Positions 1-64,000 of a stretch of 64,000 nucleotides of DNA are shown here, in pieces. How positions within the stretch are numbered: position 1 is the first letter of the stretch; every line of letters starts with the position of its first letter. The DNA is from Emticicia sp. BO119 (GTDB lineage: Bacteria; Bacteroidota; Bacteroidia; Cytophagales; Spirosomataceae): the NCBI RefSeq assembly GCF_013912375.1, contig NZ_JACETV010000003.1, forward strand, positions 434,001 through 498,000, in the 5' to 3' direction. The notes beneath the pieces were generated by a model, which saw only the letters and a program-made list of their open reading frames with translations, did not search any database and had not been told where the DNA came from. The position numbers and the translations under genes are program-made.

Positions 1-450
1 TCAGACAAAAAACTGGCGCATTTCCGCAACCAGAAATTAGGGTTTATTTTTCAGAGTTACCATCTCATTAATGACTTGCCCGTGCTGGACAACGTGGAAC
101 TGCCGCTTCTGTACCGGTCTGCATCGGCGAACGAACGCACACAACTGGCCACTGAAGCCTTGCAGAAAGTAGGTTTGAGCAACCGTGTGAAGCACTACCC
201 AACCCAGCTATCGGGTGGTCAAAAGCAGCGTGTAGCGATTGCCCGTGCCATTGTGGGACGCCCTGAAATTATTTTAGCCGATGAGCCTACCGGAAACCTC
301 GACAGTGCCATGGGTAATGAGATTATGGATATTCTCATCAACCTCAACAAAAATGACGGCACTACCATTGTGATGGTAACACACGATGAAAATATGGCGA
401 AGAAAACGAATCGTTTAGTAAGACTATTTGACGGAACACAGGTAATGTAA
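1..450 (+). CDS. ABC transporter ATP-binding protein, 5' end outside window
   Basis: This is the ATPase of a MacB/LolD-type exporter that energises the two permeases downstream. The frame is open to the first base of the window, so the N-terminus and Walker A are missing. What remains starts with the Q-loop region (FIFQSYHLI) and the family motif VLDNVELPLLYR. It continues with the ABC signature LSGGQKQRVAIARA, Walker B IILADEPTGNLD and the switch histidine in VTHDE. The motif set is typical of LolD/MacB/FtsE ATPases of about 220-230 residues, so about 80 residues are lost. An internal TTG at 76 is not the real start because conserved sequence precedes it. The substrate cannot be told from the sequence. 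Confidence 0.93.
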   Translation, partial: SDKKLAHFRNQKLGFIFQSYHLINDLPVLDNVELPLLYRSASANERTQLATEALQKVGLSNRVKHYPTQLSGGQKQRVAIARAIVGRPEIILADEPTGNLDSAMGNEIMDILINLNKNDGTTIVMVTHDENMAKKTNRLVRLFDGTQVM

Positions 451-455
451 GAATC

Positions 456-585
456 GTGAATTAGCGAATTAGTGAATAAATATTTTTTAAACTAATTGGC
501 AGAATGTACATAAAGAATACTCTATGTGACACCATTCATTACTCGCTAATTCGCCATTCGCCGCAGCGGCGGACCGCTAATTCAC
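456..585. repeat. Inverted repeat with GC-rich micro-insert
   Basis: The gap between ATPase and first permease holds GTGAATTAGCGAAT at 456-469. Its inverse at the right end is interrupted by a 16-bp GC block (CCGCAGCGGCGGACCG, 561-576). Removing those 16 bases gives ATTCGCTAATTCAC, the exact reverse complement of the left arm. Another related half (CTCGCTAATTCGC) lies at 543-555. It could fold in the mRNA as a hairpin within the operon. No coding potential was seen. Confidence 0.6.
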
Positions 586-604
586 CATTAAAATTTTATC
601 TCTC

Positions 605-1858
605 ATGCTTAAGAATTATTTAAAAATAACATTTGCCGTACTGAAACGTCGGAAGTTCTTCACGTTTATCAGTCTCTTTGGTATCAGCTTTACTTTATTG
701 GTGCTGGTAGTCATTACCTCTTTTATTGATCACCTCGTTTCGGCGGGTTATCCCGAATGGAATCGGGACAAGTCTTTATATATCGAAAGAATGGTTCAAC
801 GAGATACTGCACAAAACGGGCAAACTAATGGCCCGGTTAGTATGTACTTCATTGAGAATTTTGTCCTGAAAATGACCACACCTCAAATGATAGGATTTGC
901 TTCGTATCCGAATACGGTGAACGCCTACGCCAATCAGAATAAAATAAAACTGATGTTTAAATATACAGATGCTAACTTCTGGAATATCACCAGTTTTGAT
1001 TTCCTGGAGGGCAAGCCGTTTAACAAGCAAAATATCGACAATAATGATTTCGTGATGGTGATTAACGATGACACCCGCGACAAATACTTTGGTAAGGGGG
1101 TATCAGCAGTTGGTAAAACGATGGAGTTAGATAATATTACTTACCGCATCATCGGTGTAATTCGTGGTTGCCCTGTTACCCGTATCTATGTGGCATCAGA
1201 CGTATATCTGCCTTATAATACTTCCAAAAGAGACCATACCAAAAAAGGTTTGAATGGTAATTATATGGCATTCTTATTGGCCAATGGCCCTGAGGATTTT
1301 CCAAAAATCAAGGCCGAATATGCCTCAATCATGCGCAAAGTACCCATCACAAGCGATGACAAGTGGTTTAAGCCAAATAAAGTAGAATCAACTGCAGATA
1401 CTTATGTAGGTTCGTTTATGAGCCAGTTTACCGATTCTGACGGCGACACCAAAAAGGCATATCTCTACATGGTGCTTGTGGGTTTTGCTTTATTGTTTAT
1501 GTCGTTGCCTGCCATTAATCTGGTCAATGTCAACATCAGCCGTATTATGGAGCGGGCCTCTGAAATTGGTATCCGCAAGGCATTTGGCGCATCATCCAAA
1601 GTACTTACCTATCAGTTTATTACCGAAAATATCATTCTGACGCTGATTGGTGGCATTATTGCCTTGATTCTATCGGTGGGTGTTATCTATTTTATCAATA
1701 CCAGCGGGATGATTAATTATGCCGACCTAACGATCAACTGGAAAGTTTTTGTCGTAGCTATTCTGGTGAGTCTGGTATTCGGGCTATTGTCGGGCGTTTA
1801 TCCGGCCTGGCGTATGTCTCGCTTACAGGTGGTGAACGCACTTAAAGGGGGCGAGTAA
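605..1858 (+). CDS. ABC transporter permease (MacB/FtsX type)
   Basis: This is a 417-residue inner-membrane permease. It has an N-terminal transmembrane helix (about 17-40, ISLFGISFTLLVLVVITS) and a large periplasmic MacB_PCD-like domain. The C-terminal FtsX domain has three helices (about 285-305, 335-360 and 380-400). The cytoplasmic motif ISRIMERASEIGIRKAFGAS between them is the coupling segment typical of MacB-like permeases. The end, GVYPAWRMSRLQVVNALKGGE, is also characteristic. It follows its ATPase by 154 bp and precedes a second permease by 37 bp, so the three form a transporter operon. Such exporters move lipoproteins, peptides or antimicrobials by mechanotransmission; the substrate here is unknown. 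Confidence 0.93.
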   Translation: MLKNYLKITFAVLKRRKFFTFISLFGISFTLLVLVVITSFIDHLVSAGYPEWNRDKSLYIERMVQRDTAQNGQTNGPVSMYFIENFVLKMTTPQMIGFASYPNTVNAYANQNKIKLMFKYTDANFWNITSFDFLEGKPFNKQNIDNNDFVMVINDDTRDKYFGKGVSAVGKTMELDNITYRIIGVIRGCPVTRIYVASDVYLPYNTSKRDHTKKGLNGNYMAFLLANGPEDFPKIKAEYASIMRKVPITSDDKWFKPNKVESTADTYVGSFMSQFTDSDGDTKKAYLYMVLVGFALLFMSLPAINLVNVNISRIMERASEIGIRKAFGASSKVLTYQFITENIILTLIGGIIALILSVGVIYFINTSGMINYADLTINWKVFVVAILVSLVFGLLSGVYPAWRMSRLQVVNALKGGE

Positions 1859-1895
1859 TAGCTATTTAATCAATCACATTCAAAACATTACAACT

Positions 1896-3053
1896 ATGTT
1901 TAAACATCTTTTTAAATTGATATGGAAGAAGAAAAAGAGCAGTTTCCTGATGATGCTCGAAATCTTCGTGTCCTTTCTGATATTATTTGCGGTCTGGACA
2001 CTGAGTTTTTATAATTATCGCAATTATTCAAAACCCTCAGGTATCGACCACGAAAACGTGTGGGCAGTTTTTATCAATTTCAATACTGATAATGATAGTC
2101 TGAAAACGATTTATCGTGATCTTGTCAGACAAAAACTCAAAACCTATGCTGAAATAGAAGCGTTTGCCTTTACTTCAAGCAATATGCCTTATAGTTTTAG
2201 TTCTTCTAATAGCAGTATGAAGTATAATGGCCGCGAAACACATCCTGAATTTATGAGTGTTGACCCAACCTATCCCGATGTACTGAAAATGAAATTAACG
2301 GAGGGTCGCTGGTTTACTGAGGGCGACAAAGTAAATAAGATCAAGCCAATAGTAATTACTCAAAAAATGAAAGATGATTTATTTGGTAATGATAATGCTC
2401 TGGGGAAAATAATTGGCGAAAAAGACGACAGAAAGCAGGTGATCGGTGTACTCCGTCATTTCAAATTTGAAAATGACTTTCAGGCAGAGACGGCTTGTAT
2501 GTTAGAACCTCTTAATGGTTGGCATACAGATATGTTGGTAAGAGTAAAACCTGGGACGACTGTAGAAACTGAAGCCAAATTATCAAAGGCTATTGTGCAG
2601 TTAGGTAAAGACTGGTCGGTAGAAATTCAACACTTAGATAATATGAAGGCTAACAAAAACCGCATCATCTGGGTACCGATTCTGATATTGCTGATTGTGT
2701 GCGGCTTCCTGATTTTCAATGTGGCGCTGGGGCTGTTCGGAGTATTATTTCAGACGATTAGCCGCCGCAAGCAGGAGATTGGTGTACGCAGAGCCATTGG
2801 TGCTACCAAAAGTCATATCTTGTGGCATTTTGTAGGAGAAACGGCCGTGATTACCACCTTTGGTATTATTTTAGGGCTGTTTTTTGCTATCCAGTTCCCG
2901 TTACTGAATGTTTTCGATTTAGATGCTTTTACTTATGTAATGGGGATAGTGCTGGCTATAATTTCTATTTATGTGCTCGTTATTGCCTGTGCCTTGTTCC
3001 CAAGCAAACAGGCATCAGAGATTTATCCGGCAGTGGCGCTGCATGAGGAATAG
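1896..3053 (+). CDS. Second ABC transporter permease (MacB/FtsX type)
   Basis: This 385-residue protein is a diverged partner of the preceding permease. It has an N-terminal helix after a lysine-rich start (WKKKKSSFLMMLEIFVSFLI), a periplasmic domain, and three C-terminal helices. The coupling motif is TISRRKQEIGVRRAIGATKS and the tail PSKQASEIYPAVALHEE is typical. Two permeases with one ATPase suggest a heterodimeric membrane part. A hairpin repeat (3096-3183) separates it from the regulator genes downstream, which probably respond to stress sensed by, or relieved by, this exporter (inference from gene order). Confidence 0.92.
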   Translation: MFKHLFKLIWKKKKSSFLMMLEIFVSFLILFAVWTLSFYNYRNYSKPSGIDHENVWAVFINFNTDNDSLKTIYRDLVRQKLKTYAEIEAFAFTSSNMPYSFSSSNSSMKYNGRETHPEFMSVDPTYPDVLKMKLTEGRWFTEGDKVNKIKPIVITQKMKDDLFGNDNALGKIIGEKDDRKQVIGVLRHFKFENDFQAETACMLEPLNGWHTDMLVRVKPGTTVETEAKLSKAIVQLGKDWSVEIQHLDNMKANKNRIIWVPILILLIVCGFLIFNVALGLFGVLFQTISRRKQEIGVRRAIGATKSHILWHFVGETAVITTFGIILGLFFAIQFPLLNVFDLDAFTYVMGIVLAIISIYVLVIACALFPSKQASEIYPAVALHEE

Positions 3054-3095
3054 GGATGGAATTGTTTATTGCGTTATATTTGTGAAATGAAAAAA

Positions 3096-3183
3096 TACCC
3101 CACACCCCAACCCCTCTCCCCAACAGTGGGGAGAGGGGCTCAAATTCCCTCCCCACTGTTGGGGAGGGTTAGGGTGGGGTTAA
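3096..3183. repeat. Double-hairpin GC-rich repeat, copy 1
   Basis: Two adjacent hairpins are enclosed by an outer inverted pair (TACCCCAC / GTGGGGTTA). Hairpin 1 has arms CCCCTCTCCCC and GGGGAGAGGGG. Hairpin 2 has arms CCCTCCCC and GGGGAGGG with the loop ACTGTT. Related copies are at 9365-9472, 18451-18566 and, degraded, 59227-59324. It lies between a permease stop and the response-regulator start, so it may act as an attenuator or mRNA boundary. The architecture resembles REP/BIME-like elements, but no RAYT transposase gene is in the window. Confidence 0.85.
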
Positions 3184-3193
3184 TTTACCCCCC

Positions 3194-4567
3194 ATGCTCT
3201 TAATCATCGACGATGACATAGCTGTACGAACCTCTCTTTCTTTACTCATGAAAAAAGAGGGGTTTGATTTTGTTGCTGTGGGTTCACAGCAGGAGGCGCT
3301 GGCGTTTTTACAACTGGAAGTACCTGATCTGGTAATTTTAGATATGAATTTCTCGAATGATACGTCGGGCGATGATGGTCTGAATTTGTTAGAGAAAATC
3401 AAGAAAGTCAATAATAGTATTCCGGTAATACTGATTACGGGTTGGGCAACGATTGATCTGGCCGTGAAAGGCATGAAATTAGGGGCGAGTGATTTTATCA
3501 ACAAACCCTGGCAAAACGCGCATCTGATGCAGTCTATTCGCACCATACTGGATTTATCTGAAAAGAAAACTCTGACACTGACACGCAAGAGATTAGATGC
3601 TCAATATAATTTCAGCCAGTTGATAGGCGAAGATGCAGAGTTTCTGCGGATATTAGAGACCATTGGAAGAGTTGCCTCTACTGATGCTTCGGTGCTGATA
3701 ATGGGTGAGAGCGGCACAGGTAAAGAATTAATTGCAGAGGCGATCCATCAGAATAGCCAGCGTAACCGCAAGCCGTTTGTGAAAGTCAATTTAGGTGGAA
3801 TCTCTACGAGTTTATTTGAATCTGAAATGTTCGGGCACGTTCGTGGGGCTTTTACAGATGCCCGCTACGACCGCGTAGGCCGATTTGAAATGGCCAATAA
3901 AGGCACTATTTTCTTAGATGAAATCGGGGATTTAGATTTGAGCAGTCAGGTAAAATTATTGCGGGTACTGCAAGACCGCACCTATGAGGTGCTGGGTAGT
4001 AGCCGTACCAAAACCCTTGATGTGCGGGTAGTGTGTGCCACCAACAAGAATTTAGAGGAAAGCGTACAGAAAAATGCTTTCAGAGAAGATTTGCTGTATC
4101 GTATCAACCTGATTACGATTAATCTGCCCCCTTTACGCAAACGCCCGAACGATATTCCGTTGCTGGTTAATTTCTTTGTGCAGAATCTCAGGGAGATTTA
4201 TAGCCGTCCGAATCTGCGGGTTACGCAGGAAGCCATGAAATGGTTGAAACAACTGCCGCTTCCGGGGAATATACGACAGTTGAAAAACCTGGTAGAGCGA
4301 ACCATTTTAGTGAGCAGCCATGATACTTTAGAGGTAGCAGATTTTCAGGCGCAATGGCAGCCAACAGCCCGCAAGCCAAGCTCTGTAGCCTTGCCGGAAG
4401 TGGGAAGCATGACACTTGAGGAAATGGAAGTGCAGATGATTAAACGTGCGCTGGAGTTTCATAAGGGTAAGGTAATGACGGTAGCCAAGGCACTGGGCTT
4501 GACTCGCAGTGCTTTATATCGTAGATTGGAGAAATATAATATCCCGCATGATGAAGATCCGGACTAA
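3194..4567 (+). CDS. Sigma-54-dependent response regulator (NtrC family)
   Basis: This is a 457-residue transcription activator. The receiver domain occupies residues 1-120, with acidic residues IDDD at 5-8, probable phosphoacceptor Asp50 (VILDMNF) and Lys104 (FINKPW). The AAA+ domain has Walker A GESGTGKE at 171-178, the sigma-54-contacting GAFTDA loop at 218-223, and Walker B TIFLDEIGDL. A Fis-type helix-turn-helix (AKALGLTRSALYRRLEKY) ends the protein. The gene overlaps the following kinase gene by 20 bp, so the pair is translationally coupled. It probably drives sigma-54 promoters for the upstream transporter or envelope genes; no convincing -24/-12 site was found in the window. Confidence 0.96.
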   Translation: MLLIIDDDIAVRTSLSLLMKKEGFDFVAVGSQQEALAFLQLEVPDLVILDMNFSNDTSGDDGLNLLEKIKKVNNSIPVILITGWATIDLAVKGMKLGASDFINKPWQNAHLMQSIRTILDLSEKKTLTLTRKRLDAQYNFSQLIGEDAEFLRILETIGRVASTDASVLIMGESGTGKELIAEAIHQNSQRNRKPFVKVNLGGISTSLFESEMFGHVRGAFTDARYDRVGRFEMANKGTIFLDEIGDLDLSSQVKLLRVLQDRTYEVLGSSRTKTLDVRVVCATNKNLEESVQKNAFREDLLYRINLITINLPPLRKRPNDIPLLVNFFVQNLREIYSRPNLRVTQEAMKWLKQLPLPGNIRQLKNLVERTILVSSHDTLEVADFQAQWQPTARKPSSVALPEVGSMTLEEMEVQMIKRALEFHKGKVMTVAKALGLTRSALYRRLEKYNIPHDEDPD

Positions 4568-5864
4568 GTTTTTGCTTTTCATGGTGGTTATCCACTCTGT
4601 AATGATTGGCCTTTCTTTCTATATTTTTCAGGAAAACAGAATTTATTTTATTGTTTCAGAGGTTTTTATACTGCTTTCGGTGTTTATTGCCTGGCAGTTA
4701 TATCATGATCTGATTGCGCCTGTCCGATTATTGATGACGGGCGTGGATGCCATGCGGGATAAGGATTTCAGCGTGAAGTTTCTGAAGATTGGCAAGCTTG
4801 AGATGGATATGTTGATTGATGTGTACAACGGTATGGTAGACCAGCTCAGGCATGAACGCACGCAACAGGAACAGCAACATTACTTTCTCGAAAAATTAGT
4901 TCAGACCTCTCCTACCGGAATCCTGATTTTAGATTTTGATGATCATATTGCCAATATCAATCCGAAGGTTTGCGAGATATTGAGTACGCCTGCCGAGGAA
5001 CTCATCGGCAAATCTGTTTTTGATTTTGATAAGGTTTTACTGCAAGCTATCAGTACACTGAAAACCGGCGAATCGAAGACTATCTCGCTTAATGGCATAC
5101 AGACCTATAAATGCCAGAAGTCGCATTTTATCGACAGGGGTTTCCCACGTTTTTTTGTAATGATAGAAGAACTGACAGCCGAGATTCTGCAAGCAGAAAA
5201 GAAAGCCTATGGAAAAGTAATACGGATGATGGCGCATGAGGTGAATAATTCTATCGGCTCGGTTAATTCTATTTTAGATACCACGATTCAGCTACAGGAA
5301 AATGACTCTGATATTAAACACGCCCTTGAAATTGCGATTCAGCGGAACGACCATCTGAACTATTTCATGCGGAATTTTGCAGATATGGTGCGCCTGCCGG
5401 AACCACGACCCGAGAAAGTAGATTTGAATGAGTTGCTGCGAAACACCATCCGGCTGATGGAGTTCAGAGCTTCACAATCAGATATTACCCTGAATGTAGA
5501 ACTCACAGAAATGCCTTTCCTGATTTCGGCAGATTTGCACCAGCTGGAGCAGGTGGTGATTAATATTATCAAGAATGCGATTGAATCGATAGAGATACGC
5601 AAGCTACGGAATCCTGATACTTCTCTTGCCGGCCTGATTACTATCAGAACCTCTTTCAAACCCAAACAATTAGTGATTGAAGACAATGGCGTGGGGATTT
5701 CTCCCGACGCAGAAAAGCAGATTTTCTCGCCTTTCTTCACCACCAAAGAAAATGGGCAGGGTATAGGCCTGACGCTCATTCGTGAGGTATTGGTGAATCA
5801 TGGTTTTCAGTATGCTTTGAAGACGAATGAGGATAAGCTGACAGCTTTTCAAATTCGGTTTTGA
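4548..5864 (+). CDS. Membrane sensor histidine kinase
   Basis: This is the cognate kinase of the NtrC-type regulator. I place the start at ATG 4548 (or the adjacent ATG 4551) instead of the upstream GTG at 4509. It then begins MMKIRTKFLLFMVV with a transmembrane hairpin, in place of a hydrophilic extension inside the neighbour. Two TM helices lie within about the first 55 residues, followed by a HAMP-like stretch, a short PAS-like domain, and the H-box with His230 (RMMAHEVNNSIGS). Then come an N-box (VVINIIKNAIESI), G1 (IEDNGVGISPD) and G2 (GQGIGLTLIREVL). There is essentially no periplasmic loop, so it may sense a membrane or intracellular cue. Confidence 0.94.
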   Translation: MMKIRTKFLLFMVVIHSVMIGLSFYIFQENRIYFIVSEVFILLSVFIAWQLYHDLIAPVRLLMTGVDAMRDKDFSVKFLKIGKLEMDMLIDVYNGMVDQLRHERTQQEQQHYFLEKLVQTSPTGILILDFDDHIANINPKVCEILSTPAEELIGKSVFDFDKVLLQAISTLKTGESKTISLNGIQTYKCQKSHFIDRGFPRFFVMIEELTAEILQAEKKAYGKVIRMMAHEVNNSIGSVNSILDTTIQLQENDSDIKHALEIAIQRNDHLNYFMRNFADMVRLPEPRPEKVDLNELLRNTIRLMEFRASQSDITLNVELTEMPFLISADLHQLEQVVINIIKNAIESIEIRKLRNPDTSLAGLITIRTSFKPKQLVIEDNGVGISPDAEKQIFSPFFTTKENGQGIGLTLIREVLVNHGFQYALKTNEDKLTAFQIRF

Positions 5865-5871
5865 GTTTTTG

Positions 5872-5988
5872 TTTTAACCACAGAGTTGCGCGGAGTTAGT
5901 CACGGAGTAGTGCGGAGGCAAAAAGTCCTCGATGAAACTTCGTTCTATTGCCGGGCGTCGGTCGCTCTGTGGCACTCCGTGGTTAAAA
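5872..5988. repeat. Intergenic element with terminal inverted repeats
   Basis: TTTTAACCACAGAG at 5872-5885 is matched by CTCCGTGGTTAAAA at 5975-5988, with 13 of 14 bases complementary. The interior (CGGAGTTAGTCACGGAGTAG and following) carries further CGGAGT units. It fills the space between two convergent genes. No transposase is encoded; it looks like a short non-autonomous or REP-like element. Confidence 0.6.
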
Positions 5989-5999
5989 AGCTCACACCC

Positions 6000-6629
6000 T
6001 CAATTAAAAAAGTAATTCAAGCCAATGCCAAACTGAAAAGTCTTTACATCGGGGCGGTCTTCGATTCCGTCTTCATTGAGAAGGAAACTACTGAATTTGC
6101 CTAAATTGGCTCCGGCTTTGAGGTTAAGGGCTAATCTGGGGCTTACAAAGAAATTAACCCCACCGCCTAAAGATAGCGCGCCACCACTTAGTTCGTATTT
6201 AAAGAGTTGTCCGTTCAATTGTACGGGGTTAACGACAAGATACTGGTAATTATAGGCTAATTCGGCATAAGGTCTTACTTTTTGTAGTGTTCCTCCGAAA
6301 TTATAACGGGTTCCTACCCCTACGATAGTCATCCCGTAGTCGTCCCAATCGTTTTTGAAGGCAAAAGAATGGTAATCGAGCGTGGCAAAGAGTTCTATAT
6401 GCTGGGTAAGCCCAAAACCAAGGTTTAGCCCACCGCCTATACCTGTGGGTTCGAGTTCATCTAACTGATTGAAATAAGAAGAGGCCCAATGCTTGTAGCT
6501 GCCTCCCAGCCCGATATGGAAGCCCTCAGTATTGGAGCGCAACGTAAGGGCATCCTGAGCCCGGGAGGAAAGGCTTATGATTGTGCACATGACGATAAAG
6601 GCTATGTATTTTTTCAAAATAGTTTTCAT
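6000..6629 (-). CDS. Outer-membrane beta-barrel protein
   Basis: This is a 209-residue protein with a signal peptide (MKTILKKYIAFIVMCTIISL...SSRAQ). Glycine- and aromatic-rich alternating strands follow (GFHIGLGGSYKHW, GGGLNLGFGLTQHIELF, GVGTRYNFGG). The C-terminal strand is FQFGIGLNYFFN, ending in an aromatic residue pair plus Asn. This is the pattern of small OmpA/OmpW-like porin-fold proteins (outer membrane protein beta-barrel family). It lies 20 bp downstream of the transmembrane kinase gene and is probably the last gene of the signalling operon. It could be an output or sensor in the outer membrane; no specific function is recognised. Confidence 0.8.
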   Translation of the reverse strand: MKTILKKYIAFIVMCTIISLSSRAQDALTLRSNTEGFHIGLGGSYKHWASSYFNQLDELEPTGIGGGLNLGFGLTQHIELFATLDYHSFAFKNDWDDYGMTIVGVGTRYNFGGTLQKVRPYAELAYNYQYLVVNPVQLNGQLFKYELSGGALSLGGGVNFFVSPRLALNLKAGANLGKFSSFLLNEDGIEDRPDVKTFQFGIGLNYFFN

Positions 6630-6649
6630 AAAGTTTATGATTTAAAAGT

Positions 6650-8473
6650 TTATAGTGTAATAGTTAAGATGGCATTGGCGGTTTTGGGGTCGGGCAGTAT
6701 GCGCATACCTCTTGTAAAAACCACAGGCTCGGTAGTGCTACCGGACTTACCCAGTTCAGGGCTTTTGAGGGGTACCCAGTCGCCATTGACGGCTTGCACC
6801 CGCTCGGGTCTGAACTCCAGAAATGATTTTCCGGCATCGCTTGAGCGGGCACTGGTTACTTTAGCTGTCGCACGGGCACCTGCGGCAATAACCACGATGC
6901 CATCTACCCGGATATCGGTCAGTACCCGCAGGTTAATACTCTTGCCTTTGATGCCCGGGTCGTTGGAAGAAATGGTTTCATCTAATGCTACCGCTACCGA
7001 TAAACCTCTGATCGTTACATTGCGTGAGGCCCTGACTTTAGGTTCTTCTTTTACGGATTCTGGGTCTTTTACCGGGTCTTTTACCGGGTCATTAACCGGT
7101 TGCTTTACAATCGGCTCTGACGGGGTTGGCTTAGGGTCTTCTTTCTTTTTCTCCTCTTCTTTTTTCTCTACGGGTTGTTTGGTTTTGTCTTTTTCCTTAC
7201 TCTTTTCTTTGTTGTCTACAGGTGGTATATCTTTGGGTCTGATTTCTTTTTTTTCTGTGGGGTTAATTACCTTGTCTAAAGGTTGCTGGAAACCAACGCT
7301 ATTGTTGCTGACTTTCTGAGAGTCGGTATCAGATACTGTCTGCGGAATTACTACCTGGGTAGTGGGTGTAAAGCTCTGCTCCTGTTTGTTATCAGGTTTT
7401 TTTGGAGACATAAAGAAAACGCCTCCAATAACTATCATCACCGCTGCAAGCACTGCTCCGCCTAAAATCATGCCTTCGGTTGATAACATTCTTGACTTGA
7501 CTGTCTGTACTACTGTAGGCTTAAAGCCTGTTCCTTGTTGCTGTTTTTGGTGGTAGTCGGCCAGTCGGGTCGGGTTAGTGTTGGCTTTGGTATAAGCTAC
7601 TGTTGGGTTTACATTTATTTCTACTTTTTTAGGCTGTAGCGACTGCGGCACTACCTTGCCGGGTGTTACGATGGTGCTCAGGATATGGCGTAAGTCTGCC
7701 GCGCTTTCAAAGCGTCTTTCGGGTTTCTTCTGGAGTAAAGTATCGAGGATTTCTTCTACTTTTTTGGGCAGATTACCGATGCGCGTTCGTAAAGGAATCG
7801 GTTTCTTAGTCAGAATCTGTGTTATGAGAGTAGAATCAGTTGAGGCCTCAAAAGGCATTTTGCCCGATAGCAATTCATACATGAGTACACCAATGGCGTA
7901 GAGGTCTGACTGAACACTGGGTTCGCTGCCGTCTAATAGTTCAGGGGCCATATATTCAAGTGTACCTACGATTCTGTCGGCCCGTGTGAGTCTCTGTGAA
8001 CCTACCATGCGGGCAATGCCGAAGTCCATCAGTTTTACTGTGCCGTCACGGGTAAGCATGAGGTTAGCAGGTTTGATGTCGCGGTGTAAAATACCTTTTT
8101 CATGGGCGTGATGCAGGCCGTCCAGGGTTTGCATCAGTATTTTCAACACTGATTCAAGAGGTAAAGCTCCGTTTTGTTTTAGCAGTTTTTCAAGATTCAT
8201 CCCATCAACAAACTCCATCACCATAAAATTGTCGTTGCGGTCTCTCAGAAAATTATAGAGTACGGCCACATTTGAGTGATTGAGTTTGGCAGACAAAATG
8301 GCTTCGTTGCGGAAACGCTCAAAAAAGGTGGTATCACGCACCAGATGCGGATGCAGAATCTTGACAGCCACCGAGCGTTGCAAAAGCGTATCTGTTGCCC
8401 GATAGACCGTTCCCATACCTCCCTCGCCTAACAGCTCTTCTACATTATAGTTTTGTATTTTCTGGCCTATCAT
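6650..8473 (-). CDS. Transmembrane Ser/Thr protein kinase
   Basis: This is a 607-residue eukaryotic-like (Hanks-type) kinase. The kinase domain spans about 10-265, with glycine loop GEGGMG at 16-21, Lys38 in VAVKIL, catalytic HRDIKPANL at 130-138, DFG at 150-152 and TLEYMAPE at 171-178. A transmembrane helix lies near 336-355. A low-complexity Lys/Glu/Pro linker (about 400-480, with VKDPVKDP repeats) leads to a C-terminal extracytoplasmic domain of about 120 residues (RNVTIRGLSVAVALDE...). That domain resembles no PASTA or NHL repeat. The start overlaps the stop of the PP2C gene by 4 bp, so kinase and phosphatase are coupled. Confidence 0.95.
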   Translation of the reverse strand: MIGQKIQNYNVEELLGEGGMGTVYRATDTLLQRSVAVKILHPHLVRDTTFFERFRNEAILSAKLNHSNVAVLYNFLRDRNDNFMVMEFVDGMNLEKLLKQNGALPLESVLKILMQTLDGLHHAHEKGILHRDIKPANLMLTRDGTVKLMDFGIARMVGSQRLTRADRIVGTLEYMAPELLDGSEPSVQSDLYAIGVLMYELLSGKMPFEASTDSTLITQILTKKPIPLRTRIGNLPKKVEEILDTLLQKKPERRFESAADLRHILSTIVTPGKVVPQSLQPKKVEINVNPTVAYTKANTNPTRLADYHQKQQQGTGFKPTVVQTVKSRMLSTEGMILGGAVLAAVMIVIGGVFFMSPKKPDNKQEQSFTPTTQVVIPQTVSDTDSQKVSNNSVGFQQPLDKVINPTEKKEIRPKDIPPVDNKEKSKEKDKTKQPVEKKEEEKKKEDPKPTPSEPIVKQPVNDPVKDPVKDPESVKEEPKVRASRNVTIRGLSVAVALDETISSNDPGIKGKSINLRVLTDIRVDGIVVIAAGARATAKVTSARSSDAGKSFLEFRPERVQAVNGDWVPLKSPELGKSGSTTEPVVFTRGMRILPDPKTANAILTITL

Positions 8474-9330
8474 GGTATGTCAATGTTTTCGGTAGGTTTA
8501 GCGGGCTGAAATTCCTCAGGGTTCACACGCTCTACCAACAGCACCGTAATGTTATCGTGTCCGCCTCTTTGTTTGGCGGCATCTACCATTTGCTGAGCTG
8601 CTTCATTCAGCGCAGGAATGGTTAAAAAAGTGGCTATTTCTGCCGGACTGAAATAATCATAGAGGCCATCACTACAGAGCATAAGCCGATCGTTGTTCTC
8701 AAACAAGGTCGGAATAGCCTCTACGTCTACTTCTACTTTATTGTGCGTGCCCATTGCCCGTGTGAGCATATTTCGGTCGGGGTGTTTTTCGGCTTCTTCT
8801 GCTGATATGACACCCTGCTGAAGCAGCTCCTGCACATAAGTATGGTCAGTTGATAGCTGAATCAGCTGACCGTCTTTGAACAGATACAACCGACTGTCGC
8901 CTACGTGTGCCATATACAGCCTATTCTGGCAAATGGCAACAGCCGTGCATGTTGTACCCATTCCTTTTTGCATCACATTTTTGTTGGCAGCCTGCCAGAT
9001 AGCCCGGTTTGCCTTGGTAAAGGCTACAAACAAACTTGATTCGGGCGTATCTTCCTGCTGGTAATAGGCTTTGGCAATTGTTTCCACAGCCATTTGTGAC
9101 GCTATTTCTCCGGCGGCGTGTCCGCCCATTCCATCTGCCACAATAGCGAGAAATCCTTTCTGGGTTCTCCCTACTATTTTAGACGGCCGCACAAACCGGG
9201 CTGCATCTTCGTTGTTGGTGCGTACTCGTCCTACATCGGTTACCACCACCGCCCTCAGGTCTTCTTCTCTGATGGGGTGTTCTTCTGTAGGCTTAGGCTC
9301 GCCTCCCGATAACCATTTTTTCCAAAACAT
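8470..9330 (-). CDS. PP2C-family Ser/Thr phosphatase
   Basis: This is a 286-residue PPM/PP2C phosphatase with all the metal-binding motifs. They are DVGRVRTNNEDA near 31-42, VADGMGGHAAGEIAS, HVGDSRLYLF, MLCSDGLYDYF and GGHDNITVLLV. There is no transmembrane segment, so it is probably cytoplasmic. It should remove phosphate from Ser/Thr residues placed by the two kinases encoded either side of it. It overlaps the downstream transmembrane kinase by 4 bp and lies 148 bp from the upstream kinase, with a hairpin repeat between. Confidence 0.95.
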   Translation of the reverse strand: MFWKKWLSGGEPKPTEEHPIREEDLRAVVVTDVGRVRTNNEDAARFVRPSKIVGRTQKGFLAIVADGMGGHAAGEIASQMAVETIAKAYYQQEDTPESSLFVAFTKANRAIWQAANKNVMQKGMGTTCTAVAICQNRLYMAHVGDSRLYLFKDGQLIQLSTDHTYVQELLQQGVISAEEAEKHPDRNMLTRAMGTHNKVEVDVEAIPTLFENNDRLMLCSDGLYDYFSPAEIATFLTIPALNEAAQQMVDAAKQRGGHDNITVLLVERVNPEEFQPAKPTENIDIP

Positions 9331-9364
9331 CTTGTAGATGATTAAATGATTGATTAATATTTAA

Positions 9365-9472
9365 ACCCCACCCTGGCCCTGCCCAACAGTGGGGAGGGAG
9401 TTTTGAAGTCCCTCTCCCCACAGTTGGGTCGGACCGCCGAAGCGGAGAGGGAATTTAGGGAGAGGGGTTTTT
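9365..9472. repeat. Double-hairpin GC-rich repeat, copy 2, with 16-bp insert
   Basis: This copy has the same architecture as the copy at 3096-3183: AACCCCACCC, hairpin with the AACA loop, spacer, CCCTCTCCCCACAGTTGGG, then TTTAGGG. The second hairpin is broken by about 16 bases (TCGGACCGCCGAAGCG, 9429-9444). Without them the sequence becomes CTCTCCCCACAGTTGGGGAG, the same as the intact copy near 18504-18524. It lies between the two kinase-side genes and could partly terminate or process the transcript. Confidence 0.8.
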
Positions 9473-9478
9473 ATAGGT

Positions 9479-10330
9479 CTAAAACGCATTCCTAACCCAA
9501 TCACTGACCCTGTTGAAAATATTATTAGGGTCAGTTTCGCCTCTTAGCTCGCTCAGGAGAGCTTCAGCGGTGATGCGTTTTTTGGGATTGTGTTGTAATA
9601 GTTTTTCTATCAGCCGCTTGCTTCTTTTTGAAATATGCGGATTAATCAGGTTGGGAGCCATGTACTCGCCACGTTCGATTCTGATGCGGGTTTCGGTTTC
9701 GGTTTTGCCATCAAAAGGCAGTTGTCCTGTCAGCATTTCGTAGAGTATTACACCCAATGCCCAGCAGTCAGACTGTATATTACCTTTACCCTGAAACTGT
9801 TCGGGAGCCATATAGTAGGATGTTCCGACGATGTATCCCTCTTGTGTGAGTTTGGGTGTATAAGCTGCTTTGGCTATGCCAAAATCCAGCAGTTTCACTA
9901 CACTCTCTTTGGTTACTTTAATATTGGCAGGTTTCAGATCCCGATGAAAAATCGTATTGGTGTGCAGATGCGCCACCGCAGCGGCCATCTGCTCGAGTAC
10001 CTTCCAGACAAAGGTTTCGGGTAATGCCCCCTGTCTTTTTATGAGCCTTTCCAATGTCAGGCCTTCTACATATTCCATCACAATACATGGGATTCCATTT
10101 TCGACAGAATACTCATAGAGTGCGGCGATATTGGGGTGCTTTACCGATGATTGCACGTAGGCTTCATTACGGAAACGCTCTACCTGGTCGATACGGTTTA
10201 ATACTTTTACAGCAGCAGTCTGACGAGAGTGTTGATGTTGTGCCTGATACACTTCTCCCATTCCACCCGAGCCTAACCATTGTGTGAGTATGTATCCTCT
10301 GATATTCTTATTTAAAAATGGTTCCTGCAT
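9479..10330 (-). CDS. Soluble Ser/Thr protein kinase
   Basis: This is a 283-residue Hanks-type kinase consisting almost only of the catalytic domain. It has GSGGMGEVYQA from residue 20, Lys42 (AAVKVL), HRDLKPANIKV from 129, DFGIAKA from 149 and SYYMAPEQFQG. No transmembrane helix or accessory domain follows, so it is cytoplasmic or associates with partners. It is encoded 61 bp downstream of the FHA-protease gene. The adjacent FHA domain is a candidate reader of its phosphothreonine marks (inference from the family and gene order). Confidence 0.95.
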   Translation of the reverse strand: MQEPFLNKNIRGYILTQWLGSGGMGEVYQAQHQHSRQTAAVKVLNRIDQVERFRNEAYVQSSVKHPNIAALYEYSVENGIPCIVMEYVEGLTLERLIKRQGALPETFVWKVLEQMAAAVAHLHTNTIFHRDLKPANIKVTKESVVKLLDFGIAKAAYTPKLTQEGYIVGTSYYMAPEQFQGKGNIQSDCWALGVILYEMLTGQLPFDGKTETETRIRIERGEYMAPNLINPHISKRSKRLIEKLLQHNPKKRITAEALLSELRGETDPNNIFNRVSDWVRNAF

Positions 10331-10391
10331 GTTGACATTTGATTTATTGCGTGAATTGATCCTGAACTATGATTCAAGACTAAATTCTTCA

Positions 10392-12083
10392 CTACAAAAC
10401 CTTCTGATTTCCCATCAGCTCCATTCCGTATTTAATCGGAACGGCGAAGGAGATCTGAGTGCCGCGGGCATCGCTTTTGCCGGCGTAGTAGATACCGATT
10501 ACACGGCCTTTGTCGTCGAACATCGGGCCACCACTGTTGCCTCCGCCAGTAGCATTGATGGTAAGCTGATATGAGTCGCCGAAGGTGCTGTATAAGTTGG
10601 TTTTCTCTGCTGAGGTTTTGATGAGGCGACCAATATTGCCTGGTGTAACGGTTGGAGATGGTACGCTGTTAAAATCTGTATTAGGTTTGAAAGGGTCGCT
10701 TGATTTACGCACCATATATTGCTCAGGTGCCACACCCGGGTATCCCATTACTGTAACGGCTTGGCCGGCCTTGATGTCGTCATAGTTATCCAGCAATTCC
10801 ACACTTGCGAGCTTGCCTGGCATGGCTACTTTTATCATGGCGGCATCGTGATTGTCGGATACTGCCTCTACGGTTGCATTGCGGCGCAATACATTATTGG
10901 CGAAGGTTACTTTCAGATAGGTATTGCGGCCCTCGACTCTTGAATTAAGTGGGCGGCCACCCAACATAGAGGTTTCAGAAGGTACCCAGCCGTAGACATC
11001 TCCTGCCGAAATCATCTGATTGGTCGGCTTGCCCTGCTGGTCTAACAAAACCCCCGGGAAGGCGTATTCAGGAAATGAGAAGCCTGTGTTCCAGGAGGCA
11101 GCTACGTGGCGGTTGGTGAGGATAAACCCTGACTCTGATACCACAAAGCCAGAACCGGATGCACCCGACATACCGATTGGCACGCCCATTGCCACGTTTC
11201 TTTTAGTATTCAGATAAGGCTCGATTCGGCCCTGTGAGTTTTGGGTGTAAGCTGCCATGTAGCGTTCGCTACCATCCTGCATTTTCATCGGAATATATAC
11301 ATGCCAGATTTCATCGCTGGTGCCAGGGTCGAACAACTGCCAGCCGAACTCAATTTTCACGACTTTATCCTGATTGGCAGCAACGATTTCTTCTGGTGAT
11401 AATGATTCTCCTTTCTGTTGTTTGACAGAGACTGTATTTCTGAGCGAGTCTAATTCTTTATTGGTTTTGTCAACCTGGTGGGTCATTTCATCATTGGTAT
11501 CTTTTCCGTTTTTCCAGATCACAAAACCTACGGCACTTACCAATACCAAAGCAGCGGCCAGGCCTGTCCACAACATCCGTTGCGATTTCTTACGTTCGTG
11601 GGTAATCACCCGCTCGAAGGTCTGCTTGCCTATGCCTGTTTTGCCGGTATTAGCTGTATTGGCTACTTCGGTCGGAATAAACTCTGCTGTTGGCTTGCTG
11701 ATGTCGACCATGCGTGTTTGAGGCATAAATTCCTGCGGACGCGGGTCAAGGTCAAAGACGAAAACCGGGCCATTGTTTCCCAGTTGTATTTCGTCGCCGG
11801 GGAATAATTTAGTTGAGCCTTTTACCTTTATTTTATTGACCATTATGCCATTACGGCTATTGTTATCAATCAGCGTAAACGAGAGCGGGTCGGTTGCATC
11901 TTTTACGATTCTGCCGTGTTCGCGGCTCACAACTGTGTCTAAATCAGGGTCAAACTGCACATCGCTGGTGCTTGCGCGACCCAAAGATAGTTCGCTATGC
12001 TTCTGAAAATCAAATTCTTCAATCTGGTTGGCTTTTGCCCCCGCAATGTGGCGAATGACAAAATTTTGTACTGTGGTGCTCAT
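10392..12083 (-). CDS. FHA domain - transmembrane - trypsin-like protease
   Basis: This is a 563-residue protein with an unusual order. An FHA domain lies at about 10-112, with phosphopeptide-binding motifs LGRAS (34-38), SREH (53-56) and NNSRNG (74-79). A transmembrane helix follows at about 170-190, then a short coiled region (about 200-220). A trypsin/DegP-like serine protease domain completes it. The catalytic triad reads His326 (ILTNRHVAAS), Asp413 (NHDAAMIKV) and Ser517 (GGGNSGGPMF). No PDZ domain is visible. By the positive-inside rule (HERKKSQR before the helix) FHA is cytoplasmic and the protease periplasmic. It could let cytoplasmic phosphorylation control a periplasmic protease. 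Confidence 0.93.
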   Translation of the reverse strand: MSTTVQNFVIRHIAGAKANQIEEFDFQKHSELSLGRASTSDVQFDPDLDTVVSREHGRIVKDATDPLSFTLIDNNSRNGIMVNKIKVKGSTKLFPGDEIQLGNNGPVFVFDLDPRPQEFMPQTRMVDISKPTAEFIPTEVANTANTGKTGIGKQTFERVITHERKKSQRMLWTGLAAALVLVSAVGFVIWKNGKDTNDEMTHQVDKTNKELDSLRNTVSVKQQKGESLSPEEIVAANQDKVVKIEFGWQLFDPGTSDEIWHVYIPMKMQDGSERYMAAYTQNSQGRIEPYLNTKRNVAMGVPIGMSGASGSGFVVSESGFILTNRHVAASWNTGFSFPEYAFPGVLLDQQGKPTNQMISAGDVYGWVPSETSMLGGRPLNSRVEGRNTYLKVTFANNVLRRNATVEAVSDNHDAAMIKVAMPGKLASVELLDNYDDIKAGQAVTVMGYPGVAPEQYMVRKSSDPFKPNTDFNSVPSPTVTPGNIGRLIKTSAEKTNLYSTFGDSYQLTINATGGGNSGGPMFDDKGRVIGIYYAGKSDARGTQISFAVPIKYGMELMGNQKVL

Positions 12084-12158
12084 GGTCTTTGTTAGATATT
12101 AGATAATGTTTTTTAAATAGATTTCGATTGATAATTGTATTAGTTTTTTTGATATTAA

Positions 12159-12270
12159 TATATCGTCCCTAAGGGACTTAAATTAGTGTATGGTTAACAT
12201 CTTTGTCTACCGATATATCGTCCCTATGGGACTGAAAAGAATGGTTTTTGGTCCCGTAGGGATAGTATAT
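12159..12270. repeat. Three copies of the TCGTCCCTAnGGGACT palindrome
   Basis: Copies are at 12161-12178 (ATATCGTCCCTAAGGGACTT in context), 12213-12233 (ATATATCGTCCCTATGGGAC) and, inverted, 12250-12270 (GGTCCCGTAGGGATAGTATA). Each contains an imperfect GTCCCTA/TAGGGAC palindrome after an AT-rich flank. The 250-bp gap between the protease gene and the ABC exporter gene holds nothing else that I recognise. This looks like a dispersed intergenic repeat family. Confidence 0.7.
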
Positions 12271-12333
12271 TTTACAGAGGGTATTAATTTCGCACAACGA
12301 TTATTAATACCTTATTTTAAATAATTTCCTGGT

Positions 12334-14115
12334 CTACCCCAACACAGTAGCCGCAAGGCGACCAATGTTGAGTGTTCTTGCATTAGAATCAATAATCTGG
12401 CTATATAAGCCGCCTTCTTTATAGAGCGACTCATGGCTGCCATGCCCTACTATCTCGCCTTCGCTCAACACATAGATATGGTCGGCATCCATGATCTGGC
12501 TGATATTATGTGAGATAATCAGGACGGTCCGGTTATGTTTTACAGCGTCAATACTTTCTTTAATCTGCTCGGTGGTGATGGCATCAAGACTTGCGGTTGG
12601 TTCGTCTAAAAAGATAATGGGCGGATTTTTGAGGAACAACCGGGCAATAGCAATACGTTGTTGCTGGCCGCCTGAGAGTTCCCGTGCCTGTGTTTCGTAG
12701 CCATCAGGCATTCTGAGTATCTGCTCGTGCAGACTGGCTTTTTTAGCGGCTTCCTCAATAGCTGAACGGGTAGCTGATAAATCGCCATAACGGATATTCT
12801 CTTCGATAGTGCCAGCGAAAATATGGTTTTTCTGCATAACCAGACCGATATTCTCACGGACGAAATCAGTATCATAATCAGACAGAGGTTTGCCATCTAA
12901 CAAGATGCTGCCGTGTGTCGGGTCATAAAAACCTGCGAGGAGATTCATGGCTGAGCTTTTACCTGCCCCTGACAGACCAACCAGCGCCGTTGTTTTGCCA
13001 TGTTTCAGTTCAAAACTTACGTCTTTCAGGGCTTGTTTGCCGTTTGGATAGATAAAGTCTACGTGCTGAAAGCTGAAATTACCTTGCAGGTTAGCGGTGC
13101 GTATCCCCCCTGTTTTTGACAGATATTTGTCGTTTTCTATCATATCAAAGAAGCCCTCGGAGTAGGTCAAAGCCTCGGTGTACTCATCATAAATGCGGTG
13201 CAGATGACGTACAGGCGACGATACGTTGTTAAACAACATGATGTGCAACAGGATAGCACCAACGGTCATTTCTTTATTCAACACAAAGTAGATTGTCAGT
13301 GTAAAGACCATTACTACACCTAATTGCTCGGCTATGCTTTTGAGGCCGTCAAAAAGGTAATTGGTGCGGTGATGTCTGATTTCGTTTTCGGTTAATCTTA
13401 AATTAATGCCTTGCTGACGACCTGTTTCGTAGCGTTCTCTGACGAAGGATTTTACTACAAAAATGGACTCCAGTAATCCGAATAAAGAGTTGGCTTTTTC
13501 CTCTCTTACATGCTGAATACTGTGGCGGATGCTTTTCTGGCGGATGGTCTGCTCACGGCTGATATAAATGTAGCAGGGCAGAATAATGGTGGCAACCATA
13601 CCCACCCAAACATTTTTTTTATAAATCAACAGCAGTGCGAAAGCAGCATTGGCCAACATGGGCAGAATATCTACAAATATGTTTTTTACGGTTTTGGTCA
13701 GGCTTTCAATACCCTTATCGATACGTTTTTCGAGCTTTCCGGTCTGGTTCTGCGACAAGGCAAAAAAAGACAGATGATAAGAAGTGATGCGCTGAATGGT
13801 GTAATCGTACAGATCGCCAGCCATACGGAAACGGATACGGTCGCTCAGAAACTTCTGTCCTAAAGCTACTAACAAACTCAGTATTTCTTTACCCAACAAA
13901 ATGGCGACCAGTGTACCCACGATCACAAATATACGTTGCTTATCAACCGGTTTGTCGAGCATCCCCTGCACAGTATTGACCGAGTATTCCATTACCAGTG
14001 GTGTAACCTGCGAAAGCAATGCCCCGATGGTGGTCAACACCAGTGCCAGTATCAGGCTTCCGCGGTATTTACGGATGAAAGGGAATAATTTTTTTAATAT
14101 ATGCAGGGTGTTCAT
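12334..14115 (-). CDS. ABC exporter, fused permease-ATPase
   Basis: This 593-residue half-transporter is of the MsbA/LmrA type. Six transmembrane helices are spread over about 15-310. The nucleotide-binding domain at about 340-575 has Walker [11 protein letters not shown]-loop, signature [15 protein letters not shown], Walker [15 protein letters not shown] and switch histidine IISHNIS. There is no peptidase C39 domain, so it is not obviously a bacteriocin exporter. It probably acts as a homodimer exporting lipid or small hydrophobic molecules. It lies 250 bp upstream of the FHA-protease gene on the same strand, separated by palindromic repeats, so co-transcription is uncertain. Confidence 0.94.
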
Positions 14116-14152
14116 TGAAGATTTTGTTTTCGTAAAGGTATAGCGCGATTCA

Positions 14153-15451
14153 TTACACCAATGGCCGGATAAATTCCTTTGTATTCATCTGGGCATCGTT
14201 TTCGTAATCATAGAATAGTTCGGTCATAGAGGCTACAATGTGTGGGTCGTCGGTCAGGAAGGCCGTTAATTTTGAGGCCCTGCCGCTGGTGCTTGAGCCA
14301 CTGCCTAAAATACATACGCACAAGCCTTTATAGATACCGGGTTTGTTTTCTAACGGAGCCGAGATAAACAACTGGATAGGGAGCGTTTTATTGATTTTGG
14401 TAACTCTTATACCCAGTTCCTGCATTTCTTTGATGGCCTGTACCTGCTGGTCATATAACAGGCGCACCAGATATGCCTGTGGATTATCCACATCGGCAGT
14501 GATGCTGGGTACTAAGAAACGATTATGGTGTGGTGTGCCATCGAGGCTATTCAGCACCGCATTACTACCACTACGGTAGGTTTCTACCACTACGTGCTCG
14601 TTGAAAACCTTGCCTACATATTTCAGAAAAGCATGGGTAGCACCTTCGCTCTGGTCGTTCAGGGTTACGAATTCCACCTTTGCCTCGCTACCCATGTTTT
14701 GGAGGTAAATAGACACTTCTTTCAGTTTGTTTTCTACGTCGGTACAGTCACGCTGCAAGGCTTCGGCTTTGCGGGCGTAGTCGAACTGGGTAGCGTTTTT
14801 GAGTTCATGCGGTTTTAGTCCAGCGTGTTTGGCAACGTACTCCATTCTATAAGGCGATATACCCTCGATGCGTGCCATATTCGATAAAACCAATAAGTTA
14901 TTGCCCTGGTTTTTTGAAGATTCTATCACTTTCGAGATACCATCAAGCAGTTCGGTTGTGCCTTCCATCAACTGTACTTTTTCGTTTACTTTGCCGCTTA
15001 CGTCAATCATCAGTGTATTTAACGATTGTGTTGCTTGCACCAGAAGGCCTGTCTGGGTTTTGATGCGCTCCATGTCCTGCTGGTTGGAGCGTTCTTTCTG
15101 GCGGTTGATTTTCTCGGTTGAAACTGCTACATATAATCCAATAAAAATACCAACAATCCCCCCCATCAAACCAGCGATGTCGAGTTCTCTGATGTATCGG
15201 TCAATTCCGGGGCTGAAATACACACTTGTATCATTCCATTTACCATTCACTACTGAGTAATCAGTCAGATAGTGCACCGAATCACTGAACACATAGTGCC
15301 ACTTGAAGGCCATAGAAATCAGGAGGGCTATTAAAGGTATCAAAAACAGAAGCGTAAAAATCATCGGGTGTTTTTGAATAATATCATAAAGTATTGTCCA
15401 GAATCCATCGTCTTCGGTAGTTTCGGCTGGGGGGGTATGCTGGGGTTTCAT
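14153..15451 (-). CDS. Hypothetical two-TM protein with coiled coil
   Basis: I do not recognise this protein. The start is placed at ATG 15451 (MKPQHTPPAETTEDDG). An in-frame TTG lies at 15499 but overlaps a TAATTTTG -7-like box, so it is probably upstream of the mRNA start. The 432 residues comprise a cytoplasmic N-terminus, TM1 (FTLLFLIPLIALLISMAF), about 45 periplasmic residues and TM2 (LMGGIVGIFIGLYVAVS). A basic/helical segment likely to form a coiled coil follows, then a soluble C-terminal domain ending in ILGSGSSTSGRASKLTAFL and LFYDYENDAQ. It lies 37 bp upstream of the ABC exporter and is probably co-transcribed with it. Confidence 0.75.
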   Translation of the reverse strand: MKPQHTPPAETTEDDGFWTILYDIIQKHPMIFTLLFLIPLIALLISMAFKWHYVFSDSVHYLTDYSVVNGKWNDTSVYFSPGIDRYIRELDIAGLMGGIVGIFIGLYVAVSTEKINRQKERSNQQDMERIKTQTGLLVQATQSLNTLMIDVSGKVNEKVQLMEGTTELLDGISKVIESSKNQGNNLLVLSNMARIEGISPYRMEYVAKHAGLKPHELKNATQFDYARKAEALQRDCTDVENKLKEVSIYLQNMGSEAKVEFVTLNDQSEGATHAFLKYVGKVFNEHVVVETYRSGSNAVLNSLDGTPHHNRFLVPSITADVDNPQAYLVRLLYDQQVQAIKEMQELGIRVTKINKTLPIQLFISAPLENKPGIYKGLCVCILGSGSSTSGRASKLTAFLTDDPHIVASMTELFYDYENDAQMNTKEFIRPLV

Positions 15452-15528
15452 AGATTGGTTTTGTATTAGTTTAATCGCTATGCTTTTTGAACGATACAAA
15501 ATTAGGGCGAATACTTACGCTTGTAAAT

Positions 15529-15590
15529 CTGCAAAAGCCTACATTTTGGGGGTAGGGAAACCTACATTTTTGCTATGTAGGGAAACCTAT
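15529..15590. promoter_or_regulatory. Palindrome cluster GTAGGGAAACCTAC, site A
   Basis: Two inverted repeats, GTAGGGAAACCTAC (15552-15565) and TAGGGAAACCTA (15578-15589), are centred 25 bp apart. They follow TGTAAATCTGCAAAAGCCTA. The same module recurs at 31488-31566. The site lies between divergent genes (two-TM protein on the left, S74 protein on the right). It could be a binding site for a NarL-type regulator or form GAAA tetraloop hairpins in RNA. Confidence 0.5.
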
Positions 15591-15781
15591 AGATGGTAGA
15601 GATTAGAATGAGCAGGTAGCTGATTAGTATAGTGAGATACGTATATCCTTTGATTATATACTTTACTTCCTGCTGTTTTGATGCTGCATATTGTACTTGC
15701 CGCTTAGTAAATTCTTTAAAATGTAGTTTTTCACCAAAAGTAAAAGGGCTAACTTGAGCTTAAATCAAAAATCAGAGTTCT

Positions 15782-17254
15782 ATGAAAAAAAGTTTATTTT
15801 TATTTTTAACAAGCCTCTTTTTTGCCTATTTCACCTATGCACAATCGGGAACTATTGTTCCACAACAGGCTGATTTTCTGAACAATATCGATTCTTCTTT
15901 TACTAATTCTTATGCTATAAAAGGGGTTATTGTCAGAACAAATCCCGGATTTAATGCTACTGCCATAAGGGCACAGAATAATGGAACCGGGAATAGCGGC
16001 AACGGGGTATTTGGTTCTCATGCCGGGGCTGGAAATGGTGTATATGGCACAACCGTAAGAGGTCTGGGAGTCTATGGATATTCTTCAGGTGGAGGTATCG
16101 GTGTGTCTGCCTTATCAGAAGCAAGTTATGGTCTTTATAGCCAATCAACGAATAATGTCGCCGGACGTTTTATAAACACTACTCCTTCAAATACAAACAA
16201 TACACTTGATGTTGTCACGAATGGCAGAGGCAATGGCATATTTGTACAGCTAACCAATGCCTCAAATGGCTCAAGAGGTATTGATGTGGTTCATAATGGT
16301 ACGGGGCAGGGTATATTTTCGATTAGTACCGGAGGAAACGGAATAGAAGGTAGAACGGAAAGTATATCTTATGCAGGGGTTATTGGACGTAATAATACAG
16401 GTGAGGCTGTAGTGGGTATTAGTGCCGGGGGGAATGGTATTGGCGCAGTTGTTGGGCGTAGTGATGGTATCGGATACGGCGTAAAGGGTTTTAATACCAG
16501 TACCGGGATTGGCGTTTTGGGGCAGGCTGGTATCAGTGGAGGAACTGGAAGAGCAGGGCGTTTCGAGAACGTAAACACAGCCAACAGTTCCAATGCACTC
16601 GAAGTAGCTACTAATGGCACAGGAGCGGGAGCTTATATTTTACATAGCAACGTATCCGGCACTGGCGCGGGCTTGATTGTTCAGAAAAATACCGCTTATG
16701 GTGGTTTATATACTTCTAATTCTAATTGTGATTTTGAGGTCCGACACCCGTTTGTAATTACAACCGGAATGTCAGGACTGAGAATTTTTAATACAGCAGG
16801 TAATTCAAACGCATGGACTTTCTATACTAATAATGGTAGTGGGTCATTAGCATTAATTGCTAACGGAAATACGAAGGGTAACTTTGACCCAGGTACCGGA
16901 GCTTATACTCAGGTCTCAGATGTGCGTCTGAAAAATAATATCCAGAACTATGCCGGTACACTTGCAAACCTGATGAAAATCGGGGTAAAATCTTATCAGC
17001 TGACTCACTCTACTAAAACAGAAATAGGCCTGATAGCTCAGGAGGTTTTGGCGTATTTTCCTGAGATTGTATATAACCATAAAAATGATAACGGAGAAGC
17101 ATTTTATACGATGGATTATTCTCGCATTGGAGTTTTAGCTATAAAAGCGATTCAGGAGCAGCAACTGATTATTCAGAAGCAACAAAACGAAATAGACTTA
17201 CTTAAAACCGAAATGGCTGAATTGAAAAGTCTTGTGAACTCACTTAGAAAATAA
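15782..17254 (+). CDS. Secreted protein with C-terminal S74/endosialidase-chaperone domain
   Basis: This 490-residue protein has a signal peptide (MKKSLFLFLTSLFFAYFTYA). Its long Gly/Asn/Thr-rich body contains irregular repeats such as GNGVFG, GNGVYGTT, GLGVYGYS and GIGVLGQAG, which is a beta-helix or tail-fibre-like pattern. The C-terminus has the intramolecular chaperone signature SDVRLKNNIQNYAGTL and GLIAQEVLAYFPEIV. A heptad-rich coiled coil (IIQKQQNEIDLLKTEMAEL) ends it. In phage fibres this domain trimerises the shaft and then cleaves itself off; in Bacteroidota it occurs on large surface proteins. The substrate or role is unknown. Confidence 0.85.
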   Translation: MKKSLFLFLTSLFFAYFTYAQSGTIVPQQADFLNNIDSSFTNSYAIKGVIVRTNPGFNATAIRAQNNGTGNSGNGVFGSHAGAGNGVYGTTVRGLGVYGYSSGGGIGVSALSEASYGLYSQSTNNVAGRFINTTPSNTNNTLDVVTNGRGNGIFVQLTNASNGSRGIDVVHNGTGQGIFSISTGGNGIEGRTESISYAGVIGRNNTGEAVVGISAGGNGIGAVVGRSDGIGYGVKGFNTSTGIGVLGQAGISGGTGRAGRFENVNTANSSNALEVATNGTGAGAYILHSNVSGTGAGLIVQKNTAYGGLYTSNSNCDFEVRHPFVITTGMSGLRIFNTAGNSNAWTFYTNNGSGSLALIANGNTKGNFDPGTGAYTQVSDVRLKNNIQNYAGTLANLMKIGVKSYQLTHSTKTEIGLIAQEVLAYFPEIVYNHKNDNGEAFYTMDYSRIGVLAIKAIQEQQLIIQKQQNEIDLLKTEMAELKSLVNSLRK

Positions 17255-17260
17255 AACATT

Positions 17261-17616
17261 ATGAAAAATATACCAAGCATTCTGTTTATAGTGATATTTG
17301 CTATTGGTACTGCCCAGGCGCAGTTAGCCAGTGATAAGCCGGCTCTGCTCTTACCTGCAGTTAATTCTTTAAGCAAACCTGCTAACGGTCAGGTAAAATT
17401 AGCTTAGGAGATTGACCTGCCTGACACGCTTCAAGCAAAAAATGCCCGAAAACTACCTTTAGCCAATCATTCTACGCTGAAACTTGCTTCGGAGATTGAC
17501 CTACCTGACACGCTTCAGGCAAAAAATGCCCAAAAGTACCTTTAGCCAATCATTCTACGCTGAAACTTGCTTCGGACGCAGAAATACCTAAAAGTACAGC
17601 AAAAGAAAAGAATTGA
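17261..17616 (+). pseudogene. Decayed secreted protein with 28-residue tandem repeats
   Basis: ATG 17261 lies 6 bp after the previous stop and opens a signal peptide (MKNIPSILFIVIFAIGTAQA). The frame stops after 48 codons at TAG 17405. In the same frame it continues with EIDLPDTLQAKNARKLPLAN and, exactly 84 bp later, a second copy of the unit KLASEIDLPDTLQAKNA. Comparing copies, the TAG stands where the next unit has TCG (Ser), a single-base nonsense change. The second unit has lost one base (CCAAAAGTACC against CCGAAAACTACC), causing a frameshift. Correcting both gives a continuous frame to TGA 17614-17616 (ending STAKEKN). The two lesions indicate a dead gene, unless they are assembly errors. 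Its function is unknown. Confidence 0.8.
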
Positions 17617-17691
17617 GAGACCACACACCCATGTTTCAATTGCAATGAACGATTCGTTTTTAGCAATTCTGCGAAAAATCTAAATTAATGC

Positions 17692-17722
17692 TTGGTTAAA
17701 TGTAATGTTTACATTACATTTG
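17692..17722 (+). promoter_or_regulatory. Promoter with overlapping palindromic operator
   Basis: A Bacteroidota-type promoter is visible: TTG (17692-17694), 20 bp, then TACATTTG (17715-17722), matching TANNTTTG. A 24-bp palindrome with arms AAATGTAATGT and ACATTACATTT around a TT centre (17698-17721) lies between and over these boxes. A further half-site AACATTACATTT follows at 17731-17742, just before the ATG. This layout suits autorepression by the XRE protein encoded second in the operon. Confidence 0.8.
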
Positions 17723-17742
17723 GTAATATAAACATTACATTT

Positions 17743-18153
17743 ATGACGCATACTTCTTTCCCGTACTCTTATTGGACAAAAATTCTGGGTCTATTAATAA
17801 TTATGGCTGGCATTTTCAGTTTTTTTCAGCAATATCTTAAAAAAGGTGTTTTTGATGTGAATGAACTGGCTTTAGGATTTAGCTGGGGACTTGTTTTTAT
17901 TTTCTTTTCAAAAGAAAAGACAGAAGATGAGATGATGCAGGGTCTCAAGTTTAAAGCATTGACAAGGGCTATTATTGTAGCTTTTTTTATTACACATTTT
18001 TATAATTATCTCTTTTTGAACTGGAATTTTAAGCTTGATCATGATGTAATTCTGTCTATTTCTGCTTATCAGTTTATGGCACTCACGTTAATTATAGCTA
18101 CAGTTAGTTTTTATTATCTGAAGCACCAGATAACGTTGAATGAAGAAAAATGA
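17743..18153 (+). CDS. Small four-TM membrane protein, partner of XRE regulator
   Basis: This 136-residue protein has about four predicted helices (ILGLLIIMAGIFSFF, LALGFSWGLVFIFF, AIIVAFFITHFYNYLF, FMALTLIIATVSFYYL). The start is ATG 17743, because the only upstream alternative (TTG 17692) forms the -33 element of the promoter. The acidic KEKTEDEMMQ loop followed by LKFKALTRA is typical of DUF2178-like proteins encoded next to small XRE repressors. It overlaps the regulator gene by 4 bp (ATGA), so the two are translated together. The membrane protein may sense a signal and modulate the repressor, but this is inference. Confidence 0.75.
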   Translation: MTHTSFPYSYWTKILGLLIIMAGIFSFFQQYLKKGVFDVNELALGFSWGLVFIFFSKEKTEDEMMQGLKFKALTRAIIVAFFITHFYNYLFLNWNFKLDHDVILSISAYQFMALTLIIATVSFYYLKHQITLNEEK

Positions 18154-18356
18154 AAAATATTATCAAAGTCGAACGGGCAAGGCTGAATTTAACACAGGCA
18201 GAATTAGCAGAAAAAGTGAAAGTAGCCCGACAAACCATTATTGCCATTGAAGCCGATAAGTTTGTGCCATCAACAGTGCTGGCTTTTAAAATTGCCAGAG
18301 TACTCAACTGTAAAGCTGATGATATTTTTGAACTGGAAGATAGTGACTGGTTGTGA
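18150..18356 (+). CDS. Small XRE-family transcriptional regulator
   Basis: This 68-residue protein is a single Cro/CI-type helix-turn-helix domain. It has NLTQAELAEKVKVARQTI for the two DNA-binding helices, followed by AIEADKFVPSTVLAFKIARV and CKADDIFELED. It belongs to the short group of YozG/Cro-like regulators that pair with a membrane protein. The start codon lies within the end of the upstream gene. It very likely represses its own operon through the palindrome at 17698-17721. Confidence 0.93.
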   Translation: MKNIIKVERARLNLTQAELAEKVKVARQTIIAIEADKFVPSTVLAFKIARVLNCKADDIFELEDSDWL

Positions 18357-18403
18357 TATATGATATATGTTCTGAAATGGGATTTTGTGAGGGTATTTCA
18401 GGC

Positions 18404-18615
18404 AAAAAAAATGGGAGTGTCTAAAAAGGTTTTTACGCCAAATAATATTTGGGAAAGACCCCATCCCAACCCTTCCCCAACAATGGGGAAGGGCTAAAAA
18501 GTCCCTCTCCCCACAGTTGGGGAGAGGGATTTAGGGTGTGGGCGGACGCCGCGCGGGTTGAGATTAGCCAAATAATATTTTGCGACTCTGGACTTTTTAG
18601 ACACCCCCATTTTTT
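18404..18615. mobile_element. Non-autonomous element with 24-bp terminal inverted repeats
   Basis: The left end AAAAAATGGGAGTGTCTAAA (continuing AAG, to 18428) is mirrored by CTTTTTAGACACCCCCATTT (18593 onward, continuing TTT). The two ends differ at one base in the 24-bp core. The interior has no open reading frame and contains a double-hairpin repeat flanked by 14-bp direct repeats. Without that repeat the element would be under 100 bp. The TGTCTAAAAAG-type end resembles insertion-sequence termini, so this could be a MITE or solo-end remnant. The family is not identified. Confidence 0.65.
18451..18566. repeat. Double-hairpin GC-rich repeat, copy 3, with flanking direct repeat
   Basis: The core at 18458-18541 (CCCATCCCAACCCTTCCCCA, then CCCTCTCCCCACAGTTGGGG) matches the copies at 3096 and 9365. 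It is bordered by GCCAAATAATATTT at 18437-18450 and again at 18567-18580, a 14-bp direct repeat that looks like a target-site duplication. A GC-rich block (GGCGGACGCCGCGCGGG, 18541-18557) at its right edge resembles the micro-inserts seen at 561 and 9429. Confidence 0.75.
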
Positions 18616-18708
18616 AACTTTTAAAACGTATGAAATATGACTACTGAAAGACTTTTACTTACCAGCCCGGATTCTGACCCAGTTTCGGTTGGTGATCAGG
18701 TCTCCGGC
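18609..18708. repeat. Duplicated fragment of the susD 3' end and its downstream flank
   Basis: Bases 18609-18650 repeat 19875-19916 with a single mismatch. Bases 18658-18708 repeat 19969-20020 with one G missing. The second block covers the last 17 codons and stop of the SusD gene on the minus strand. In the intact locus the two blocks are separated by about 50 bp; here by 7 bp. The copy is too short to be functional and begins inside the T-run of the susD terminator. It marks a past local duplication or rearrangement. Confidence 0.85.
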
Positions 18709-18861
18709 TCATTGGATTATATGGCATTGCGTTGTGAAACGAACCGACTATACAGAAAGTAGAAAAAAAATACTACTCTAAAGCTCTCAATACTGTACAA
18801 CTATGATTCAAATTCGTATATTGTAAGAGTAAATAAAGTGCAATGCTTAAAAAACTGACGC

Positions 18862-19362
18862 ATGAGTAAAGACCAGACAAAAGATCTTTTAAAGTTTTTA
18901 GAACCTTTTGGCGACGAAATAATAAATTTGGTTATGTGGCTTCGCGACTTTGCTTGGGATCTATGTCCTGAGGCAAATGAGCTAATTTATGACAATTACA
19001 ATGCCGTTGCCTTTGGTTGGTCTCCGACAGATAAGGTCGGACACATTATTTGTTCAATTGCTGTTGGAAGATCAAGCAAAAATGTTCATTTTGGTTTTTA
19101 TTGGGGGAACGAAATAGCAGACCCTGAAAAAATACTTTTGGGGCAAGGCAATCAGTATCGTTATGTTCTGGTAACTGACAGAGAGAAGTTTCCCAAAGCC
19201 TATATAGAAAAACTTGTAAACGAAGCATACGTAAACGCCCTTTCAAAAGTTAAAGACCAAAAACAAATTATACATGGATATACAATTGTCAAGTCGGTTT
19301 CTGACAAAAAAAGAGCCGATAAAACCAAGAAAGTAACAACGTCTAAAAAGAAAAAGAATTGA
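18862..19362 (+). CDS. DUF1801-like protein
   Basis: This is a 166-residue cytoplasmic protein with LRDFAWDLCPEANELIYDNY and NAVAFGWSPTDKVGHIICSI. This arrangement resembles DUF1801 (YdhG-like) proteins of the SCP-like fold; a lysine-rich tail (KRADKTKKVTTSKKKKN) follows. No enzymatic function is known for the family. It sits alone between repeat-rich stretches, bounded on both sides by copies of the susD 3' flank, so it may have entered this locus by insertion or rearrangement. Confidence 0.7.
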   Translation: MSKDQTKDLLKFLEPFGDEIINLVMWLRDFAWDLCPEANELIYDNYNAVAFGWSPTDKVGHIICSIAVGRSSKNVHFGFYWGNEIADPEKILLGQGNQYRYVLVTDREKFPKAYIEKLVNEAYVNALSKVKDQKQIIHGYTIVKSVSDKKRADKTKKVTTSKKKKN

Positions 19363-19847
19363 CCTTATCAAATGGCAAATGCCTGACACCAACAAAAGTA
19401 TTTGAGTCCATTTTAATCCAGTTAACTTATATCTGCGTATTTTCTTAATAAAAATGGCTTGTAGGAGAAGCCAAATATAAACCGGATGTAATCAACCGAA
19501 TATTTTATAAGGTATCTATTCATGAAATATAGTTTAAAATCCCGAAGCACCAATGCTTTAGCTGGAAGACGTTCGCTCCACTCAGTCAGGAATGCTTCGG
19601 CCGACGATTAAAAGGAGCAAAATTATTACATTTTGTATATAAGCGCAGTCGAGGGTTCTTCCCTTCCAATTATCTGATTGAAATAACAAAACAAGCGGAG
19701 AGTACAATTTATCAAGTGCCTGTGGCTTCAGCTTCGCTCAGCCACCAGTAAAATGGGAGCAACTTTTTTAATGTGATAAGGATACAAATATTGGTATCTG
19801 AATACAACTAAATGTACGTACCTCCAACTATCTATCCGACTCACCTC
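19363..19847. other. Long non-coding gap with short inverted repeats
   Basis: No convincing gene is visible. CCGAAGCA at 19542-19549 pairs with TGCTTCGG at 19593-19600, enclosing GCTGGAAGACGTTCGCTCCA. A second GC-rich patch with GTGCCTGTGGCTTCAGCTTC lies near 19717-19736. The rest is AT-rich. It could contain remnants of inserted repeats. Confidence 0.4.
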
Positions 19848-19881
19848 AAAAAAATAATCCTGATAATCAGGATTATTTTTT
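19848..19881 (-). terminator. Rho-independent terminator of the susCD operon
   Basis: The perfect hairpin AATAATCCTGA / TCAGGATTATT with a TAA loop is flanked by A-run and T-run. It is symmetrical and so can work on both strands. It lies 89 bp beyond the susD stop on the minus strand and may also close the DUF1801-like gene on the plus strand. Confidence 0.85.
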
Positions 19882-19969
19882 AACTTTTAAAACGTATGAA
19901 ATCTGACTACTGAAAGGTTCTTTAGGCCCGCCGTACTCAGGATCAGGTACAGGCGAGCCGCATGGGTTC

Positions 19970-21739
19970 TTACCAGCCCGGATTCTGACCCAGTTTCGGG
20001 TTGGTGATCAGGTCTCCGGCCGGAATCGGATATAAATAATTTTTATCAAGAAATTTTCTTGGAATGTTGTTCAGCCAGGTTAGTTCTCCTGAGTCGCCGT
20101 TAGATAATAACTGAGGGTTTGTTTTACCTGCTACGGTTGGAGCAACTTCTACATACGTTACACCAGCTACCCTGTTGGCAGGCAAGGTTTTATAGAAGGC
20201 TACATCAAGGATACCGTCTTCGTTCAGGTCCATAGGTGTATTCAGTTCCGGCACATACATACCGTTCCACTCCATCTGCATCAGTTCGCCTCTTTTCCAT
20301 CTTACGATATCGTCAAAGCGGAAACCCTCTAAACATAACTCAATTCCTCTTTCACGGCGCACCTCAAGGAGCGTAGGATCAGAGATATTAGGGAAGTATT
20401 TTTCTTGCAGATAAGGATCCGGTATTGTTGGTTTTGCATTGAGCCCGCCTGTAATACCTGCTCTTTTTCTCAAGGCCCCGATAGTGGCTGCCCAGTCGGC
20501 ATCGGTCAAAGTACCTAATTCAGCTTTGGCTTCGGCATAGGCCAGAAGTACTTCTGCATAACGGAAAATACTCACCGAGTTGATGTTCAAATCGCGGGTA
20601 TCATAATATACATCATCCAAAGCCCATTTGATGGGCATATAGCCTGTATAAGTATAGGAGAATACCGGAGGAGCCGGCACAAGCGAACCTGCGCTGATTC
20701 TCTTGTAATCGCCAGAGCGAATGGTCTGTTGCAGTCTTTTATCGCGGCCTTTTACCTCATCTTTAAACAACATGGTTTTGTAGCCGGGGTTGTTGGTAAA
20801 CGGTGTGCCATCGATATTGAGATAGGTATTGATAAATGTGCGGATAAAATTGGCTTTATCGCCGTAGGTACCGCTTGTCCAATACCAGTTGGCGTCGTTC
20901 AGGGTGTTGAGTGCCAGATCGCACACGGCTGAAAGCATTACTTCTGTTGCCATTGGGGCAGGATTGATAAACACCTGACGATACGATTTATCTACGCCGG
21001 CACCATCATATAATTTATAACCACCCTTATCCATTACCTCTTTAGCGGCGGTGGCAGCCTGATTAAGCAGGTTAGCTGCCGAGCCTGTTAAGCCTAAACT
21101 GTTATGGTATTTTCTGAATGTGCCTTCATGCAGGGCTACTCTGGCCTTGAAAGCATAGGCCACATATTTTGTTACCAGACTACGTGTACCCTCGCTGGTA
21201 GCTGTAATATTCTGGCTGGCGTAGTCGAGGTCGGCTAATACAGAGTCCATTACCATCACACGAGAATCACGGCCTTTGTACAGCAGATCAGTATCGGTTA
21301 CGTCTAAAGGCTTGCCTATCCAGGGTACATCGCCAAATCTTTTTACTTTATCAAAATAAAACCAGGCTCTGAAAAACTTGGCAATACCGATATAGTTTTT
21401 TCTGACTGTCAGCGGTACTTTGGGGTCGGTACAGTTGGCAATAAAATAATTGATGTTACGTAAATCAGACCAGCTCCAGCCTGTGCTTACCTGTGGGCTA
21501 TAGTTACCTTCAGTAATAAATGGCGGGGTGTCTTTGCGCGCCAGATAATCTGACATCGCATCGGCTCTATGCAGGTTTCTGCCATTAAACATTGTATAAA
21601 AAGAGTTGGTATAGAGAATCAGGCCGCTTTCGTTTGAGAAAATCGGGCCTTTTGAAGTGGTGGCTTCTGGTAATTCTTCTAAATCGCAACTGGTAATCAG
21701 AACCGCAAAAAACAGGAAATAAATATATTTAAGTTTCAT
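19970..21739 (-). CDS. SusD/RagB-family nutrient-binding lipoprotein
   Basis: This is a 589-residue surface lipoprotein with lipobox LITSC (Cys18). It has the N-terminal SusD segment (LILYTNSFYTMFNGRNL), the TPR-like helices with NYFIANCTDPKVPL and FFRAWFYFDKVKRFGDVPW, and the conserved C-terminal region LLEVRRERGIELCLEGFRFDDIVRWKRGE (positions about 457-485). The end NPKLGQNPGW is typical. It caps the TonB-dependent channel encoded 20 bp upstream and captures its substrate, usually a glycan, peptide or other oligomer. No glycoside hydrolase is adjacent, so the substrate is unknown. A fragment of its 3' end is duplicated at 18658-18708. Confidence 0.97.
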   Translation of the reverse strand: MKLKYIYFLFFAVLITSCDLEELPEATTSKGPIFSNESGLILYTNSFYTMFNGRNLHRADAMSDYLARKDTPPFITEGNYSPQVSTGWSWSDLRNINYFIANCTDPKVPLTVRKNYIGIAKFFRAWFYFDKVKRFGDVPWIGKPLDVTDTDLLYKGRDSRVMVMDSVLADLDYASQNITATSEGTRSLVTKYVAYAFKARVALHEGTFRKYHNSLGLTGSAANLLNQAATAAKEVMDKGGYKLYDGAGVDKSYRQVFINPAPMATEVMLSAVCDLALNTLNDANWYWTSGTYGDKANFIRTFINTYLNIDGTPFTNNPGYKTMLFKDEVKGRDKRLQQTIRSGDYKRISAGSLVPAPPVFSYTYTGYMPIKWALDDVYYDTRDLNINSVSIFRYAEVLLAYAEAKAELGTLTDADWAATIGALRKRAGITGGLNAKPTIPDPYLQEKYFPNISDPTLLEVRRERGIELCLEGFRFDDIVRWKRGELMQMEWNGMYVPELNTPMDLNEDGILDVAFYKTLPANRVAGVTYVEVAPTVAGKTNPQLLSNGDSGELTWLNNIPRKFLDKNYLYPIPAGDLITNPKLGQNPGW

Positions 21740-21759
21740 AATGTATTCAGATTAAGAAT

Positions 21760-24700
21760 TTAGAATGTAATAGATAAACCAACTGTTACGCTTTTCATCA
21801 ATGGATAATTGTACCCATCTCCTGAGTTACCTCCAGGGTTAAAGACCTGGTCGGAAGCGACCGCATTTTCTACATCTATATCTCTGGTAATTTTATGTAA
21901 TGGCGAGAGTGTGAAGAGATTCTCTGCCGAAACAAATACTCTTGCTGCCGATGCACCGATTTTCGACATGGTGGTGCGTGGCAAGTTATAGCCAACCTGA
22001 ATGTTTTTCATACGCATATAGGCTACATTCTGCAGGTATCGGGTCTGAGGTGCCGACAAAGTACCGTTGGCATTACTTGCTATACGTGATACGTATCGAG
22101 GGAAGTAGGCATCGGGGTTTTCTTCTGTCCAGATATTACCTAACTGGCTTTTCGGAACTCCACCATAAGGGCGGTTATATTGCCCCCAGAAAAGGCTCGC
22201 TTCGCGGCTTGGGTACCAATCCTGCTTGCCAACTCCCTGAAAGAATGCCGAGAAGAAGAAGTTGTTCCAGTCGGCACCTAACATTATGCCGTAGGTATAT
22301 CTTGGTGTCGAGTTCCCGATGATAGACATATCACCCGGATTCGACACACGGCTTGTTCCGGGGGTAATTTCTTTGTCGCCGTTCAGGTCTTTGAATTTAA
22401 TGTCACCCGGAAACCACAAGCCACTTGAAGCTGTTCTGAACAGATTCTGGCTGGCACTGTTTTTCACATCTTCTGCCGATTTGAAGAAGCCGTCGGTAGT
22501 ATAGCCCCATATTTCGCCTACTGTCTGCCCTTCGTAATAATCGCTTAATTGTTTTTCAGGGTTGTTGTATTTGGTAATAGTTGCCGAGTAATCTGCCAGT
22601 GTGAGTCTTACGTCATAATTGAATGGCTTGGCTCCTACCGTAAACTTATCTCTGTATGAGAGCATCATTTCCCATCCTTTGGTTCGAAGGTCAGCATAGT
22701 TACCTTTAGGAGCAGTTGCACCGAATACGGCAGGGAGTGTCAGACCCACGGTAAACATATCGGTTGTGGTTCTGATGTAGGCATCACCCACAAAATTCAG
22801 GCGGTTACCTAACATGGAGAGGTCTAACCCGATGTTTTTGGTGGTGGCGGTTTCCCAGGTTAATCCTTCAGGCAATACGCTTGGATTTCTGGTAATCTGT
22901 GGTCTTTGTCCGCCAAGAATCACCGAAGACTGCGAAATGCTGAATTGCTCGAGGTAAGCATAAGAACCGATATTACCATTACCTAATGAGCCGTAAGATG
23001 CCCTGATTTTCAGGTCTGAGATAATGTTTTCGGGTATTTTCCAGAATGATTCCCGTGAAAGTCTCCAACCTACCGAAAGCGACGGGAAGAAGGCATACCG
23101 TTGGTTGGCAGGGAATTTTGAAGAGCCATCGTAGCGGGCGTTTACCTCAAAAAGATAACGGTCTTTGAACGAGTAGTTCAGTCTTGAGAAACCTCCCATG
23201 ATTTTCCATCTCTCCCAACCACCTGAGGTAGTAATAGCCTGCCCGAGAGCAAGATTAATATCGTTGGCATCTTCAAATATCAAACCATTGCGTTGGGCTG
23301 TCAGGCGTTTGAAGGTCGACTGCTCGTAGTTATACCCAACCATGAATTTCAGATAGTGGTTATCTCTGAAGGTATTCTCATACTCGGTATAAAAGTTGGT
23401 AGTCATGTAGGTGGTTTCTCTGTACACATTGCTCAGATAATTGGTTGTTGTACCTACATAAGCTATTACCCCCGGTTTGATGCTGTACGGAATCGGCACT
23501 GCTTTGGTTCTGTCGTTGTTATCGGTGTTCTGAATGGTAAAATCACCTTTGATTCTGAACTTATCCTTGAAGAAATTGGTGGCAAATCCGGCAGTATTTC
23601 TGAACACTTTCTTGTTGTTATCGATGCCGTTTTTGCCATAGTAAAAATCGCCTACGGTATAGGCAGCAGAAGCTGTGAGGGTTCCGTCAGGATTCAGTAG
23701 CGGCGATAGTGGATGCCCTTCGTCGGCGATGTTCCGCCAGATACCACCGCCTTCACCTACGTTGAGCGGGTTGTGGTATTTCATATCAGAATATTGCGAC
23801 ATATTGGTGATTTTCAACCACGGATATAACTGAATAGAGCCTTTACCTGTAAAGTTGAACACGCTATAATCGTCAGAATTATAGCGAAACAGCCCATCTT
23901 GCCCGAAATAACGGCCTGTAAGCAGGAAACTGGCCTTATCGCTGCTGCCAGAAATACTCAGATTGTGCTCTTTCGAGTTTGTCATGTCTTTGTAAAGCAG
24001 GTCATAATAGGCAGTGTTGCCAATATAGACATATTCACCTGTCACGGGGTCAATTTCTACTTCATTGGTAATACCAGCTTCTTTTCTGCGTTTGATTTCG
24101 GCCAGATATGCCTGTGAGAATTTCAGGGTTTTGTTGGCATTTTGTGGAAAAGTACCTCCGAAATTCACAAAAGACTCGGCAAACATGGTTGCCCAGGTAT
24201 AGCCATCTGTTACGAGGTCAGGCTTGGCAATAGGCGATTTGAATGAATAGTTGGTTGAATAGGTAACGCTGGTTTTTCCGGCTGAGGGGTTTTTAGTGGT
24301 AATCAATACCACACCGAATACCCCTCTGGCACCATAGATAGAGGCCGAGGCAGCATCTTTCAGCAAAGTAATACTGGCAATATCGCTTGGGTTAAGCAGG
24401 CTGGGGTCTCCCTCTACGTTATCAATCAAAACAAGAGCATTGCCACCCTGCCCGATTGAGGTTGTACCCCGGATATTGAATGCCGGTGCCTGATTGGGTT
24501 TACCGTCGCCCATTCTTACGTTCAGATTAGGCATTACCCCTTGCAGGCCCTGATTGATGTTTGTTACCGGGCGATTATCAAATACATCGCCTGTTACCTG
24601 GTCAACGGCTCCGGTAAGGTTGGCTTTCTTCTGCGAACCATACCCTACTACTACTACTTCAGATAAGACCTTTGTATCTGTTTTCAATGCTACATCTATT

Positions 24701-25341
24701 ATGCTCTGGTTTCCTACTTCAATCTCCTGAGTAGTATAACCTACAAAAGAAAACACCAGTACAGCAGTACTGTTAGGTACATCTATCTTAAATTTTCCTT
24801 CGCCGTCGGTGCTTGTTCCCTTGTTGGTTCCCTTCAGGGTAACACTTACACCCGGAATACCGCTTCCTGATTCATCTTTCACCATTCCGGTTACGGTCTG
24901 GTCAATGGGTATAATGGCTATTTTTTCATCGTCTGCCGTTGCCGGACTGGTTTCGAGCCGAAAAGACGTTTTATCCGTGTTAGCCGGACTGAGGATAATC
25001 TGGCCGCCTATGATTTTATAAGAAATCTGCTGAGGTTTTAAAAGCACATCTAAAACCTCTGAAAGTTTCTTTTCGTTGATATTTACCGAAACTTTGCGAT
25101 CTACTTGTATCGCTTTGGAATTATATACAAACTTGGCTTCGGTTTGCTGCTCAATCTGGCTGAGTACCGTCCGAAGTTTCATATCTTCGACTTTTAACGA
25201 TACCGACTTATTGAGCATCTCCTGTGCCTTACTGTCAAAGGCGAAAGCCGCTCCCATAAAAAGAATGGCGATCGTAAGCTGTAAAAGAGAGATTTTCATA
25301 ATAGCCAGTAGGGTTTGACTAAATTGTTGAGGTTTTTTCAT
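21760..25341 (-). CDS. SusC/RagA TonB-dependent receptor with STN domain
   Basis: This 1193-residue outer-membrane receptor starts at ATG 25341 (MKKPQQFSQTLLAIM), giving a compact signal region; an in-frame ATG 45 bp further upstream is less likely. Domains in order are signal peptide to about 40, STN (secretin/TonB N-terminal, LRTVLSQIEQQTEAKFVYN), carboxypeptidase-regulatory-like beta-sandwich (VTGMVKDESGSGIPGVSVTL), plug (VVVGYGSQKKANLTGAV to DAASASIYGARG) and 22-stranded barrel. The STN domain signals to the FecR anti-sigma factor, which fits the FecR gene 257 bp upstream. Together with SusD it imports an unidentified oligomer. Confidence 0.96.
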   Translation of the reverse strand: MKKPQQFSQTLLAIMKISLLQLTIAILFMGAAFAFDSKAQEMLNKSVSLKVEDMKLRTVLSQIEQQTEAKFVYNSKAIQVDRKVSVNINEKKLSEVLDVLLKPQQISYKIIGGQIILSPANTDKTSFRLETSPATADDEKIAIIPIDQTVTGMVKDESGSGIPGVSVTLKGTNKGTSTDGEGKFKIDVPNSTAVLVFSFVGYTTQEIEVGNQSIIDVALKTDTKVLSEVVVVGYGSQKKANLTGAVDQVTGDVFDNRPVTNINQGLQGVMPNLNVRMGDGKPNQAPAFNIRGTTSIGQGGNALVLIDNVEGDPSLLNPSDIASITLLKDAASASIYGARGVFGVVLITTKNPSAGKTSVTYSTNYSFKSPIAKPDLVTDGYTWATMFAESFVNFGGTFPQNANKTLKFSQAYLAEIKRRKEAGITNEVEIDPVTGEYVYIGNTAYYDLLYKDMTNSKEHNLSISGSSDKASFLLTGRYFGQDGLFRYNSDDYSVFNFTGKGSIQLYPWLKITNMSQYSDMKYHNPLNVGEGGGIWRNIADEGHPLSPLLNPDGTLTASAAYTVGDFYYGKNGIDNNKKVFRNTAGFATNFFKDKFRIKGDFTIQNTDNNDRTKAVPIPYSIKPGVIAYVGTTTNYLSNVYRETTYMTTNFYTEYENTFRDNHYLKFMVGYNYEQSTFKRLTAQRNGLIFEDANDINLALGQAITTSGGWERWKIMGGFSRLNYSFKDRYLFEVNARYDGSSKFPANQRYAFFPSLSVGWRLSRESFWKIPENIISDLKIRASYGSLGNGNIGSYAYLEQFSISQSSVILGGQRPQITRNPSVLPEGLTWETATTKNIGLDLSMLGNRLNFVGDAYIRTTTDMFTVGLTLPAVFGATAPKGNYADLRTKGWEMMLSYRDKFTVGAKPFNYDVRLTLADYSATITKYNNPEKQLSDYYEGQTVGEIWGYTTDGFFKSAEDVKNSASQNLFRTASSGLWFPGDIKFKDLNGDKEITPGTSRVSNPGDMSIIGNSTPRYTYGIMLGADWNNFFFSAFFQGVGKQDWYPSREASLFWGQYNRPYGGVPKSQLGNIWTEENPDAYFPRYVSRIASNANGTLSAPQTRYLQNVAYMRMKNIQVGYNLPRTTMSKIGASAARVFVSAENLFTLSPLHKITRDIDVENAVASDQVFNPGGNSGDGYNYPLMKSVTVGLSITF

Positions 25342-25432
25342 ACTTTTGATTGTTTTGTTAAGTTTTCGAACGATTTGGCAAAACATGCCCTTCCGCTGAA
25401 TCGGCTCGCAACTGATCCGGAAGGTTTTTCAG

Positions 25433-25467
25433 AAAAGCCGGCAATGCTCGCAACATTGCTGGCTTTT
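25433..25467 (-). terminator. Hairpin terminator after fecR
   Basis: AAAGCCGGCAATG and CATTGCTGGCTTT form a stem with one mismatch around a CTCGCAA loop, followed on the minus strand by CTTTTCTG. A second stem CCTTCCG / CGGAAGG lies at 25388-25423, between it and the SusC start. Together they separate the fecR and susC transcripts, so susC probably has its own ECF-dependent promoter. Confidence 0.6.
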
Positions 25468-25598
25468 TGTTTCTGGGGGCAAAAATAGAGTTTGCAGAAA
25501 AGATCAGGTCATCATATTGGTTTATGTTTTGGTTAAGATTTAATAGATAATAGGTAATAAATTTAATTTTTGTTTCGTAGAGACGTATGCCATTTCTT

Positions 25599-26639
25599 TT
25601 ATTTACACCCCATCCCGCTCAACAGAATAGTTGTGCCCTTTACTTCGTAGGTTGCTCCTATAGCTGCACAGATAATGTCTAACTTGGTATAGAGGGTCTG
25701 GTGTGTAATATCGGCCGTCAGCAGGCAGTTATTAATGGCTTCGTTTTCGACCAATATATCAACCCCATATGCCTCACGAAGCTTGTTAAGTACTGCTAAT
25801 ACGGGGGTATCATCAAACTCAAAAAAGACTTTGGTATCCTGTATTTTCGGGGTCTGAATAACCGGATTTCTGACGATATTGGTTACAAAAAGGTTACTTT
25901 CGGCAAAAAATGTAACCTTATGGTTGGGTGTCAATACTACTCCGTTGGTCTGGTTATCTTTGCTGAGACTGCTGTTTTCTTTTTCGTAGACCGACACCCT
26001 GCCCGATACTACTTCTACTTCTATTTTTTTTATGCCATCAATACTTTTTACATAAAAGCTTGTACCTAATACTTTGGTGGTTACATTGCCGGTATAAACA
26101 AAAAAGGGCTTTGCCGGATTTTTCTGTACTTCAAAAAAGCCCTCGCCCTCTAAATACACTTCCCGACTCAGTTCGCCGAACTTCTCGGGGTAGTGTAATT
26201 TGCTTTGGGGCTGTAAGGTAACCTGGCTACCATCTTCCAGCGCAATTTTCATGGCTTTGCCAGTGCTGTTGGTGGTCTGCATCATACCTTCGAGCGAAGC
26301 AGGGGTATGCACTGCAACGGACGGTTCTATATTTCTTTTGAAGTAAAAGGCCAATACCACACCAAAAACAAGGAGAACTGAGGCGGCAATAGTTACCATT
26401 CTGTTCCGGTTATGGAATATACTGAATGTTCGTTGGACGTCTGTTGGCTGAAGCCATTCGCCTCTGGTATGCTTTCTTATTTTTTGCCATAGCTGTTCTT
26501 CCAGCTCTGCGGCGTTCCACTCGGCAGTGGGTGTTTCATCTAATAAGTCATACCATTGCTCTACTACCTTTTGTTCGGCAGCGGTGCATTGTCCGTTCAG
26601 GTATTTATTAAGTAGTAGTGCGAAAGATTGGCGGTTCAT
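25599..26639 (-). CDS. FecR-family anti-sigma factor
   Basis: This 346-residue protein starts at ATG 26639 (MNRQSFALLLNKYLNGQCTA); an upstream extension in the same frame is unlikely. The cytoplasmic N-terminal part (about 1-90) binds the ECF sigma factor. One transmembrane helix (VTIAASVLLVFGVVLAFYF) follows. The periplasmic FecR domain has KIALEDGSQVTLQPQSKLHY and YLEGEGFFEVQKNPAKPFFV, and a C-terminal STN-like domain (DTPVLAVLNKLREAYGVDI) completes it. It should receive the signal from the SusC STN domain and release the sigma factor at 27761-28339. Confidence 0.95.
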   Translation of the reverse strand: MNRQSFALLLNKYLNGQCTAAEQKVVEQWYDLLDETPTAEWNAAELEEQLWQKIRKHTRGEWLQPTDVQRTFSIFHNRNRMVTIAASVLLVFGVVLAFYFKRNIEPSVAVHTPASLEGMMQTTNSTGKAMKIALEDGSQVTLQPQSKLHYPEKFGELSREVYLEGEGFFEVQKNPAKPFFVYTGNVTTKVLGTSFYVKSIDGIKKIEVEVVSGRVSVYEKENSSLSKDNQTNGVVLTPNHKVTFFAESNLFVTNIVRNPVIQTPKIQDTKVFFEFDDTPVLAVLNKLREAYGVDILVENEAINNCLLTADITHQTLYTKLDIICAAIGATYEVKGTTILLSGMGCK

Positions 26640-26832
26640 GATTTTGGGGTGGTTTTGTGTATAAGTCAAACAAGTAGCAAGCCACCGCAAATAGTTTTAT
26701 TATTTCTTTGAAAATTTATATAAAAATGATGGATTTTATAAATTTTCTTTATATAGTGCAAAATTATTATTTTAGTGAGTTATCATAAATTTCAAATTGG
26801 TTAATTACATTTACAACACCTAATAAATCATT

Positions 26833-27744
26833 ATGAAAATAGCCCTACTATTATCCCTTTTCATCTCGCTGAATGGGTTTGCGCAATCGCCTTATATAGT
26901 CGTATTGGGTATAGCGCAGGATGGAGGCTACCCGCAGGCAGGGTGTAACAGGGAGTGTTGCAAGGCCGTGTCTGACCGGAATATTCTGCCTCAATGGGTA
27001 TCGTGTCTGGCATTGATTGACCCACAGACAAAACAAAGATGGATTTTTGATGCCACACCTGATTTTAAAGAACAATTACAGTTATTGAAAAAGGTTACAA
27101 AAAATAACTCAAACGATATAGACGGTATCTTTCTGACTCATGCACATATCGGTCATTATACAGGGCTTATGAATCTGGGCCGGGAGGTAATGGGGGCTTC
27201 GAATGTGAAAGTATATACAATGCCCCGCATGAAAAGCTATCTTGCAACCAATGGCCCGTGGAGCCAGTTGGTAAATCTGAGAAATATTGATTTAACCGGT
27301 ATTGCAGAAAACAAGACCATTGAATTAAACGAGCATATCAGCATCCAACCCTTTTTAGTGCCACACCGTGATGAGTACTCGGAAACGGTGGGGTTTCAGA
27401 TAAAAACTGCTCAGAAATCGCTGATTTATATTCCTGATATTGATAAATGGCAAAAATGGCAAGAGAGTCTACCTCAGGTTATCAGAGAAAATGACTTTGT
27501 ATTAATTGACGGAACATTCTATAAGGACGGAGAAATAAACAGACCTATGAGCGAAGTACCCCACCCATTTGTAACTGAAAGTATCGAACTTTTAAAAGAT
27601 TTACCAATCAGTGAACGGAACAAGGTGTATTTTATTCATCTGAATCATACGAATCCGCTTTTAAGAAAAGAGTCAGCGGCCTATAAAAGCCTGACAAAAC
27701 AAGGGTTTAAGGTAGCCTATCAGGGGTTGAGAATTGGGATGTAA
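26833..27744 (+). CDS. Secreted PqqB-like metallo-beta-lactamase-fold protein
   Basis: This 303-residue protein has a signal peptide (MKIALLLSLFISLNGFAQS). It matches the PqqB-like group: VVLGIAQDGGYPQAGCNREC and WVSCLALIDPQTKQRWIFDA, with a metal motif THAHIGH where the usual Asp of HxHxDH is replaced by Gly. Further likely ligands are HRDE and the final FIHLNHTNP. The Cys pair in CNRECC may bind a structural metal. True PQQ synthesis is unlikely because no pqqA, pqqC, pqqD or pqqE gene is near. It is convergent with the sigma gene, 16 bp away, and interrupts the usual sigma-FecR order. Confidence 0.85.
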   Translation: MKIALLLSLFISLNGFAQSPYIVVLGIAQDGGYPQAGCNRECCKAVSDRNILPQWVSCLALIDPQTKQRWIFDATPDFKEQLQLLKKVTKNNSNDIDGIFLTHAHIGHYTGLMNLGREVMGASNVKVYTMPRMKSYLATNGPWSQLVNLRNIDLTGIAENKTIELNEHISIQPFLVPHRDEYSETVGFQIKTAQKSLIYIPDIDKWQKWQESLPQVIRENDFVLIDGTFYKDGEINRPMSEVPHPFVTESIELLKDLPISERNKVYFIHLNHTNPLLRKESAAYKSLTKQGFKVAYQGLRIGM

Positions 27745-27760
27745 TTGATATAGCAGACAA

Positions 27761-28339
27761 TTAAAGTGCCATACACAAAATAAGGCATTCAAGAATCATG
27801 AATTCCTTCAAATGTACACGCAGGGTTCTAATGCCCTGGGTAATGTGATACTCGACGGTGCGTTCAGGGATAGATAATTGCTCAGAAATTTCTTTGACAG
27901 ATTTGTATTCCAGCCGATTGAGGGTAAATATCTGACGGGTTTTATCGGGTAGTTTTTCAATACTTTTTTCAATAGCAGTCGAGAGTTCATTGAAGGCGAT
28001 GGATTCATCAACAGTAACCGAAGACTCGGTTTTGTTCGCTGCATATTCCATAAATCTCTCCTGCAATATCTGGCGTTTGATATGGTTGATAATAAGGTAT
28101 TTTAATGAAGTATTGAGATAGGCTTCCAGGTTTTCAATTATTCCCTTATCCCGTTTTTCCCATAGACTAATGAACAAATCCTGTAATAATTCTTCGGCTA
28201 TCTCTTTAGACTGAATCTTGAACTGGGCTGTACGGAGTAGTTTACTGAAATACCTTCTGTAAATTTCCTCAAACGCCCCCTCGTCTCCTACTAACAGGAG
28301 CTTCACCAAGAGTTCGTCGCTGAGTAATTTGTATTCCAT
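27761..28339 (-). CDS. ECF RNA polymerase sigma factor (FecI-like)
   Basis: This 192-residue sigma-70 family protein has region 2 (GAFEEIYRRYFSKLL, ELLQDLFISLWEKRDK) and region 4 (LPDKTRQIFTLNRLEYKSVK, ISEQLSIPERTVEYHITQGI). It belongs to the Bacteroidota FecI-type group that pairs with FecR and SusC. It should drive the susCD promoter when freed from FecR. Its fecR partner lies 1.1 kb downstream on the same strand, beyond an opposed gene, so the two are not in one operon. Confidence 0.95.
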   Translation of the reverse strand: MEYKLLSDELLVKLLLVGDEGAFEEIYRRYFSKLLRTAQFKIQSKEIAEELLQDLFISLWEKRDKGIIENLEAYLNTSLKYLIINHIKRQILQERFMEYAANKTESSVTVDESIAFNELSTAIEKSIEKLPDKTRQIFTLNRLEYKSVKEISEQLSIPERTVEYHITQGIRTLRVHLKEFMILECLILCMAL

Positions 28340-28386
28340 AGGTTAGAGAATGAAATACAAAGGTAACTGAATTTTGTGAATGTCCT

Positions 28387-28483
28387 GAAATTTGATTTAC
28401 CCGATCGAATGATTTTGATACTATAATAATTATTTACTGGTCTGCTTAACCATAAAACCCTAAAAGCAGGTAAATCAAATTTC
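28387..28483. repeat. Perfect 15-bp inverted repeat upstream of the sigma gene
   Basis: GAAATTTGATTTACC (28387-28401) is exactly complementary to GGTAAATCAAATTTC (28469-28483), with 67 bp between. It lies between the end of the repeat-protein gene and the start of the sigma gene, both on the minus strand. It may be a long terminator hairpin, an operator, or the ends of a short element. Confidence 0.6.
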
Positions 28484-28496
28484 CAGATAAATTTTC

Positions 28497-31436
28497 TCAA
28501 TCACACCCTCCATTTTTTGCAGTAAATACGCTGCCTGTACTGGCCGAAAATCCGGCGGTTAATTCTACGAATTGGGCCTGATAGATGACAGTGGCTGCAT
28601 TCGGAATGGTGTTGGCACCTATGGATATTACGCTGACTGATGCCTTCTGGTCGGTGGTAGTTGTGCCTGTCGGGGTAAGTGCGGATGGGCAGGGAGACCC
28701 TGCAATTTTATAGAGAGCAGTGCTGTTATTGGTACCCATTGCCCAGAAATACAGGTTGTTTCCCATTATCACATAGCTTTGTGTAACAGACCCGGCCAGG
28801 CCAGGCACTAAATCCTGTATTAATGAGATAGTATTAGAGGTATTCATGCTTCGGGGTTCATAACCACTGGTATTATCACCCCCAAACAGATACATCTGAT
28901 TGTTGAAAACCTGAAAACCAAAGGGTGCTCCTCCCCCGCTGCCGGGTAGCATATCCTGTACTAAGGTTGTACCTGCGGCTGTGCCATCGCTCTGCCACAT
29001 TTCATAGCCCGTAGTACCATCTAAGGCTGTAAAATAAAGTTTATTGTTAAAGACGGTAAAACCAAAAGGCGCGGCATCGGTAGTCGGGTTGATGTTCTTT
29101 ACTTTTTGAGTAGTTGTCCCATCGGTTTTCCAGAGCGTAAATGCTCCTACAAAGCTCTGCGCCAGTGTGCCATCGTCGGCTGCAAAATAGAGAGTGCCAT
29201 TCATCTCTGTAAAACCATAGGGGTTGCTATTTGGCCGAAGCACAGAGCTACTGATATTATACACAAGGGTTGTTCCGGCACCCGTACCGTCAGTCCGCCA
29301 GAGTTCTATACCGTTGGTAGCGTCTCTTGCCCCAAAATAGAGTTTATTGTTGTAGACTGTCAGCCCGTAAGGGTCAGAGGAGGTTGAGCCTGAATAAATG
29401 TCTTTTACCATAATAGTATTGGCGGCGGTTCCGTCTGTAACCCATAATTCATTACCGTTAGATCCATCAGAAGCAGCAAAATAGAGCAGGTTATTAAAAA
29501 TAGTAAAGTTTTTAGGCAAAGCACTATTGATGCCCGCATTGATATCCTTTACCATCATTGTTCCTATATCTGTTCCGTTGGTTACCCACAATTCAATCCC
29601 TTCTGTCGAATTATTAGTGGCAAAATACATTTTCCCGTTATAGACCGTCATATCTGTTGGCCCTGTGGTTCTGACGGTGGCATCTATGTTTTTCAACAGG
29701 GTTGTTCCGGCTATTGTACCATCAGTTTTCCAGATTTCTCTTCCGTTAACAGGGTCGTACGCTGTAAAATAGACCGCACCATTGTAGAGCGTAAAGCCAT
29801 TGGGATCGGAGCCGCCAACACCCGTATTAATATCTTTCAACCTGAAAGTACCTGCCTGTGTGCCATCAGTTACCCAGGGTTCTGCGCCTGCGGTGGGGTC
29901 GGTGGCGGTAAAGAATATTCTATTGGTAGTGGATATCCAGAATTTTGCCTCGCCGGCACTGCTGCTAAACGAAGGATAAAGTTGCTTGCTGATGATGGTT
30001 TCAACGGAAGCACTACTGGGATTTGTATCTTTTAAAAGTGAAATAGTAGAGCCATCAGACATCCAGGGCTCAGAACCGTTGATCAGATTATTGGCTTTGA
30101 AGTACACCTTGTTATTAAAAACATAGAGTTTAGACGGGAAACCGTTGTAATACAAACCTGAAGCAACACCTGGCTGGAGGTCGCCAACCATTACAGTATT
30201 TGCTTCTGTGCCATCGGTCTTCCAGAGTTCAGAGCCATTGATGCCATCGTTTGCTACAAAAAACAAGAGATTATTGGCAACTGCCAGACTTGCCCGAAAC
30301 GGGTTTTCGGTAATGCTGCCTGAGCCTGCCCGTATATTTTTGACTAATGAAGCATTACCGACAGTACCATCGCTTTGCCAGAGTTCTTTACCATTGATGC
30401 CATCGTCGGCCAGAAAGAAAAGTGTTGTGCCTTTGGCCGTGAATCCAATGGGGTTAGATGAGGCAAATGAATTATTAATATCTTTTAGCAGAACTGTACC
30501 TACGGTAGTTCCATCGGTTACCCAAACCTCTGTTCCGTTCAAATCGTTGGTAGCAGAAAAAAACAGTTTTGCACCCATAGCTGTAAATTCTTTGGGTGAT
30601 GAGCTGCTTGTTGGGTGAATATCTTTCAGCATAAATGTATTGACTGCCGTTCCGTCAGATACCCACAATTCAGTATTATTGTTGGCATTGGTGGCAGAGA
30701 AATAAATTTTATTATTGAATACCGCAAAATTATCGGGCGATGAAGAGGCAGTTGAAAAAGTAGTATTGATGTCTTTTAGTTGCACCGTTCCGCCGGGAGT
30801 GCCATCGCTTACCCATAGCTCTATGCCCGTGCTTCCGTCGTTGGCGGCAAAATAGAGTTTATTATTCATCACAACCTGATTGGTGGCAATGCTATGATTA
30901 TATTCTGTGGAAATCATTGAGGTAGTTCCGGCCAGAGTACCATCGGTTACCCATAGTTCTTCAACACCTGTGCTAAGGTCGGTGGTCCAGAAAAAGGCTT
31001 TGGTAGTGCCAACCACCAGATTTTTTACAAATTTCGGATAGAAACTTTTCACCAGGCTTGTTCCGGCATTGGTACCATCAGATACCCAAACACCCGTAGG
31101 AAATGCAAAAGTAGAGGAAGGGTCGTTGCCAATGAAGAAAAATCTGGTAGAAGTGCCTCCGAAATTACTACCTGTAGCTATATTTTTGATGGCCTGTGTG
31201 CCTGCGGATGTGCCGTCTGTCGACCATAAGGCACTATATGGCGAGTTGACAATGCTGAAATAATTATGCTGACTACTGAAATACATCTTTAAATTCCAGA
31301 CCAGAAAACCATCGGGCTCGGCTCCGGTTGTCGGAATCTGCACGTTGGCAACCAGACTGGCCTGCCCGGAAACCTGAGTACTTGTGGCAAGTATCAAAAA
31401 ATAAAAAAAGTAAGATTTAAAGGATAGATTTTTCAT
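28497..31436 (-). CDS. Large secreted ELWxSDGTxxGT-repeat protein
   Basis: This 979-residue protein starts at ATG 31436 (MKNLSFKSYFFYFLILATST, signal peptide ending VSGQ). About seventeen repeats of 45-60 residues carry the core ELWVSDGTxxGTxLLKDI, each followed by NNKLYFxAxD. This pattern is expected to form blades of beta-propellers. Two repeats (EPRSMNTSNT and GVWVSDGTNAGTS) are diverged. The C-terminus (VSVISIGANTIPNAATV to GFSASTGSVFTAKNGGCD) matches the 3-coathanger-type end domain seen on many Cytophagales exported proteins. The role is unknown; adhesion or display at the cell surface is plausible. Confidence 0.88.
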   Translation of the reverse strand: MKNLSFKSYFFYFLILATSTQVSGQASLVANVQIPTTGAEPDGFLVWNLKMYFSSQHNYFSIVNSPYSALWSTDGTSAGTQAIKNIATGSNFGGTSTRFFFIGNDPSSTFAFPTGVWVSDGTNAGTSLVKSFYPKFVKNLVVGTTKAFFWTTDLSTGVEELWVTDGTLAGTTSMISTEYNHSIATNQVVMNNKLYFAANDGSTGIELWVSDGTPGGTVQLKDINTTFSTASSSPDNFAVFNNKIYFSATNANNNTELWVSDGTAVNTFMLKDIHPTSSSSPKEFTAMGAKLFFSATNDLNGTEVWVTDGTTVGTVLLKDINNSFASSNPIGFTAKGTTLFFLADDGINGKELWQSDGTVGNASLVKNIRAGSGSITENPFRASLAVANNLLFFVANDGINGSELWKTDGTEANTVMVGDLQPGVASGLYYNGFPSKLYVFNNKVYFKANNLINGSEPWMSDGSTISLLKDTNPSSASVETIISKQLYPSFSSSAGEAKFWISTTNRIFFTATDPTAGAEPWVTDGTQAGTFRLKDINTGVGGSDPNGFTLYNGAVYFTAYDPVNGREIWKTDGTIAGTTLLKNIDATVRTTGPTDMTVYNGKMYFATNNSTEGIELWVTNGTDIGTMMVKDINAGINSALPKNFTIFNNLLYFAASDGSNGNELWVTDGTAANTIMVKDIYSGSTSSDPYGLTVYNNKLYFGARDATNGIELWRTDGTGAGTTLVYNISSSVLRPNSNPYGFTEMNGTLYFAADDGTLAQSFVGAFTLWKTDGTTTQKVKNINPTTDAAPFGFTVFNNKLYFTALDGTTGYEMWQSDGTAAGTTLVQDMLPGSGGGAPFGFQVFNNQMYLFGGDNTSGYEPRSMNTSNTISLIQDLVPGLAGSVTQSYVIMGNNLYFWAMGTNNSTALYKIAGSPCPSALTPTGTTTTDQKASVSVISIGANTIPNAATVIYQAQFVELTAGFSASTGSVFTAKNGGCD

Positions 31437-31487
31437 GGAAGATGGGTATTGTATTTCTACATACAAAGTACTGTTTTACAACAATAC

Positions 31488-31566
31488 ATGTAAATCTACA
31501 AACCCCTACATTTCCTCTACAGGAAACCCTGTATTTCTTTAAAGAGGAATATGTAGGGAAACCTAC
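31488..31566. promoter_or_regulatory. Palindrome cluster GTAGGGAAACCTAC, site B
   Basis: TGTAAATCTACAAACCCCTA is followed by TACAGGAAACCCTGTA (31518-31533) and GTAGGGAAACCTAC (31553-31566), the latter identical to a site at 15552-15565. The module sits between the divergent repeat-protein gene and the histidine kinase gene. It is a candidate binding site for the adjacent NarL-type regulator. Confidence 0.5.
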
Positions 31567-31728
31567 ATTTTACCTTAAACGCTTGGAAATAAAGGTATTC
31601 TGAGTGTATCTTTTGGGAGGAATTGAATGTTGAACAATGGTCTTTTCAGTAGAGCAATACGTCTCTACGGAATTTACCCTTTACCATATCCCATTTCTCT
31701 TAATTGAGAAAATTAAATACCTAACCCC

Positions 31729-33600
31729 ATGCCAAGAGTTCTCCTCTTATTATTTTACTGCTTCTCTTTTCAGGTTGTTTCAGCTCAAACGACCAATAAA
31801 ACCCTTGATTCGTTGCAGGTTGCCCTTGAAAACCTGAAAAAAGAAAATCCTTCCATCGAACGGGATTCATTAATTATTATGAATCTCAGAGATATAACCT
31901 ATGAAATACCTGCCGGAGACACAGCACAGTATAACGCCCAGAAACGGTATTTTCAGCAACTTCTGGCATTTACACCATGGGACAAGGCACAGGCGCATTA
32001 TGATTTCATGAGTGGTACGATGCATCTATTTACCAATGAATTATACGCAGCTTTTTATGATCTGGAGCGAGCGATGCTGGCTTTCAGACAACAGAAGGAT
32101 TATGAAAATTATCTGAGAGTCAACAATAAGTTTATTCCGTTGATGAGTTGGAATATGATTGAAAATGATATTCCTGAAGAGGCTCAACAGCGGTATCTGC
32201 AATACATTAAAGATGCTCTATCTTTGCCTCAGGTGAAAAAAGATACAGCCGTATGGGCCAATATCCAGATTACGCTCGCAGGATACTATATTTTTGTATT
32301 AAAAGACTACCAGAAATGCTATGAGAATGCCGGAGAAGTGATACAACTGATAGAAAAGAAAAACCGCCTTAAGTGGTTTGATTATTACTATATCAGCAAA
32401 TTAGGGCAAAGCCTGAGCCTGTTGAATATGGGTAAAGAAAAACAAGGGCGAGCGATGCTCAATGAGATTATTGCAGTATGCCAGCAAAATAAAAACCTTA
32501 ACGAAGCCAAATATGTTCTGAGCCAGATCGGGGCTTTTGCAGGACGCTATTATTTAGCAAAGAAAGACTACGCTAATGCGCTTCAACTCTCACTTATGGG
32601 TGAGCAGAATGCCAATTTTCTGAATTTCCCCTACTATAATAATATTCTGAACCAAACGCTTTACCAGACCTACAAAGCACTTAACCAGCCTGCCAAAGCC
32701 TTTACTTATTTAGAAAAAGTAAAGAAATATGAAGATGATGCAGAAGCCCGAAAACTGAACCAGAACTTTGGTGAATGGCAGATAAAATATGAAGATGAAA
32801 AACAGAAAAACCAGATAAAGACCCTTGAAAACGAGAACCTGAAACGTGGCAACGAACGAGACGAATGGATTCGGAACACATTGACTATAAGCCTGTTGAT
32901 AGGGCTTGGCCTGGTAGCCTATGTATTTTATAATAACAAGCAGTTGAAAATCAAAAACGAAGAACTCAAGACCAAGAATGACGAGATTTCGGGGGCGATG
33001 TTTAAAGGACAAACCCTTGAGCGAAAACGCGTAGCCTCTGAACTACACGATAATCTGAACACCAAAATTGTTGCCCTGAAATGGCGGTTTGAAGCGTTGG
33101 ATACCTCGAAATACAGCGAACATGACCGTAAGGTACTATCAGATTTTGTAAAGGTATTAGATGATATTTATATGGATGTCAGACTGATTGCCCACAACCT
33201 CTTACCTGTAGAACTTGAAACACAGGGCTTACCAGTAGCCCTGCAAAAACTGCTGAACAATATCAGCAACCGACACATCAGTTTCCATTTTCTGACTGAA
33301 GGGGTTACACACAGGCTTGAACCCCAACTGGAACATGAACTTTATAATATTGCCCTGGAACTCATCAATAATATTCTGAAACATGCCCAGGCCACACAGG
33401 CATGGATAAGCCTGACACAGCAGGATGACAGAATCTCGCTGACGGTATCAGACAACGGCAAGGGAATAGATTTAGACCAGAATATGAATGGCGTAGGCTT
33501 GCGGAACGTACACTCAAGAGTAGATAATCTGAACGGACGTGTACAGATAACCCGACAAAGCACACATGGCACGAATGTACAGGTTGATGTAACGCTTTAA
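31729..33600 (+). CDS. TPR-type sensor histidine kinase (HisKA_3 family)
   Basis: This 623-residue protein has a signal peptide (MPRVLLLLFYCFSFQVVSAQ). A periplasmic helical domain with TPR-like repeats spans about 30-370. A transmembrane helix (ISLLIGLGLVAYVFYN) and a coiled linker follow. The HisKA_3 dimerisation motif ERKRVASELHDNLNTKIVAL carries the phosphorylated His440. The ATPase part shows ALELINNILKHAQAT (N-box), VSDNGKGIDLDQ and GVGLRNVHSRV. Such kinases phosphorylate NarL/FixJ regulators. Its partner is surely the convergent gene, whose 3' end overlaps by 4 bp. Confidence 0.93.
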   Translation: MPRVLLLLFYCFSFQVVSAQTTNKTLDSLQVALENLKKENPSIERDSLIIMNLRDITYEIPAGDTAQYNAQKRYFQQLLAFTPWDKAQAHYDFMSGTMHLFTNELYAAFYDLERAMLAFRQQKDYENYLRVNNKFIPLMSWNMIENDIPEEAQQRYLQYIKDALSLPQVKKDTAVWANIQITLAGYYIFVLKDYQKCYENAGEVIQLIEKKNRLKWFDYYYISKLGQSLSLLNMGKEKQGRAMLNEIIAVCQQNKNLNEAKYVLSQIGAFAGRYYLAKKDYANALQLSLMGEQNANFLNFPYYNNILNQTLYQTYKALNQPAKAFTYLEKVKKYEDDAEARKLNQNFGEWQIKYEDEKQKNQIKTLENENLKRGNERDEWIRNTLTISLLIGLGLVAYVFYNNKQLKIKNEELKTKNDEISGAMFKGQTLERKRVASELHDNLNTKIVALKWRFEALDTSKYSEHDRKVLSDFVKVLDDIYMDVRLIAHNLLPVELETQGLPVALQKLLNNISNRHISFHFLTEGVTHRLEPQLEHELYNIALELINNILKHAQATQAWISLTQQDDRISLTVSDNGKGIDLDQNMNGVGLRNVHSRVDNLNGRVQITRQSTHGTNVQVDVTL

Positions 33601-34244
33601 ATCAGGCGGTACTTAATGGCGTATTTGATAATACCAATGGTATTCTTTACACCTAATTTCTGTAAAATATTATGGCGGTGATTTTCAACCGTGCCTACGC
33701 TGATAAACAGGCGGTCGGCAATCTGAGAAGAGGACAACTCCTGGGCAATGAGTTTTACTATCTCCAACTCACGCAGGGTCAGGGCTTTAGGCTCTGGGTG
33801 AATTTCTTCTGCCGGACTTGCATTGAATGAGACGGGAGTCAGCAGTTCTTTCAGAACAGCTTCGCTGAAATACTTCTCTCCTGCGGCAATAGTAGTGAGT
33901 GCCCGTTCGAGTTCGGTACGATTGGCTTTTTTGGTAACATAGCCGGATATACCTGCCTGAAACGCATGGCGGATATTCTCGGCCTCGTCGTTGACTGTCA
34001 GCATCAGAATTTTCAGATTCGGATATTGGTTACGAAGTTTCAAGGTAAGGTCGATACCTGTCAGGTAAGGCATATTCATATCGCTTACAAGCACATCAAT
34101 TTCGTAATTTTCCAGGAAATCCGGTACTTTCCGGCTGTCGTACAGGGTTCCGACCACTTCCATATTCGGGATAGAGGAAATCAACAAGGATAAACTATCC
34201 AATAGAATCTGGTGGTCGTCTACAATGAGGATTCGGATGGGCAT
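33597..34244 (-). CDS. NarL/FixJ-family response regulator
   Basis: This 215-residue regulator has a receiver domain with IVDDH, phosphoacceptor Asp55 (VLVSDMNMP) and conserved Lys in YVTKKA. The LuxR-type DNA-binding domain (LTLRELEIVKLIAQELSSSQ and VGTVENHRHNILQKLGVKN) follows. It is encoded tail-to-tail with the histidine kinase, sharing the four bases TTAA at 33597-33600. NarL-type dimers bind short inverted repeats, so the palindromes at 15552, 31518 and 31553 are candidates for its operator (inference). Confidence 0.95.
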   Translation of the reverse strand: MPIRILIVDDHQILLDSLSLLISSIPNMEVVGTLYDSRKVPDFLENYEIDVLVSDMNMPYLTGIDLTLKLRNQYPNLKILMLTVNDEAENIRHAFQAGISGYVTKKANRTELERALTTIAAGEKYFSEAVLKELLTPVSFNASPAEEIHPEPKALTLRELEIVKLIAQELSSSQIADRLFISVGTVENHRHNILQKLGVKNTIGIIKYAIKYRLI

Positions 34245-34580
34245 TGCAGTTTTGGGTTAGAGGGCTATAATTGTTGAGTTCAAAACTAATGAATTGTTGG
34301 GGTATAGGCAATTGTTTGGGTGATTTAGTTGCGTGCTGAAGATTAAGGATTACAAATCAGGTGGGGAATTATCGGGTGAAGGATAGGGCTTTTGAGAAAA
34401 ATGTTTCTATTTAAGAATCTAAGGATTGATGGTTTAATGCGTTTTGAAAAAATTATAAAGTATCGTAGTCTGGCTAAAGCCAATACAGCTCGTTGATACT
34501 GCCAATTGCAATATTTAAAAATGGTCGGACACCACACAGGGCTATTAATTCAGGCTATTTTATTAATTTTTTGAAGAGTT
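34245..34580. other. Non-coding gap with palindrome remnants
   Basis: No gene is seen. A TGGCTAAAGCCA palindrome at 34471-34482 is related to sequences near 50580 and 50655. The stretch ATTTAAAAATGGTCGGACAC (34511-34530) resembles ATTTAAAAATGGCGCGACAC near 57222, so this gap holds fragments of dispersed repeats. Confidence 0.45.
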
Positions 34581-35150
34581 TCACCTGATGTTTTTCCTTA
34601 TCCTGCTCAAAGAAGACTGTGTAATTCCCAGATAGGAAGCCAAATAAGAAAGCGGAATACGGTTAGCCAGTTTAGGAAACTTTTCAAGAAAAGACAGATA
34701 GCGTTCTTTGGCATTTTCGGTCATCATCGGGCTAATTTTATTTACTTTTTCAGCTAAACTCTTGGCAGTTATCTTGGCCACGATGTTGTCCCATTCTATA
34801 ATTGTCATAGATAGTTCTTTCATGGCACTTTTTGAAAGTGAAAGGTAGTTACAATTTGTTATGGCCTGTACGTATTCAGTCGATGGGATTTCCTGGTTAT
34901 AGCTGTTGATATCTGCCAGAAAATTATTTTCATCAATAAAATACTTGGTTATCTCATCGCCTTTGTTGTTGTAATAACAAACCCGCATAATACCCTCTGT
35001 CAGAAAAATAACCTCACGTGGTATTTTTCCTGCTTCATGGAAATACTCATCTTTTCTGATTTCTTTGCGCACCGCTTTGCTCAAAATCAAATCAATCTGT
35101 TGCTTGTTCAGATGCCCGAATTGCAGTAAATAATTAATCATTGCTTCCAT
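34581..35150 (-). CDS. Crp/Fnr-family transcriptional regulator
   Basis: This 189-residue protein has a cyclic-nucleotide-binding-like beta-barrel (about 15-115: EYFHEAGKIPREVIFLTEGI, DEITKYFIDENNFLADINSY) and a short C-terminal helix-turn-helix (LASYLGITQSSLSRIRKNI). The effector-binding Arg of true Crp is not evident, as in most Bacteroidota members. It begins 7 bp after the dehydrogenase gene stop, so the two are probably co-transcribed, and it may regulate that operon. Confidence 0.93.
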   Translation of the reverse strand: MEAMINYLLQFGHLNKQQIDLILSKAVRKEIRKDEYFHEAGKIPREVIFLTEGIMRVCYYNNKGDEITKYFIDENNFLADINSYNQEIPSTEYVQAITNCNYLSLSKSAMKELSMTIIEWDNIVAKITAKSLAEKVNKISPMMTENAKERYLSFLEKFPKLANRIPLSYLASYLGITQSSLSRIRKNIR

Positions 35151-35157
35151 AGAAAAA

Positions 35158-35970
35158 CTATTTCAGTTGACTCATGATTAGTTTATCAAACAATTTATCT
35201 GAGAGAATTTTTCTGAAAAACAGTAATAATTTTGCCCCAGCAGCACCTGCATATCTTGTTCTGGGATTGTGGGCTTCGATTGCTTCTTTGATAAGTCTGG
35301 CAATTACGATCGGATCGGAAGCTTCATTTCCTACTTTTCCATAAAAACCGGTAATACCTCTTGCCAGTTTATTATATACTGTATTGCCCGAAACGTGCAT
35401 CAGATAGTCTCCGCCTAATGCTGACATTTCTGACTTTACGCCCCCGGGTTCAATTACAATCACGTCAATTCCGAAGGGTTTTACCTCTTTCCGAAGGGCA
35501 TCGCTCAAACCCTCAATAGCAAATTTACTGGCATGATACCACGCCCCCATAGGTAAGGTCATTTTACCCCCAACCGACGAGATATTGATGATTTTCCCGT
35601 AATGATTTTTTCGCATAGCAGGCAATACCAATTGTATGAGACGAGCCACGCCAAAAACGTTTACTTCCATCTGATACTTTGCATCAGCTATTGGCACATC
35701 TTCGAGCGCACCATAATTGCCAGAACCAGCATTATTGATGAGAATATCTATTTTTCCTGCTTCTTTGAGCATCTGTTCAACACACGCAACCAGGCTTTCT
35801 TCTTTGGTCACATCCAGATAAATCGGGTGTATGCCATAGGTTGTCAGGCCTTGCATTTTTTCAGTTCTGCGAGCGGCTCCATAAACTTTATAGCCATTTT
35901 GTGCCAGATATATAGCAGTAGCTTTGCCAATGCCTGATGAAGCGCCTGTAACTAAAACCGTCTTTGCCAT
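35158..35970 (-). CDS. Short-chain dehydrogenase/reductase
   Basis: This is a 270-residue classical SDR. The cofactor motif TGASSGIGKATA (residues 8-19) and NNAG (about 80-83) are present. The catalytic Ser is in ISSVGG and the Tyr/Lys pair is replaced by the variant WYHASKFAIEG, where His stands next to Tyr; YxxxK reads Y-H-A-S-K, which is intact. NAD(P)-dependent oxidation or reduction of a small alcohol or ketone is expected; the substrate is unknown. It is the first gene of an operon with the Crp-like regulator. Confidence 0.93.
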   Translation of the reverse strand: MAKTVLVTGASSGIGKATAIYLAQNGYKVYGAARRTEKMQGLTTYGIHPIYLDVTKEESLVACVEQMLKEAGKIDILINNAGSGNYGALEDVPIADAKYQMEVNVFGVARLIQLVLPAMRKNHYGKIINISSVGGKMTLPMGAWYHASKFAIEGLSDALRKEVKPFGIDVIVIEPGGVKSEMSALGGDYLMHVSGNTVYNKLARGITGFYGKVGNEASDPIVIARLIKEAIEAHNPRTRYAGAAGAKLLLFFRKILSDKLFDKLIMSQLK

Positions 35971-36119
35971 ATTTTCACTTTTTTGAATTAACTAATTATC
36001 TGGCAAAGATGATTAAACAGTAACTATTTTTTTTTGCCATTTGGCAAAAAGTGAGGTATCCGAGATGGTAATATGGTTTTGTGCCTATGGAGGTAACCCA
36101 AGCGACTCCACATAAAAAA

Positions 36120-36689
36120 CTATACACCAATCGGCTCATACTCAAGAATGAGCACGCCGTTGGATAATATCTGAGCGTGTTTGAGGCTGAATTTCTTTAA
36201 TTCGCGGCTATCATCAAAAATCCTTAGTCCACCGCCAATTGAAAGAGGAAATATCATCAGCCGTAACTCATCTACAAGGTTGTGATGAAGCAACGATTTG
36301 ACGAGCGTGGCACTACCATAAACGAGTATATCACCCCCATCGGTTTTCTTTAGCTCTGCTACCTCTTTGGCTACATTGCGCAGAATATGGCTGTTATGCC
36401 AATCTGCTTTTTCAAGGCTTGTTGATACTACATATTTCGGATACCGGTTGATAGGGTCGCCGAAGGTATTATCTGTCGAGTTGGGCCAGTATCCGGCAAA
36501 TTGTTCGTAGGTGTTTTTGCCTAAGAGTAAGGCATCTACACTATGAAGTTCTTTAACTTTATATTCCCCGGTTTCGGGTGCGTCATATTTAAACTCCCAG
36601 CCACCATGTGGGTGAGGGGTTTCGTTGCCGCCCGGTGCTTCAATGACGCCATCGAGCGTCATAAATTCAGTAACGATAATTTTTCGCAT
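36120..36689 (-). CDS. RibD C-terminal/dihydrofolate-reductase-fold protein
   Basis: This 189-residue protein belongs to the stand-alone RibD_C family: MRKIIVTEFMTLDGVIEAPG at the start, DALLLGKNTYEQFAGYWP, DILVYGSATLVKSLLHHNLV and ELRLMIFPLSIGGGLRIF. These are presumed NADPH-dependent reductases; the substrate is unknown and this is not expected to be the riboflavin-pathway enzyme itself. It is monocistronic, flanked by the SDR gene on the same strand and a divergent serine hydrolase. Confidence 0.92.
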   Translation of the reverse strand: MRKIIVTEFMTLDGVIEAPGGNETPHPHGGWEFKYDAPETGEYKVKELHSVDALLLGKNTYEQFAGYWPNSTDNTFGDPINRYPKYVVSTSLEKADWHNSHILRNVAKEVAELKKTDGGDILVYGSATLVKSLLHHNLVDELRLMIFPLSIGGGLRIFDDSRELKKFSLKHAQILSNGVLILEYEPIGV

Positions 36690-36861
36690 GGTCTTTTTTT
36701 AGTAAAATTAGCGAAAGTTATTTTACTTGACAGGGGGCAAAAACGACATTCAACAGGGGAAAATACGCTTTTTTGAGAATATCCTTCATGAGTGCAGGGA
36801 ATTGTTGCACCTGATTACAAAACCTTTGTATATTTACATTTTACCACATTACCCACAATTA

Positions 36862-37914
36862 ATGAAAAACCTTCTCCTTAGCCTCTGTATGATGGTATTT
36901 ACAAACTGCCAGGCACAGCAGGTGGATAACCTACTTATCAAAGAATTAAAAGATAAAATCGCTGACAAAACCTATCCTAAAATCGATGCTATTGTTGTGA
37001 AACAGGGTGATGAAATTATTGTTGAAGAATACTTTAATGGATTCAGAAAAGACACTCCACATGATACACGTTCGTCTTTCAAATCCATCACAAGTATTCT
37101 GGCAGGCATTGCCATTGACAAAAAACTGATGTCAGTTGATGATAAGATCGGGCGTTTTTTCCCTGAATTAAAAAATGAAGCTAAACGTAATATCAGTATT
37201 CAGAATCTATTAGAAATGCGGTCGGGTCTGAACTGTGAGGAGTTTTATGATATTGGCCCTGAATGCGAGGATAAAATGTCGGAAACTGACGATTGGATAG
37301 CTTACTGTCTGGGCGTTGATTTGATCAGGACACCCGGTGTGAACTGGTCTTATAATTCTAATGAACCCATGCTTGTGGGAGAAATTATTGCACGAGCCAG
37401 TGGAATGACCGTGGTAGAATTTGCCAGACAAAATCTTTTTGAACCTTTGGGGATCAAAGATTATAAATGGACGCTCTCGCCCAAAGGTCAGGCACAGACG
37501 GCTGGTTCATTTTATATGAAGCCTGCGGATATGCTCAAAATCATTGAACTGGTGAAAAAAAAAGGCCATTGGCAAGGCAAGCAGGTTGTAAGTGCAGACT
37601 GGATAGAAAAATCTACCAATTGCCATATTCCTATCGACTTTTCGTTTGTGCGATATTCAAAGATGCCGGAGGCAAAATACGAAAGTGCACGCTATGGTTT
37701 TTTCTGGTATAAAGAGAAGCTGACATACAAAGACATCAAAACAGAGGTATTGTTTGCCTCAGGCAATGGCGGGCAATACATCATGTACCTACCTGACTAT
37801 AACCTGACGGCGGTGTTTACAGGCAGCAACTACGGCAACTGGAGGGGTAAACTTCCTTTTGAAATATTGCTGAAATATATTATTCCGGCGGTTGAAAAAG
37901 GGAAAGACAAATGA
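36862..37914 (+). CDS. Exported beta-lactamase-family serine hydrolase
   Basis: This 350-residue protein starts at ATG 36862 (MKNLLLSLCMMVFTNCQAQQ). That gives a signal sequence; longer in-frame starts add a non-signal extension. The beta-lactamase/transpeptidase fold has SxxK at Ser71-Lys74 (RSSFKSI), the second motif in NWSYNSNEPML, and the third near FASGNGGQYI in place of KTG. This matches class C-like esterases and D,D-peptidases (COG1680) rather than a proven antibiotic-hydrolysing enzyme. Two more beta-lactamase-related genes lie within 2.6 kb. Confidence 0.9.
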   Translation: MKNLLLSLCMMVFTNCQAQQVDNLLIKELKDKIADKTYPKIDAIVVKQGDEIIVEEYFNGFRKDTPHDTRSSFKSITSILAGIAIDKKLMSVDDKIGRFFPELKNEAKRNISIQNLLEMRSGLNCEEFYDIGPECEDKMSETDDWIAYCLGVDLIRTPGVNWSYNSNEPMLVGEIIARASGMTVVEFARQNLFEPLGIKDYKWTLSPKGQAQTAGSFYMKPADMLKIIELVKKKGHWQGKQVVSADWIEKSTNCHIPIDFSFVRYSKMPEAKYESARYGFFWYKEKLTYKDIKTEVLFASGNGGQYIMYLPDYNLTAVFTGSNYGNWRGKLPFEILLKYIIPAVEKGKDK

Positions 37915-37961
37915 TTGAAACTGTCAGGTAATCTTTGCTGTAAATACAAACCCTGGGTTTT

Positions 37962-37991
37962 GTTAACCCCCACCTAAAGCCGGGGGTTAAC
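37962..37991. terminator. Hairpin between convergent hydrolase genes
   Basis: GTTAACCCCC pairs perfectly with GGGGGTTAAC around ACCTAAAGCC. It lies 47 bp after the serine-hydrolase stop and 33 bp from the metallo-beta-lactamase stop, so it can end both convergent transcripts. There is no long T-run; it may instead be a dispersed palindrome. Confidence 0.55.
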
Positions 37992-38024
37992 TATTGATTC
38001 AGTATTGAAGACCCTGAAATCTTT

Positions 38025-38783
38025 TTACCGGGTTTTAAACAGCTTAATTGTAAAATCGAGTAATTGTATATTGCCGTAGGCACCATGGCCCGGAACGACA
38101 ATCTTTACATTCGGGTAGGTCTTTTTAATTTTTTCTACGGTGTTCGACCATTCTGCTACGTTGGCATCGCCTAAATACCCTTTGCCTGCATCTACTTCTT
38201 TGATTAAACAACCGCCAAACATGACATTTTCGCTCGGGAAATAACCCACTACATTATCTTTGGTGTGCCCCTCGCCAAAATACTTTGCCACGATTATCTC
38301 TTTCCCTACTTTTAAAGTCAGTGAATCCTGAAAGCTGTTTTCTGGAACAGTATAATTGTTTTCTCTGGCCAGGTCAGTGGTTTTTATATTGGCATAAGAA
38401 GGAATATTCGCTGCATGAAAAACCTTTAGCCCGGCTAAACAATCGTTATGAAAATGGGTTGGAATAACGGCATTTATCTGGCAATGAAGCGATTCTTTCA
38501 CCCATTTGATTAGTTCTTCCGAGCTTTTGTCGTTGGTAGGCGTATCAAAAATAATGGTTTCATTTCCGTTTCTGACTATAAGCCCATTACAGGGGACATT
38601 CCCGAAATCGTTGGTTTGTAAAAATGAAATATGCTGAAAAGCATTTTCGGCTATCTGATTCACTATCAGATTGTCGGATTTGTAAACTTCTTTAGGTTTA
38701 AATGTGGATTTTTTCTGGGCATTGCCATTAAAAACAGAGAGAGTACATACAAGGAGTAATAGCGTTTTTAGAATGGTTTTCAT
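38025..38783 (-). CDS. Subclass B1 metallo-beta-lactamase
   Basis: This 252-residue protein starts at ATG 38783 (MKTILKTLLLLVCTLSVFNG, signal peptide ending NAQ); an upstream in-frame ATG would bury the signal. All B1 zinc ligands are visible: His110, His112 and His173 (site 1), and Asp114, Cys192 and His233 (site 2), in THFHNDCLAG, EGHTKDN, GGCLIKE and PGHG. KGYLGDANVAEW is the B1-type substrate-binding segment. The length is normal for B1 enzymes. It should hydrolyse beta-lactams, possibly carbapenems, in the periplasm; the spectrum cannot be read from sequence. No mobile gene cassette structure is next to it, so it looks intrinsic. Confidence 0.92.
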   Translation of the reverse strand: MKTILKTLLLLVCTLSVFNGNAQKKSTFKPKEVYKSDNLIVNQIAENAFQHISFLQTNDFGNVPCNGLIVRNGNETIIFDTPTNDKSSEELIKWVKESLHCQINAVIPTHFHNDCLAGLKVFHAANIPSYANIKTTDLARENNYTVPENSFQDSLTLKVGKEIIVAKYFGEGHTKDNVVGYFPSENVMFGGCLIKEVDAGKGYLGDANVAEWSNTVEKIKKTYPNVKIVVPGHGAYGNIQLLDFTIKLFKTR

Positions 38784-39066
38784 TTGTGTTTTTGGAGTTT
38801 TGCACGTTAATTTTTTAAAGAGCCGAAGCATTTGTAAAGTTAACGAATTTTGTCTGGTCATAGGATAGGTTTATGCAAATGTATTTTTGGGTAGAATACC
38901 TGTTTCAAAAAAAGGTGATTACTAAGATTATCATGAAAGTTTTTGTAACTTTTTTGATGGTTTACAGTACTTAACTATATAGTAGCACAAATCAACTAAA
39001 AGGCATTTTGATTCTGCCAGGCTTTAATTAATCATCATTCTATTACTTCTTTATCCGACCATACTT

Positions 39067-40503
39067 ATGAAAGACTTTACAAACTTACACAAGAGAATAT
39101 TGATTAAGCTATCCCTCATTTTTCTTTTTTTTACTCCCCTGATTTCAAAAAGTCAAGAAAATAAGTTAGTGTATGATGCAGTAAAAGAGGTATTTATAGT
39201 AAAGTTTAATAAAGGTGATTATAGTGGTATTTATTCACTTTTTGATGACGCTTTCCGCAACAAAATCTCTGAAAAAGTTTTAGTAAACTTCCTTAAGGGC
39301 AACCAGAATTCGGGCAGGATTTTAAATTCGTCTCTCCAATCTGTAGAAAAAGACAAATTTGTCTATCTACTGGAGTTTGAACTAAGAGAGATGCTGATGG
39401 ATATACAATTAAATGAGAAGAAGCAAATACGCAGTTTTGGTTTAAGGAATGTATCTCCTCTGTATCTCACTGATGCACCGGCTGTACAAACAAATAATCT
39501 TAAAAAGACTGCTATTGATCAGGCCGTTGATTCGGCTGCGCGCGAATATTTTAAATTTGCCAACGCCACCAGTCTAAGTATCGGCATTATCAAAAACGGC
39601 AAAAAATATGAATATTACTATGGAGAAACTACCAAAGGGAATGGAAAAATACCTGATGCTGAAACCTTATATGAGATTGGTTCTATTACTAAAACATTTA
39701 CAGCTACCTTACTGGCGCAAGCTGTTCTTGATAAAAAACTGAATCTGCACGACGATATAAGGAAATATCTGCCATCACTATTCTCGAATCTGAGTTTTAA
39801 GGATACACCTATTACTTTTCAGAGTCTGGCTAACCATACTTCTCGATTACCTGCCTTGCCCGCAGACATTGGCGATAAGCCCAACTATAATCCTGTAAGC
39901 CCTGAAGCGCATTATGATTCTTCTATGTTTTATCAGGCATTGCAAAAAGTAGTATTAGATACCATACCGGGGCATACATTTCTTTATTCCAATTGGGGTA
40001 TCGCCTTATTGGGGCATATACTTGAAAATATCTATAAACAGACCCAGTCTGATTTGATTGCACGGTATATCACCACACCCTTAGGCATGAGGAACACCTT
40101 TTATTTAGAAAACATAGGTTCTAAAAAAGTAGCCTTGCCTCATAGCGAAAATGGGAAAACGCTTATAATAACCGACCAGGGGTATTTTGACCCGGCAGGA
40201 GGACTTTGTTCAACTTTGCCGGACATGCTTCGATATTTAGAGGCTCAACTACAAGAGCAGAATCCTGCTATCAGGCTTACCCATACACCAACAGCTAATA
40301 ATATGGGGTTGGGCTGGGGTGTAAGAACGATAGAAGGTAAACGGGATTTTCAACATAATGGAAGTGAACAAGGCTCAACTGCACATATATCAGGATTTCC
40401 TGATAACCAGGGTGGTTGTGTTATTCTTATCAATAACAAGATCAATGCAGGCAAACTTATTAATAGTATTCAGGCTATTGTGAGAAGTAAAGCTTATGAA
40501 TAA
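39067..40503 (+). CDS. Exported serine hydrolase with N-terminal DUF3887-like domain
   Basis: This is a 478-residue protein with a signal region (ILIKLSLIFLFFTPLISKSQ). A small N-terminal domain (about 35-130: VYDAVKEVFIVKFNKGDYSG, FDDAFRNKISEKVLVNFLKG) resembles DUF3887. The catalytic domain has Ser206-x-x-Lys209 (GSITKTF), YSN (HTFLYSNWG) and HNG (FQHNGSEQG). These are complete class C/penicillin-binding-like motifs. It is probably a peptidoglycan or ester hydrolase; beta-lactamase activity is possible. It is encoded divergently from the metallo-beta-lactamase gene. Confidence 0.91.
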   Translation: MKDFTNLHKRILIKLSLIFLFFTPLISKSQENKLVYDAVKEVFIVKFNKGDYSGIYSLFDDAFRNKISEKVLVNFLKGNQNSGRILNSSLQSVEKDKFVYLLEFELREMLMDIQLNEKKQIRSFGLRNVSPLYLTDAPAVQTNNLKKTAIDQAVDSAAREYFKFANATSLSIGIIKNGKKYEYYYGETTKGNGKIPDAETLYEIGSITKTFTATLLAQAVLDKKLNLHDDIRKYLPSLFSNLSFKDTPITFQSLANHTSRLPALPADIGDKPNYNPVSPEAHYDSSMFYQALQKVVLDTIPGHTFLYSNWGIALLGHILENIYKQTQSDLIARYITTPLGMRNTFYLENIGSKKVALPHSENGKTLIITDQGYFDPAGGLCSTLPDMLRYLEAQLQEQNPAIRLTHTPTANNMGLGWGVRTIEGKRDFQHNGSEQGSTAHISGFPDNQGGCVILINNKINAGKLINSIQAIVRSKAYE

Positions 40504-40510
40504 TAGGTAC

Positions 40511-40577
40511 ACCCATGCTCCCTCGGAGTCTCCGTACGGCACGTAAAGTGCGCTGATTTGAAAGACTCAGGGGAGTA
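40511..40577. repeat. Imperfect hairpin repeat between convergent genes
   Basis: CTCCCTCGGAGTCT (40517-40530) pairs imperfectly with AGACTCAGGGGAG (40563-40575). Between them ACGGCAC and GTGCGC form a smaller nested pairing. It lies 14 bp after the serine-hydrolase stop and may serve as a terminator for both convergent genes. Confidence 0.5.
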
Positions 40578-40584
40578 TTAATTA

Positions 40585-40971
40585 TTATTTATTTTCTTTC
40601 ACACGTGTACCTTCCAAAGGATATGCTTCCAGTATATTGCCGGTGATATGGTCATCATCCTTTCTGGTCATAACCAGCACCGCATCAATATCGTTGGCGT
40701 GGTAATAAATGGTTACCTCATTATCTTTCACTTCCACTTTTGAAATTTTTGCAATTTCAGTTCCAGTTGCATCGTCTTTTACCACGCCTGCTAAGCCATT
40801 ATCTTTTTTTTCAAGAATAATCAATCGTTTTAAATCTCCAATGGGCGTTCCTGGTATTGATATTTTCCATTTTCCCTCGAAGTAATCAACTCCGTTTTTG
40901 GTCTGTGCATTGACTTGCAGTGAGAACAGGAGGAAGACCAATCCTGCCAGGAATGTGCTTAGTTTTTTCAT
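40585..40971 (-). CDS. Small secreted protein, lipocalin-like
   Basis: This 128-residue protein has a signal peptide (MKKLSTFLAGLVFLLFSLQV, ending NAQ). The mature part (YFEGKWKISIPGTPIGDLKR, LIILEKKDNGLAGVVKD, EVKDNEVTIYYHANDIDAVL) alternates strands and resembles the single-domain lipocalin-like or DUF-type beta-barrels common in Bacteroidota. No ligand can be proposed. It stands alone. Confidence 0.75.
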   Translation of the reverse strand: MKKLSTFLAGLVFLLFSLQVNAQTKNGVDYFEGKWKISIPGTPIGDLKRLIILEKKDNGLAGVVKDDATGTEIAKISKVEVKDNEVTIYYHANDIDAVLVMTRKDDDHITGNILEAYPLEGTRVKENK

Positions 40972-41343
40972 ATAGGTTTTTTATGATATGAAATGTGTTT
41001 AATTTAGAAAAGTGCCTGTTTACTTTCTTCTATGAGTGTTGTATGGCCCTGCAAAAGGTATCTTAAACTTTTTTTAGGAAACGAAAATTAAAGCCTGACT
41101 TACAAAAAGTCCACATGCTGTCATATAAATGTTTATTGGATTGAAGTATTCCTGATTAAAGATAATGCAATATTTATAATTTTGTTGGCGTATTCAAATG
41201 ATAAGAGTGAATGATGGTTTTATTGTATTAAATGTGATAATTAAAATAGTAGAATTAGCATATTTATGTAATATTATGGCTTGCTTAATATATGCCTTTA
41301 TCTTTATATTATTAAACTGACAACCAATAATAAATCGGAAAAG
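40972..41343. other. AT-rich intergenic stretch
   Basis: No gene, repeat or convincing hairpin is seen. The right part (41150-41340) is strongly AT-rich, matching the composition of the Ntn-hydrolase gene that follows. A promoter for that gene is likely here, but no clean TTG/TANNTTTG pair was found; TATCTTTA at 41299-41306 is the nearest. Confidence 0.4.
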
Positions 41344-42147
41344 ATGAAATTACTTGTATTTATTTTTCTATTCTTCATCCAGATTAAAGTTATTTCACAA
41401 AGTTTATACGGGACTTCAATTCTTTATTGTATCTCTGATAAAGAGGTCATTATAGCTGCAGATACTAAAATCAATTTTACTACGCCACATAAAGACAGTT
41501 CACATATTAAAATTCAACACAACAACAATTTAAGTTGGGTTTATTCGGGTTTTAGTGCTATGGGTAATCAATTTGATGTGAATAAAATAATAAACTTAGT
41601 TGCGTCCAAAAAAAAAAGTTATCGGAATACTATTGATGAAATCGATACAAGAATAATAAATATATTGGTGAAGTGTGATTACATATTTTATAATAATACT
41701 GTACGTGACAGGATTCTTAAAAGAGAAGGCAAGATTCTTAAATTGTTATTTGTATCATTTGTTAATAAGAAAGTTCAATATGAAATTTTAGAATATATAT
41801 TGGAACAGAAGGGAGGCCAAGAACAGATTACAAGTTATCTTATAGAAAATCAGGATTTACTAAATCACTCCCCCAACCGCGTGGTAATAGGGAGTATGGG
41901 AAAATATGATACTGATAACACAAAATACGTAACAGAAATAAGTAAATTAATTGATAAAAAGGCAAAGAATAGTCAATTTCCGACTGTAAAAATTAAAGGC
42001 TTTAGCACTTTTAAGGTTGATTCTTATGCTAAATTATTATATTATCTGGTTTATAGAACTTCTTTAAAATATCCATCCGAAGTAGGTAGACCTATTACTG
42101 TTTATAAGATTACTAATAATAACTTTCAATTGTTAATTAATAATTGA
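41344..42147 (+). CDS. Exported proteasome-like Ntn hydrolase
   Basis: This 267-residue protein starts at ATG 41344 (MKLLVFIFLFFIQIKVISQS, a signal peptide). After SLYG comes Thr24 in GTSILYCISDKEVIIAADTK. Numbering Thr24 as 1, Asp falls at 17 and Lys at 33 (HIK), with Gly at -1. These are the catalytic Thr1/Asp17/Lys33 and cleavage-site positions of proteasome beta subunits. The first strands and the AAD motif also match, and YSG at +44 to +46 is near the proteasome Gly47. The C-terminal half is not recognisable by eye. It could be a periplasmic, self-activating Ntn peptidase, possibly HslV/Anbu-related. Base composition is more AT-rich than neighbouring genes, suggesting transfer. Confidence 0.72.
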   Translation: MKLLVFIFLFFIQIKVISQSLYGTSILYCISDKEVIIAADTKINFTTPHKDSSHIKIQHNNNLSWVYSGFSAMGNQFDVNKIINLVASKKKSYRNTIDEIDTRIINILVKCDYIFYNNTVRDRILKREGKILKLLFVSFVNKKVQYEILEYILEQKGGQEQITSYLIENQDLLNHSPNRVVIGSMGKYDTDNTKYVTEISKLIDKKAKNSQFPTVKIKGFSTFKVDSYAKLLYYLVYRTSLKYPSEVGRPITVYKITNNNFQLLINN

Positions 42148-42176
42148 GAGAGGCTTTATTGTCTGGGGTCGAAAAT

Positions 42177-42213
42177 AAGTTTGACTTAAGCTATTCCATT
42201 ATTAGTCAAACTT
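42177..42213 (+). terminator. Hairpin after the Ntn-hydrolase gene
   Basis: AAGTTTGACT (42177-42186) pairs perfectly with AGTCAAACTT (42204-42213), 29 bp after the stop codon. The T-run is weak. Just beyond it, CCACGGAGGGGCCGTG (42218-42233) is a second short hairpin. Confidence 0.5.
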
Positions 42214-42367
42214 AAACCACGGAGGGGCCGTGTTAAAGCACCTTTAATTATTTCCGCTTTATTCACTACCTACAATTTTCTCGTTACAATCTAAACATAA
42301 ATTCACTAATTTTACCCCCACATAAGACCGATACCCGTCGGCCAGCACACTCTACTACAAAACACTC

Positions 42368-43693
42368 ATGAGAAAAATCCTCTTTTTATGCTTGCTTGCA
42401 GGCATTACAATGGCCCAAACTCCTAAGCCTTATGGTGCTACTCCATCGGCCGACCAACTCAAATGGCACAAAATGGAATACTATGCTTTTGTGCATTTCG
42501 GGCCAAATTCCTTTACCGATAAAGAATGGGGCGATGGCACAGAAAAGGAAGAAGTTTTCAACCCAACGCAATTAGACTGCCGCCAATGGGCGCGCATCGC
42601 CAAAGCAGCAGGCATGAAAGGTATCATCATTACAGCTAAACACCACGATGGTTTTGCGCTCTATCCAAGCAAATACTCAACACATACCGTGAGAGAATCG
42701 AAATGGAGAGATGGGAAAGGCGATGTATTAAAAGAATTATCAGCCGCCTGTAAGGAATATGGCTTGAAAATGGGCATCTATATCTCTCCGTGGGACAGAA
42801 ACCACCCGACTTACGGCACACCCGAATACAATCAGGTATATGTAAACATGCTGAAAGAAATCACAACCCAATACGGCGATTTGTTTGAAGTATGGTTTGA
42901 TGGTGCCAATGGCGAAGGCCCGAACGGCAAAAAACAGGTTTATGATTTTCCGTTGTTCAATAAAACCGTGAAGACCTACCAACCACACGCCCTGATTTTC
43001 AGTGATGCCGGGCCTGACATTCGTTGGGTGGGTAATGAAAGAGGTTTTGCCGGAGAAACCTGCTGGAGCACCATCAATGGCGCACAACTGTTCCCGGCCT
43101 ACGACAAACCTAAACACCTGAATGTTGGTGACGAAAACGGAACACATTGGATTCCGGCAGAATGCGATGTATCTATCCGCCCGGGTTGGTTTTATCACAA
43201 AGCTGAAGACGACAAAGTAAAAACTCCGGCTGCTCTGATGGACATCTGGAATAAATCGGTAGGCAGAGGTGCCAATTTATTATTGAATATTCCGGTGGAT
43301 GGTCGTGGTATTGTGAATGAAAACGACGAAAAATCGTTGATTGAATTTAAGAAAATGCGTGACGAATACTTCAGGAAAAATCTGTTAACTAAAGGCACGT
43401 TTACCAAAACAACTGGCGAAAACAGCATTGATATTAAGATGAATAAGGCACAGAGCTTTAACTGTCTGGTAGTACAGGAAGATATTCGTTACGGACAACG
43501 GGTGAGTGAGTTTGCCGTGCAGGTAAAAGAAAACAATGAATGGAAAACTGTGGCCACTGCCACTACTATCGGTCATAAGCGTATTGTGTATTTTCCGAGA
43601 GTCAACAGCAAAGAAGTGCGGGTGGCTATTCAAGGCACATTAGCCAGGCCATTGATTGCGAACGTAGAATTGTATGATACACCTGCGAATTAA
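42368..43693 (+). CDS. Alpha-L-fucosidase (GH29)
   Basis: This is a 441-residue secreted glycoside hydrolase with a signal peptide (MRKILFLCLLAGITMAQ). The GH29 barrel shows WHKMEYYAFVHFGPNSFTDK, the segment GIIITAKHHDGFALYPSKYS, the nucleophile region FEVWFDGANGEG and VGRGANLLLNIPVDGRG. A C-terminal beta-sandwich (about 340-441) follows. It releases L-fucose from glycans in the periplasm or outside the cell. It is not beside the SusCD locus and stands as a single gene. The consensus general acid Glu cannot be assigned with confidence by eye. Confidence 0.93.
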   Translation: MRKILFLCLLAGITMAQTPKPYGATPSADQLKWHKMEYYAFVHFGPNSFTDKEWGDGTEKEEVFNPTQLDCRQWARIAKAAGMKGIIITAKHHDGFALYPSKYSTHTVRESKWRDGKGDVLKELSAACKEYGLKMGIYISPWDRNHPTYGTPEYNQVYVNMLKEITTQYGDLFEVWFDGANGEGPNGKKQVYDFPLFNKTVKTYQPHALIFSDAGPDIRWVGNERGFAGETCWSTINGAQLFPAYDKPKHLNVGDENGTHWIPAECDVSIRPGWFYHKAEDDKVKTPAALMDIWNKSVGRGANLLLNIPVDGRGIVNENDEKSLIEFKKMRDEYFRKNLLTKGTFTKTTGENSIDIKMNKAQSFNCLVVQEDIRYGQRVSEFAVQVKENNEWKTVATATTIGHKRIVYFPRVNSKEVRVAIQGTLARPLIANVELYDTPAN

Positions 43694-43729
43694 ACTGATA
43701 CCTCATTTAAGATACAGAACATCGCAAAG

Positions 43730-43768
43730 CAAAACGCCTCATGAACTTAAGTTCATGAGGCGTTTTTG
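43730..43768. terminator. Bidirectional terminator after fucosidase
   Basis: AAACGCCTCATGAACTT and AAGTTCATGAGGCGTTT form a perfect stem bordered by A-run and T-run. It ends both the fucosidase transcript and the convergent ferritin-like gene, whose stop lies 22 bp further on. Confidence 0.92.
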
Positions 43769-43789
43769 TAAAGATTTATTGTGTGCCTG

Positions 43790-44329
43790 CTATTCCATCG
43801 CCGCTTCTGCGTTAATATTTGCTTCGGCTAAGGCTGTAAGTTTCTGGTCAGCAGCCCCTTCTTCATCCAAAATCGTCTGGAGTACGTCAGCTGCCTCATG
43901 ATACCCCAATAGACGTGCCACACTTCTCAGACTTCCGTAAGAACCTATTTCATAGTGTTCAACTTTTTGTGCCGCCATAATCAGACCACAGTCACGAACA
44001 AAGGTCCCTTCTTTGGTAGAATCAATTATTTCTTCTCCTTCATCAACCAGACCTTCCATAGCGGGGCAATGCTTGGCTTCAGCTTCTTCACCGATCAACT
44101 CAAACACCTTTTCTACTCTCAACACATGGCTTTCTGTCTCGGTCAGGTGCATTTCAAAAGCTGTTCTTAATTCCTCAGAGGTGGCTGCTTCTGCCATTTT
44201 AGGCAATGCTTCCGTAAGGTGTTGTTCTGCCCAATAAATGTCTTTGAGGCCATCGACAAACAATTCTTTCAGATTTTCATTTTCTTCTTTCGAGAAAATA
44301 TCCCAGATACTTTTGCTTGAATTTTTCAT
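43790..44329 (-). CDS. Ferritin-like DUF892 (YciE/YciF) protein
   Basis: This 179-residue protein starts at ATG 44329 (MKNSSKSIWDIFSKEENENL); the longer in-frame start adds a poor extension. It is a four-helix ferritin-like protein of the YciF family: LKELFVDGLKDIYWAEQHL, ALPKMAEAATSEELRTAFEM, HLTETESHVLRVEKVFELIG and LIMAAQKVEHYEIGSYGSLR. Glu and His residues in these helices are the expected di-metal ligands. Family members are linked to general stress; the exact role is not established. Confidence 0.93.
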   Translation of the reverse strand: MKNSSKSIWDIFSKEENENLKELFVDGLKDIYWAEQHLTEALPKMAEAATSEELRTAFEMHLTETESHVLRVEKVFELIGEEAEAKHCPAMEGLVDEGEEIIDSTKEGTFVRDCGLIMAAQKVEHYEIGSYGSLRSVARLLGYHEAADVLQTILDEEGAADQKLTALAEANINAEAAME

Positions 44330-44571
44330 GGTTCTGTTTTTTTTGTTTTCCGAAAAGGCAAAAAAAATATGCCATTCGGGCTGTGGCTCTGAATATACAT
44401 AGTGATATAGAGAAAAATGCTCAAATCGAAACAATTACCTGCTTTATTGCAGAGAAAGATTTTCCACATCCAGCGGTGGCCTGATGTTTTACACATTAAG
44501 GTAATAGACTTTGAATAGTTAAGTAGCACACATTTTAAAAGTTGGGTCTATTTACATAAATAATAATTGCC

Positions 44572-45186
44572 ATGAACAAATCTGTTTTTTTTCTCGCCGG
44601 CATTTGTGCCATTTTTCTTGTTTCCTGTACTTCAACCCGCATTACCAGTAGTTGGAAAGAGCCGGATAAAACGGTTACACTTAATAATCTGAATAAGGTA
44701 TTGGTGGTGGCCATGCTTAAAGATGAAACCAGCCGCCGGAAGGCCGAAGACCAGATGAAAAAATATCTTAACGGAAAAGGGGTTGTTTCTTATAATTATC
44801 TTGACAGAAGCATCAGCGAACAGGATGAGCAGCAGATTTTAAATAAAATCAGAGCCGATAACTTTGATGGAGCCATTATCATGCGATTGATTGACGTTGA
44901 TAAAGATGTTGACTATGTACCCGGCACTATTTCGTCATATCCTGTCTATTACCGTACTTTTGGTGGGTTCTACCGCAGAAGCTGGGTGTATTATTCTACT
45001 CCTAACCGATACTATTCAACCAAAACCTATACGGTTGAGGTGACTGTTTTTTCTATTAAAGACGACAGAATTATCTGGACAGGGCTGACGGAATCGACTG
45101 AGCCGGGCGGAGTTGATAAAATGACGCGGGAGGTAGCCAAAGTTGTGTACGACAGAATGGTTGAAGAAGGATTTATTACAAAATAA
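44572..45186 (+). CDS. DUF4136-like lipoprotein
   Basis: This 204-residue protein has lipobox LVSC (Cys19), so it is membrane-anchored. The mature region shows ITSSWKEPDKTVTLNNLNKV, VVAMLKDETSRRKAEDQMKK and VTVFSIKDDRIIWTGLTEST. This is an alternating alpha/beta pattern seen in DUF4136 lipoproteins. A Tyr-rich segment (PVYYRTFGGFYRRSWVYYST) lies in the middle. Its function is unknown. It is monocistronic, with a terminator 20 bp downstream. Confidence 0.8.
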   Translation: MNKSVFFLAGICAIFLVSCTSTRITSSWKEPDKTVTLNNLNKVLVVAMLKDETSRRKAEDQMKKYLNGKGVVSYNYLDRSISEQDEQQILNKIRADNFDGAIIMRLIDVDKDVDYVPGTISSYPVYYRTFGGFYRRSWVYYSTPNRYYSTKTYTVEVTVFSIKDDRIIWTGLTESTEPGGVDKMTREVAKVVYDRMVEEGFITK

Positions 45187-45205
45187 TATATATTCATAGT
45201 GGGAA

Positions 45206-45241
45206 AGGCTCAGGACAGTTGATTGGACTGAGCTTTTTTTA
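45206..45241 (+). terminator. Rho-independent terminator
   Basis: GGCTCAG and CTGAGCT form a stem around ACAGTTGATTGGA, followed directly by a run of eight T residues. It ends the DUF4136-like lipoprotein transcript. Confidence 0.85.
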
Positions 45242-45596
45242 TAGGCAATAAGGGTTATTATATCTGGAACATATAATTCTATTCTTTATCTCTACTGTAT
45301 GCTACCCATTATCAATAAAAAAGAAGTACTCTTTCATAGGGTAGGTTGAGTTTTGAGTCTTATCTATACTAAGCATTTCTTAAAAGCATATAAAACCATG
45401 TTAACTAAGGTTGAGAAAATTTCATCTTCTTTCTTTTATCTAACTATGCTTTTATCAAGTATATAATTTATTCTGACAAAACTGTAAAATTTATATTGGG
45501 CTGAATCAAAAACATACCTTTAAATAAAAAATCAGTCTTTGAAATAATAATTATGTAACTTAACCACATAGATTAATTCAAAACTAATTTAGACAG
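45242..45596. other. AT-rich intergenic stretch
   Basis: I see no gene, repeat or hairpin here. It is clearly richer in A and T than the flanking conserved genes and shares this composition with the hypothetical gene downstream. Confidence 0.4.
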
Positions 45597-46250
45597 ATGA
45601 AAGCACTAATACTAACTCTTATACTTTTTTTACCAATTATTGTTTACAGCAAGGAAAAAGCACCAGATACTAAACAAACCCCCTCTATTGATACCCACAA
45701 ATCTTATTTCAATACTCCTTCACTAAACTCTGTCAATGACAGTCTGCTTTTTCAAGGGCTTATCTTTTCCAATAAAATTATTAGTAATGACTCAATTTTA
45801 CTGACAATTTTAAAGAACGCTCCTTTATCAATATCTGCATCTGACAATATTTTCAGAGAAAACTACAAATCTGTGATAATTTCTTCATTAGCCTATAATA
45901 AAGCTAAATTTGATTATTATAGTAATGGTTACACACACCAGAGTAAAATTTTCAGTTTTCAACTATTTTCTTCTCAAATAATATTCTGGCTTGTAGTTGC
46001 TATTGTAATTTCAGGACTAATTATGTCTGGATTACAATTTTATAATTCATTCAAATCCGTAAAGTTACATAAGGAAGAAATGGAAGAAGAATCTCAGGAT
46101 TATATAAGAGAAATTGAAAAAAAACTGCATTCAAATTTAGAAATATCTCTGAAAGGCATGAGGGTCAAAAACTCAATTATAGGTATTTTGATTCTATCAA
46201 TTTCTCTGGCTTTCTTTTATTTGTATATGGTTTATATATATGCAATGTAA
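45597..46250 (+). CDS. Hypothetical membrane protein with signal peptide
   Basis: I do not recognise this 217-residue protein. It has a signal peptide (MKALILTLILFLPIIVYSKE), a hydrophilic Ser/Asn-rich exported part of about 105 residues, and TM1 (IIFWLVVAIVISGLIMSGLQ). A charged cytoplasmic segment (HKEEMEEESQDYIREIEKKL) and TM2 (SIIGILILSISLAFFYLYMV) follow. The coding sequence is AT-rich. It is followed by a strong hairpin terminator and appears to be a stand-alone unit. Confidence 0.7.
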   Translation: MKALILTLILFLPIIVYSKEKAPDTKQTPSIDTHKSYFNTPSLNSVNDSLLFQGLIFSNKIISNDSILLTILKNAPLSISASDNIFRENYKSVIISSLAYNKAKFDYYSNGYTHQSKIFSFQLFSSQIIFWLVVAIVISGLIMSGLQFYNSFKSVKLHKEEMEEESQDYIREIEKKLHSNLEISLKGMRVKNSIIGILILSISLAFFYLYMVYIYAM

Positions 46251-46291
46251 CAAGTATAAATAAATCTGGTTCATCTTGTAAATACTGATGC

Positions 46292-46333
46292 AATATTCTG
46301 AAACAGGCTTGTACAAACCCGTTTCAGAATATT
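46292..46333. terminator. Bidirectional hairpin terminator
   Basis: AATATTCTGAAAC (46292-46304) and GTTTCAGAATATT (46321-46333) pair perfectly around a loop that contains AGG and CCC. It separates the hypothetical membrane protein gene from the convergent aldo/keto reductase gene. Confidence 0.75.
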
Positions 46334-46360
46334 ACGACTGGTTGCCACCCTTGAAATAAC

Positions 46361-47257
46361 TCATTTGTTACGCGCCTGCAAGGTTCCGTCGGTGGTTAAT
46401 TTCCCTCCAAAAACAGGAAACAGGCTCGCATCACCATAGTTTTTTATAGGTTTGATATTCTTAAGTACTTTCATATCAGTTTCCGAAATTTCAAAATCTA
46501 AGGCTGCATTCAGACGCATATGGTCAGGTTTGGCCGTTTTAGGCAATGGCAGTGTACCTAATTGCAGACAGTAACGAATGCACAACTGCGGGATACTTAC
46601 ACCATAGCATTGTGCCATAGCCGAAACCTCCTCGTTCTTTAACATTTCTCCATGAGCAACCGGAGAATAGGCCTCTATCAGAATGTCTTTACTCTGACAA
46701 AAAGTAATGAGGTCAAATGGTGTATTGCTTACGTGTACAAGAATCTGATTGACCATTGGTTTGACAGTGCAATGTGCCAGTATATTCTCCAGGTCGACCT
46801 CTTCAAAATTTGAAACACCTATGGCACGTAGCTTTCCGGCAGCATAGGCTTCTTCCAACGCCCGCCATGCTTCCAGATTACCTTCAAAGAAGTGTTCACC
46901 TTCTCGGAAGTCCGTCCAGGGCTGAGGGCTATGAATAATCATGAGGTCTATGTAGTCTAATCCTGTTTTTTGTAATGACCCCTCAATTGCGGCCACCGTT
47001 GCCGCATAATTCTTAATGGCGGCATCAAGTTTGGTTGTAACAAAAATTTCTTCACGTGGCACGCCACAGGTTCTGATACCCTCGCCAACGCCTCTTTCGT
47101 TGCCGTATGCTTGTGCGGTATCAATATGACGATACCCTATTGCAATAGCAGAACGAACCGCCTCTGTCGCTTTGCTATCTTCAATCATCCAGGTTCCGAG
47201 TCCTAACTTCGGAATCTCAACCCCATTTGACAGGGTAAATGTTTCATTTAAAATCAT
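46361..47257 (-). CDS. Aldo/keto reductase
   Basis: This is a 298-residue NADPH-dependent reductase. AKR motifs are GYRHIDTAQAYGNERGVGEG (with catalytic Asp and Tyr), VTTKLD (Lys), LDYIDLMIIHSPQP (His), AIGVSNFEEVDLENIL and LPKTAKPDHMRLNAAL for cofactor binding. It probably reduces aldehydes such as methylglyoxal or 2,5-diketogluconate-type ketones, as in the AKR5 group. It is the last of four same-strand genes that run from 49242 and are divergent from an AraC regulator. Confidence 0.95.
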   Translation of the reverse strand: MILNETFTLSNGVEIPKLGLGTWMIEDSKATEAVRSAIAIGYRHIDTAQAYGNERGVGEGIRTCGVPREEIFVTTKLDAAIKNYAATVAAIEGSLQKTGLDYIDLMIIHSPQPWTDFREGEHFFEGNLEAWRALEEAYAAGKLRAIGVSNFEEVDLENILAHCTVKPMVNQILVHVSNTPFDLITFCQSKDILIEAYSPVAHGEMLKNEEVSAMAQCYGVSIPQLCIRYCLQLGTLPLPKTAKPDHMRLNAALDFEISETDMKVLKNIKPIKNYGDASLFPVFGGKLTTDGTLQARNK

Positions 47258-47372
47258 GACTAAATCTTGTTGTTTCGGATTAATAAAAATTTATGCGTCC
47301 CTTTTTTGTTGTAAGGAAGCAGCATTTGTACTCCTAATATTAAAGGAATAATGCATCGGGTTAATTTCCGTT

Positions 47373-47858
47373 TTATTTAAGCCCCTTGTACTCTTCATCA
47401 GAAACAGGATTTAACCATTGCACAATACCTTTATCAGTGTTTGGAAGGATATACATTTGTTGTAGCCCCACTTCTTCGCTTGCTCCGTGCCAGTGTAAGG
47501 TATTGGGTGGACATTTAATGACATCGCCTTTTCTGAGTGTCTGGCGGGGTTGTCCTTTTATCTGATGATAGCCTACTCCGTCTGTAATGATCAGTATCTG
47601 ACCCGAAGGATGCGAATGCCAGTTGCTTCTGGCTCCCGGCTCGAAATACACATTGCCTATCACAGTTGTATAAACTGAGTCGTGCGGTACCAGTCCTGTA
47701 TTCCAGGCTTTGCCGGTAAAGGTTGTAGAAGGGCCTAAAGCTCCTTTAGGAAATATCCCTTTTTCAATAGCATTAGCTGATTGCTTCCGTGAATTAACTG
47801 AGCAACTATGAAGTAAAATAACTAAAGCTGTCAATCCTGCTAATCTGATTTTTTTCAT
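47373..47858 (-). CDS. Cupin-domain protein with signal/lipobox
   Basis: This 161-residue protein starts at ATG 47858 (MKKIRLAGLTALVILLHSCS), giving lipobox LHSC. The cupin beta-barrel has GNVYFEPGARSNWHSHPSGQ with His ligands, GVGYHQIKGQPRQTLRKGDV and KCPPNTLHWHGASEE. It resembles quercetin-dioxygenase-like or carboxymuconolactone-associated cupins that often accompany AKR and AraC genes. The reaction is unknown. It starts 28 bp after the acetyltransferase gene stop. Confidence 0.88.
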   Translation of the reverse strand: MKKIRLAGLTALVILLHSCSVNSRKQSANAIEKGIFPKGALGPSTTFTGKAWNTGLVPHDSVYTTVIGNVYFEPGARSNWHSHPSGQILIITDGVGYHQIKGQPRQTLRKGDVIKCPPNTLHWHGASEEVGLQQMYILPNTDKGIVQWLNPVSDEEYKGLK

Positions 47859-47885
47859 TTGATTATTTCTCATTGTTCTACTATT

Positions 47886-48458
47886 TTAATGTTCTATATT
47901 TTTCAGTATTCTTGCCGGAACGCCCCCTGCTATCGTATTGGCCGGAACATCTTTTGACACCACCGCTCCGGCAGCTACTACCGAGTTTTCGCCAACTGTT
48001 ACGCCGGGCAGAATGATTGCTCCTGCACCAATCCATACATTTTTCTGAATATGAATAGATTTTAATTCAAGGGCTTTACGTTCTGAAGGTTTAACCGGAT
48101 GGTTTTCGGTAATTAATTGAACATTAGGCCCTATCAATACATCATCATCAATAGTGATACCACCCAAATCCAGAAAAGTGCAGTTTTTATTGATGAAAGC
48201 ATTGCGCCCGATATGAATAAACCGTCCGAAGTTAGTATGAAACGGTACAAAAACCGTTGTACTTTCATCAACTTTTTTATCAATTATTTTCTCTAAACAC
48301 TTTCTTATCTGGTTCCTTTCTGTTGCGTTGTTGAGTTCGACAGACCATTGCATGGTTGTATTTACAACCTCAGTAATTTTATAATATTCGGGGTCATCGT
48401 ATGTGATGATACCACCAGCAAGCATTCGTTCGAATATGGTCAGATGGTTTATTTGCAT
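47886..48458 (-). CDS. Sugar O-acetyltransferase (hexapeptide repeat)
   Basis: This is a 190-residue left-handed beta-helix acetyltransferase of the Maa/LacA/NodL group. It has the N-terminal Mac-type segment (MQINHLTIFERMLAGGIITY) and hexapeptide repeats (IHIGRNAFINKNCTFLDLGG, IGPNVQLITENHPV with the catalytic His). NVWIGAGAIILPGVTVGENS and the final VVAAGAVVSKDVPANTIAGG follow. It transfers acetyl from acetyl-CoA to a sugar hydroxyl. It lies 13 bp downstream of the outer-membrane gene, so they form an operon. Confidence 0.94.
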   Translation of the reverse strand: MQINHLTIFERMLAGGIITYDDPEYYKITEVVNTTMQWSVELNNATERNQIRKCLEKIIDKKVDESTTVFVPFHTNFGRFIHIGRNAFINKNCTFLDLGGITIDDDVLIGPNVQLITENHPVKPSERKALELKSIHIQKNVWIGAGAIILPGVTVGENSVVAAGAVVSKDVPANTIAGGVPARILKNIEH

Positions 48459-48471
48459 CGGGCAGACTATT

Positions 48472-49242
48472 TTATACTTTTTTGAAATTCTTACTAAAAT
48501 TATAACTTAGTTGTACATTCCAAATAAAATTCTTGTTGCCGGGTATATCTGACTTAAACGTCTGGTTAATGGTGGATTGCAGGGTAAAAGGAAAATTCTT
48601 TCGTGACAGAATCCCCGTAGCAGTAAAATAACTTCCTTTATAGGCATCGGTATAAAGCAAATACACCATCGGAATCAGCTGAAAACGCATTTGTCCGCCC
48701 AGTTTTATATTTGACACAGAAGTATTGAAAAACAAAACGTGGGTATTCTGCGGCCCGCGTTTTTGCAGGGCTTTTCCGTACAGATAGATTGCTCCGACGC
48801 TCCAGTTTGGTGAAATCTGATAACTGGGTGCAACTTCTCCTGCACCGAATCTGAGTAGCTCAGTAATTTTGGTAGTTGACCCATTATCGTTAATTTCTGT
48901 TCTGAGTAAATTAAAGGCCGGATGCACTCCTAACCTTACACTGAATTTCTGTTGCTCAATAATCCGATAGCGTAACCAGAATAACATTCCTCCCTTGCTG
49001 GCATCGGGTACGAGGCGTATGTCTGGGTCGAAACTGAATCTTTTTTTACGCCACGATAAATTCATGATAACAGCAGGGCTGTTTAAAGAAAAAGTCGGTA
49101 TAATCGAAAACCCGTTATTAGTCAGCCCTACTGAACCCGAAAAGTTAGCAACAGACTGCGTGGTATCAGGCTGTTGGGCATACATACAATGAAGTGAAAG
49201 TACTAAAAATGTCTGGATGGTAAATATTCTGAAAACGCTCAT
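48472..49242 (-). CDS. Outer-membrane-associated hypothetical protein
   Basis: This 256-residue protein has a signal peptide (MSVFRIFTIQTFLVLSLHCM, ending YAQ). It has many amphipathic beta-strands (GSVGLTNNGFSIIPTFSLNS, FWLRYRIIEQQKFSVRLGVH, IWNVQLSYNFSKNF), suggesting a small outer-membrane barrel. No family name is recognised. It is the first gene of the four-gene minus-strand set and lies 164 bp from the divergent AraC regulator. Confidence 0.72.
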   Translation of the reverse strand: MSVFRIFTIQTFLVLSLHCMYAQQPDTTQSVANFSGSVGLTNNGFSIIPTFSLNSPAVIMNLSWRKKRFSFDPDIRLVPDASKGGMLFWLRYRIIEQQKFSVRLGVHPAFNLLRTEINDNGSTTKITELLRFGAGEVAPSYQISPNWSVGAIYLYGKALQKRGPQNTHVLFFNTSVSNIKLGGQMRFQLIPMVYLLYTDAYKGSYFTATGILSRKNFPFTLQSTINQTFKSDIPGNKNFIWNVQLSYNFSKNFKKV

Positions 49243-49373
49243 TTGTAATAGGTTATAAATCCGATAAAATTAACAATACAAAATTACGGCAGGATAAAAC
49301 GGGATGTCTTATACATTTTACGGGAATACTTACCAATTTCAATGGTGGCGATTTATATATGAAATATTCAGAT

Positions 49374-49381
49374 TAATTTTG
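49374..49381 (+). promoter_or_regulatory. Probable -7 box of the AraC gene
   Basis: TAATTTTG matches the Bacteroidota TANNTTTG consensus 25 bp before the ATG at 49407. No good TTG -33 element is present at the right distance, which fits a promoter that needs an activator. Confidence 0.4.
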
Positions 49382-49406
49382 GTTAGGAATTAAACAAAAC
49401 AAGCAG

Positions 49407-50291
49407 ATGCTGATATACGATACTATTAAGAAATACAGCGAAATGTTCAGTAATCCCATGTTGCATCCGCTAATTAATGTGGTTGACCTGAGCAGGTCAC
49501 AGATGTGGCCAAGAACCAGATTCATGATGGAGTTTTATGCCATTGTTATAAAAGACAGCAGATGTGGGGAGTTCAGATATGGGAATCAATACTATGACTA
49601 CGACGAAGGAACCATCGTATTTTTTGGACCCAATCAGGTAGTTACGCACGAACCTGAAGGCGAAATGCACCAGCCTTATGGAACGGCACTGGTTTTTCAT
49701 CCGGATTTAATCAGAGGGACTTCTCTGGTTAAACACATTCAGGATTACTCCTTCTTTAGTTATAAAACCAATGAAGCCCTTCACGTTTCTGAAAAAGAAA
49801 GAGTGCTTGTTGATATATGTTTTGCCAATATAGAAGCAGAAATCAAGCAGAATCTGGATAAGCACAGCAGAATGCTTATTGTAGCGAATCTTGAATTATT
49901 GCTGAAATACTGTTCGAGATTCTATGACCGCCAGTTTATTACGAGAGAAGCTGTGAATCATGGCGTTATAGAGAAATTTGAGCAGCTTTTGCAAGGGTAT
50001 CTCACGGGTGAAAAACTTAAAGTCAATGGTTTGCCCTCGGTGGCCTATTTTGCAGACGAACTGCACCTTTCGCCCAACTATTTTGGTGATTTGGTAAAAA
50101 AAGAAACCGGAAAAACTGCCCTTGAGTTTATGCAGTTAAAATTGCTGGAGGTGGCCAAAGAACGGATTTTCGATAATACTAAATCACTGAGCGAAATCTC
50201 TTATGAATTAGGCTTTAAATATCCTCAGCACTTTACCCGCTTTTTTAAACAAAAAGTTGGTGTAACTCCGCATGAGTATCGAATGAATTAA
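49407..50291 (+). CDS. AraC-family transcriptional regulator
   Basis: This 294-residue protein has an N-terminal cupin-like effector domain (FRYGNQYYDYDEGTIVFFGP) and two C-terminal helix-turn-helix motifs (VAYFADELHLSPNYFGDLVK and LSEISYELGFKYPQHFTRFF, ending KQKVGVTPHEYRMN). It is divergent from the outer-membrane, acetyltransferase, cupin and aldo/keto reductase genes. This is the common arrangement for an AraC activator of a neighbouring oxidoreductase operon, so that operon is the likely target. Confidence 0.95.
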   Translation: MLIYDTIKKYSEMFSNPMLHPLINVVDLSRSQMWPRTRFMMEFYAIVIKDSRCGEFRYGNQYYDYDEGTIVFFGPNQVVTHEPEGEMHQPYGTALVFHPDLIRGTSLVKHIQDYSFFSYKTNEALHVSEKERVLVDICFANIEAEIKQNLDKHSRMLIVANLELLLKYCSRFYDRQFITREAVNHGVIEKFEQLLQGYLTGEKLKVNGLPSVAYFADELHLSPNYFGDLVKKETGKTALEFMQLKLLEVAKERIFDNTKSLSEISYELGFKYPQHFTRFFKQKVGVTPHEYRMN

Positions 50292-50353
50292 AAAATACAG
50301 GTCTGTTATCAGGCAGATAAAGGCTATATAGATGTAATTCTATAGATGAGGAA

Positions 50354-50416
50354 CAATTTGTTTTTTTCAAAACAAATTGTGATTAGCAAAAAGCTTCCGG
50401 CTTCGGGAGCTTTTTG
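50354..50416 (+). terminator. Two hairpins ending the araC transcript
   Basis: CAATTTGTTTT / AAAACAAATTG (50354-50379) is a perfect stem with a TTTC loop. AAAAAGCTTCCGG / CTTCGGGAGCTTTTT (50388-50415) forms a second stem ending in T residues and is the likely terminator. Confidence 0.8.
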
Positions 50417-50768
50417 TTTCTGGTTTTCGGAATGCCTCGAAGCTGATTGTATGAGGGTATCGAAACCAGATTATTATTAACTCGTTCATTTCTTTACCTG
50501 CCCACATGGGCGGCTCTGCCATGAATGCATCTATCTTAAACCTTTCATACCTAAAACAGATTTCCCTGCCTAAACATTTTGGCTAAAGCCAGTCAGGGTT
50601 TTACAATTTAATCCCCCTATTTAATAAAGGGGTAATAAATGTAATCTTCCCGATTAGCTTTAGCCAGAACTATGTACATAAGTATGGCAATTGTTAAACT
50701 TCCACAAGAACCCATTCGCAAACCTGTCATCTCCTTCAGGAAGATCTTTCGAACAGATAGGGGCACAT
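50417..50768. other. Non-coding gap with GGCTAAAGCC-type repeat
   Basis: TTTTGGCTAAAGCCAG (50577-50592) and TAGCTTTAGCCAGAA (50655-50669) bound a segment with CCCCCTATTTAATAAAGGGG, which itself forms a hairpin. This is a composite palindromic repeat related to the one near 34471. No gene is seen. Confidence 0.55.
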
Positions 50769-53243
50769 TTACTTCCACTCACAATCCTCATCCAGCCACT
50801 CGTAGCCCGGCTCAATCGGAGCACCATCAGGGGCAGCCAGAGAATTAGACGGGATGGTAATATCCGGATTATCTTCAAATTGTTTGATTTTCAACAAGGC
50901 CAGTCGTGCGAAACCTGCACCATCTACTGTATTGCTTTTCAGCCAGTCCTGTATATCGTCAATGGCCCCATAGGCATTGGCGCGTGCTTCCATAGCGGCA
51001 TCTTTGTTGTTGGCTAAGGTCATCAACTGGTCTAAGAATAACATGGCTACCATGCGGTCAATCTGGGCATAATAGCTGTTATTTTTAAACATTTCAGGCT
51101 TTTTCCAGAGCTTTTGTACCATCAGGCTTGATACCTCTGCCAGTGTTGGCAGGTCGGGTTTCATTACTTTCTGGCTTACTAATCTGGCGCTACGCTCAGG
51201 GTTCAGTATCAATCTTAAAGTAAATGCAGCCGATGCTTCTGCCGGAGCGAGCGGGTCGAACCCTAAACCTGTACGGCGTTTGAATACCTCCCTCGGATTA
51301 GCCTGATAACGGAATGCTCTTGGAGGAATCATTTTCAGGATATGGTCAGGCACAGCTAAAAACTCAGGTGTCAGCGTCTGCATTAAAGCATTGAAGGCTT
51401 CGCGCTGTTTGGTGGCTGGTACAGGGTCGTAGATTACCTGTCCGTCGCCACGCAAAGCAAAGTTATAATCTGCACCACCTAATACTTTTGCTGTTGCTTC
51501 TGTCTGATAGCGGTGAAACATATACATCGGCACTAAAACTTCTTCAACTGTAGACATTGGTGAATTAGCCCTGATTTTTTTGTCGGTAAACTCTCTCAGA
51601 GCAACTCTGCGTAGCTCTATCACTCTTTTTAATTCTGTTACGGCATCGCCACCGTTATCCCACAAGTGTGCCGATGGACTCACGGAGCCTTCCGGGCGGG
51701 CATCCTGATCGGTTAAGAACCTTAACCCCTTTCTAAGAGTATTCTGTACTATTTTCTCTAACTCTGCTTTCTCGTTCAGATTATCGGGAAAATCCTGATA
51801 ACCCCAGATGATAGAGGCCTTGTCGTACTCGCCTATACCCATTGAGTAGGCACGCGAAAGATCGAATCTGCCATTAGCATAGCTAATGAGGGGATGCGGG
51901 TAATCCATTACCGAGGCACGGCCGTTGATGCTCGAAATATAGTTATGCGGAAGCCCCAAAGTATGCCCGATTTCATGGGCCGATAATTGTTTTAAGCGAT
52001 CCAGGGCCATCTGGTTGATTTCCTGTACTTTTGAAGTATCGGTTTCATAATTACCGATAAACCCTTGAGCAATCAGGAAATCCTGACGTACTCTTAATGA
52101 GCCTAAAGTTACCTTGCCTTTAAGTATCTCTCCGGTGCGTGGGTCTATGATACTGGCGCCATAAGACCAGCCACGGGTACTACGGTGTACCCATTGGATG
52201 AGGTTATAGCGTATATCCATAGGGTCAGCATCTGGCGGAAGAAGTTTCACCTGAAACGCATCTTTATATCCGGCGGCTTCATACGCCTGATTCCACCATG
52301 AACCTCCTTCCATCAATGCAGAGCGGATAGGCTCGGGTGCGCCAGGATCCATATAATAGATGATAGGTTTTACCGGCTCACTCAGAATAGAAGTCGGGTC
52401 TTTCTTTTGCAGACGATGGCGCGAAATGTATCGTTTCGTGATAGGCTCGCTGATAGGGGTAGCATAATCAAAGAACGAAATGCCCCCATAGCCTATGCGT
52501 GGGTCAAATTCTCTTGGGGTAAATGCCCTGCTTTTTCTATCAGCCTCTATATCAGGTAACTCAATAAATGAGTGGTGCTGGTGCATCGTGATAATATTGG
52601 CAGTAGGCACTACCTCACGCAGATAACCACCGGGGTTGTCGCCTGTCAGGGTAATAATTACTTCAAACTCTGAATTTTTGGGGAAATTTTTTGTATTGGG
52701 CAGATACATGGCACTACGGGAAGCATCTAAACGAAAGGTTCCCTGTCTGCTACGGGCAATATCCTGAATGGCCCCTACGGCATCCTGAATCAGAAAAGGT
52801 GTCAGGTCTACTAATACTTTGCCATTGCTTTCGGCTTTTATATCAAATCCGAAGTGTACCGATTTAGCAAACGACTGATCTACTGCATTTCTTTCAAGAG
52901 GGTCGGCTGAAATGGCTCTGTAAGAATAGTTAGGCTCAACCATCAGTACTTTGTTGCCACTTCTCTGAAACTTCACTACGTGTTCCTGCCCGAGACGCCC
53001 ACGGTCCAGGCCGATGTCGTTTGAGCCTACCCCCTGTGCCAACGACGGGTAGTACAATAACTCTGAATCAAATTTGTTGATTTCGAGATACACTTTGCCG
53101 TCTTTGGCATTCCAGTAAAAATTCAGAAAGCCTTCTCGTTTATCCATTCCGGTAGTAAAGGCATCAATTGATTTGGGGTCTTGTGCCATTGAACAGACAC
53201 TGATTATCAGCAAGGCCAGTGTTTTGATGAAGTGTTGTTTCAT
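50769..53243 (-). CDS. Large zinc-dependent metalloprotease (DUF5117/DUF5118)
   Basis: This 824-residue secreted protein has a signal peptide (MKQHFIKTLALLIISVCSMA). It has N-terminal DUF5118/DUF5117-like regions (DKREGFLNFYWNAKDGKVYL, LDRGRLGQEHVVKFQRSG). The metzincin zinc motif HEIGHTLGLPHN lies near residue 423, followed by ASVMDYPHP as the Met-turn. A long C-terminal DUF4953-type region ends WLDEDCEWK. Family members are periplasmic or outer-surface proteases of Bacteroidota; the substrate is unknown. It is followed by an unrelated riboflavin/citrate block and is probably monocistronic or paired with the DUF1684 gene upstream. Confidence 0.93.
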   Translation of the reverse strand: MKQHFIKTLALLIISVCSMAQDPKSIDAFTTGMDKREGFLNFYWNAKDGKVYLEINKFDSELLYYPSLAQGVGSNDIGLDRGRLGQEHVVKFQRSGNKVLMVEPNYSYRAISADPLERNAVDQSFAKSVHFGFDIKAESNGKVLVDLTPFLIQDAVGAIQDIARSRQGTFRLDASRSAMYLPNTKNFPKNSEFEVIITLTGDNPGGYLREVVPTANIITMHQHHSFIELPDIEADRKSRAFTPREFDPRIGYGGISFFDYATPISEPITKRYISRHRLQKKDPTSILSEPVKPIIYYMDPGAPEPIRSALMEGGSWWNQAYEAAGYKDAFQVKLLPPDADPMDIRYNLIQWVHRSTRGWSYGASIIDPRTGEILKGKVTLGSLRVRQDFLIAQGFIGNYETDTSKVQEINQMALDRLKQLSAHEIGHTLGLPHNYISSINGRASVMDYPHPLISYANGRFDLSRAYSMGIGEYDKASIIWGYQDFPDNLNEKAELEKIVQNTLRKGLRFLTDQDARPEGSVSPSAHLWDNGGDAVTELKRVIELRRVALREFTDKKIRANSPMSTVEEVLVPMYMFHRYQTEATAKVLGGADYNFALRGDGQVIYDPVPATKQREAFNALMQTLTPEFLAVPDHILKMIPPRAFRYQANPREVFKRRTGLGFDPLAPAEASAAFTLRLILNPERSARLVSQKVMKPDLPTLAEVSSLMVQKLWKKPEMFKNNSYYAQIDRMVAMLFLDQLMTLANNKDAAMEARANAYGAIDDIQDWLKSNTVDGAGFARLALLKIKQFEDNPDITIPSNSLAAPDGAPIEPGYEWLDEDCEWK

Positions 53244-53315
53244 AGAGGATATGTTTGTTTTTATGGTTGGTTTTTGTGGTGGGGTTATTCGCAGAGGTGT
53301 ATGCTTATTCAGGTT

Positions 53316-53906
53316 TCACTTATAAACCTTCTCCCCCACCTTAATCTCGGCTTTTATAAAGTTTTCTTTCGGTGGAATCGGGCATATATAGCTTTCGTTG
53401 TAGGCGCAATAAAAATTATGTGCATTATTAAAATCAATCTCTATTTTATCGCCTACCAGCTTATCTTTCTCAATATTAATGTAGCGACCGCCACCATAGG
53501 TTTCCTTGCCACTGGTGAGGTCGCGGAAAGGTAGAAGATAAATTTTCCCTTCATCAAAAAGGCTTACTGTATAGTTTTCACCATTTAGTAAGAAGGTGGC
53601 TTCACCGGCTTTTTTGAATTCAGTTTGGGTACTGTCGGTCATCAGAATCAAGCTTTTTCCACTATCAGAAGTGCCCTTAAATTCTGCCTCTATCCGATAA
53701 TCGACATTCGGTTCAAAATATTTAAAGCCTGTGAAATCGGACAGATTAGCAATGGGAGAATCTTTCTCATTTGTCAGGTTCTGTGCATATTCATTACGTT
53801 TTTCGCTGATGGTGGCAATATAATCTTCTGTTCCGCGAAGTGAGTAAAACAAGATGCCAGCAATGGCTATGACAAGAAAAAAGAGGACGAATTTGTTTTT
53901 AAACAT
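53316..53906 (-). CDS. DUF1684 protein
   Basis: This 196-residue protein has an N-terminal signal/anchor helix (FVLFFLVIAIAGILFYSL). It carries the DUF1684 signature IEIDFNNAHNFYCAYNESY and ICPIPPKENFIKAEIKVGEK at the C-terminus, with the two cysteines conserved. GKIYLLPFRDLTSGKETYGG is also typical. The family is widespread in Bacteroidota and Actinobacteria and has no established function. It lies 72 bp upstream of the metalloprotease on the same strand and is divergent from riboflavin synthase. Confidence 0.9.
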   Translation of the reverse strand: MFKNKFVLFFLVIAIAGILFYSLRGTEDYIATISEKRNEYAQNLTNEKDSPIANLSDFTGFKYFEPNVDYRIEAEFKGTSDSGKSLILMTDSTQTEFKKAGEATFLLNGENYTVSLFDEGKIYLLPFRDLTSGKETYGGGRYINIEKDKLVGDKIEIDFNNAHNFYCAYNESYICPIPPKENFIKAEIKVGEKVYK

Positions 53907-54018
53907 AATGTTGTATGATTATAAGTAAACCTGCGCTAATATACTTAATAAGAACTTTTATTCGCTATTTTAAGTTGAAATATCGTAATTCGCAGACGAA
54001 AAATCACCTGATATTAAT

Positions 54019-54648
54019 ATGTTTACCGGAATTGTAGAGTCAATGGGTCACCTCATTGAGATTCAGCCTGATGGCACAAATTTAACTTTTACTTTTGAAT
54101 CTGATATAGCCCACGAGCTAAAAATAGACCAGAGTTTATCGCATAACGGCGTTTGCCTGACAGTAGTTGAACTGCTGAACCTTGAAAACGAAACCATCAA
54201 AGGAACGAACGGCGATGCGGCGGTTCGCTATAAAGTAACTGCCATTGATGAAACCCTGAAAAAAACCAATTTAGGTAAATTGGGTATCGGCGATAAAGTA
54301 AATCTGGAGCGTTGTATGCCTGCCAATGGGCGTTTCGACGGGCACATTGTACAAGGTCATGTCGACCAGACTGGTATCTGTACCGCTCTTGAAGACCAGA
54401 ACGGTAGTTGGCTGATTTCGTTTGAATATGATGCCTCAACCAATAATATTACGGTTGAAAAAGGGTCTATCTGTGTGAATGGTGTGAGTCTTACAGTTGT
54501 CAATTCAAAAGACAATGGTTTTAGTGTGGCTATTATTCCTTATACATGGGAGCATACCAATTTCCATCAGCTGGCAGTGGGTAGTACTGTGAATCTTGAA
54601 TTTGATATATTGGGTAAGTATATGCAAAGGATTTTGCAGAGGAGGTAA
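54019..54648 (+). CDS. ribE: Riboflavin synthase, alpha subunit
   Basis: This 209-residue enzyme converts two 6,7-dimethyl-8-ribityllumazine molecules into riboflavin and a pyrimidine. Two lumazine-binding repeats are clear. Repeat 1 has MFTGIVESMGHL and LSHNGVCLTVV; repeat 2 has GRFDGHIVQGHVD and SICVNGVSLTVV. VNLERCMPANGRFDGH is the joining segment. The length and motif set are normal for the trimeric enzyme. No FMN riboswitch or other rib gene is next to it; it stands alone. In some annotations the same gene is named ribC. Confidence 0.96.
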   Translation: MFTGIVESMGHLIEIQPDGTNLTFTFESDIAHELKIDQSLSHNGVCLTVVELLNLENETIKGTNGDAAVRYKVTAIDETLKKTNLGKLGIGDKVNLERCMPANGRFDGHIVQGHVDQTGICTALEDQNGSWLISFEYDASTNNITVEKGSICVNGVSLTVVNSKDNGFSVAIIPYTWEHTNFHQLAVGSTVNLEFDILGKYMQRILQRR

Positions 54649-54712
54649 AATTTGATTTGCCTATTTTTATCTATTATTATTCGTATAAAACATTATCTGG
54701 TTACATCACGTA

Positions 54713-54734
54713 GGGGTTCAAAATTTTGAACCCC
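54713..54734. repeat. Perfect 22-bp palindrome
   Basis: GGGGTTCAAAA followed by TTTTGAACCCC, with no loop. It lies 65 bp after the riboflavin synthase stop and before a normal terminator. It may be a protein-binding palindrome, a terminator remnant or an intergenic repeat unit. Confidence 0.6.
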
Positions 54735-54757
54735 CTAACCGGCATCCCAATAAAACC

Positions 54758-54790
54758 AAAAAGCCTCAGAGACCAATCTCCAAGGCTTTT
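54758..54790. terminator. Terminator between ribE and citrate synthase
   Basis: AAAAAGCCT pairs with AGGCTTTT around CAGAGACCAATCTCCA, in which GAG and CTC extend the pairing. It can end both the riboflavin synthase and the convergent citrate synthase transcripts; the latter stops 23 bp away. Confidence 0.75.
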
Positions 54791-54812
54791 ATATATATAA
54801 TTCATAATACTC

Positions 54813-56096
54813 TTATCTGTTTTCCAACTCTACAAAAGGGCGCAAGGTTGCTCCGGTGTATATCTGACGAGGACGACCAATCGGCTCTTTGTTGGCTCTC
54901 ATTTCTTTCCATTGTGCAATCCAACCCGGAAGGCGTCCCAATGCAAACATTACTGTAAACATATTGGTCGGAATACCCAAGGCACGGTAGATGATACCCG
55001 AATAGAAATCTACGTTTGGATATAGTTTTCTTGACACGAAATAATCATCGTGTAAAGCTGCTTCTTCCAATCCTTTTGCAATTTCCAATACAGGGTCATT
55101 TACGCCTAATTTACCTAAAATATCATCAGCCGCCTTTTTAATGATTTTGGCGCGTGGGTCGAAGTTTTTATACACTCTGTGGCCAAAGCCCATCAAACGG
55201 AAGCCTGAATTTTTATCTTTTGCTTTGTTCACAAACTTCATTACATCGCCACCATCAGCCTTAATATCTTCAAGCATTTCGATCACCTCCTGGTTAGCAC
55301 CGCCGTGTAGCGGGCCCCATAATGCCGAAATACCTGCCGAAATTGATGAATATAAATTAGCTTTTGACGAACCTACCAGACGAACCGTTGAGGTTGAGCA
55401 GTTTTGCTCGTGGTCGGCATGAAGAATCAATAGTTTGTTCAAAGCCGCCGAAACTACCGGATCAACAGAATATTCTTCTACCGGCAGCGAGAACATCATA
55501 TGTAGAAAATTCGAGCAATAATCTAAAGAGTTTTTTGGATAATTGATTGGGTGTCCGTTTGATTTTTTATAACACCAGGTAGCCAGAGTAGGAAACTTAG
55601 ACAACAAACGGATGATGTGTGTCTCGGTATGGTCTGGTGCTTTATCATCATACGAATCAGGATAAAAACCGCTCATAGCACTTACCATTGCCGACATCAC
55701 GCCCATCGGGTGCGCATTTACAGGAAATCCGTCGAAAATGCGACGCATATCTTCGTTTACGAGGGTATGCCTGCGAATAGCATTATCAAATTTTTCGTAT
55801 TGCTCTTTGTTTGGTAGTTCGCCATAGATAAGCAAATAGGCTACTCCGAGGAAATTAGCTTTTTCGGCCAGGTCTTCAATCGCATAGCCACGGTAGCGTA
55901 ATACACCTTCCTCGCCATCTAAAAAAGTGATGGCACTTTTGGTAGCTCCAGTATTTTTATAGCCGCTATCGATTGTTATATATCCTGTTTCATCACGGAG
56001 TTTAGCAATATCAATCGCTTTCTCTCCTTCCGAACCTTCTATGGTAGGGTATTGGTAAGATTTACCGTCAAGTATTAATTCTGCTGTACCAGCCAT
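54813..56096 (-). CDS. gltA: Citrate synthase
   Basis: This 427-residue type II citrate synthase condenses oxaloacetate and acetyl-CoA in the TCA cycle. Signature motifs are ILHADHEQNCSTSTVRLVGS (with catalytic His), PLHGGANQEVIEML, GFGHRVYKNFDPRAKI (second catalytic His) and the acidic nucleophile region YPNVDFYSGIIYRALGI. The end PRQIYTGATLRPFVELENR is canonical. The length fits the Gram-negative hexameric enzyme. It is monocistronic, with a 279-bp upstream region where no clean promoter was identified. Confidence 0.97.
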   Translation of the reverse strand: MAGTAELILDGKSYQYPTIEGSEGEKAIDIAKLRDETGYITIDSGYKNTGATKSAITFLDGEEGVLRYRGYAIEDLAEKANFLGVAYLLIYGELPNKEQYEKFDNAIRRHTLVNEDMRRIFDGFPVNAHPMGVMSAMVSAMSGFYPDSYDDKAPDHTETHIIRLLSKFPTLATWCYKKSNGHPINYPKNSLDYCSNFLHMMFSLPVEEYSVDPVVSAALNKLLILHADHEQNCSTSTVRLVGSSKANLYSSISAGISALWGPLHGGANQEVIEMLEDIKADGGDVMKFVNKAKDKNSGFRLMGFGHRVYKNFDPRAKIIKKAADDILGKLGVNDPVLEIAKGLEEAALHDDYFVSRKLYPNVDFYSGIIYRALGIPTNMFTVMFALGRLPGWIAQWKEMRANKEPIGRPRQIYTGATLRPFVELENR

Positions 56097-56375
56097 AAAA
56101 ACATTAAGATTATTTTGTGGTTATCAATTTTATTGATGAATTATTTTGCTAATTCCGTTGCAATAATAGCAAAAAAAGCATAAAAATAACCATCAACCAT
56201 TAAATATTTGTTAAGGCAACTAAAATTTAATCTGAGCCTGTAGAATCACGGCTTCAAATTTACAATTTCTTAAATGATAACTCCCACCTTTTCAAAAAAG
56301 TTTGTGTTTTCATAAAAACTTACGCAATTTTTGAAGAAATGTTTGTAGCTTCACTTTCCGAAAATCTTTGATGCC

Positions 56376-57119
56376 ATGCTCACAGCGATTTTAATTGACG
56401 ACGAGAAAGGTTGCCTCGATACCCTTGAAATAGAACTGCAAACCTATTGTGCCGATGTAAAAGTACTTGCCAAATTCCAATCTGCCGAAAAAGCCCTTGA
56501 AGTCCTGGAAACTATCCGCCCTGATATGATTTTTCTGGACATCAGTATGCCACAGATGAATGGATTTGATTTTTTGCTGAAGATTCCGAAAATCAATTTT
56601 GAAGTCATTTTCTGTACTGCCTACGATGCCTATGCACTAACAGCTTTTGAATTCTGCGCCATAGATTACCTGCTGAAACCCATCTCAAAAGATAAGCTGA
56701 TCAGAGCGGTTGATAAAGTGCGCCAGAAACAAAGCAAGCAGGTTGATATCCAAAACCTAGAGCTACTTCTGGCTAATATGCGCGGAGGTATCCATCATAA
56801 ACCCAATGTGGCTGTTCCGACTCCCGAGGGGTTGGAGTTTATCTCGATTAACGATATTATCTATGCTGAAGCCGATGGAAATTACTCAAGAATCATGATG
56901 GCAAACAAAGAAAAGGTATTGATTTCCCGAACATTAAAAGACCTGGAAACACTTCTTTCCAATCACCCTTTTGTTCGTATCCATCAATCATACCTGGTAA
57001 ATCTGACGCATATCAAAAAATATATCAAAGGCGAAGGGGGCTATGTTGTGATGAACAACGGCACCAGTTTGCAGGTTTCGAGAGCCAACAGAATGAAACT
57101 GATGGATCTGGTGAGGTGA
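56376..57119 (+). CDS. LytTR-family response regulator
   Basis: This 247-residue regulator has a receiver domain (IDDEKGC, phosphoacceptor Asp55 in MIFLDISMP, conserved Lys in LLKPIS). A LytTR DNA-binding domain (about 145-245) has LEFISINDIIYAEADGNYSR, KEKVLISRTLKDLETLL and FVRIHQSYLVNLTHIKKYIK. It binds direct repeats upstream of target genes. It is followed by two tandem LytS-like kinases that should phosphorylate it. Confidence 0.96.
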   Translation: MLTAILIDDEKGCLDTLEIELQTYCADVKVLAKFQSAEKALEVLETIRPDMIFLDISMPQMNGFDFLLKIPKINFEVIFCTAYDAYALTAFEFCAIDYLLKPISKDKLIRAVDKVRQKQSKQVDIQNLELLLANMRGGIHHKPNVAVPTPEGLEFISINDIIYAEADGNYSRIMMANKEKVLISRTLKDLETLLSNHPFVRIHQSYLVNLTHIKKYIKGEGGYVVMNNGTSLQVSRANRMKLMDLVR

Positions 57120-57276
57120 TTTTTTTGCTGTTTTCTTTAGAAACAACATTTTTGGATAATGCCAGTAAGGATAATTATTTTCATTGTACTCCCAATTTCA
57201 TTGTAGTAATGGAATTACTGCATTTAAAAATGGCGCGACACGCGGTAAAACATCGTGTAAAAACAAACTAATTACC

Positions 57277-59187
57277 TTGAGATTACTTCTCACATTAACG
57301 CTATTATTATCTCTATCAGTCCTCTGTTTTGCGCAGAAAACAGACACTATTACTATTACCAGAAAGTTTATCGATAATAAGGTTATTCTGTTTTCTGAAC
57401 AAGCCCAACTCTACATTGATTCGAGCGGCAAATCTCCTGTACAGCAGATTGACAGGCAAACCTTTTTCCCTTTACATACTTTCCGTTTTCAGCCTTTTGC
57501 TTTCGATTATTTCGACTACGTTTTCTGGCTTAGAGTTACTATTAATAATCCTGCCGATGTGATGATCCCTGCGTTGTTTACGGCAGGTGTGCATAAGGGT
57601 GTAAAGATATTCCGAAAGGTTAATGGCAGGTTCGTTGTACTGGAATCTACTCAACAGGATTTACTGCCGCACCAACGGCCTTTCCGCTATGATGAGAAAT
57701 ACGTTCCGCTGAAATTTTACCCGCATCAGACCTACGAGCTACTCATTAAAATAAGTGAACACCCGCAGTTATTTATGAATCTTCAGCCAAAGCTGGTGAG
57801 CTACGGATGGGAATATGATGATAAAATGCGGGCTTTTTTTGATGAATACCGTTACCTGATGGCTGATGGATTTTTTGCTTCAATACTTTTTTTTGTAGCC
57901 ATGTATATGTTTGTGCTATATTTTGTAGAGCACAAACGCTATTATATCTATTATGCAGGATATCTGTTTTTTATTCTGCTGTTTGCGCTTTGGGGCATTG
58001 AGCATTCGCCCTATATGCGTATTTTTTTCAGTTTTATTCCTTTCCTGAAATTTTCTGCTAACAATAATACCTATGCACTTATTGCCAATATCTTTTATTA
58101 CCTCTTTCTGAACGAGTTCCTTGAGCTTGGTAAAATTGCGCCAAAGTTTGAGAAAACAGTCAGGATTTACCTTCGGTTACTGATTCTCTTACTGATAGCT
58201 GATACCCTGCTCAATTTCATTTTTCAGGCTTATCAGGCAGGCGGGTATGTCTGGATAATCACCCAGCCTGTAATTGCTTTCTTTGGTATCTATTCAACTA
58301 TCATGGTGCTTACCTTGAAAGGCTCATTTGTAAAATATATCAAGTGGGGGTCGGTTGCTTTGTTGTCAGGGGTAATTGTAGGTATTTCGGAACAATTGCT
58401 CATGATGAAACCCTTTGAAAACGTGTTAATGCGGCTGGCATTGAGTATGCCTTTTAATATTGGTGTGCTGGTCGAAATCCTGTGTTTTTCTACGGCACTC
58501 GGCTATAAAACATGGTTGCGGCAGCGTAACCGTAATTTGCTGATGAAGTCGGTCAAGGAGTCTGATTTACGTACACTACGCTCGCAGATTAATCCCCATT
58601 TTATTTTCAATAGTCTCAATGCTATTAAGAGCTATATTCTTAACCACAGGTCGGTAGAAGCAGCTGAATACCTGACCGATTTCTCGACACTGATGCGGTC
58701 TATCCTACAGAACTCAAAAGAAAAACTGATTCCTTTAGCTGACGAACTCGAAACAACTCTTCTTTATATCAAACTTGAAAAACTACGGTTTGATAATGAC
58801 TTTGAGTTTGTTTATGAGATAGATAATAAAATTGATACCAGCGAAACCCTCATTCCACCCATGCTTTTACAGCCATATATCGAAAATGCCATCAAGCATG
58901 GGCTAATGAATAAACCCTCTGACCGACGGCTGACCATAAGTATCAGAGCTTTAACATACAAAACCCTGATTGTGATTGATGACAATGGTATTGGCCGCGA
59001 GCAGGCCTCTCTGCTAAGAAAACATCTATTTAAAAATCAGTCGATGGGAATGAATATCAACGACGAAAGAATAAAGCTTTTAGCCATGACCAACGACTGG
59101 CACATTGATATACAGATTATTGATAAAAAGGCATCAGGCAAAGCCCTCGGCACTAAAGTAATGATTTATCTGCCTGACATTGATTAG
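57277..59187 (+). CDS. 7TM (7TMR-DISM) sensor histidine kinase, first paralogue
   Basis: This 636-residue kinase, from TTG 57277, begins with a clear signal sequence (RLLLTLTLLLSLSVLCFAQ). No ATG is available in frame upstream, and TTG 57184 would add 31 poor residues, so the start is tentative. A 7TMR-DISMED2-like sensor domain (about 30-165) is followed by seven transmembrane helices (about 200-400). The LytS-type kinase has QINPHFIFNSLNAIKSYI with the phosphorylated His441. It ends with the ATPase lobe (MLLQPYIENAIKHGLMN, IDDNGIGREQA). The leader region contains a repeat fragment (ATTTAAAAATGGCGCGACAC). Confidence 0.88.
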   Translation: MRLLLTLTLLLSLSVLCFAQKTDTITITRKFIDNKVILFSEQAQLYIDSSGKSPVQQIDRQTFFPLHTFRFQPFAFDYFDYVFWLRVTINNPADVMIPALFTAGVHKGVKIFRKVNGRFVVLESTQQDLLPHQRPFRYDEKYVPLKFYPHQTYELLIKISEHPQLFMNLQPKLVSYGWEYDDKMRAFFDEYRYLMADGFFASILFFVAMYMFVLYFVEHKRYYIYYAGYLFFILLFALWGIEHSPYMRIFFSFIPFLKFSANNNTYALIANIFYYLFLNEFLELGKIAPKFEKTVRIYLRLLILLLIADTLLNFIFQAYQAGGYVWIITQPVIAFFGIYSTIMVLTLKGSFVKYIKWGSVALLSGVIVGISEQLLMMKPFENVLMRLALSMPFNIGVLVEILCFSTALGYKTWLRQRNRNLLMKSVKESDLRTLRSQINPHFIFNSLNAIKSYILNHRSVEAAEYLTDFSTLMRSILQNSKEKLIPLADELETTLLYIKLEKLRFDNDFEFVYEIDNKIDTSETLIPPMLLQPYIENAIKHGLMNKPSDRRLTISIRALTYKTLIVIDDNGIGREQASLLRKHLFKNQSMGMNINDERIKLLAMTNDWHIDIQIIDKKASGKALGTKVMIYLPDID

Positions 59188-61221
59188 ATGAAAAAATTAA
59201 GGAAACCCAACACGGCAGCTACCTGTCCCCAACCCTTCTGCGAGGATGACCCTCTCAACAACGGGAAAGGGCGTAGAGGTTTTTCTCGGCTCTCTAACCA
59301 ATGCCGGAGAGGGTTCGAATGGGGTATATTACTCTGTCTGGTTATCATGTCTGCCTCCTATCAGGTCCGTGCCCAGATTCCGTTATACTTTGAGCTGGAA
59401 AAAAATGGTTTTTTAGCCTGTGCCGACAGCAGTTTTTTATTTGTGGATTCTGCCCGGAAAGTACCCTTGCAGGCCATACCGAAACAAAAATTTGTACGAT
59501 TGAACGATTTAACCAAACCTCAGTCCTTTTCTGAAGGATACCGCTATGATTACTGGTTGAAGCTTTCCATACACAATCCAACCAAAGACACCCTTGATTT
59601 ACTTTTTACTGCCGGGCTGCACCGCTCAGTGGTTATGTATCGCGATATTTACAACCAGTTGATTGAACTACAGAGAACCAACGAAAAATATCTACCCGGC
59701 CAAAGGCTGTTCCGCTACGATGACCAATATATTCCGATTCGTTTCCTGCCCGGTGCGCATTATCAGTTGTATGTCAAGGTAAATGATTATCCCAAAAAAG
59801 ACTTTGCCCTAACCCCTAAACTGGTAAGTTATCTGTGGGAGAATAATCATAAGGTAAAGGCATTTTACGATGAATACATTTACCTTATTAATAATGGGGT
59901 AATCATTTCTATTCTACTGTTTGTTGCGTTGTTTGTACTGACCTTTTACATCCTTGACCGACAAAAATATTATCTTTATTACGGGTTTTATACGGCCTCT
60001 CTCGCCTTGTTTAATTTATGGGAGTATGAACATTCACCTTATTTCCATATTTTATTCAGTTACCTGCCATTTCTGAAATATACTGGCAATAGCAATATGT
60101 ATATTCTGCTCACGCAGATTTCTTACTTCCTGTTTGTGTACGAATTTCTTGAACTGAAAGAAAAATACCCTGTTTTAGGTTTGGTGTTCAGACGGGTTAT
60201 CCGAACACTGATTGTATTTCTGATTCTGGATGTAATAGTACTATTTGTTTTCCGCCGACTGGATTGGAGTGATTCTTTTTACTGGCTTTTTCAGGGAGTT
60301 TTCCCGATTCTGAACATCATTCTTTTAGTGCTGGTCTTTAGAATTAAGGGCAGAATCGCCCGAAATATCAAAATAGGCAGTACTTTTCTGGTATCTGGGG
60401 CTTTTGTTGGTTTCATGACCCAGTGGTTTAGCCATGAGTCTTATATTATCCTGCGGATTGAACCCAGTATTGTTTTTACTCTCGGGACACTGATAGAAAT
60501 CTTCTTCTTTTCTATTGCCATCGGCAGCCGGAGCTATCAGATACAGAAAGAGCAGAATTCGCTGTTTAAAGCAATTAAGGAATCTGAGCTGCGCACGCTG
60601 CGCTCGCAGATTAATCCGCACTTTGTGTTCAATAGCCTGAACTCTATCAAAAGTTATATTCTCACCCATCGTTCACTGGAAGCAGCTGAGTATCTGACCG
60701 ATTTTTCGATGCTGATGCGGTCTATTCTTCAACATTCAAAAGACCAGTTGATTTCACTGACTGATGAACTTGAAACAGCCGTGCTGTATGTCAAATTAGA
60801 GAAATTACGGTTTGAAGATAATTTTGAGTTTATCTACGAATCAGACCAAAGCATTGATACCGACGAGATACTTACCCCTCCGATGCTTTTGCAACCTTAT
60901 ATTGAGAATGCCATTAAACATGGCCTGATGAACAAACATGATAAACGGGTACTGGAACTGAAAATCAGGCAATTGACAGAATCGATTGAGATCATGATTG
61001 AGGATAATGGCATCGGCCGTGAACAGGCTTCTCTCTTACGAAAAAACATACCTAAATATCAGTCGATGGGTATGAATATCAACGAAGAGCGCATCAAACT
61101 CCTGAGCCAGGCCAACGACCTGCACATCCAGATTATGATTGAAGATAAAAAATCAAAAGATGGAACTCCGCTTGGCACTAAAGTAACAATACATATACCC
61201 CTCGCTCCTGAAGGGGAATAA
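59188..61221 (+). CDS. 7TM sensor histidine kinase, second paralogue
   Basis: This is a 677-residue paralogue of the previous kinase, starting directly after its stop (TAG then ATG). The domains match: sensor, seven helices, His478 in QINPHFVFNSLNSIKSYI, PPMLLQPYIENAIKHGLM and IEDNGIGREQASLLRKN. The N-terminus is odd. MKKLRKP is followed by about 33 residues encoded by a degraded copy of the GC-rich double-hairpin repeat (residues 14-46). The hydrophobic signal core GILLCLVIMSASYQVRAQ comes only after that. Whether the extension is translated, or a start lies further on, is open. Confidence 0.9.
   Translation: MKKLRKPNTAATCPQPFCEDDPLNNGKGRRGFSRLSNQCRRGFEWGILLCLVIMSASYQVRAQIPLYFELEKNGFLACADSSFLFVDSARKVPLQAIPKQKFVRLNDLTKPQSFSEGYRYDYWLKLSIHNPTKDTLDLLFTAGLHRSVVMYRDIYNQLIELQRTNEKYLPGQRLFRYDDQYIPIRFLPGAHYQLYVKVNDYPKKDFALTPKLVSYLWENNHKVKAFYDEYIYLINNGVIISILLFVALFVLTFYILDRQKYYLYYGFYTASLALFNLWEYEHSPYFHILFSYLPFLKYTGNSNMYILLTQISYFLFVYEFLELKEKYPVLGLVFRRVIRTLIVFLILDVIVLFVFRRLDWSDSFYWLFQGVFPILNIILLVLVFRIKGRIARNIKIGSTFLVSGAFVGFMTQWFSHESYIILRIEPSIVFTLGTLIEIFFFSIAIGSRSYQIQKEQNSLFKAIKESELRTLRSQINPHFVFNSLNSIKSYILTHRSLEAAEYLTDFSMLMRSILQHSKDQLISLTDELETAVLYVKLEKLRFEDNFEFIYESDQSIDTDEILTPPMLLQPYIENAIKHGLMNKHDKRVLELKIRQLTESIEIMIEDNGIGREQASLLRKNIPKYQSMGMNINEERIKLLSQANDLHIQIMIEDKKSKDGTPLGTKVTIHIPLAPEGE
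59227..59324. repeat. Degraded double-hairpin repeat within a coding region, copy 4
   Basis: CCCCAACCCTTCTG, CCTCTCAACAACGGGAAAGG and CTCTCTAACCAATGCCGGAG, then TTCGAATGGGG, follow the order of the intergenic copies at 3096, 9365 and 18451. The sequence is diverged, and the reading frame of the kinase passes through it without a stop. It supplies codons 14-46. Confidence 0.65.
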
Positions 61222-61270
61222 AACAAATTCTAACATGAATCTTTAGCTCCCCTTCAGGGGCTGGGGTGGG
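61206..61270 (+). terminator. Hairpin overlapping the kinase stop
   Basis: CCTGAAGGGGA (61207-61217) lies in the last codons of the kinase and pairs with TCCCCTTCAGG (61248-61258). GGCTGGGGTGGG follows. There is no T-run; it may be a transcript end or a repeat unit. Confidence 0.5.
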
Positions 61271-61358
61271 TGTCTCCTTCCCAAATACTAACCGAAACCT
61301 ACCAAATATCTGCTATATCCGCCAAATACTAAATGGGTGTAGAGAGATTATATTTTTC

Positions 61359-61374
61359 TTGTCAAATTTGACAA
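61359..61374. promoter_or_regulatory. Perfect 16-bp palindrome upstream of LytTR gene
   Basis: TTGTCAAATTTGACAA lies 30 bp before the ATG of the free-standing LytTR protein and is followed by TATAAT at 61381-61386. It is a good candidate for an operator. Confidence 0.5.
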
Positions 61375-61404
61375 TCCATATTATAATCCCTTTTTTGAAC
61401 AGCC

Positions 61405-61755
61405 ATGAGAAAATTTTTTATTAAGCCATCCTATTGTGACCCTCAGATGATCTGGTTTGACCACGGTAAAACCTGTGTTCAGCCTGACGAGGTAGTGTAT
61501 CTGAGTAGTCTTGAAAATTACACCGAGTTTCATCTTAAATGCGGCAAGAAAGTAGTTTCTTCGCGCACGTTGGGAGTTCACGAAAAACAATTAGTTGAAA
61601 AAGGGCACTTTGCCCGTATTCATCGCAAGTTCATGCTTAATCTGCAATACCTCAAACGTATAGAGTCGGTAGGTGAAGAGCACATTGCCCACCTGACAAC
61701 AGGCGACAAGATTGTAGTGTCCAGAAGAAAAGCACGAACACTCATTCATCAATAA
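61405..61755 (+). CDS. Free-standing LytTR DNA-binding protein
   Basis: This 116-residue protein is essentially one LytTR domain: CVQPDEVVYLSSLENYTEFH, KKVVSSRTLGVHEKQLVEKG, FARIHRKFMLNLQYLKRIES and DKIVVSRRKARTLIHQ. It has no receiver domain, so it cannot be directly phosphorylated by the usual route. It lies 183 bp after the second LytS-like kinase on the same strand, and it may be a constitutive or ligand-controlled regulator of the same targets. Confidence 0.93.
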   Translation: MRKFFIKPSYCDPQMIWFDHGKTCVQPDEVVYLSSLENYTEFHLKCGKKVVSSRTLGVHEKQLVEKGHFARIHRKFMLNLQYLKRIESVGEEHIAHLTTGDKIVVSRRKARTLIHQ

Positions 61756-61783
61756 GTTACTGTAAACCATCTGTAACGACATT

Positions 61784-61827
61784 AAAAATGCGAAAAGCCT
61801 TGACTAGTCAAGGCTTTTCGCATTTTT
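61784..61827. terminator. Strong bidirectional terminator
   Basis: AAAAATGCGAAAAGCCTTGA and its exact complement form a perfect stem of 20 or more pairs with a CTAG centre, ending in T residues. It serves both the LytTR gene and the convergent lipoprotein gene, whose stop lies 25 bp away. Confidence 0.93.
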
Positions 61828-61852
61828 AGGAGTACATAACATTAATTCTTTT

Positions 61853-62329
61853 TTACTTTCTCAACACTGCCAGTTTATTTTTTAATTCAACTGATAAATC
61901 AACGTTACCTGTCGAAGAAATGGTTGCTTTTTCACAGAATGCCCGCGCCTGATTTCCTAAATATTGTTCATACCCTGATGTCTTGATCGTAGCAAATGAC
62001 AGCCAGTTTTCCTTATCCTCTTGTGCAAGAAACTCTCCACATAATACGTAGATCTTCTCATTACCAGTTGATAGCGTATAACCCGCTTTTACATGACGGA
62101 AATCTATGGGAGTTGGATGCTTTTGTTTGCTAAAATCTATTGATGCAGAAGTGATTAAAAACTGAACGGTAGAGTCTGGTATTGCTTCACTGACCTCAGA
62201 AGTAGCAGAAATCATGATTGAATCGCGCTTTTCTTCTTTTTTATTGCCGGCATCACAACTCAATAGTATAGATATGAAAAATGTAAAAACAAATACCTTT
62301 AATAAGATCGAGAAATTGTGCTTTTTCAT
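61853..62329 (-). CDS. Small hypothetical lipoprotein
   Basis: This 158-residue protein starts at ATG 62329 (MKKHNFSILLKVFVFTFFIS), with lipobox LLSC. The mature part (SATSEVSEAIPDSTVQFLIT, FRHVKAGYTLSTGNEKIYVL, SVELKNKLAVLRK) has mixed strands and no recognisable family. It is not obviously linked in function to its neighbours. Confidence 0.75.
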   Translation of the reverse strand: MKKHNFSILLKVFVFTFFISILLSCDAGNKKEEKRDSIMISATSEVSEAIPDSTVQFLITSASIDFSKQKHPTPIDFRHVKAGYTLSTGNEKIYVLCGEFLAQEDKENWLSFATIKTSGYEQYLGNQARAFCEKATISSTGNVDLSVELKNKLAVLRK

Positions 62330-62453
62330 AGTATAAATCAATTGATAGCTGTACTGGTTTTTTGTTTCAGATTAATAAATAATGTCTTTCCGCAGCAAAG
62401 CTAACTAAAGTTCATATACTATGCCCCTGATAGTAAATTTTTATCGCCAGTTT

Positions 62454-63554
62454 TTATTTGTTCTGCGGGAAAAGAGAAATATCCGACTTTTCCGAAAAAG
62501 CGATAAATCCTTTTCCGTCGTAACGGCTCAACCCTGTGTTCCTGGTACCTATCCAGAGATTTCCCTTTTTATCTTCCAGAATTGACCACACATCATTATT
62601 GATTAGTCCGTCTTTTGTGGTAAAACAAGTGAAAGATTTTTCTTTCGCCATGTGCGAATCAGAATGAGGCGAGGCCGGAGCGTCGTAGCGGCAAATTCCG
62701 CTATTACCACCTCCAAACCAAAGATTCCCTTTTCTGTCTTCAATGATTCTGGTAACAGCACCAGATAAACCATCTTCCTTAGTGAAACTGGTGAACGATT
62801 TGCCATCATACCGATACGCTCCATTCCAATTGCTAAACCAGATGTATCCTTGTTTGTCTTCCAGAGCGGGCCAGGCCCAACTATCCCCATTGGGTTTAAG
62901 ATTGGTGAGGGTTTTACCATCGTAATAAAATACACCTTTATTACCCCGCCCCCCAAACCAGATGTTACCCGATTTATCTTCCAGAATATATTCTACGTTA
63001 TTTTTTTCGTTCATGTATCCACTTACCCCCTCATTAACGGCGAAAGGAATAAAAGATTTGCCATCATAGACATATACACCATTAATTGTTGCAAACCATA
63101 ATTTCCCGCTTTTGGCCTGCATTATACTGAATACATCATGCTTGGTAGCTGGCGTATCAAATATTAGGGGGATTTTAACTTCAACAAAAGTTTTACCGTC
63201 AAAAAAGTAAGCCCCAGCCGCTGTGCCTATCCAGATTTTCCCATTTTTATCTTCCATAATATGATTAATCATATTACTTTTAAGTCCATTCGAGGCTGAA
63301 AATTGGCTGAACGATTTCCCATCATATTTATAAACACCTTCACCCGTAGTCCCAAACCAGAGGTTACTCGCTTTGTCTTGCAGACTACAATGCACATTGT
63401 CGGCAGGTTGTGAACCTTTAGTTTTTGTAAGTATTGGGTGTGTAACAGAAATAGTTGTATTCTCTTTTGGCAAGTTTGTTTTCACTTGTCCGGTGCAGGG
63501 AAAAACAGCCCCCCAAAACAGTGAGAGAAAAGTTAATTTGATTCTATTCATCAT
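62454..63554 (-). CDS. Two-component-regulator-propeller protein
   Basis: This is a 366-residue protein with a signal sequence (MMNRIKLTFLSLFWGAVFPC). It has a series of propeller repeats of the form LEDKxGNIWFGxxGxGVYxYDGKSF, about six units, forming one beta-propeller. Such modules normally sit at the N-terminus of hybrid histidine kinases, but this protein ends after the propeller (LSRYDGKGFIAFSEKSD) without a kinase. It lies 29 bp downstream of another propeller gene, so the two are tandem relatives. Confidence 0.88.
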   Translation of the reverse strand: MMNRIKLTFLSLFWGAVFPCTGQVKTNLPKENTTISVTHPILTKTKGSQPADNVHCSLQDKASNLWFGTTGEGVYKYDGKSFSQFSASNGLKSNMINHIMEDKNGKIWIGTAAGAYFFDGKTFVEVKIPLIFDTPATKHDVFSIMQAKSGKLWFATINGVYVYDGKSFIPFAVNEGVSGYMNEKNNVEYILEDKSGNIWFGGRGNKGVFYYDGKTLTNLKPNGDSWAWPALEDKQGYIWFSNWNGAYRYDGKSFTSFTKEDGLSGAVTRIIEDRKGNLWFGGGNSGICRYDAPASPHSDSHMAKEKSFTCFTTKDGLINNDVWSILEDKKGNLWIGTRNTGLSRYDGKGFIAFSEKSDISLFPQNK

Positions 63555-63583
63555 ATTGTCTCTAAGATTGTCTGCCCTCTGAA

Positions 63584-64000
63584 CTATTTATCCTTAAAAG
63601 CAGTAATAACTCTTTCTCCTGCCCTGAGCGGTGCCGCAGGGTCATACCGATACACCCCACCTAATGAGCCAAACCAGATGCTCCCGTCATTCGCTTCCAG
63701 AATCCCGAAAAGCATGTTTTTATAATCTTCATATCCTTGCATAATGTCGGTTGCTGTTGGCTTCGGGCTCAATAAAGTCTTTGCATCATAACGAGAAAGA
63801 GCCCATCTGTCACCTCCGTTGTAGCTATACTCTGGTTTTGAGCTCGTCCAGATATTGCTCTTTCTGTCTTCATAAACATATCCGGTAAAGTTGAGAGTAA
63901 AATTGGTAAAGGTACTGCCATTAACACGCCAGAGTCCGGGAGCTCCCGCAAGCCAGATATTCCCTTTTTTATCTTCCATAATCGTACGGACATTGATAAA
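63584..64000 (-). CDS. Two-component-regulator-propeller protein, 5' end outside window
   Basis: The frame is open to the last base of the window. The visible residues before the first in-frame ATG read FINVRTI, so MEDKKGNIWLAG is internal to a longer protein. About 138 C-terminal residues are seen, with repeats EDKKGNIWLAGAPGLWRVNG, YEDRKSNIWTSSKP and LEANDGSIWFGSLGGVYRYD. It ends AFKDK with no kinase domain. It has the same family and strand as the following gene. Confidence 0.88.
   Translation of the reverse strand, partial: FINVRTIMEDKKGNIWLAGAPGLWRVNGSTFTNFTLNFTGYVYEDRKSNIWTSSKPEYSYNGGDRWALSRYDAKTLLSPKPTATDIMQGYEDYKNMLFGILEANDGSIWFGSLGGVYRYDPAAPLRAGERVITAFKDK

Follow-up and report, generated by a model that had tools for sequence, protein, structure and literature searches.

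An exported proteasome-like Ntn protein predicted at a variable site of an Emticicia genome, and its rare relatives

The window analysed here is a stretch of 64,000 nucleotides from Emticicia sp. BO119 (contig NZ_JACETV010000003.1), and the gene under study, P0001, lies in its second half (Table 1). An in-frame TTG is found upstream at 41281, ahead of the ATG start. The leader reads MKLLVFIFLFFIQIKVIS and is followed by QSLYG and then by TSILYCISDKEVIIAADTK...HIKI...YSGF, which places Thr24 in the context QSLYG/T24SILYC. When Thr24 is counted as residue 1, Gly falls at position -1, Asp40 at 17 and Lys56 at 33; this is the spacing given by the original prediction and it was found to be correct when re-read from the translation. 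The chain ends about 16 residues past the C-terminal motif. A possible terminator was noticed shortly after the gene (window 42176-42214), an inverted repeat whose 11-base arms match perfectly and stand 17 bases apart.

Table 1. Features of the P0001 gene and of the site that holds it, in window coordinates.
Feature	Coordinates	Strand	Basis
P0001 gene, predicted exported proteasome-like protein, 267 aa	41344..42147	+	open frame, ATG; kin to four relatives
Leader, signal-peptide-like, about residues 1-18	41344..41397	+	hydropathy; cut site placed by eye
QSLYG, possible 5-residue propeptide, Gly at -1	41398..41412	+	read from translation; Gly -1 in 4 of 5 members
Thr24, candidate nucleophile Thr1	41413..41415	+	invariant in 5 of 5 members; profile T1 on residue 1 of 1fnt_H
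Asp40 = Asp17	41461..41463	+	invariant in 5 of 5 members
Lys56 = Lys33	41509..41511	+	invariant in 5 of 5 members after loop gaps
Gly69 (mature 46), candidate oxyanion-hole glycine, Gly47-like	41548..41550	+	Gly in 4 of 5 members, Ala in P0004
C-terminal motif KYPSEVGRPI, before the last strands	42067..42096	+	Val-Gly invariant in 5 of 5; hhalign to Anbu NDVDFPID, E 0.023
Variable interval holding the P0001 gene	40980..42298	.	corresponding site in G001 and G008, the sister genomes, has no homology

The P0001 gene has a GC content of 27.5%, the lowest among the 37 non-overlapping, ATG-started open frames of at least 200 aa in the window (mean 42.1%, sd 4.3), and the AT-richness remarked on earlier is thus borne out. 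The second-lowest value of this set (28.6%) belongs to window 45597-46250, 3.4 kb downstream, which by eye encodes an unclassified membrane protein. The site of the gene was observed to be variable. Blastn matches to the nearest sister genomes, G001 and G008, in which the flanking fucosidase is 95% identical, end at 40979 and resume at 42299 with both flanks kept. At this site G001 carries about 0.87 kb with a 164-aa frame; its sugar isomerase lies outside the site, beyond the 128-aa flank gene. In G008 the site spans about 2.0 kb and contains two frames, one of 312 aa that by eye is of the sugar isomerase type and one of 205 aa. None of the ten further genomes searched within the genus has the P0001 gene, and a weak match in G008 (E 0.053) was rejected as a histidine-kinase-like frame. 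The low GC content and the variable site suggest that the gene was probably acquired horizontally, and the foreign origin that had been proposed as possible is likely on the same grounds.

The neighbours of P0001 were identified with Pfam as beta-lactamase-type and fucosidase genes. No HslU gene was found beside it, and no gene for an alpha subunit or an unfoldase nearby. Three adjacent beta-lactamase-type genes, two serine (PF00144) and one metallo (PF00753), are located at window 36727-40503, and by eye each of their proteins has an export-like leader. A functional link between these genes and P0001 was considered and dropped, because G001 and G008 keep both flanks without the P0001 gene. 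Elsewhere in the window, an 83-base unit occurs twice in tandem (17402-17576), the copies matching at 94%.

Searches with P0001 alone gave little. The search against Pfam returned two weak irrelevant matches and none to PF00227, so that the direct comparison with the proteasome model suggested by the original prediction turned out negative. No matches were obtained in NCBIfam or PADLOC, and two weak matches in PHROGs belong to families that are both of unknown function. Against the PDB no relevant match was observed (a phosphopantetheinyl transferase appeared at E 1.4), and no relative was found among the phages, plasmids and viral contigs searched with P0001. Two AlphaFold2 predictions had a mean pLDDT of 33.6 and 34.3, which is too low to inform on the Ntn sandwich.

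Relatives were found with wider searches. The P0001 search of 222 genomes of its own family gave matches in 8 genomes at E 0.1 or better and, besides its own genome, one match was judged to be real (locus L007 of G023, E 0.0027); the protein there likewise has a leader, T1 and D17. The contig, CATMVR010000670.1, is labelled 'uncultured Persicitalea', and the relative's gene (P0002; also L118) is split by a frameshift which, as the contig comes from a metagenome assembly, may be an assembly error. Its C-terminal piece reads KYPDEVGLPI...RIT against KYPSEVGRPI...KIT of P0001. A search of 395 genomes of the class with the two-member profile (A5) gave some match at E 0.5 in 27 of them and retrieved P0004 (E 3e-7) and P0005 (E 4.9e-7). 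The four-member profile (A9) was then run on 268 phylum genomes, 15 of which had some match at E 0.2, and led to P0006/P0007, one gene with two alternative starts (E 2.1e-4). Both profiles also matched the HslV of G040 (E 0.11). In the order of G944, the genome of P0005, 64 genomes were searched and a clear member was seen in G944 alone. The weak matches were read individually for 4 of the 8 non-self rows in the family, 13 of 30 in the class, 2 of 6 in the order of G944 and 6 of 16 in the phylum. When the five-member model was scored against every frame of at least 40 codons (n=9845) in the 215 retrieved loci, no sixth member was found and nothing beyond the known members scored better than E 0.009. 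Since the genome samples overlap, no frequency is given for the family beyond 'rare'.

Further searches yielded no confirmed relative. Plasmids and phages were searched with P0002 at E up to 10 without finding one; the phage search gave 8 matches (E 3), and among three plasmid matches, H1 and H2 were read and rejected, H1 lying within an 886-aa pyruvate-dehydrogenase-like frame and neither having the N-terminal motif. Plasmids searched with P0004, P0005 and P0007 gave no relative and one weak match within a VirB4 gene. Viral contigs searched with family profiles and single members gave no relative, and a related-locus search of genome contigs matched 164 stretches, none of which was confirmed. 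A DNA pattern of the C-terminal motif had 2 viral matches, both chance by eye, and 29 genome matches, consisting by eye of L118, 9 short-chain dehydrogenase frames and 19 other frames.

The four relatives share 18-23% identity with P0001. In the alignment T1, A16, D17, K19, K33 and the C-terminal V-G were found to be invariant in all five members. The aligned lysine occupies mature position 33 in P0001 and P0005, 38 in P0002 and P0004, and 37 in P0007, because the loop that precedes it varies in length. Variation of Thr24, Asp40 or Lys56 among homologues had been named beforehand as evidence against the prediction; all three are conserved in the five members. In a leave-one-out test, in which leaders were removed and each member was scored against a model of the other four, the scores were 39.4 bits (P0001), 32.3 (P0002, N-terminal piece), 78.3 (P0004), 43.9 (P0005) and 36.6 (P0007); none of 2000 shuffles reached the true score in any of the five tests and the highest shuffle scored 13.1. 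Furthermore, the unjoined C-terminal piece of the frameshifted relative, which is absent from the five-member model, scores E 3.2e-6 with it. This conservation also bears on whether P0001 is an inactive family member, either a binding protein or a gene decaying after transfer. Rarity, low GC content and the frameshift in the L118 relative (with the possible assembly error just mentioned) would fit such a fate, but the frame of P0001 is intact and the three catalytic residues have been kept in five divergent members, and we regard it as improbable.

Several comparisons point to the proteasome. The five-member profile matched 28 PDB sequences at E 10 or better (best E 0.024), of which 27 are proteasome subunits, mostly copies of a few yeast subunits (many alpha-3 and beta-1); singly, these matches are weak. 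In this search T1 was aligned to residue 1 of yeast beta-1 chain 1fnt_H, which we take to be the mature Thr1 of that subunit. Smaller profiles gave less: yeast alpha-3 made up 9 of the 10 matches of the two-member profile (E 0.43-0.5), core subunits 4 of the 15 matches of the four-member profile, the top one being an unrelated regulatory subunit, and two relatives searched singly against the PDB gave weak unrelated matches only. When aligned with hhalign to eight HslV of related genomes, the family scored 23.6-23.7 in register, and none of 600 column shuffles reached this (peak 19.9); the score against fourteen Anbu was reached by at least 19 of 600 column shuffles. With the four-member profile, hhalign itself assigned low probabilities (Anbu 2.1%, HslV 8.9%).

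Single members also gave matches to proteasome-like families. P0006 matches PF00227 at E 0.0024 (18.0 bits, below the 22.4 cut-off), whereas P0002, P0004 and P0005 do not match this model; P0004 (E 0.033) and P0005 (E 0.014) match phrog_1040, annotated 'peptidase HslV family'. T1 was in register by coordinates in all of these matches. Among the non-members within the 9845 frames, the five-member model scored a PMI-like frame in L089 second-best (E 0.012) and many HslV at E 0.3-0.7, HslV loci being over-represented among the 215 loci. Equivalents of Asp166 and Ser169 were not seen by eye, the sites reading Pro/Leu and Val in a region where the alignment is uncertain. No single test is overwhelming; combined with the conserved triad, they make the kinship of this family to proteasome-like Ntn hydrolases, as the original prediction had suggested, highly probable at the level of sequence. 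One alternative is that the resemblance to the proteasome arose through chance or convergence, P0001 being either an exported protein without such kinship or an exported Ntn hydrolase from a different group. This would agree with its lack of a direct family match and with the low-confidence AlphaFold2 models, but the PDB and HslV results speak against it. In addition, no Pfam model of another Ntn group was matched by P0001, P0004, P0005 or P0006 (E up to 10) or by P0002 (E up to 1), and we consider this explanation very improbable.

Signal peptides of P0001 and its relatives were judged by eye and hydropathy only, and on this basis the export-type leader of P0001 (best 12-residue hydropathy 3.07) that had been described earlier was seen again, with signal-like leaders in four of the five members (P0001, P0002, P0004 and P0007). 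P0005 has no leader and only MIKSLIFG is found before T1. It could be argued from P0005, and from the way in which leaders were judged, that P0001 remains in the cytoplasm or at its boundary, its leader serving as a membrane anchor or long propeptide. However, the four leaders are each signal-peptide-like while differing in sequence, which makes this distinctly improbable. The stretches predicted by eye to be left before T1 after signal peptidase are QSLYG, QTRQG and QPVNNDIIIRHG; P0002 is the exception, where by eye signal peptidase could bare T1 directly (IHA/T). Glycine occupies position -1 in four of the five members, and in proteasome beta precursors Gly -1 is the residue before the cut. 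From the leaders, the short stretches before T1 and this glycine we therefore infer a model of maturation in two steps.

The surroundings of the relatives differ. The P0002 gene follows a recombinase-like frame and the P0004 gene follows a topoisomerase-like gene. P0005 (G944, L214:4781-6358) is located 48 bp behind a TIR gene (PADLOC PDC-S66, E 1.6e-39); an AAA_13 gene (PADLOC PDC-S06, E 2.6e-153) and two genes of recombinase-like type lie near it, and the locus may be a defence island that includes a proteasome-like partner. The P0007 gene (G376, L215:4264-6110) shares 4 bases with the end of a gene for a family 2 glycosyltransferase, and thus the two may be translated together. No partner gene was common to the neighbourhoods of the five members, which suggests an accessory, probably mobile gene. 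That leaderless P0005 stands close behind a TIR gene with a match to a candidate phage-defence model is relevant to another explanation. In this reading P0001 is proteasome-like and processed between Gly23 and Thr24, yet it would not be a general hydrolase but either an effector or a connectase-like ligase or transpeptidase that is specific for certain proteins or peptides. Connectase, a monomeric proteasome homolog described as a ligase (PMC8665760), provides a precedent. A recognition insert was not identified, and the five members have no conserved partner gene in their neighbourhood; we regard this explanation as rather unlikely.

P0001 shares Thr1, Asp17, Lys33, Gly -1 and the register over the first 60 residues or so with 20S beta subunits (PF00227), but it has an export leader, lacks a PF00227 match and has no alpha subunit or unfoldase gene nearby. 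With HslV it shares the N-terminal register from Gly/Ala-Thr1 to the Gly47 region, whereas it has a leader and a longer chain, and the HslV of its own genome is a separate gene. Two PF00227 proteins are encoded on other contigs of this genome (C1:1640398-1640916 and C27:259585-260106), which from their sequences we take to be HslV and an Anbu-like protein; three proteasome-like proteins may therefore coexist in it. Towards Anbu the N-terminal register is weak, and EVGRPITV of P0001 aligns to NDVDFPIDV (E 0.023). In contrast to P0001, which has 23 residues before Thr24 and lacks a C-terminal extension, the Anbu of this genome family start with Met-Thr, have no leader and carry a C-terminal extension, a long C-terminal helix being a mark of Anbu. 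Penicillin acylase S45 and gamma-glutamyl transpeptidase are exported and then cut themselves to free a catalytic N-terminal residue, but they belong to other sequence families and neither is matched by P0001 in Pfam.

Fuchs, Alva and Lupas (2021) described 22 further proteasome homologs in two groups, including PMI and WPH (PMC8665760). As described there, these are likewise divergent prokaryotic proteasome-like proteins with the same triad; P0001 is set beside them by description only. The survey states that propeptides occur only in proteasome beta and HslV, and the main text makes no mention of secretion, periplasm, extracellular location or export and names no secreted member, while the word 'signal' occurs there in a reference alone. 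No exported proteasome relative was found in the titles and abstract starts returned from an open-access collection with few subscription journals. A 450-aa frame in one retrieved locus (L089:548-1897, G160), which starts with MTAVVGI...AADS, ends with ESVGGPIDVAI and matches PF00227 at E 0.0067, looks by eye like a PMI-type proteasome homolog.

The observation goes beyond chance and is that of a rare and probably acquired branch of the proteasome-like Ntn family, predicted from sequence to be exported. P0001 itself is, somewhat more probably than not, an exported and self-maturing member of this family and a predicted amide hydrolase outside the cytoplasm. Its precursor would be exported by Sec and signal peptidase would take off about residues 1-18. 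Once folded, the protein would cleave its own chain at Gly23/Thr24 in the way of proteasome beta precursors, and the freed Thr1 could attack amide bonds with the help of Lys33 and Asp17 in the periplasm or at the cell surface, places in which no proteasome relative is known to work. ATP is absent outside the cytoplasm and no gene for an unfoldase lies close by, so that the likely substrate, as a guess, is a peptide or else a segment of protein, either unfolded or specific. A broader picture, which we offer tentatively as a little short of an even chance, is that of a proteasome branch that has left the cytoplasm, namely an exported, ATP-independent and self-maturing threonine amide hydrolase or ligase of Bacteroidota that is spread by mobile DNA and has a leaderless cousin beside a TIR-type defence gene.

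The characterised proteasome relatives (20S, HslV, Anbu, BPH and connectase) include none described as exported in the part of PMC8665760 used here, and several of them have ATP-driven partners. If the present reading is true, P0001 would be a small enzyme open to testing, in which export together with self-cleavage frees the nucleophile. An exported branch would show that the proteasome fold is able to mature and act without ATP-driven partners, and it would bear on the origin of the family before rings and unfoldases.
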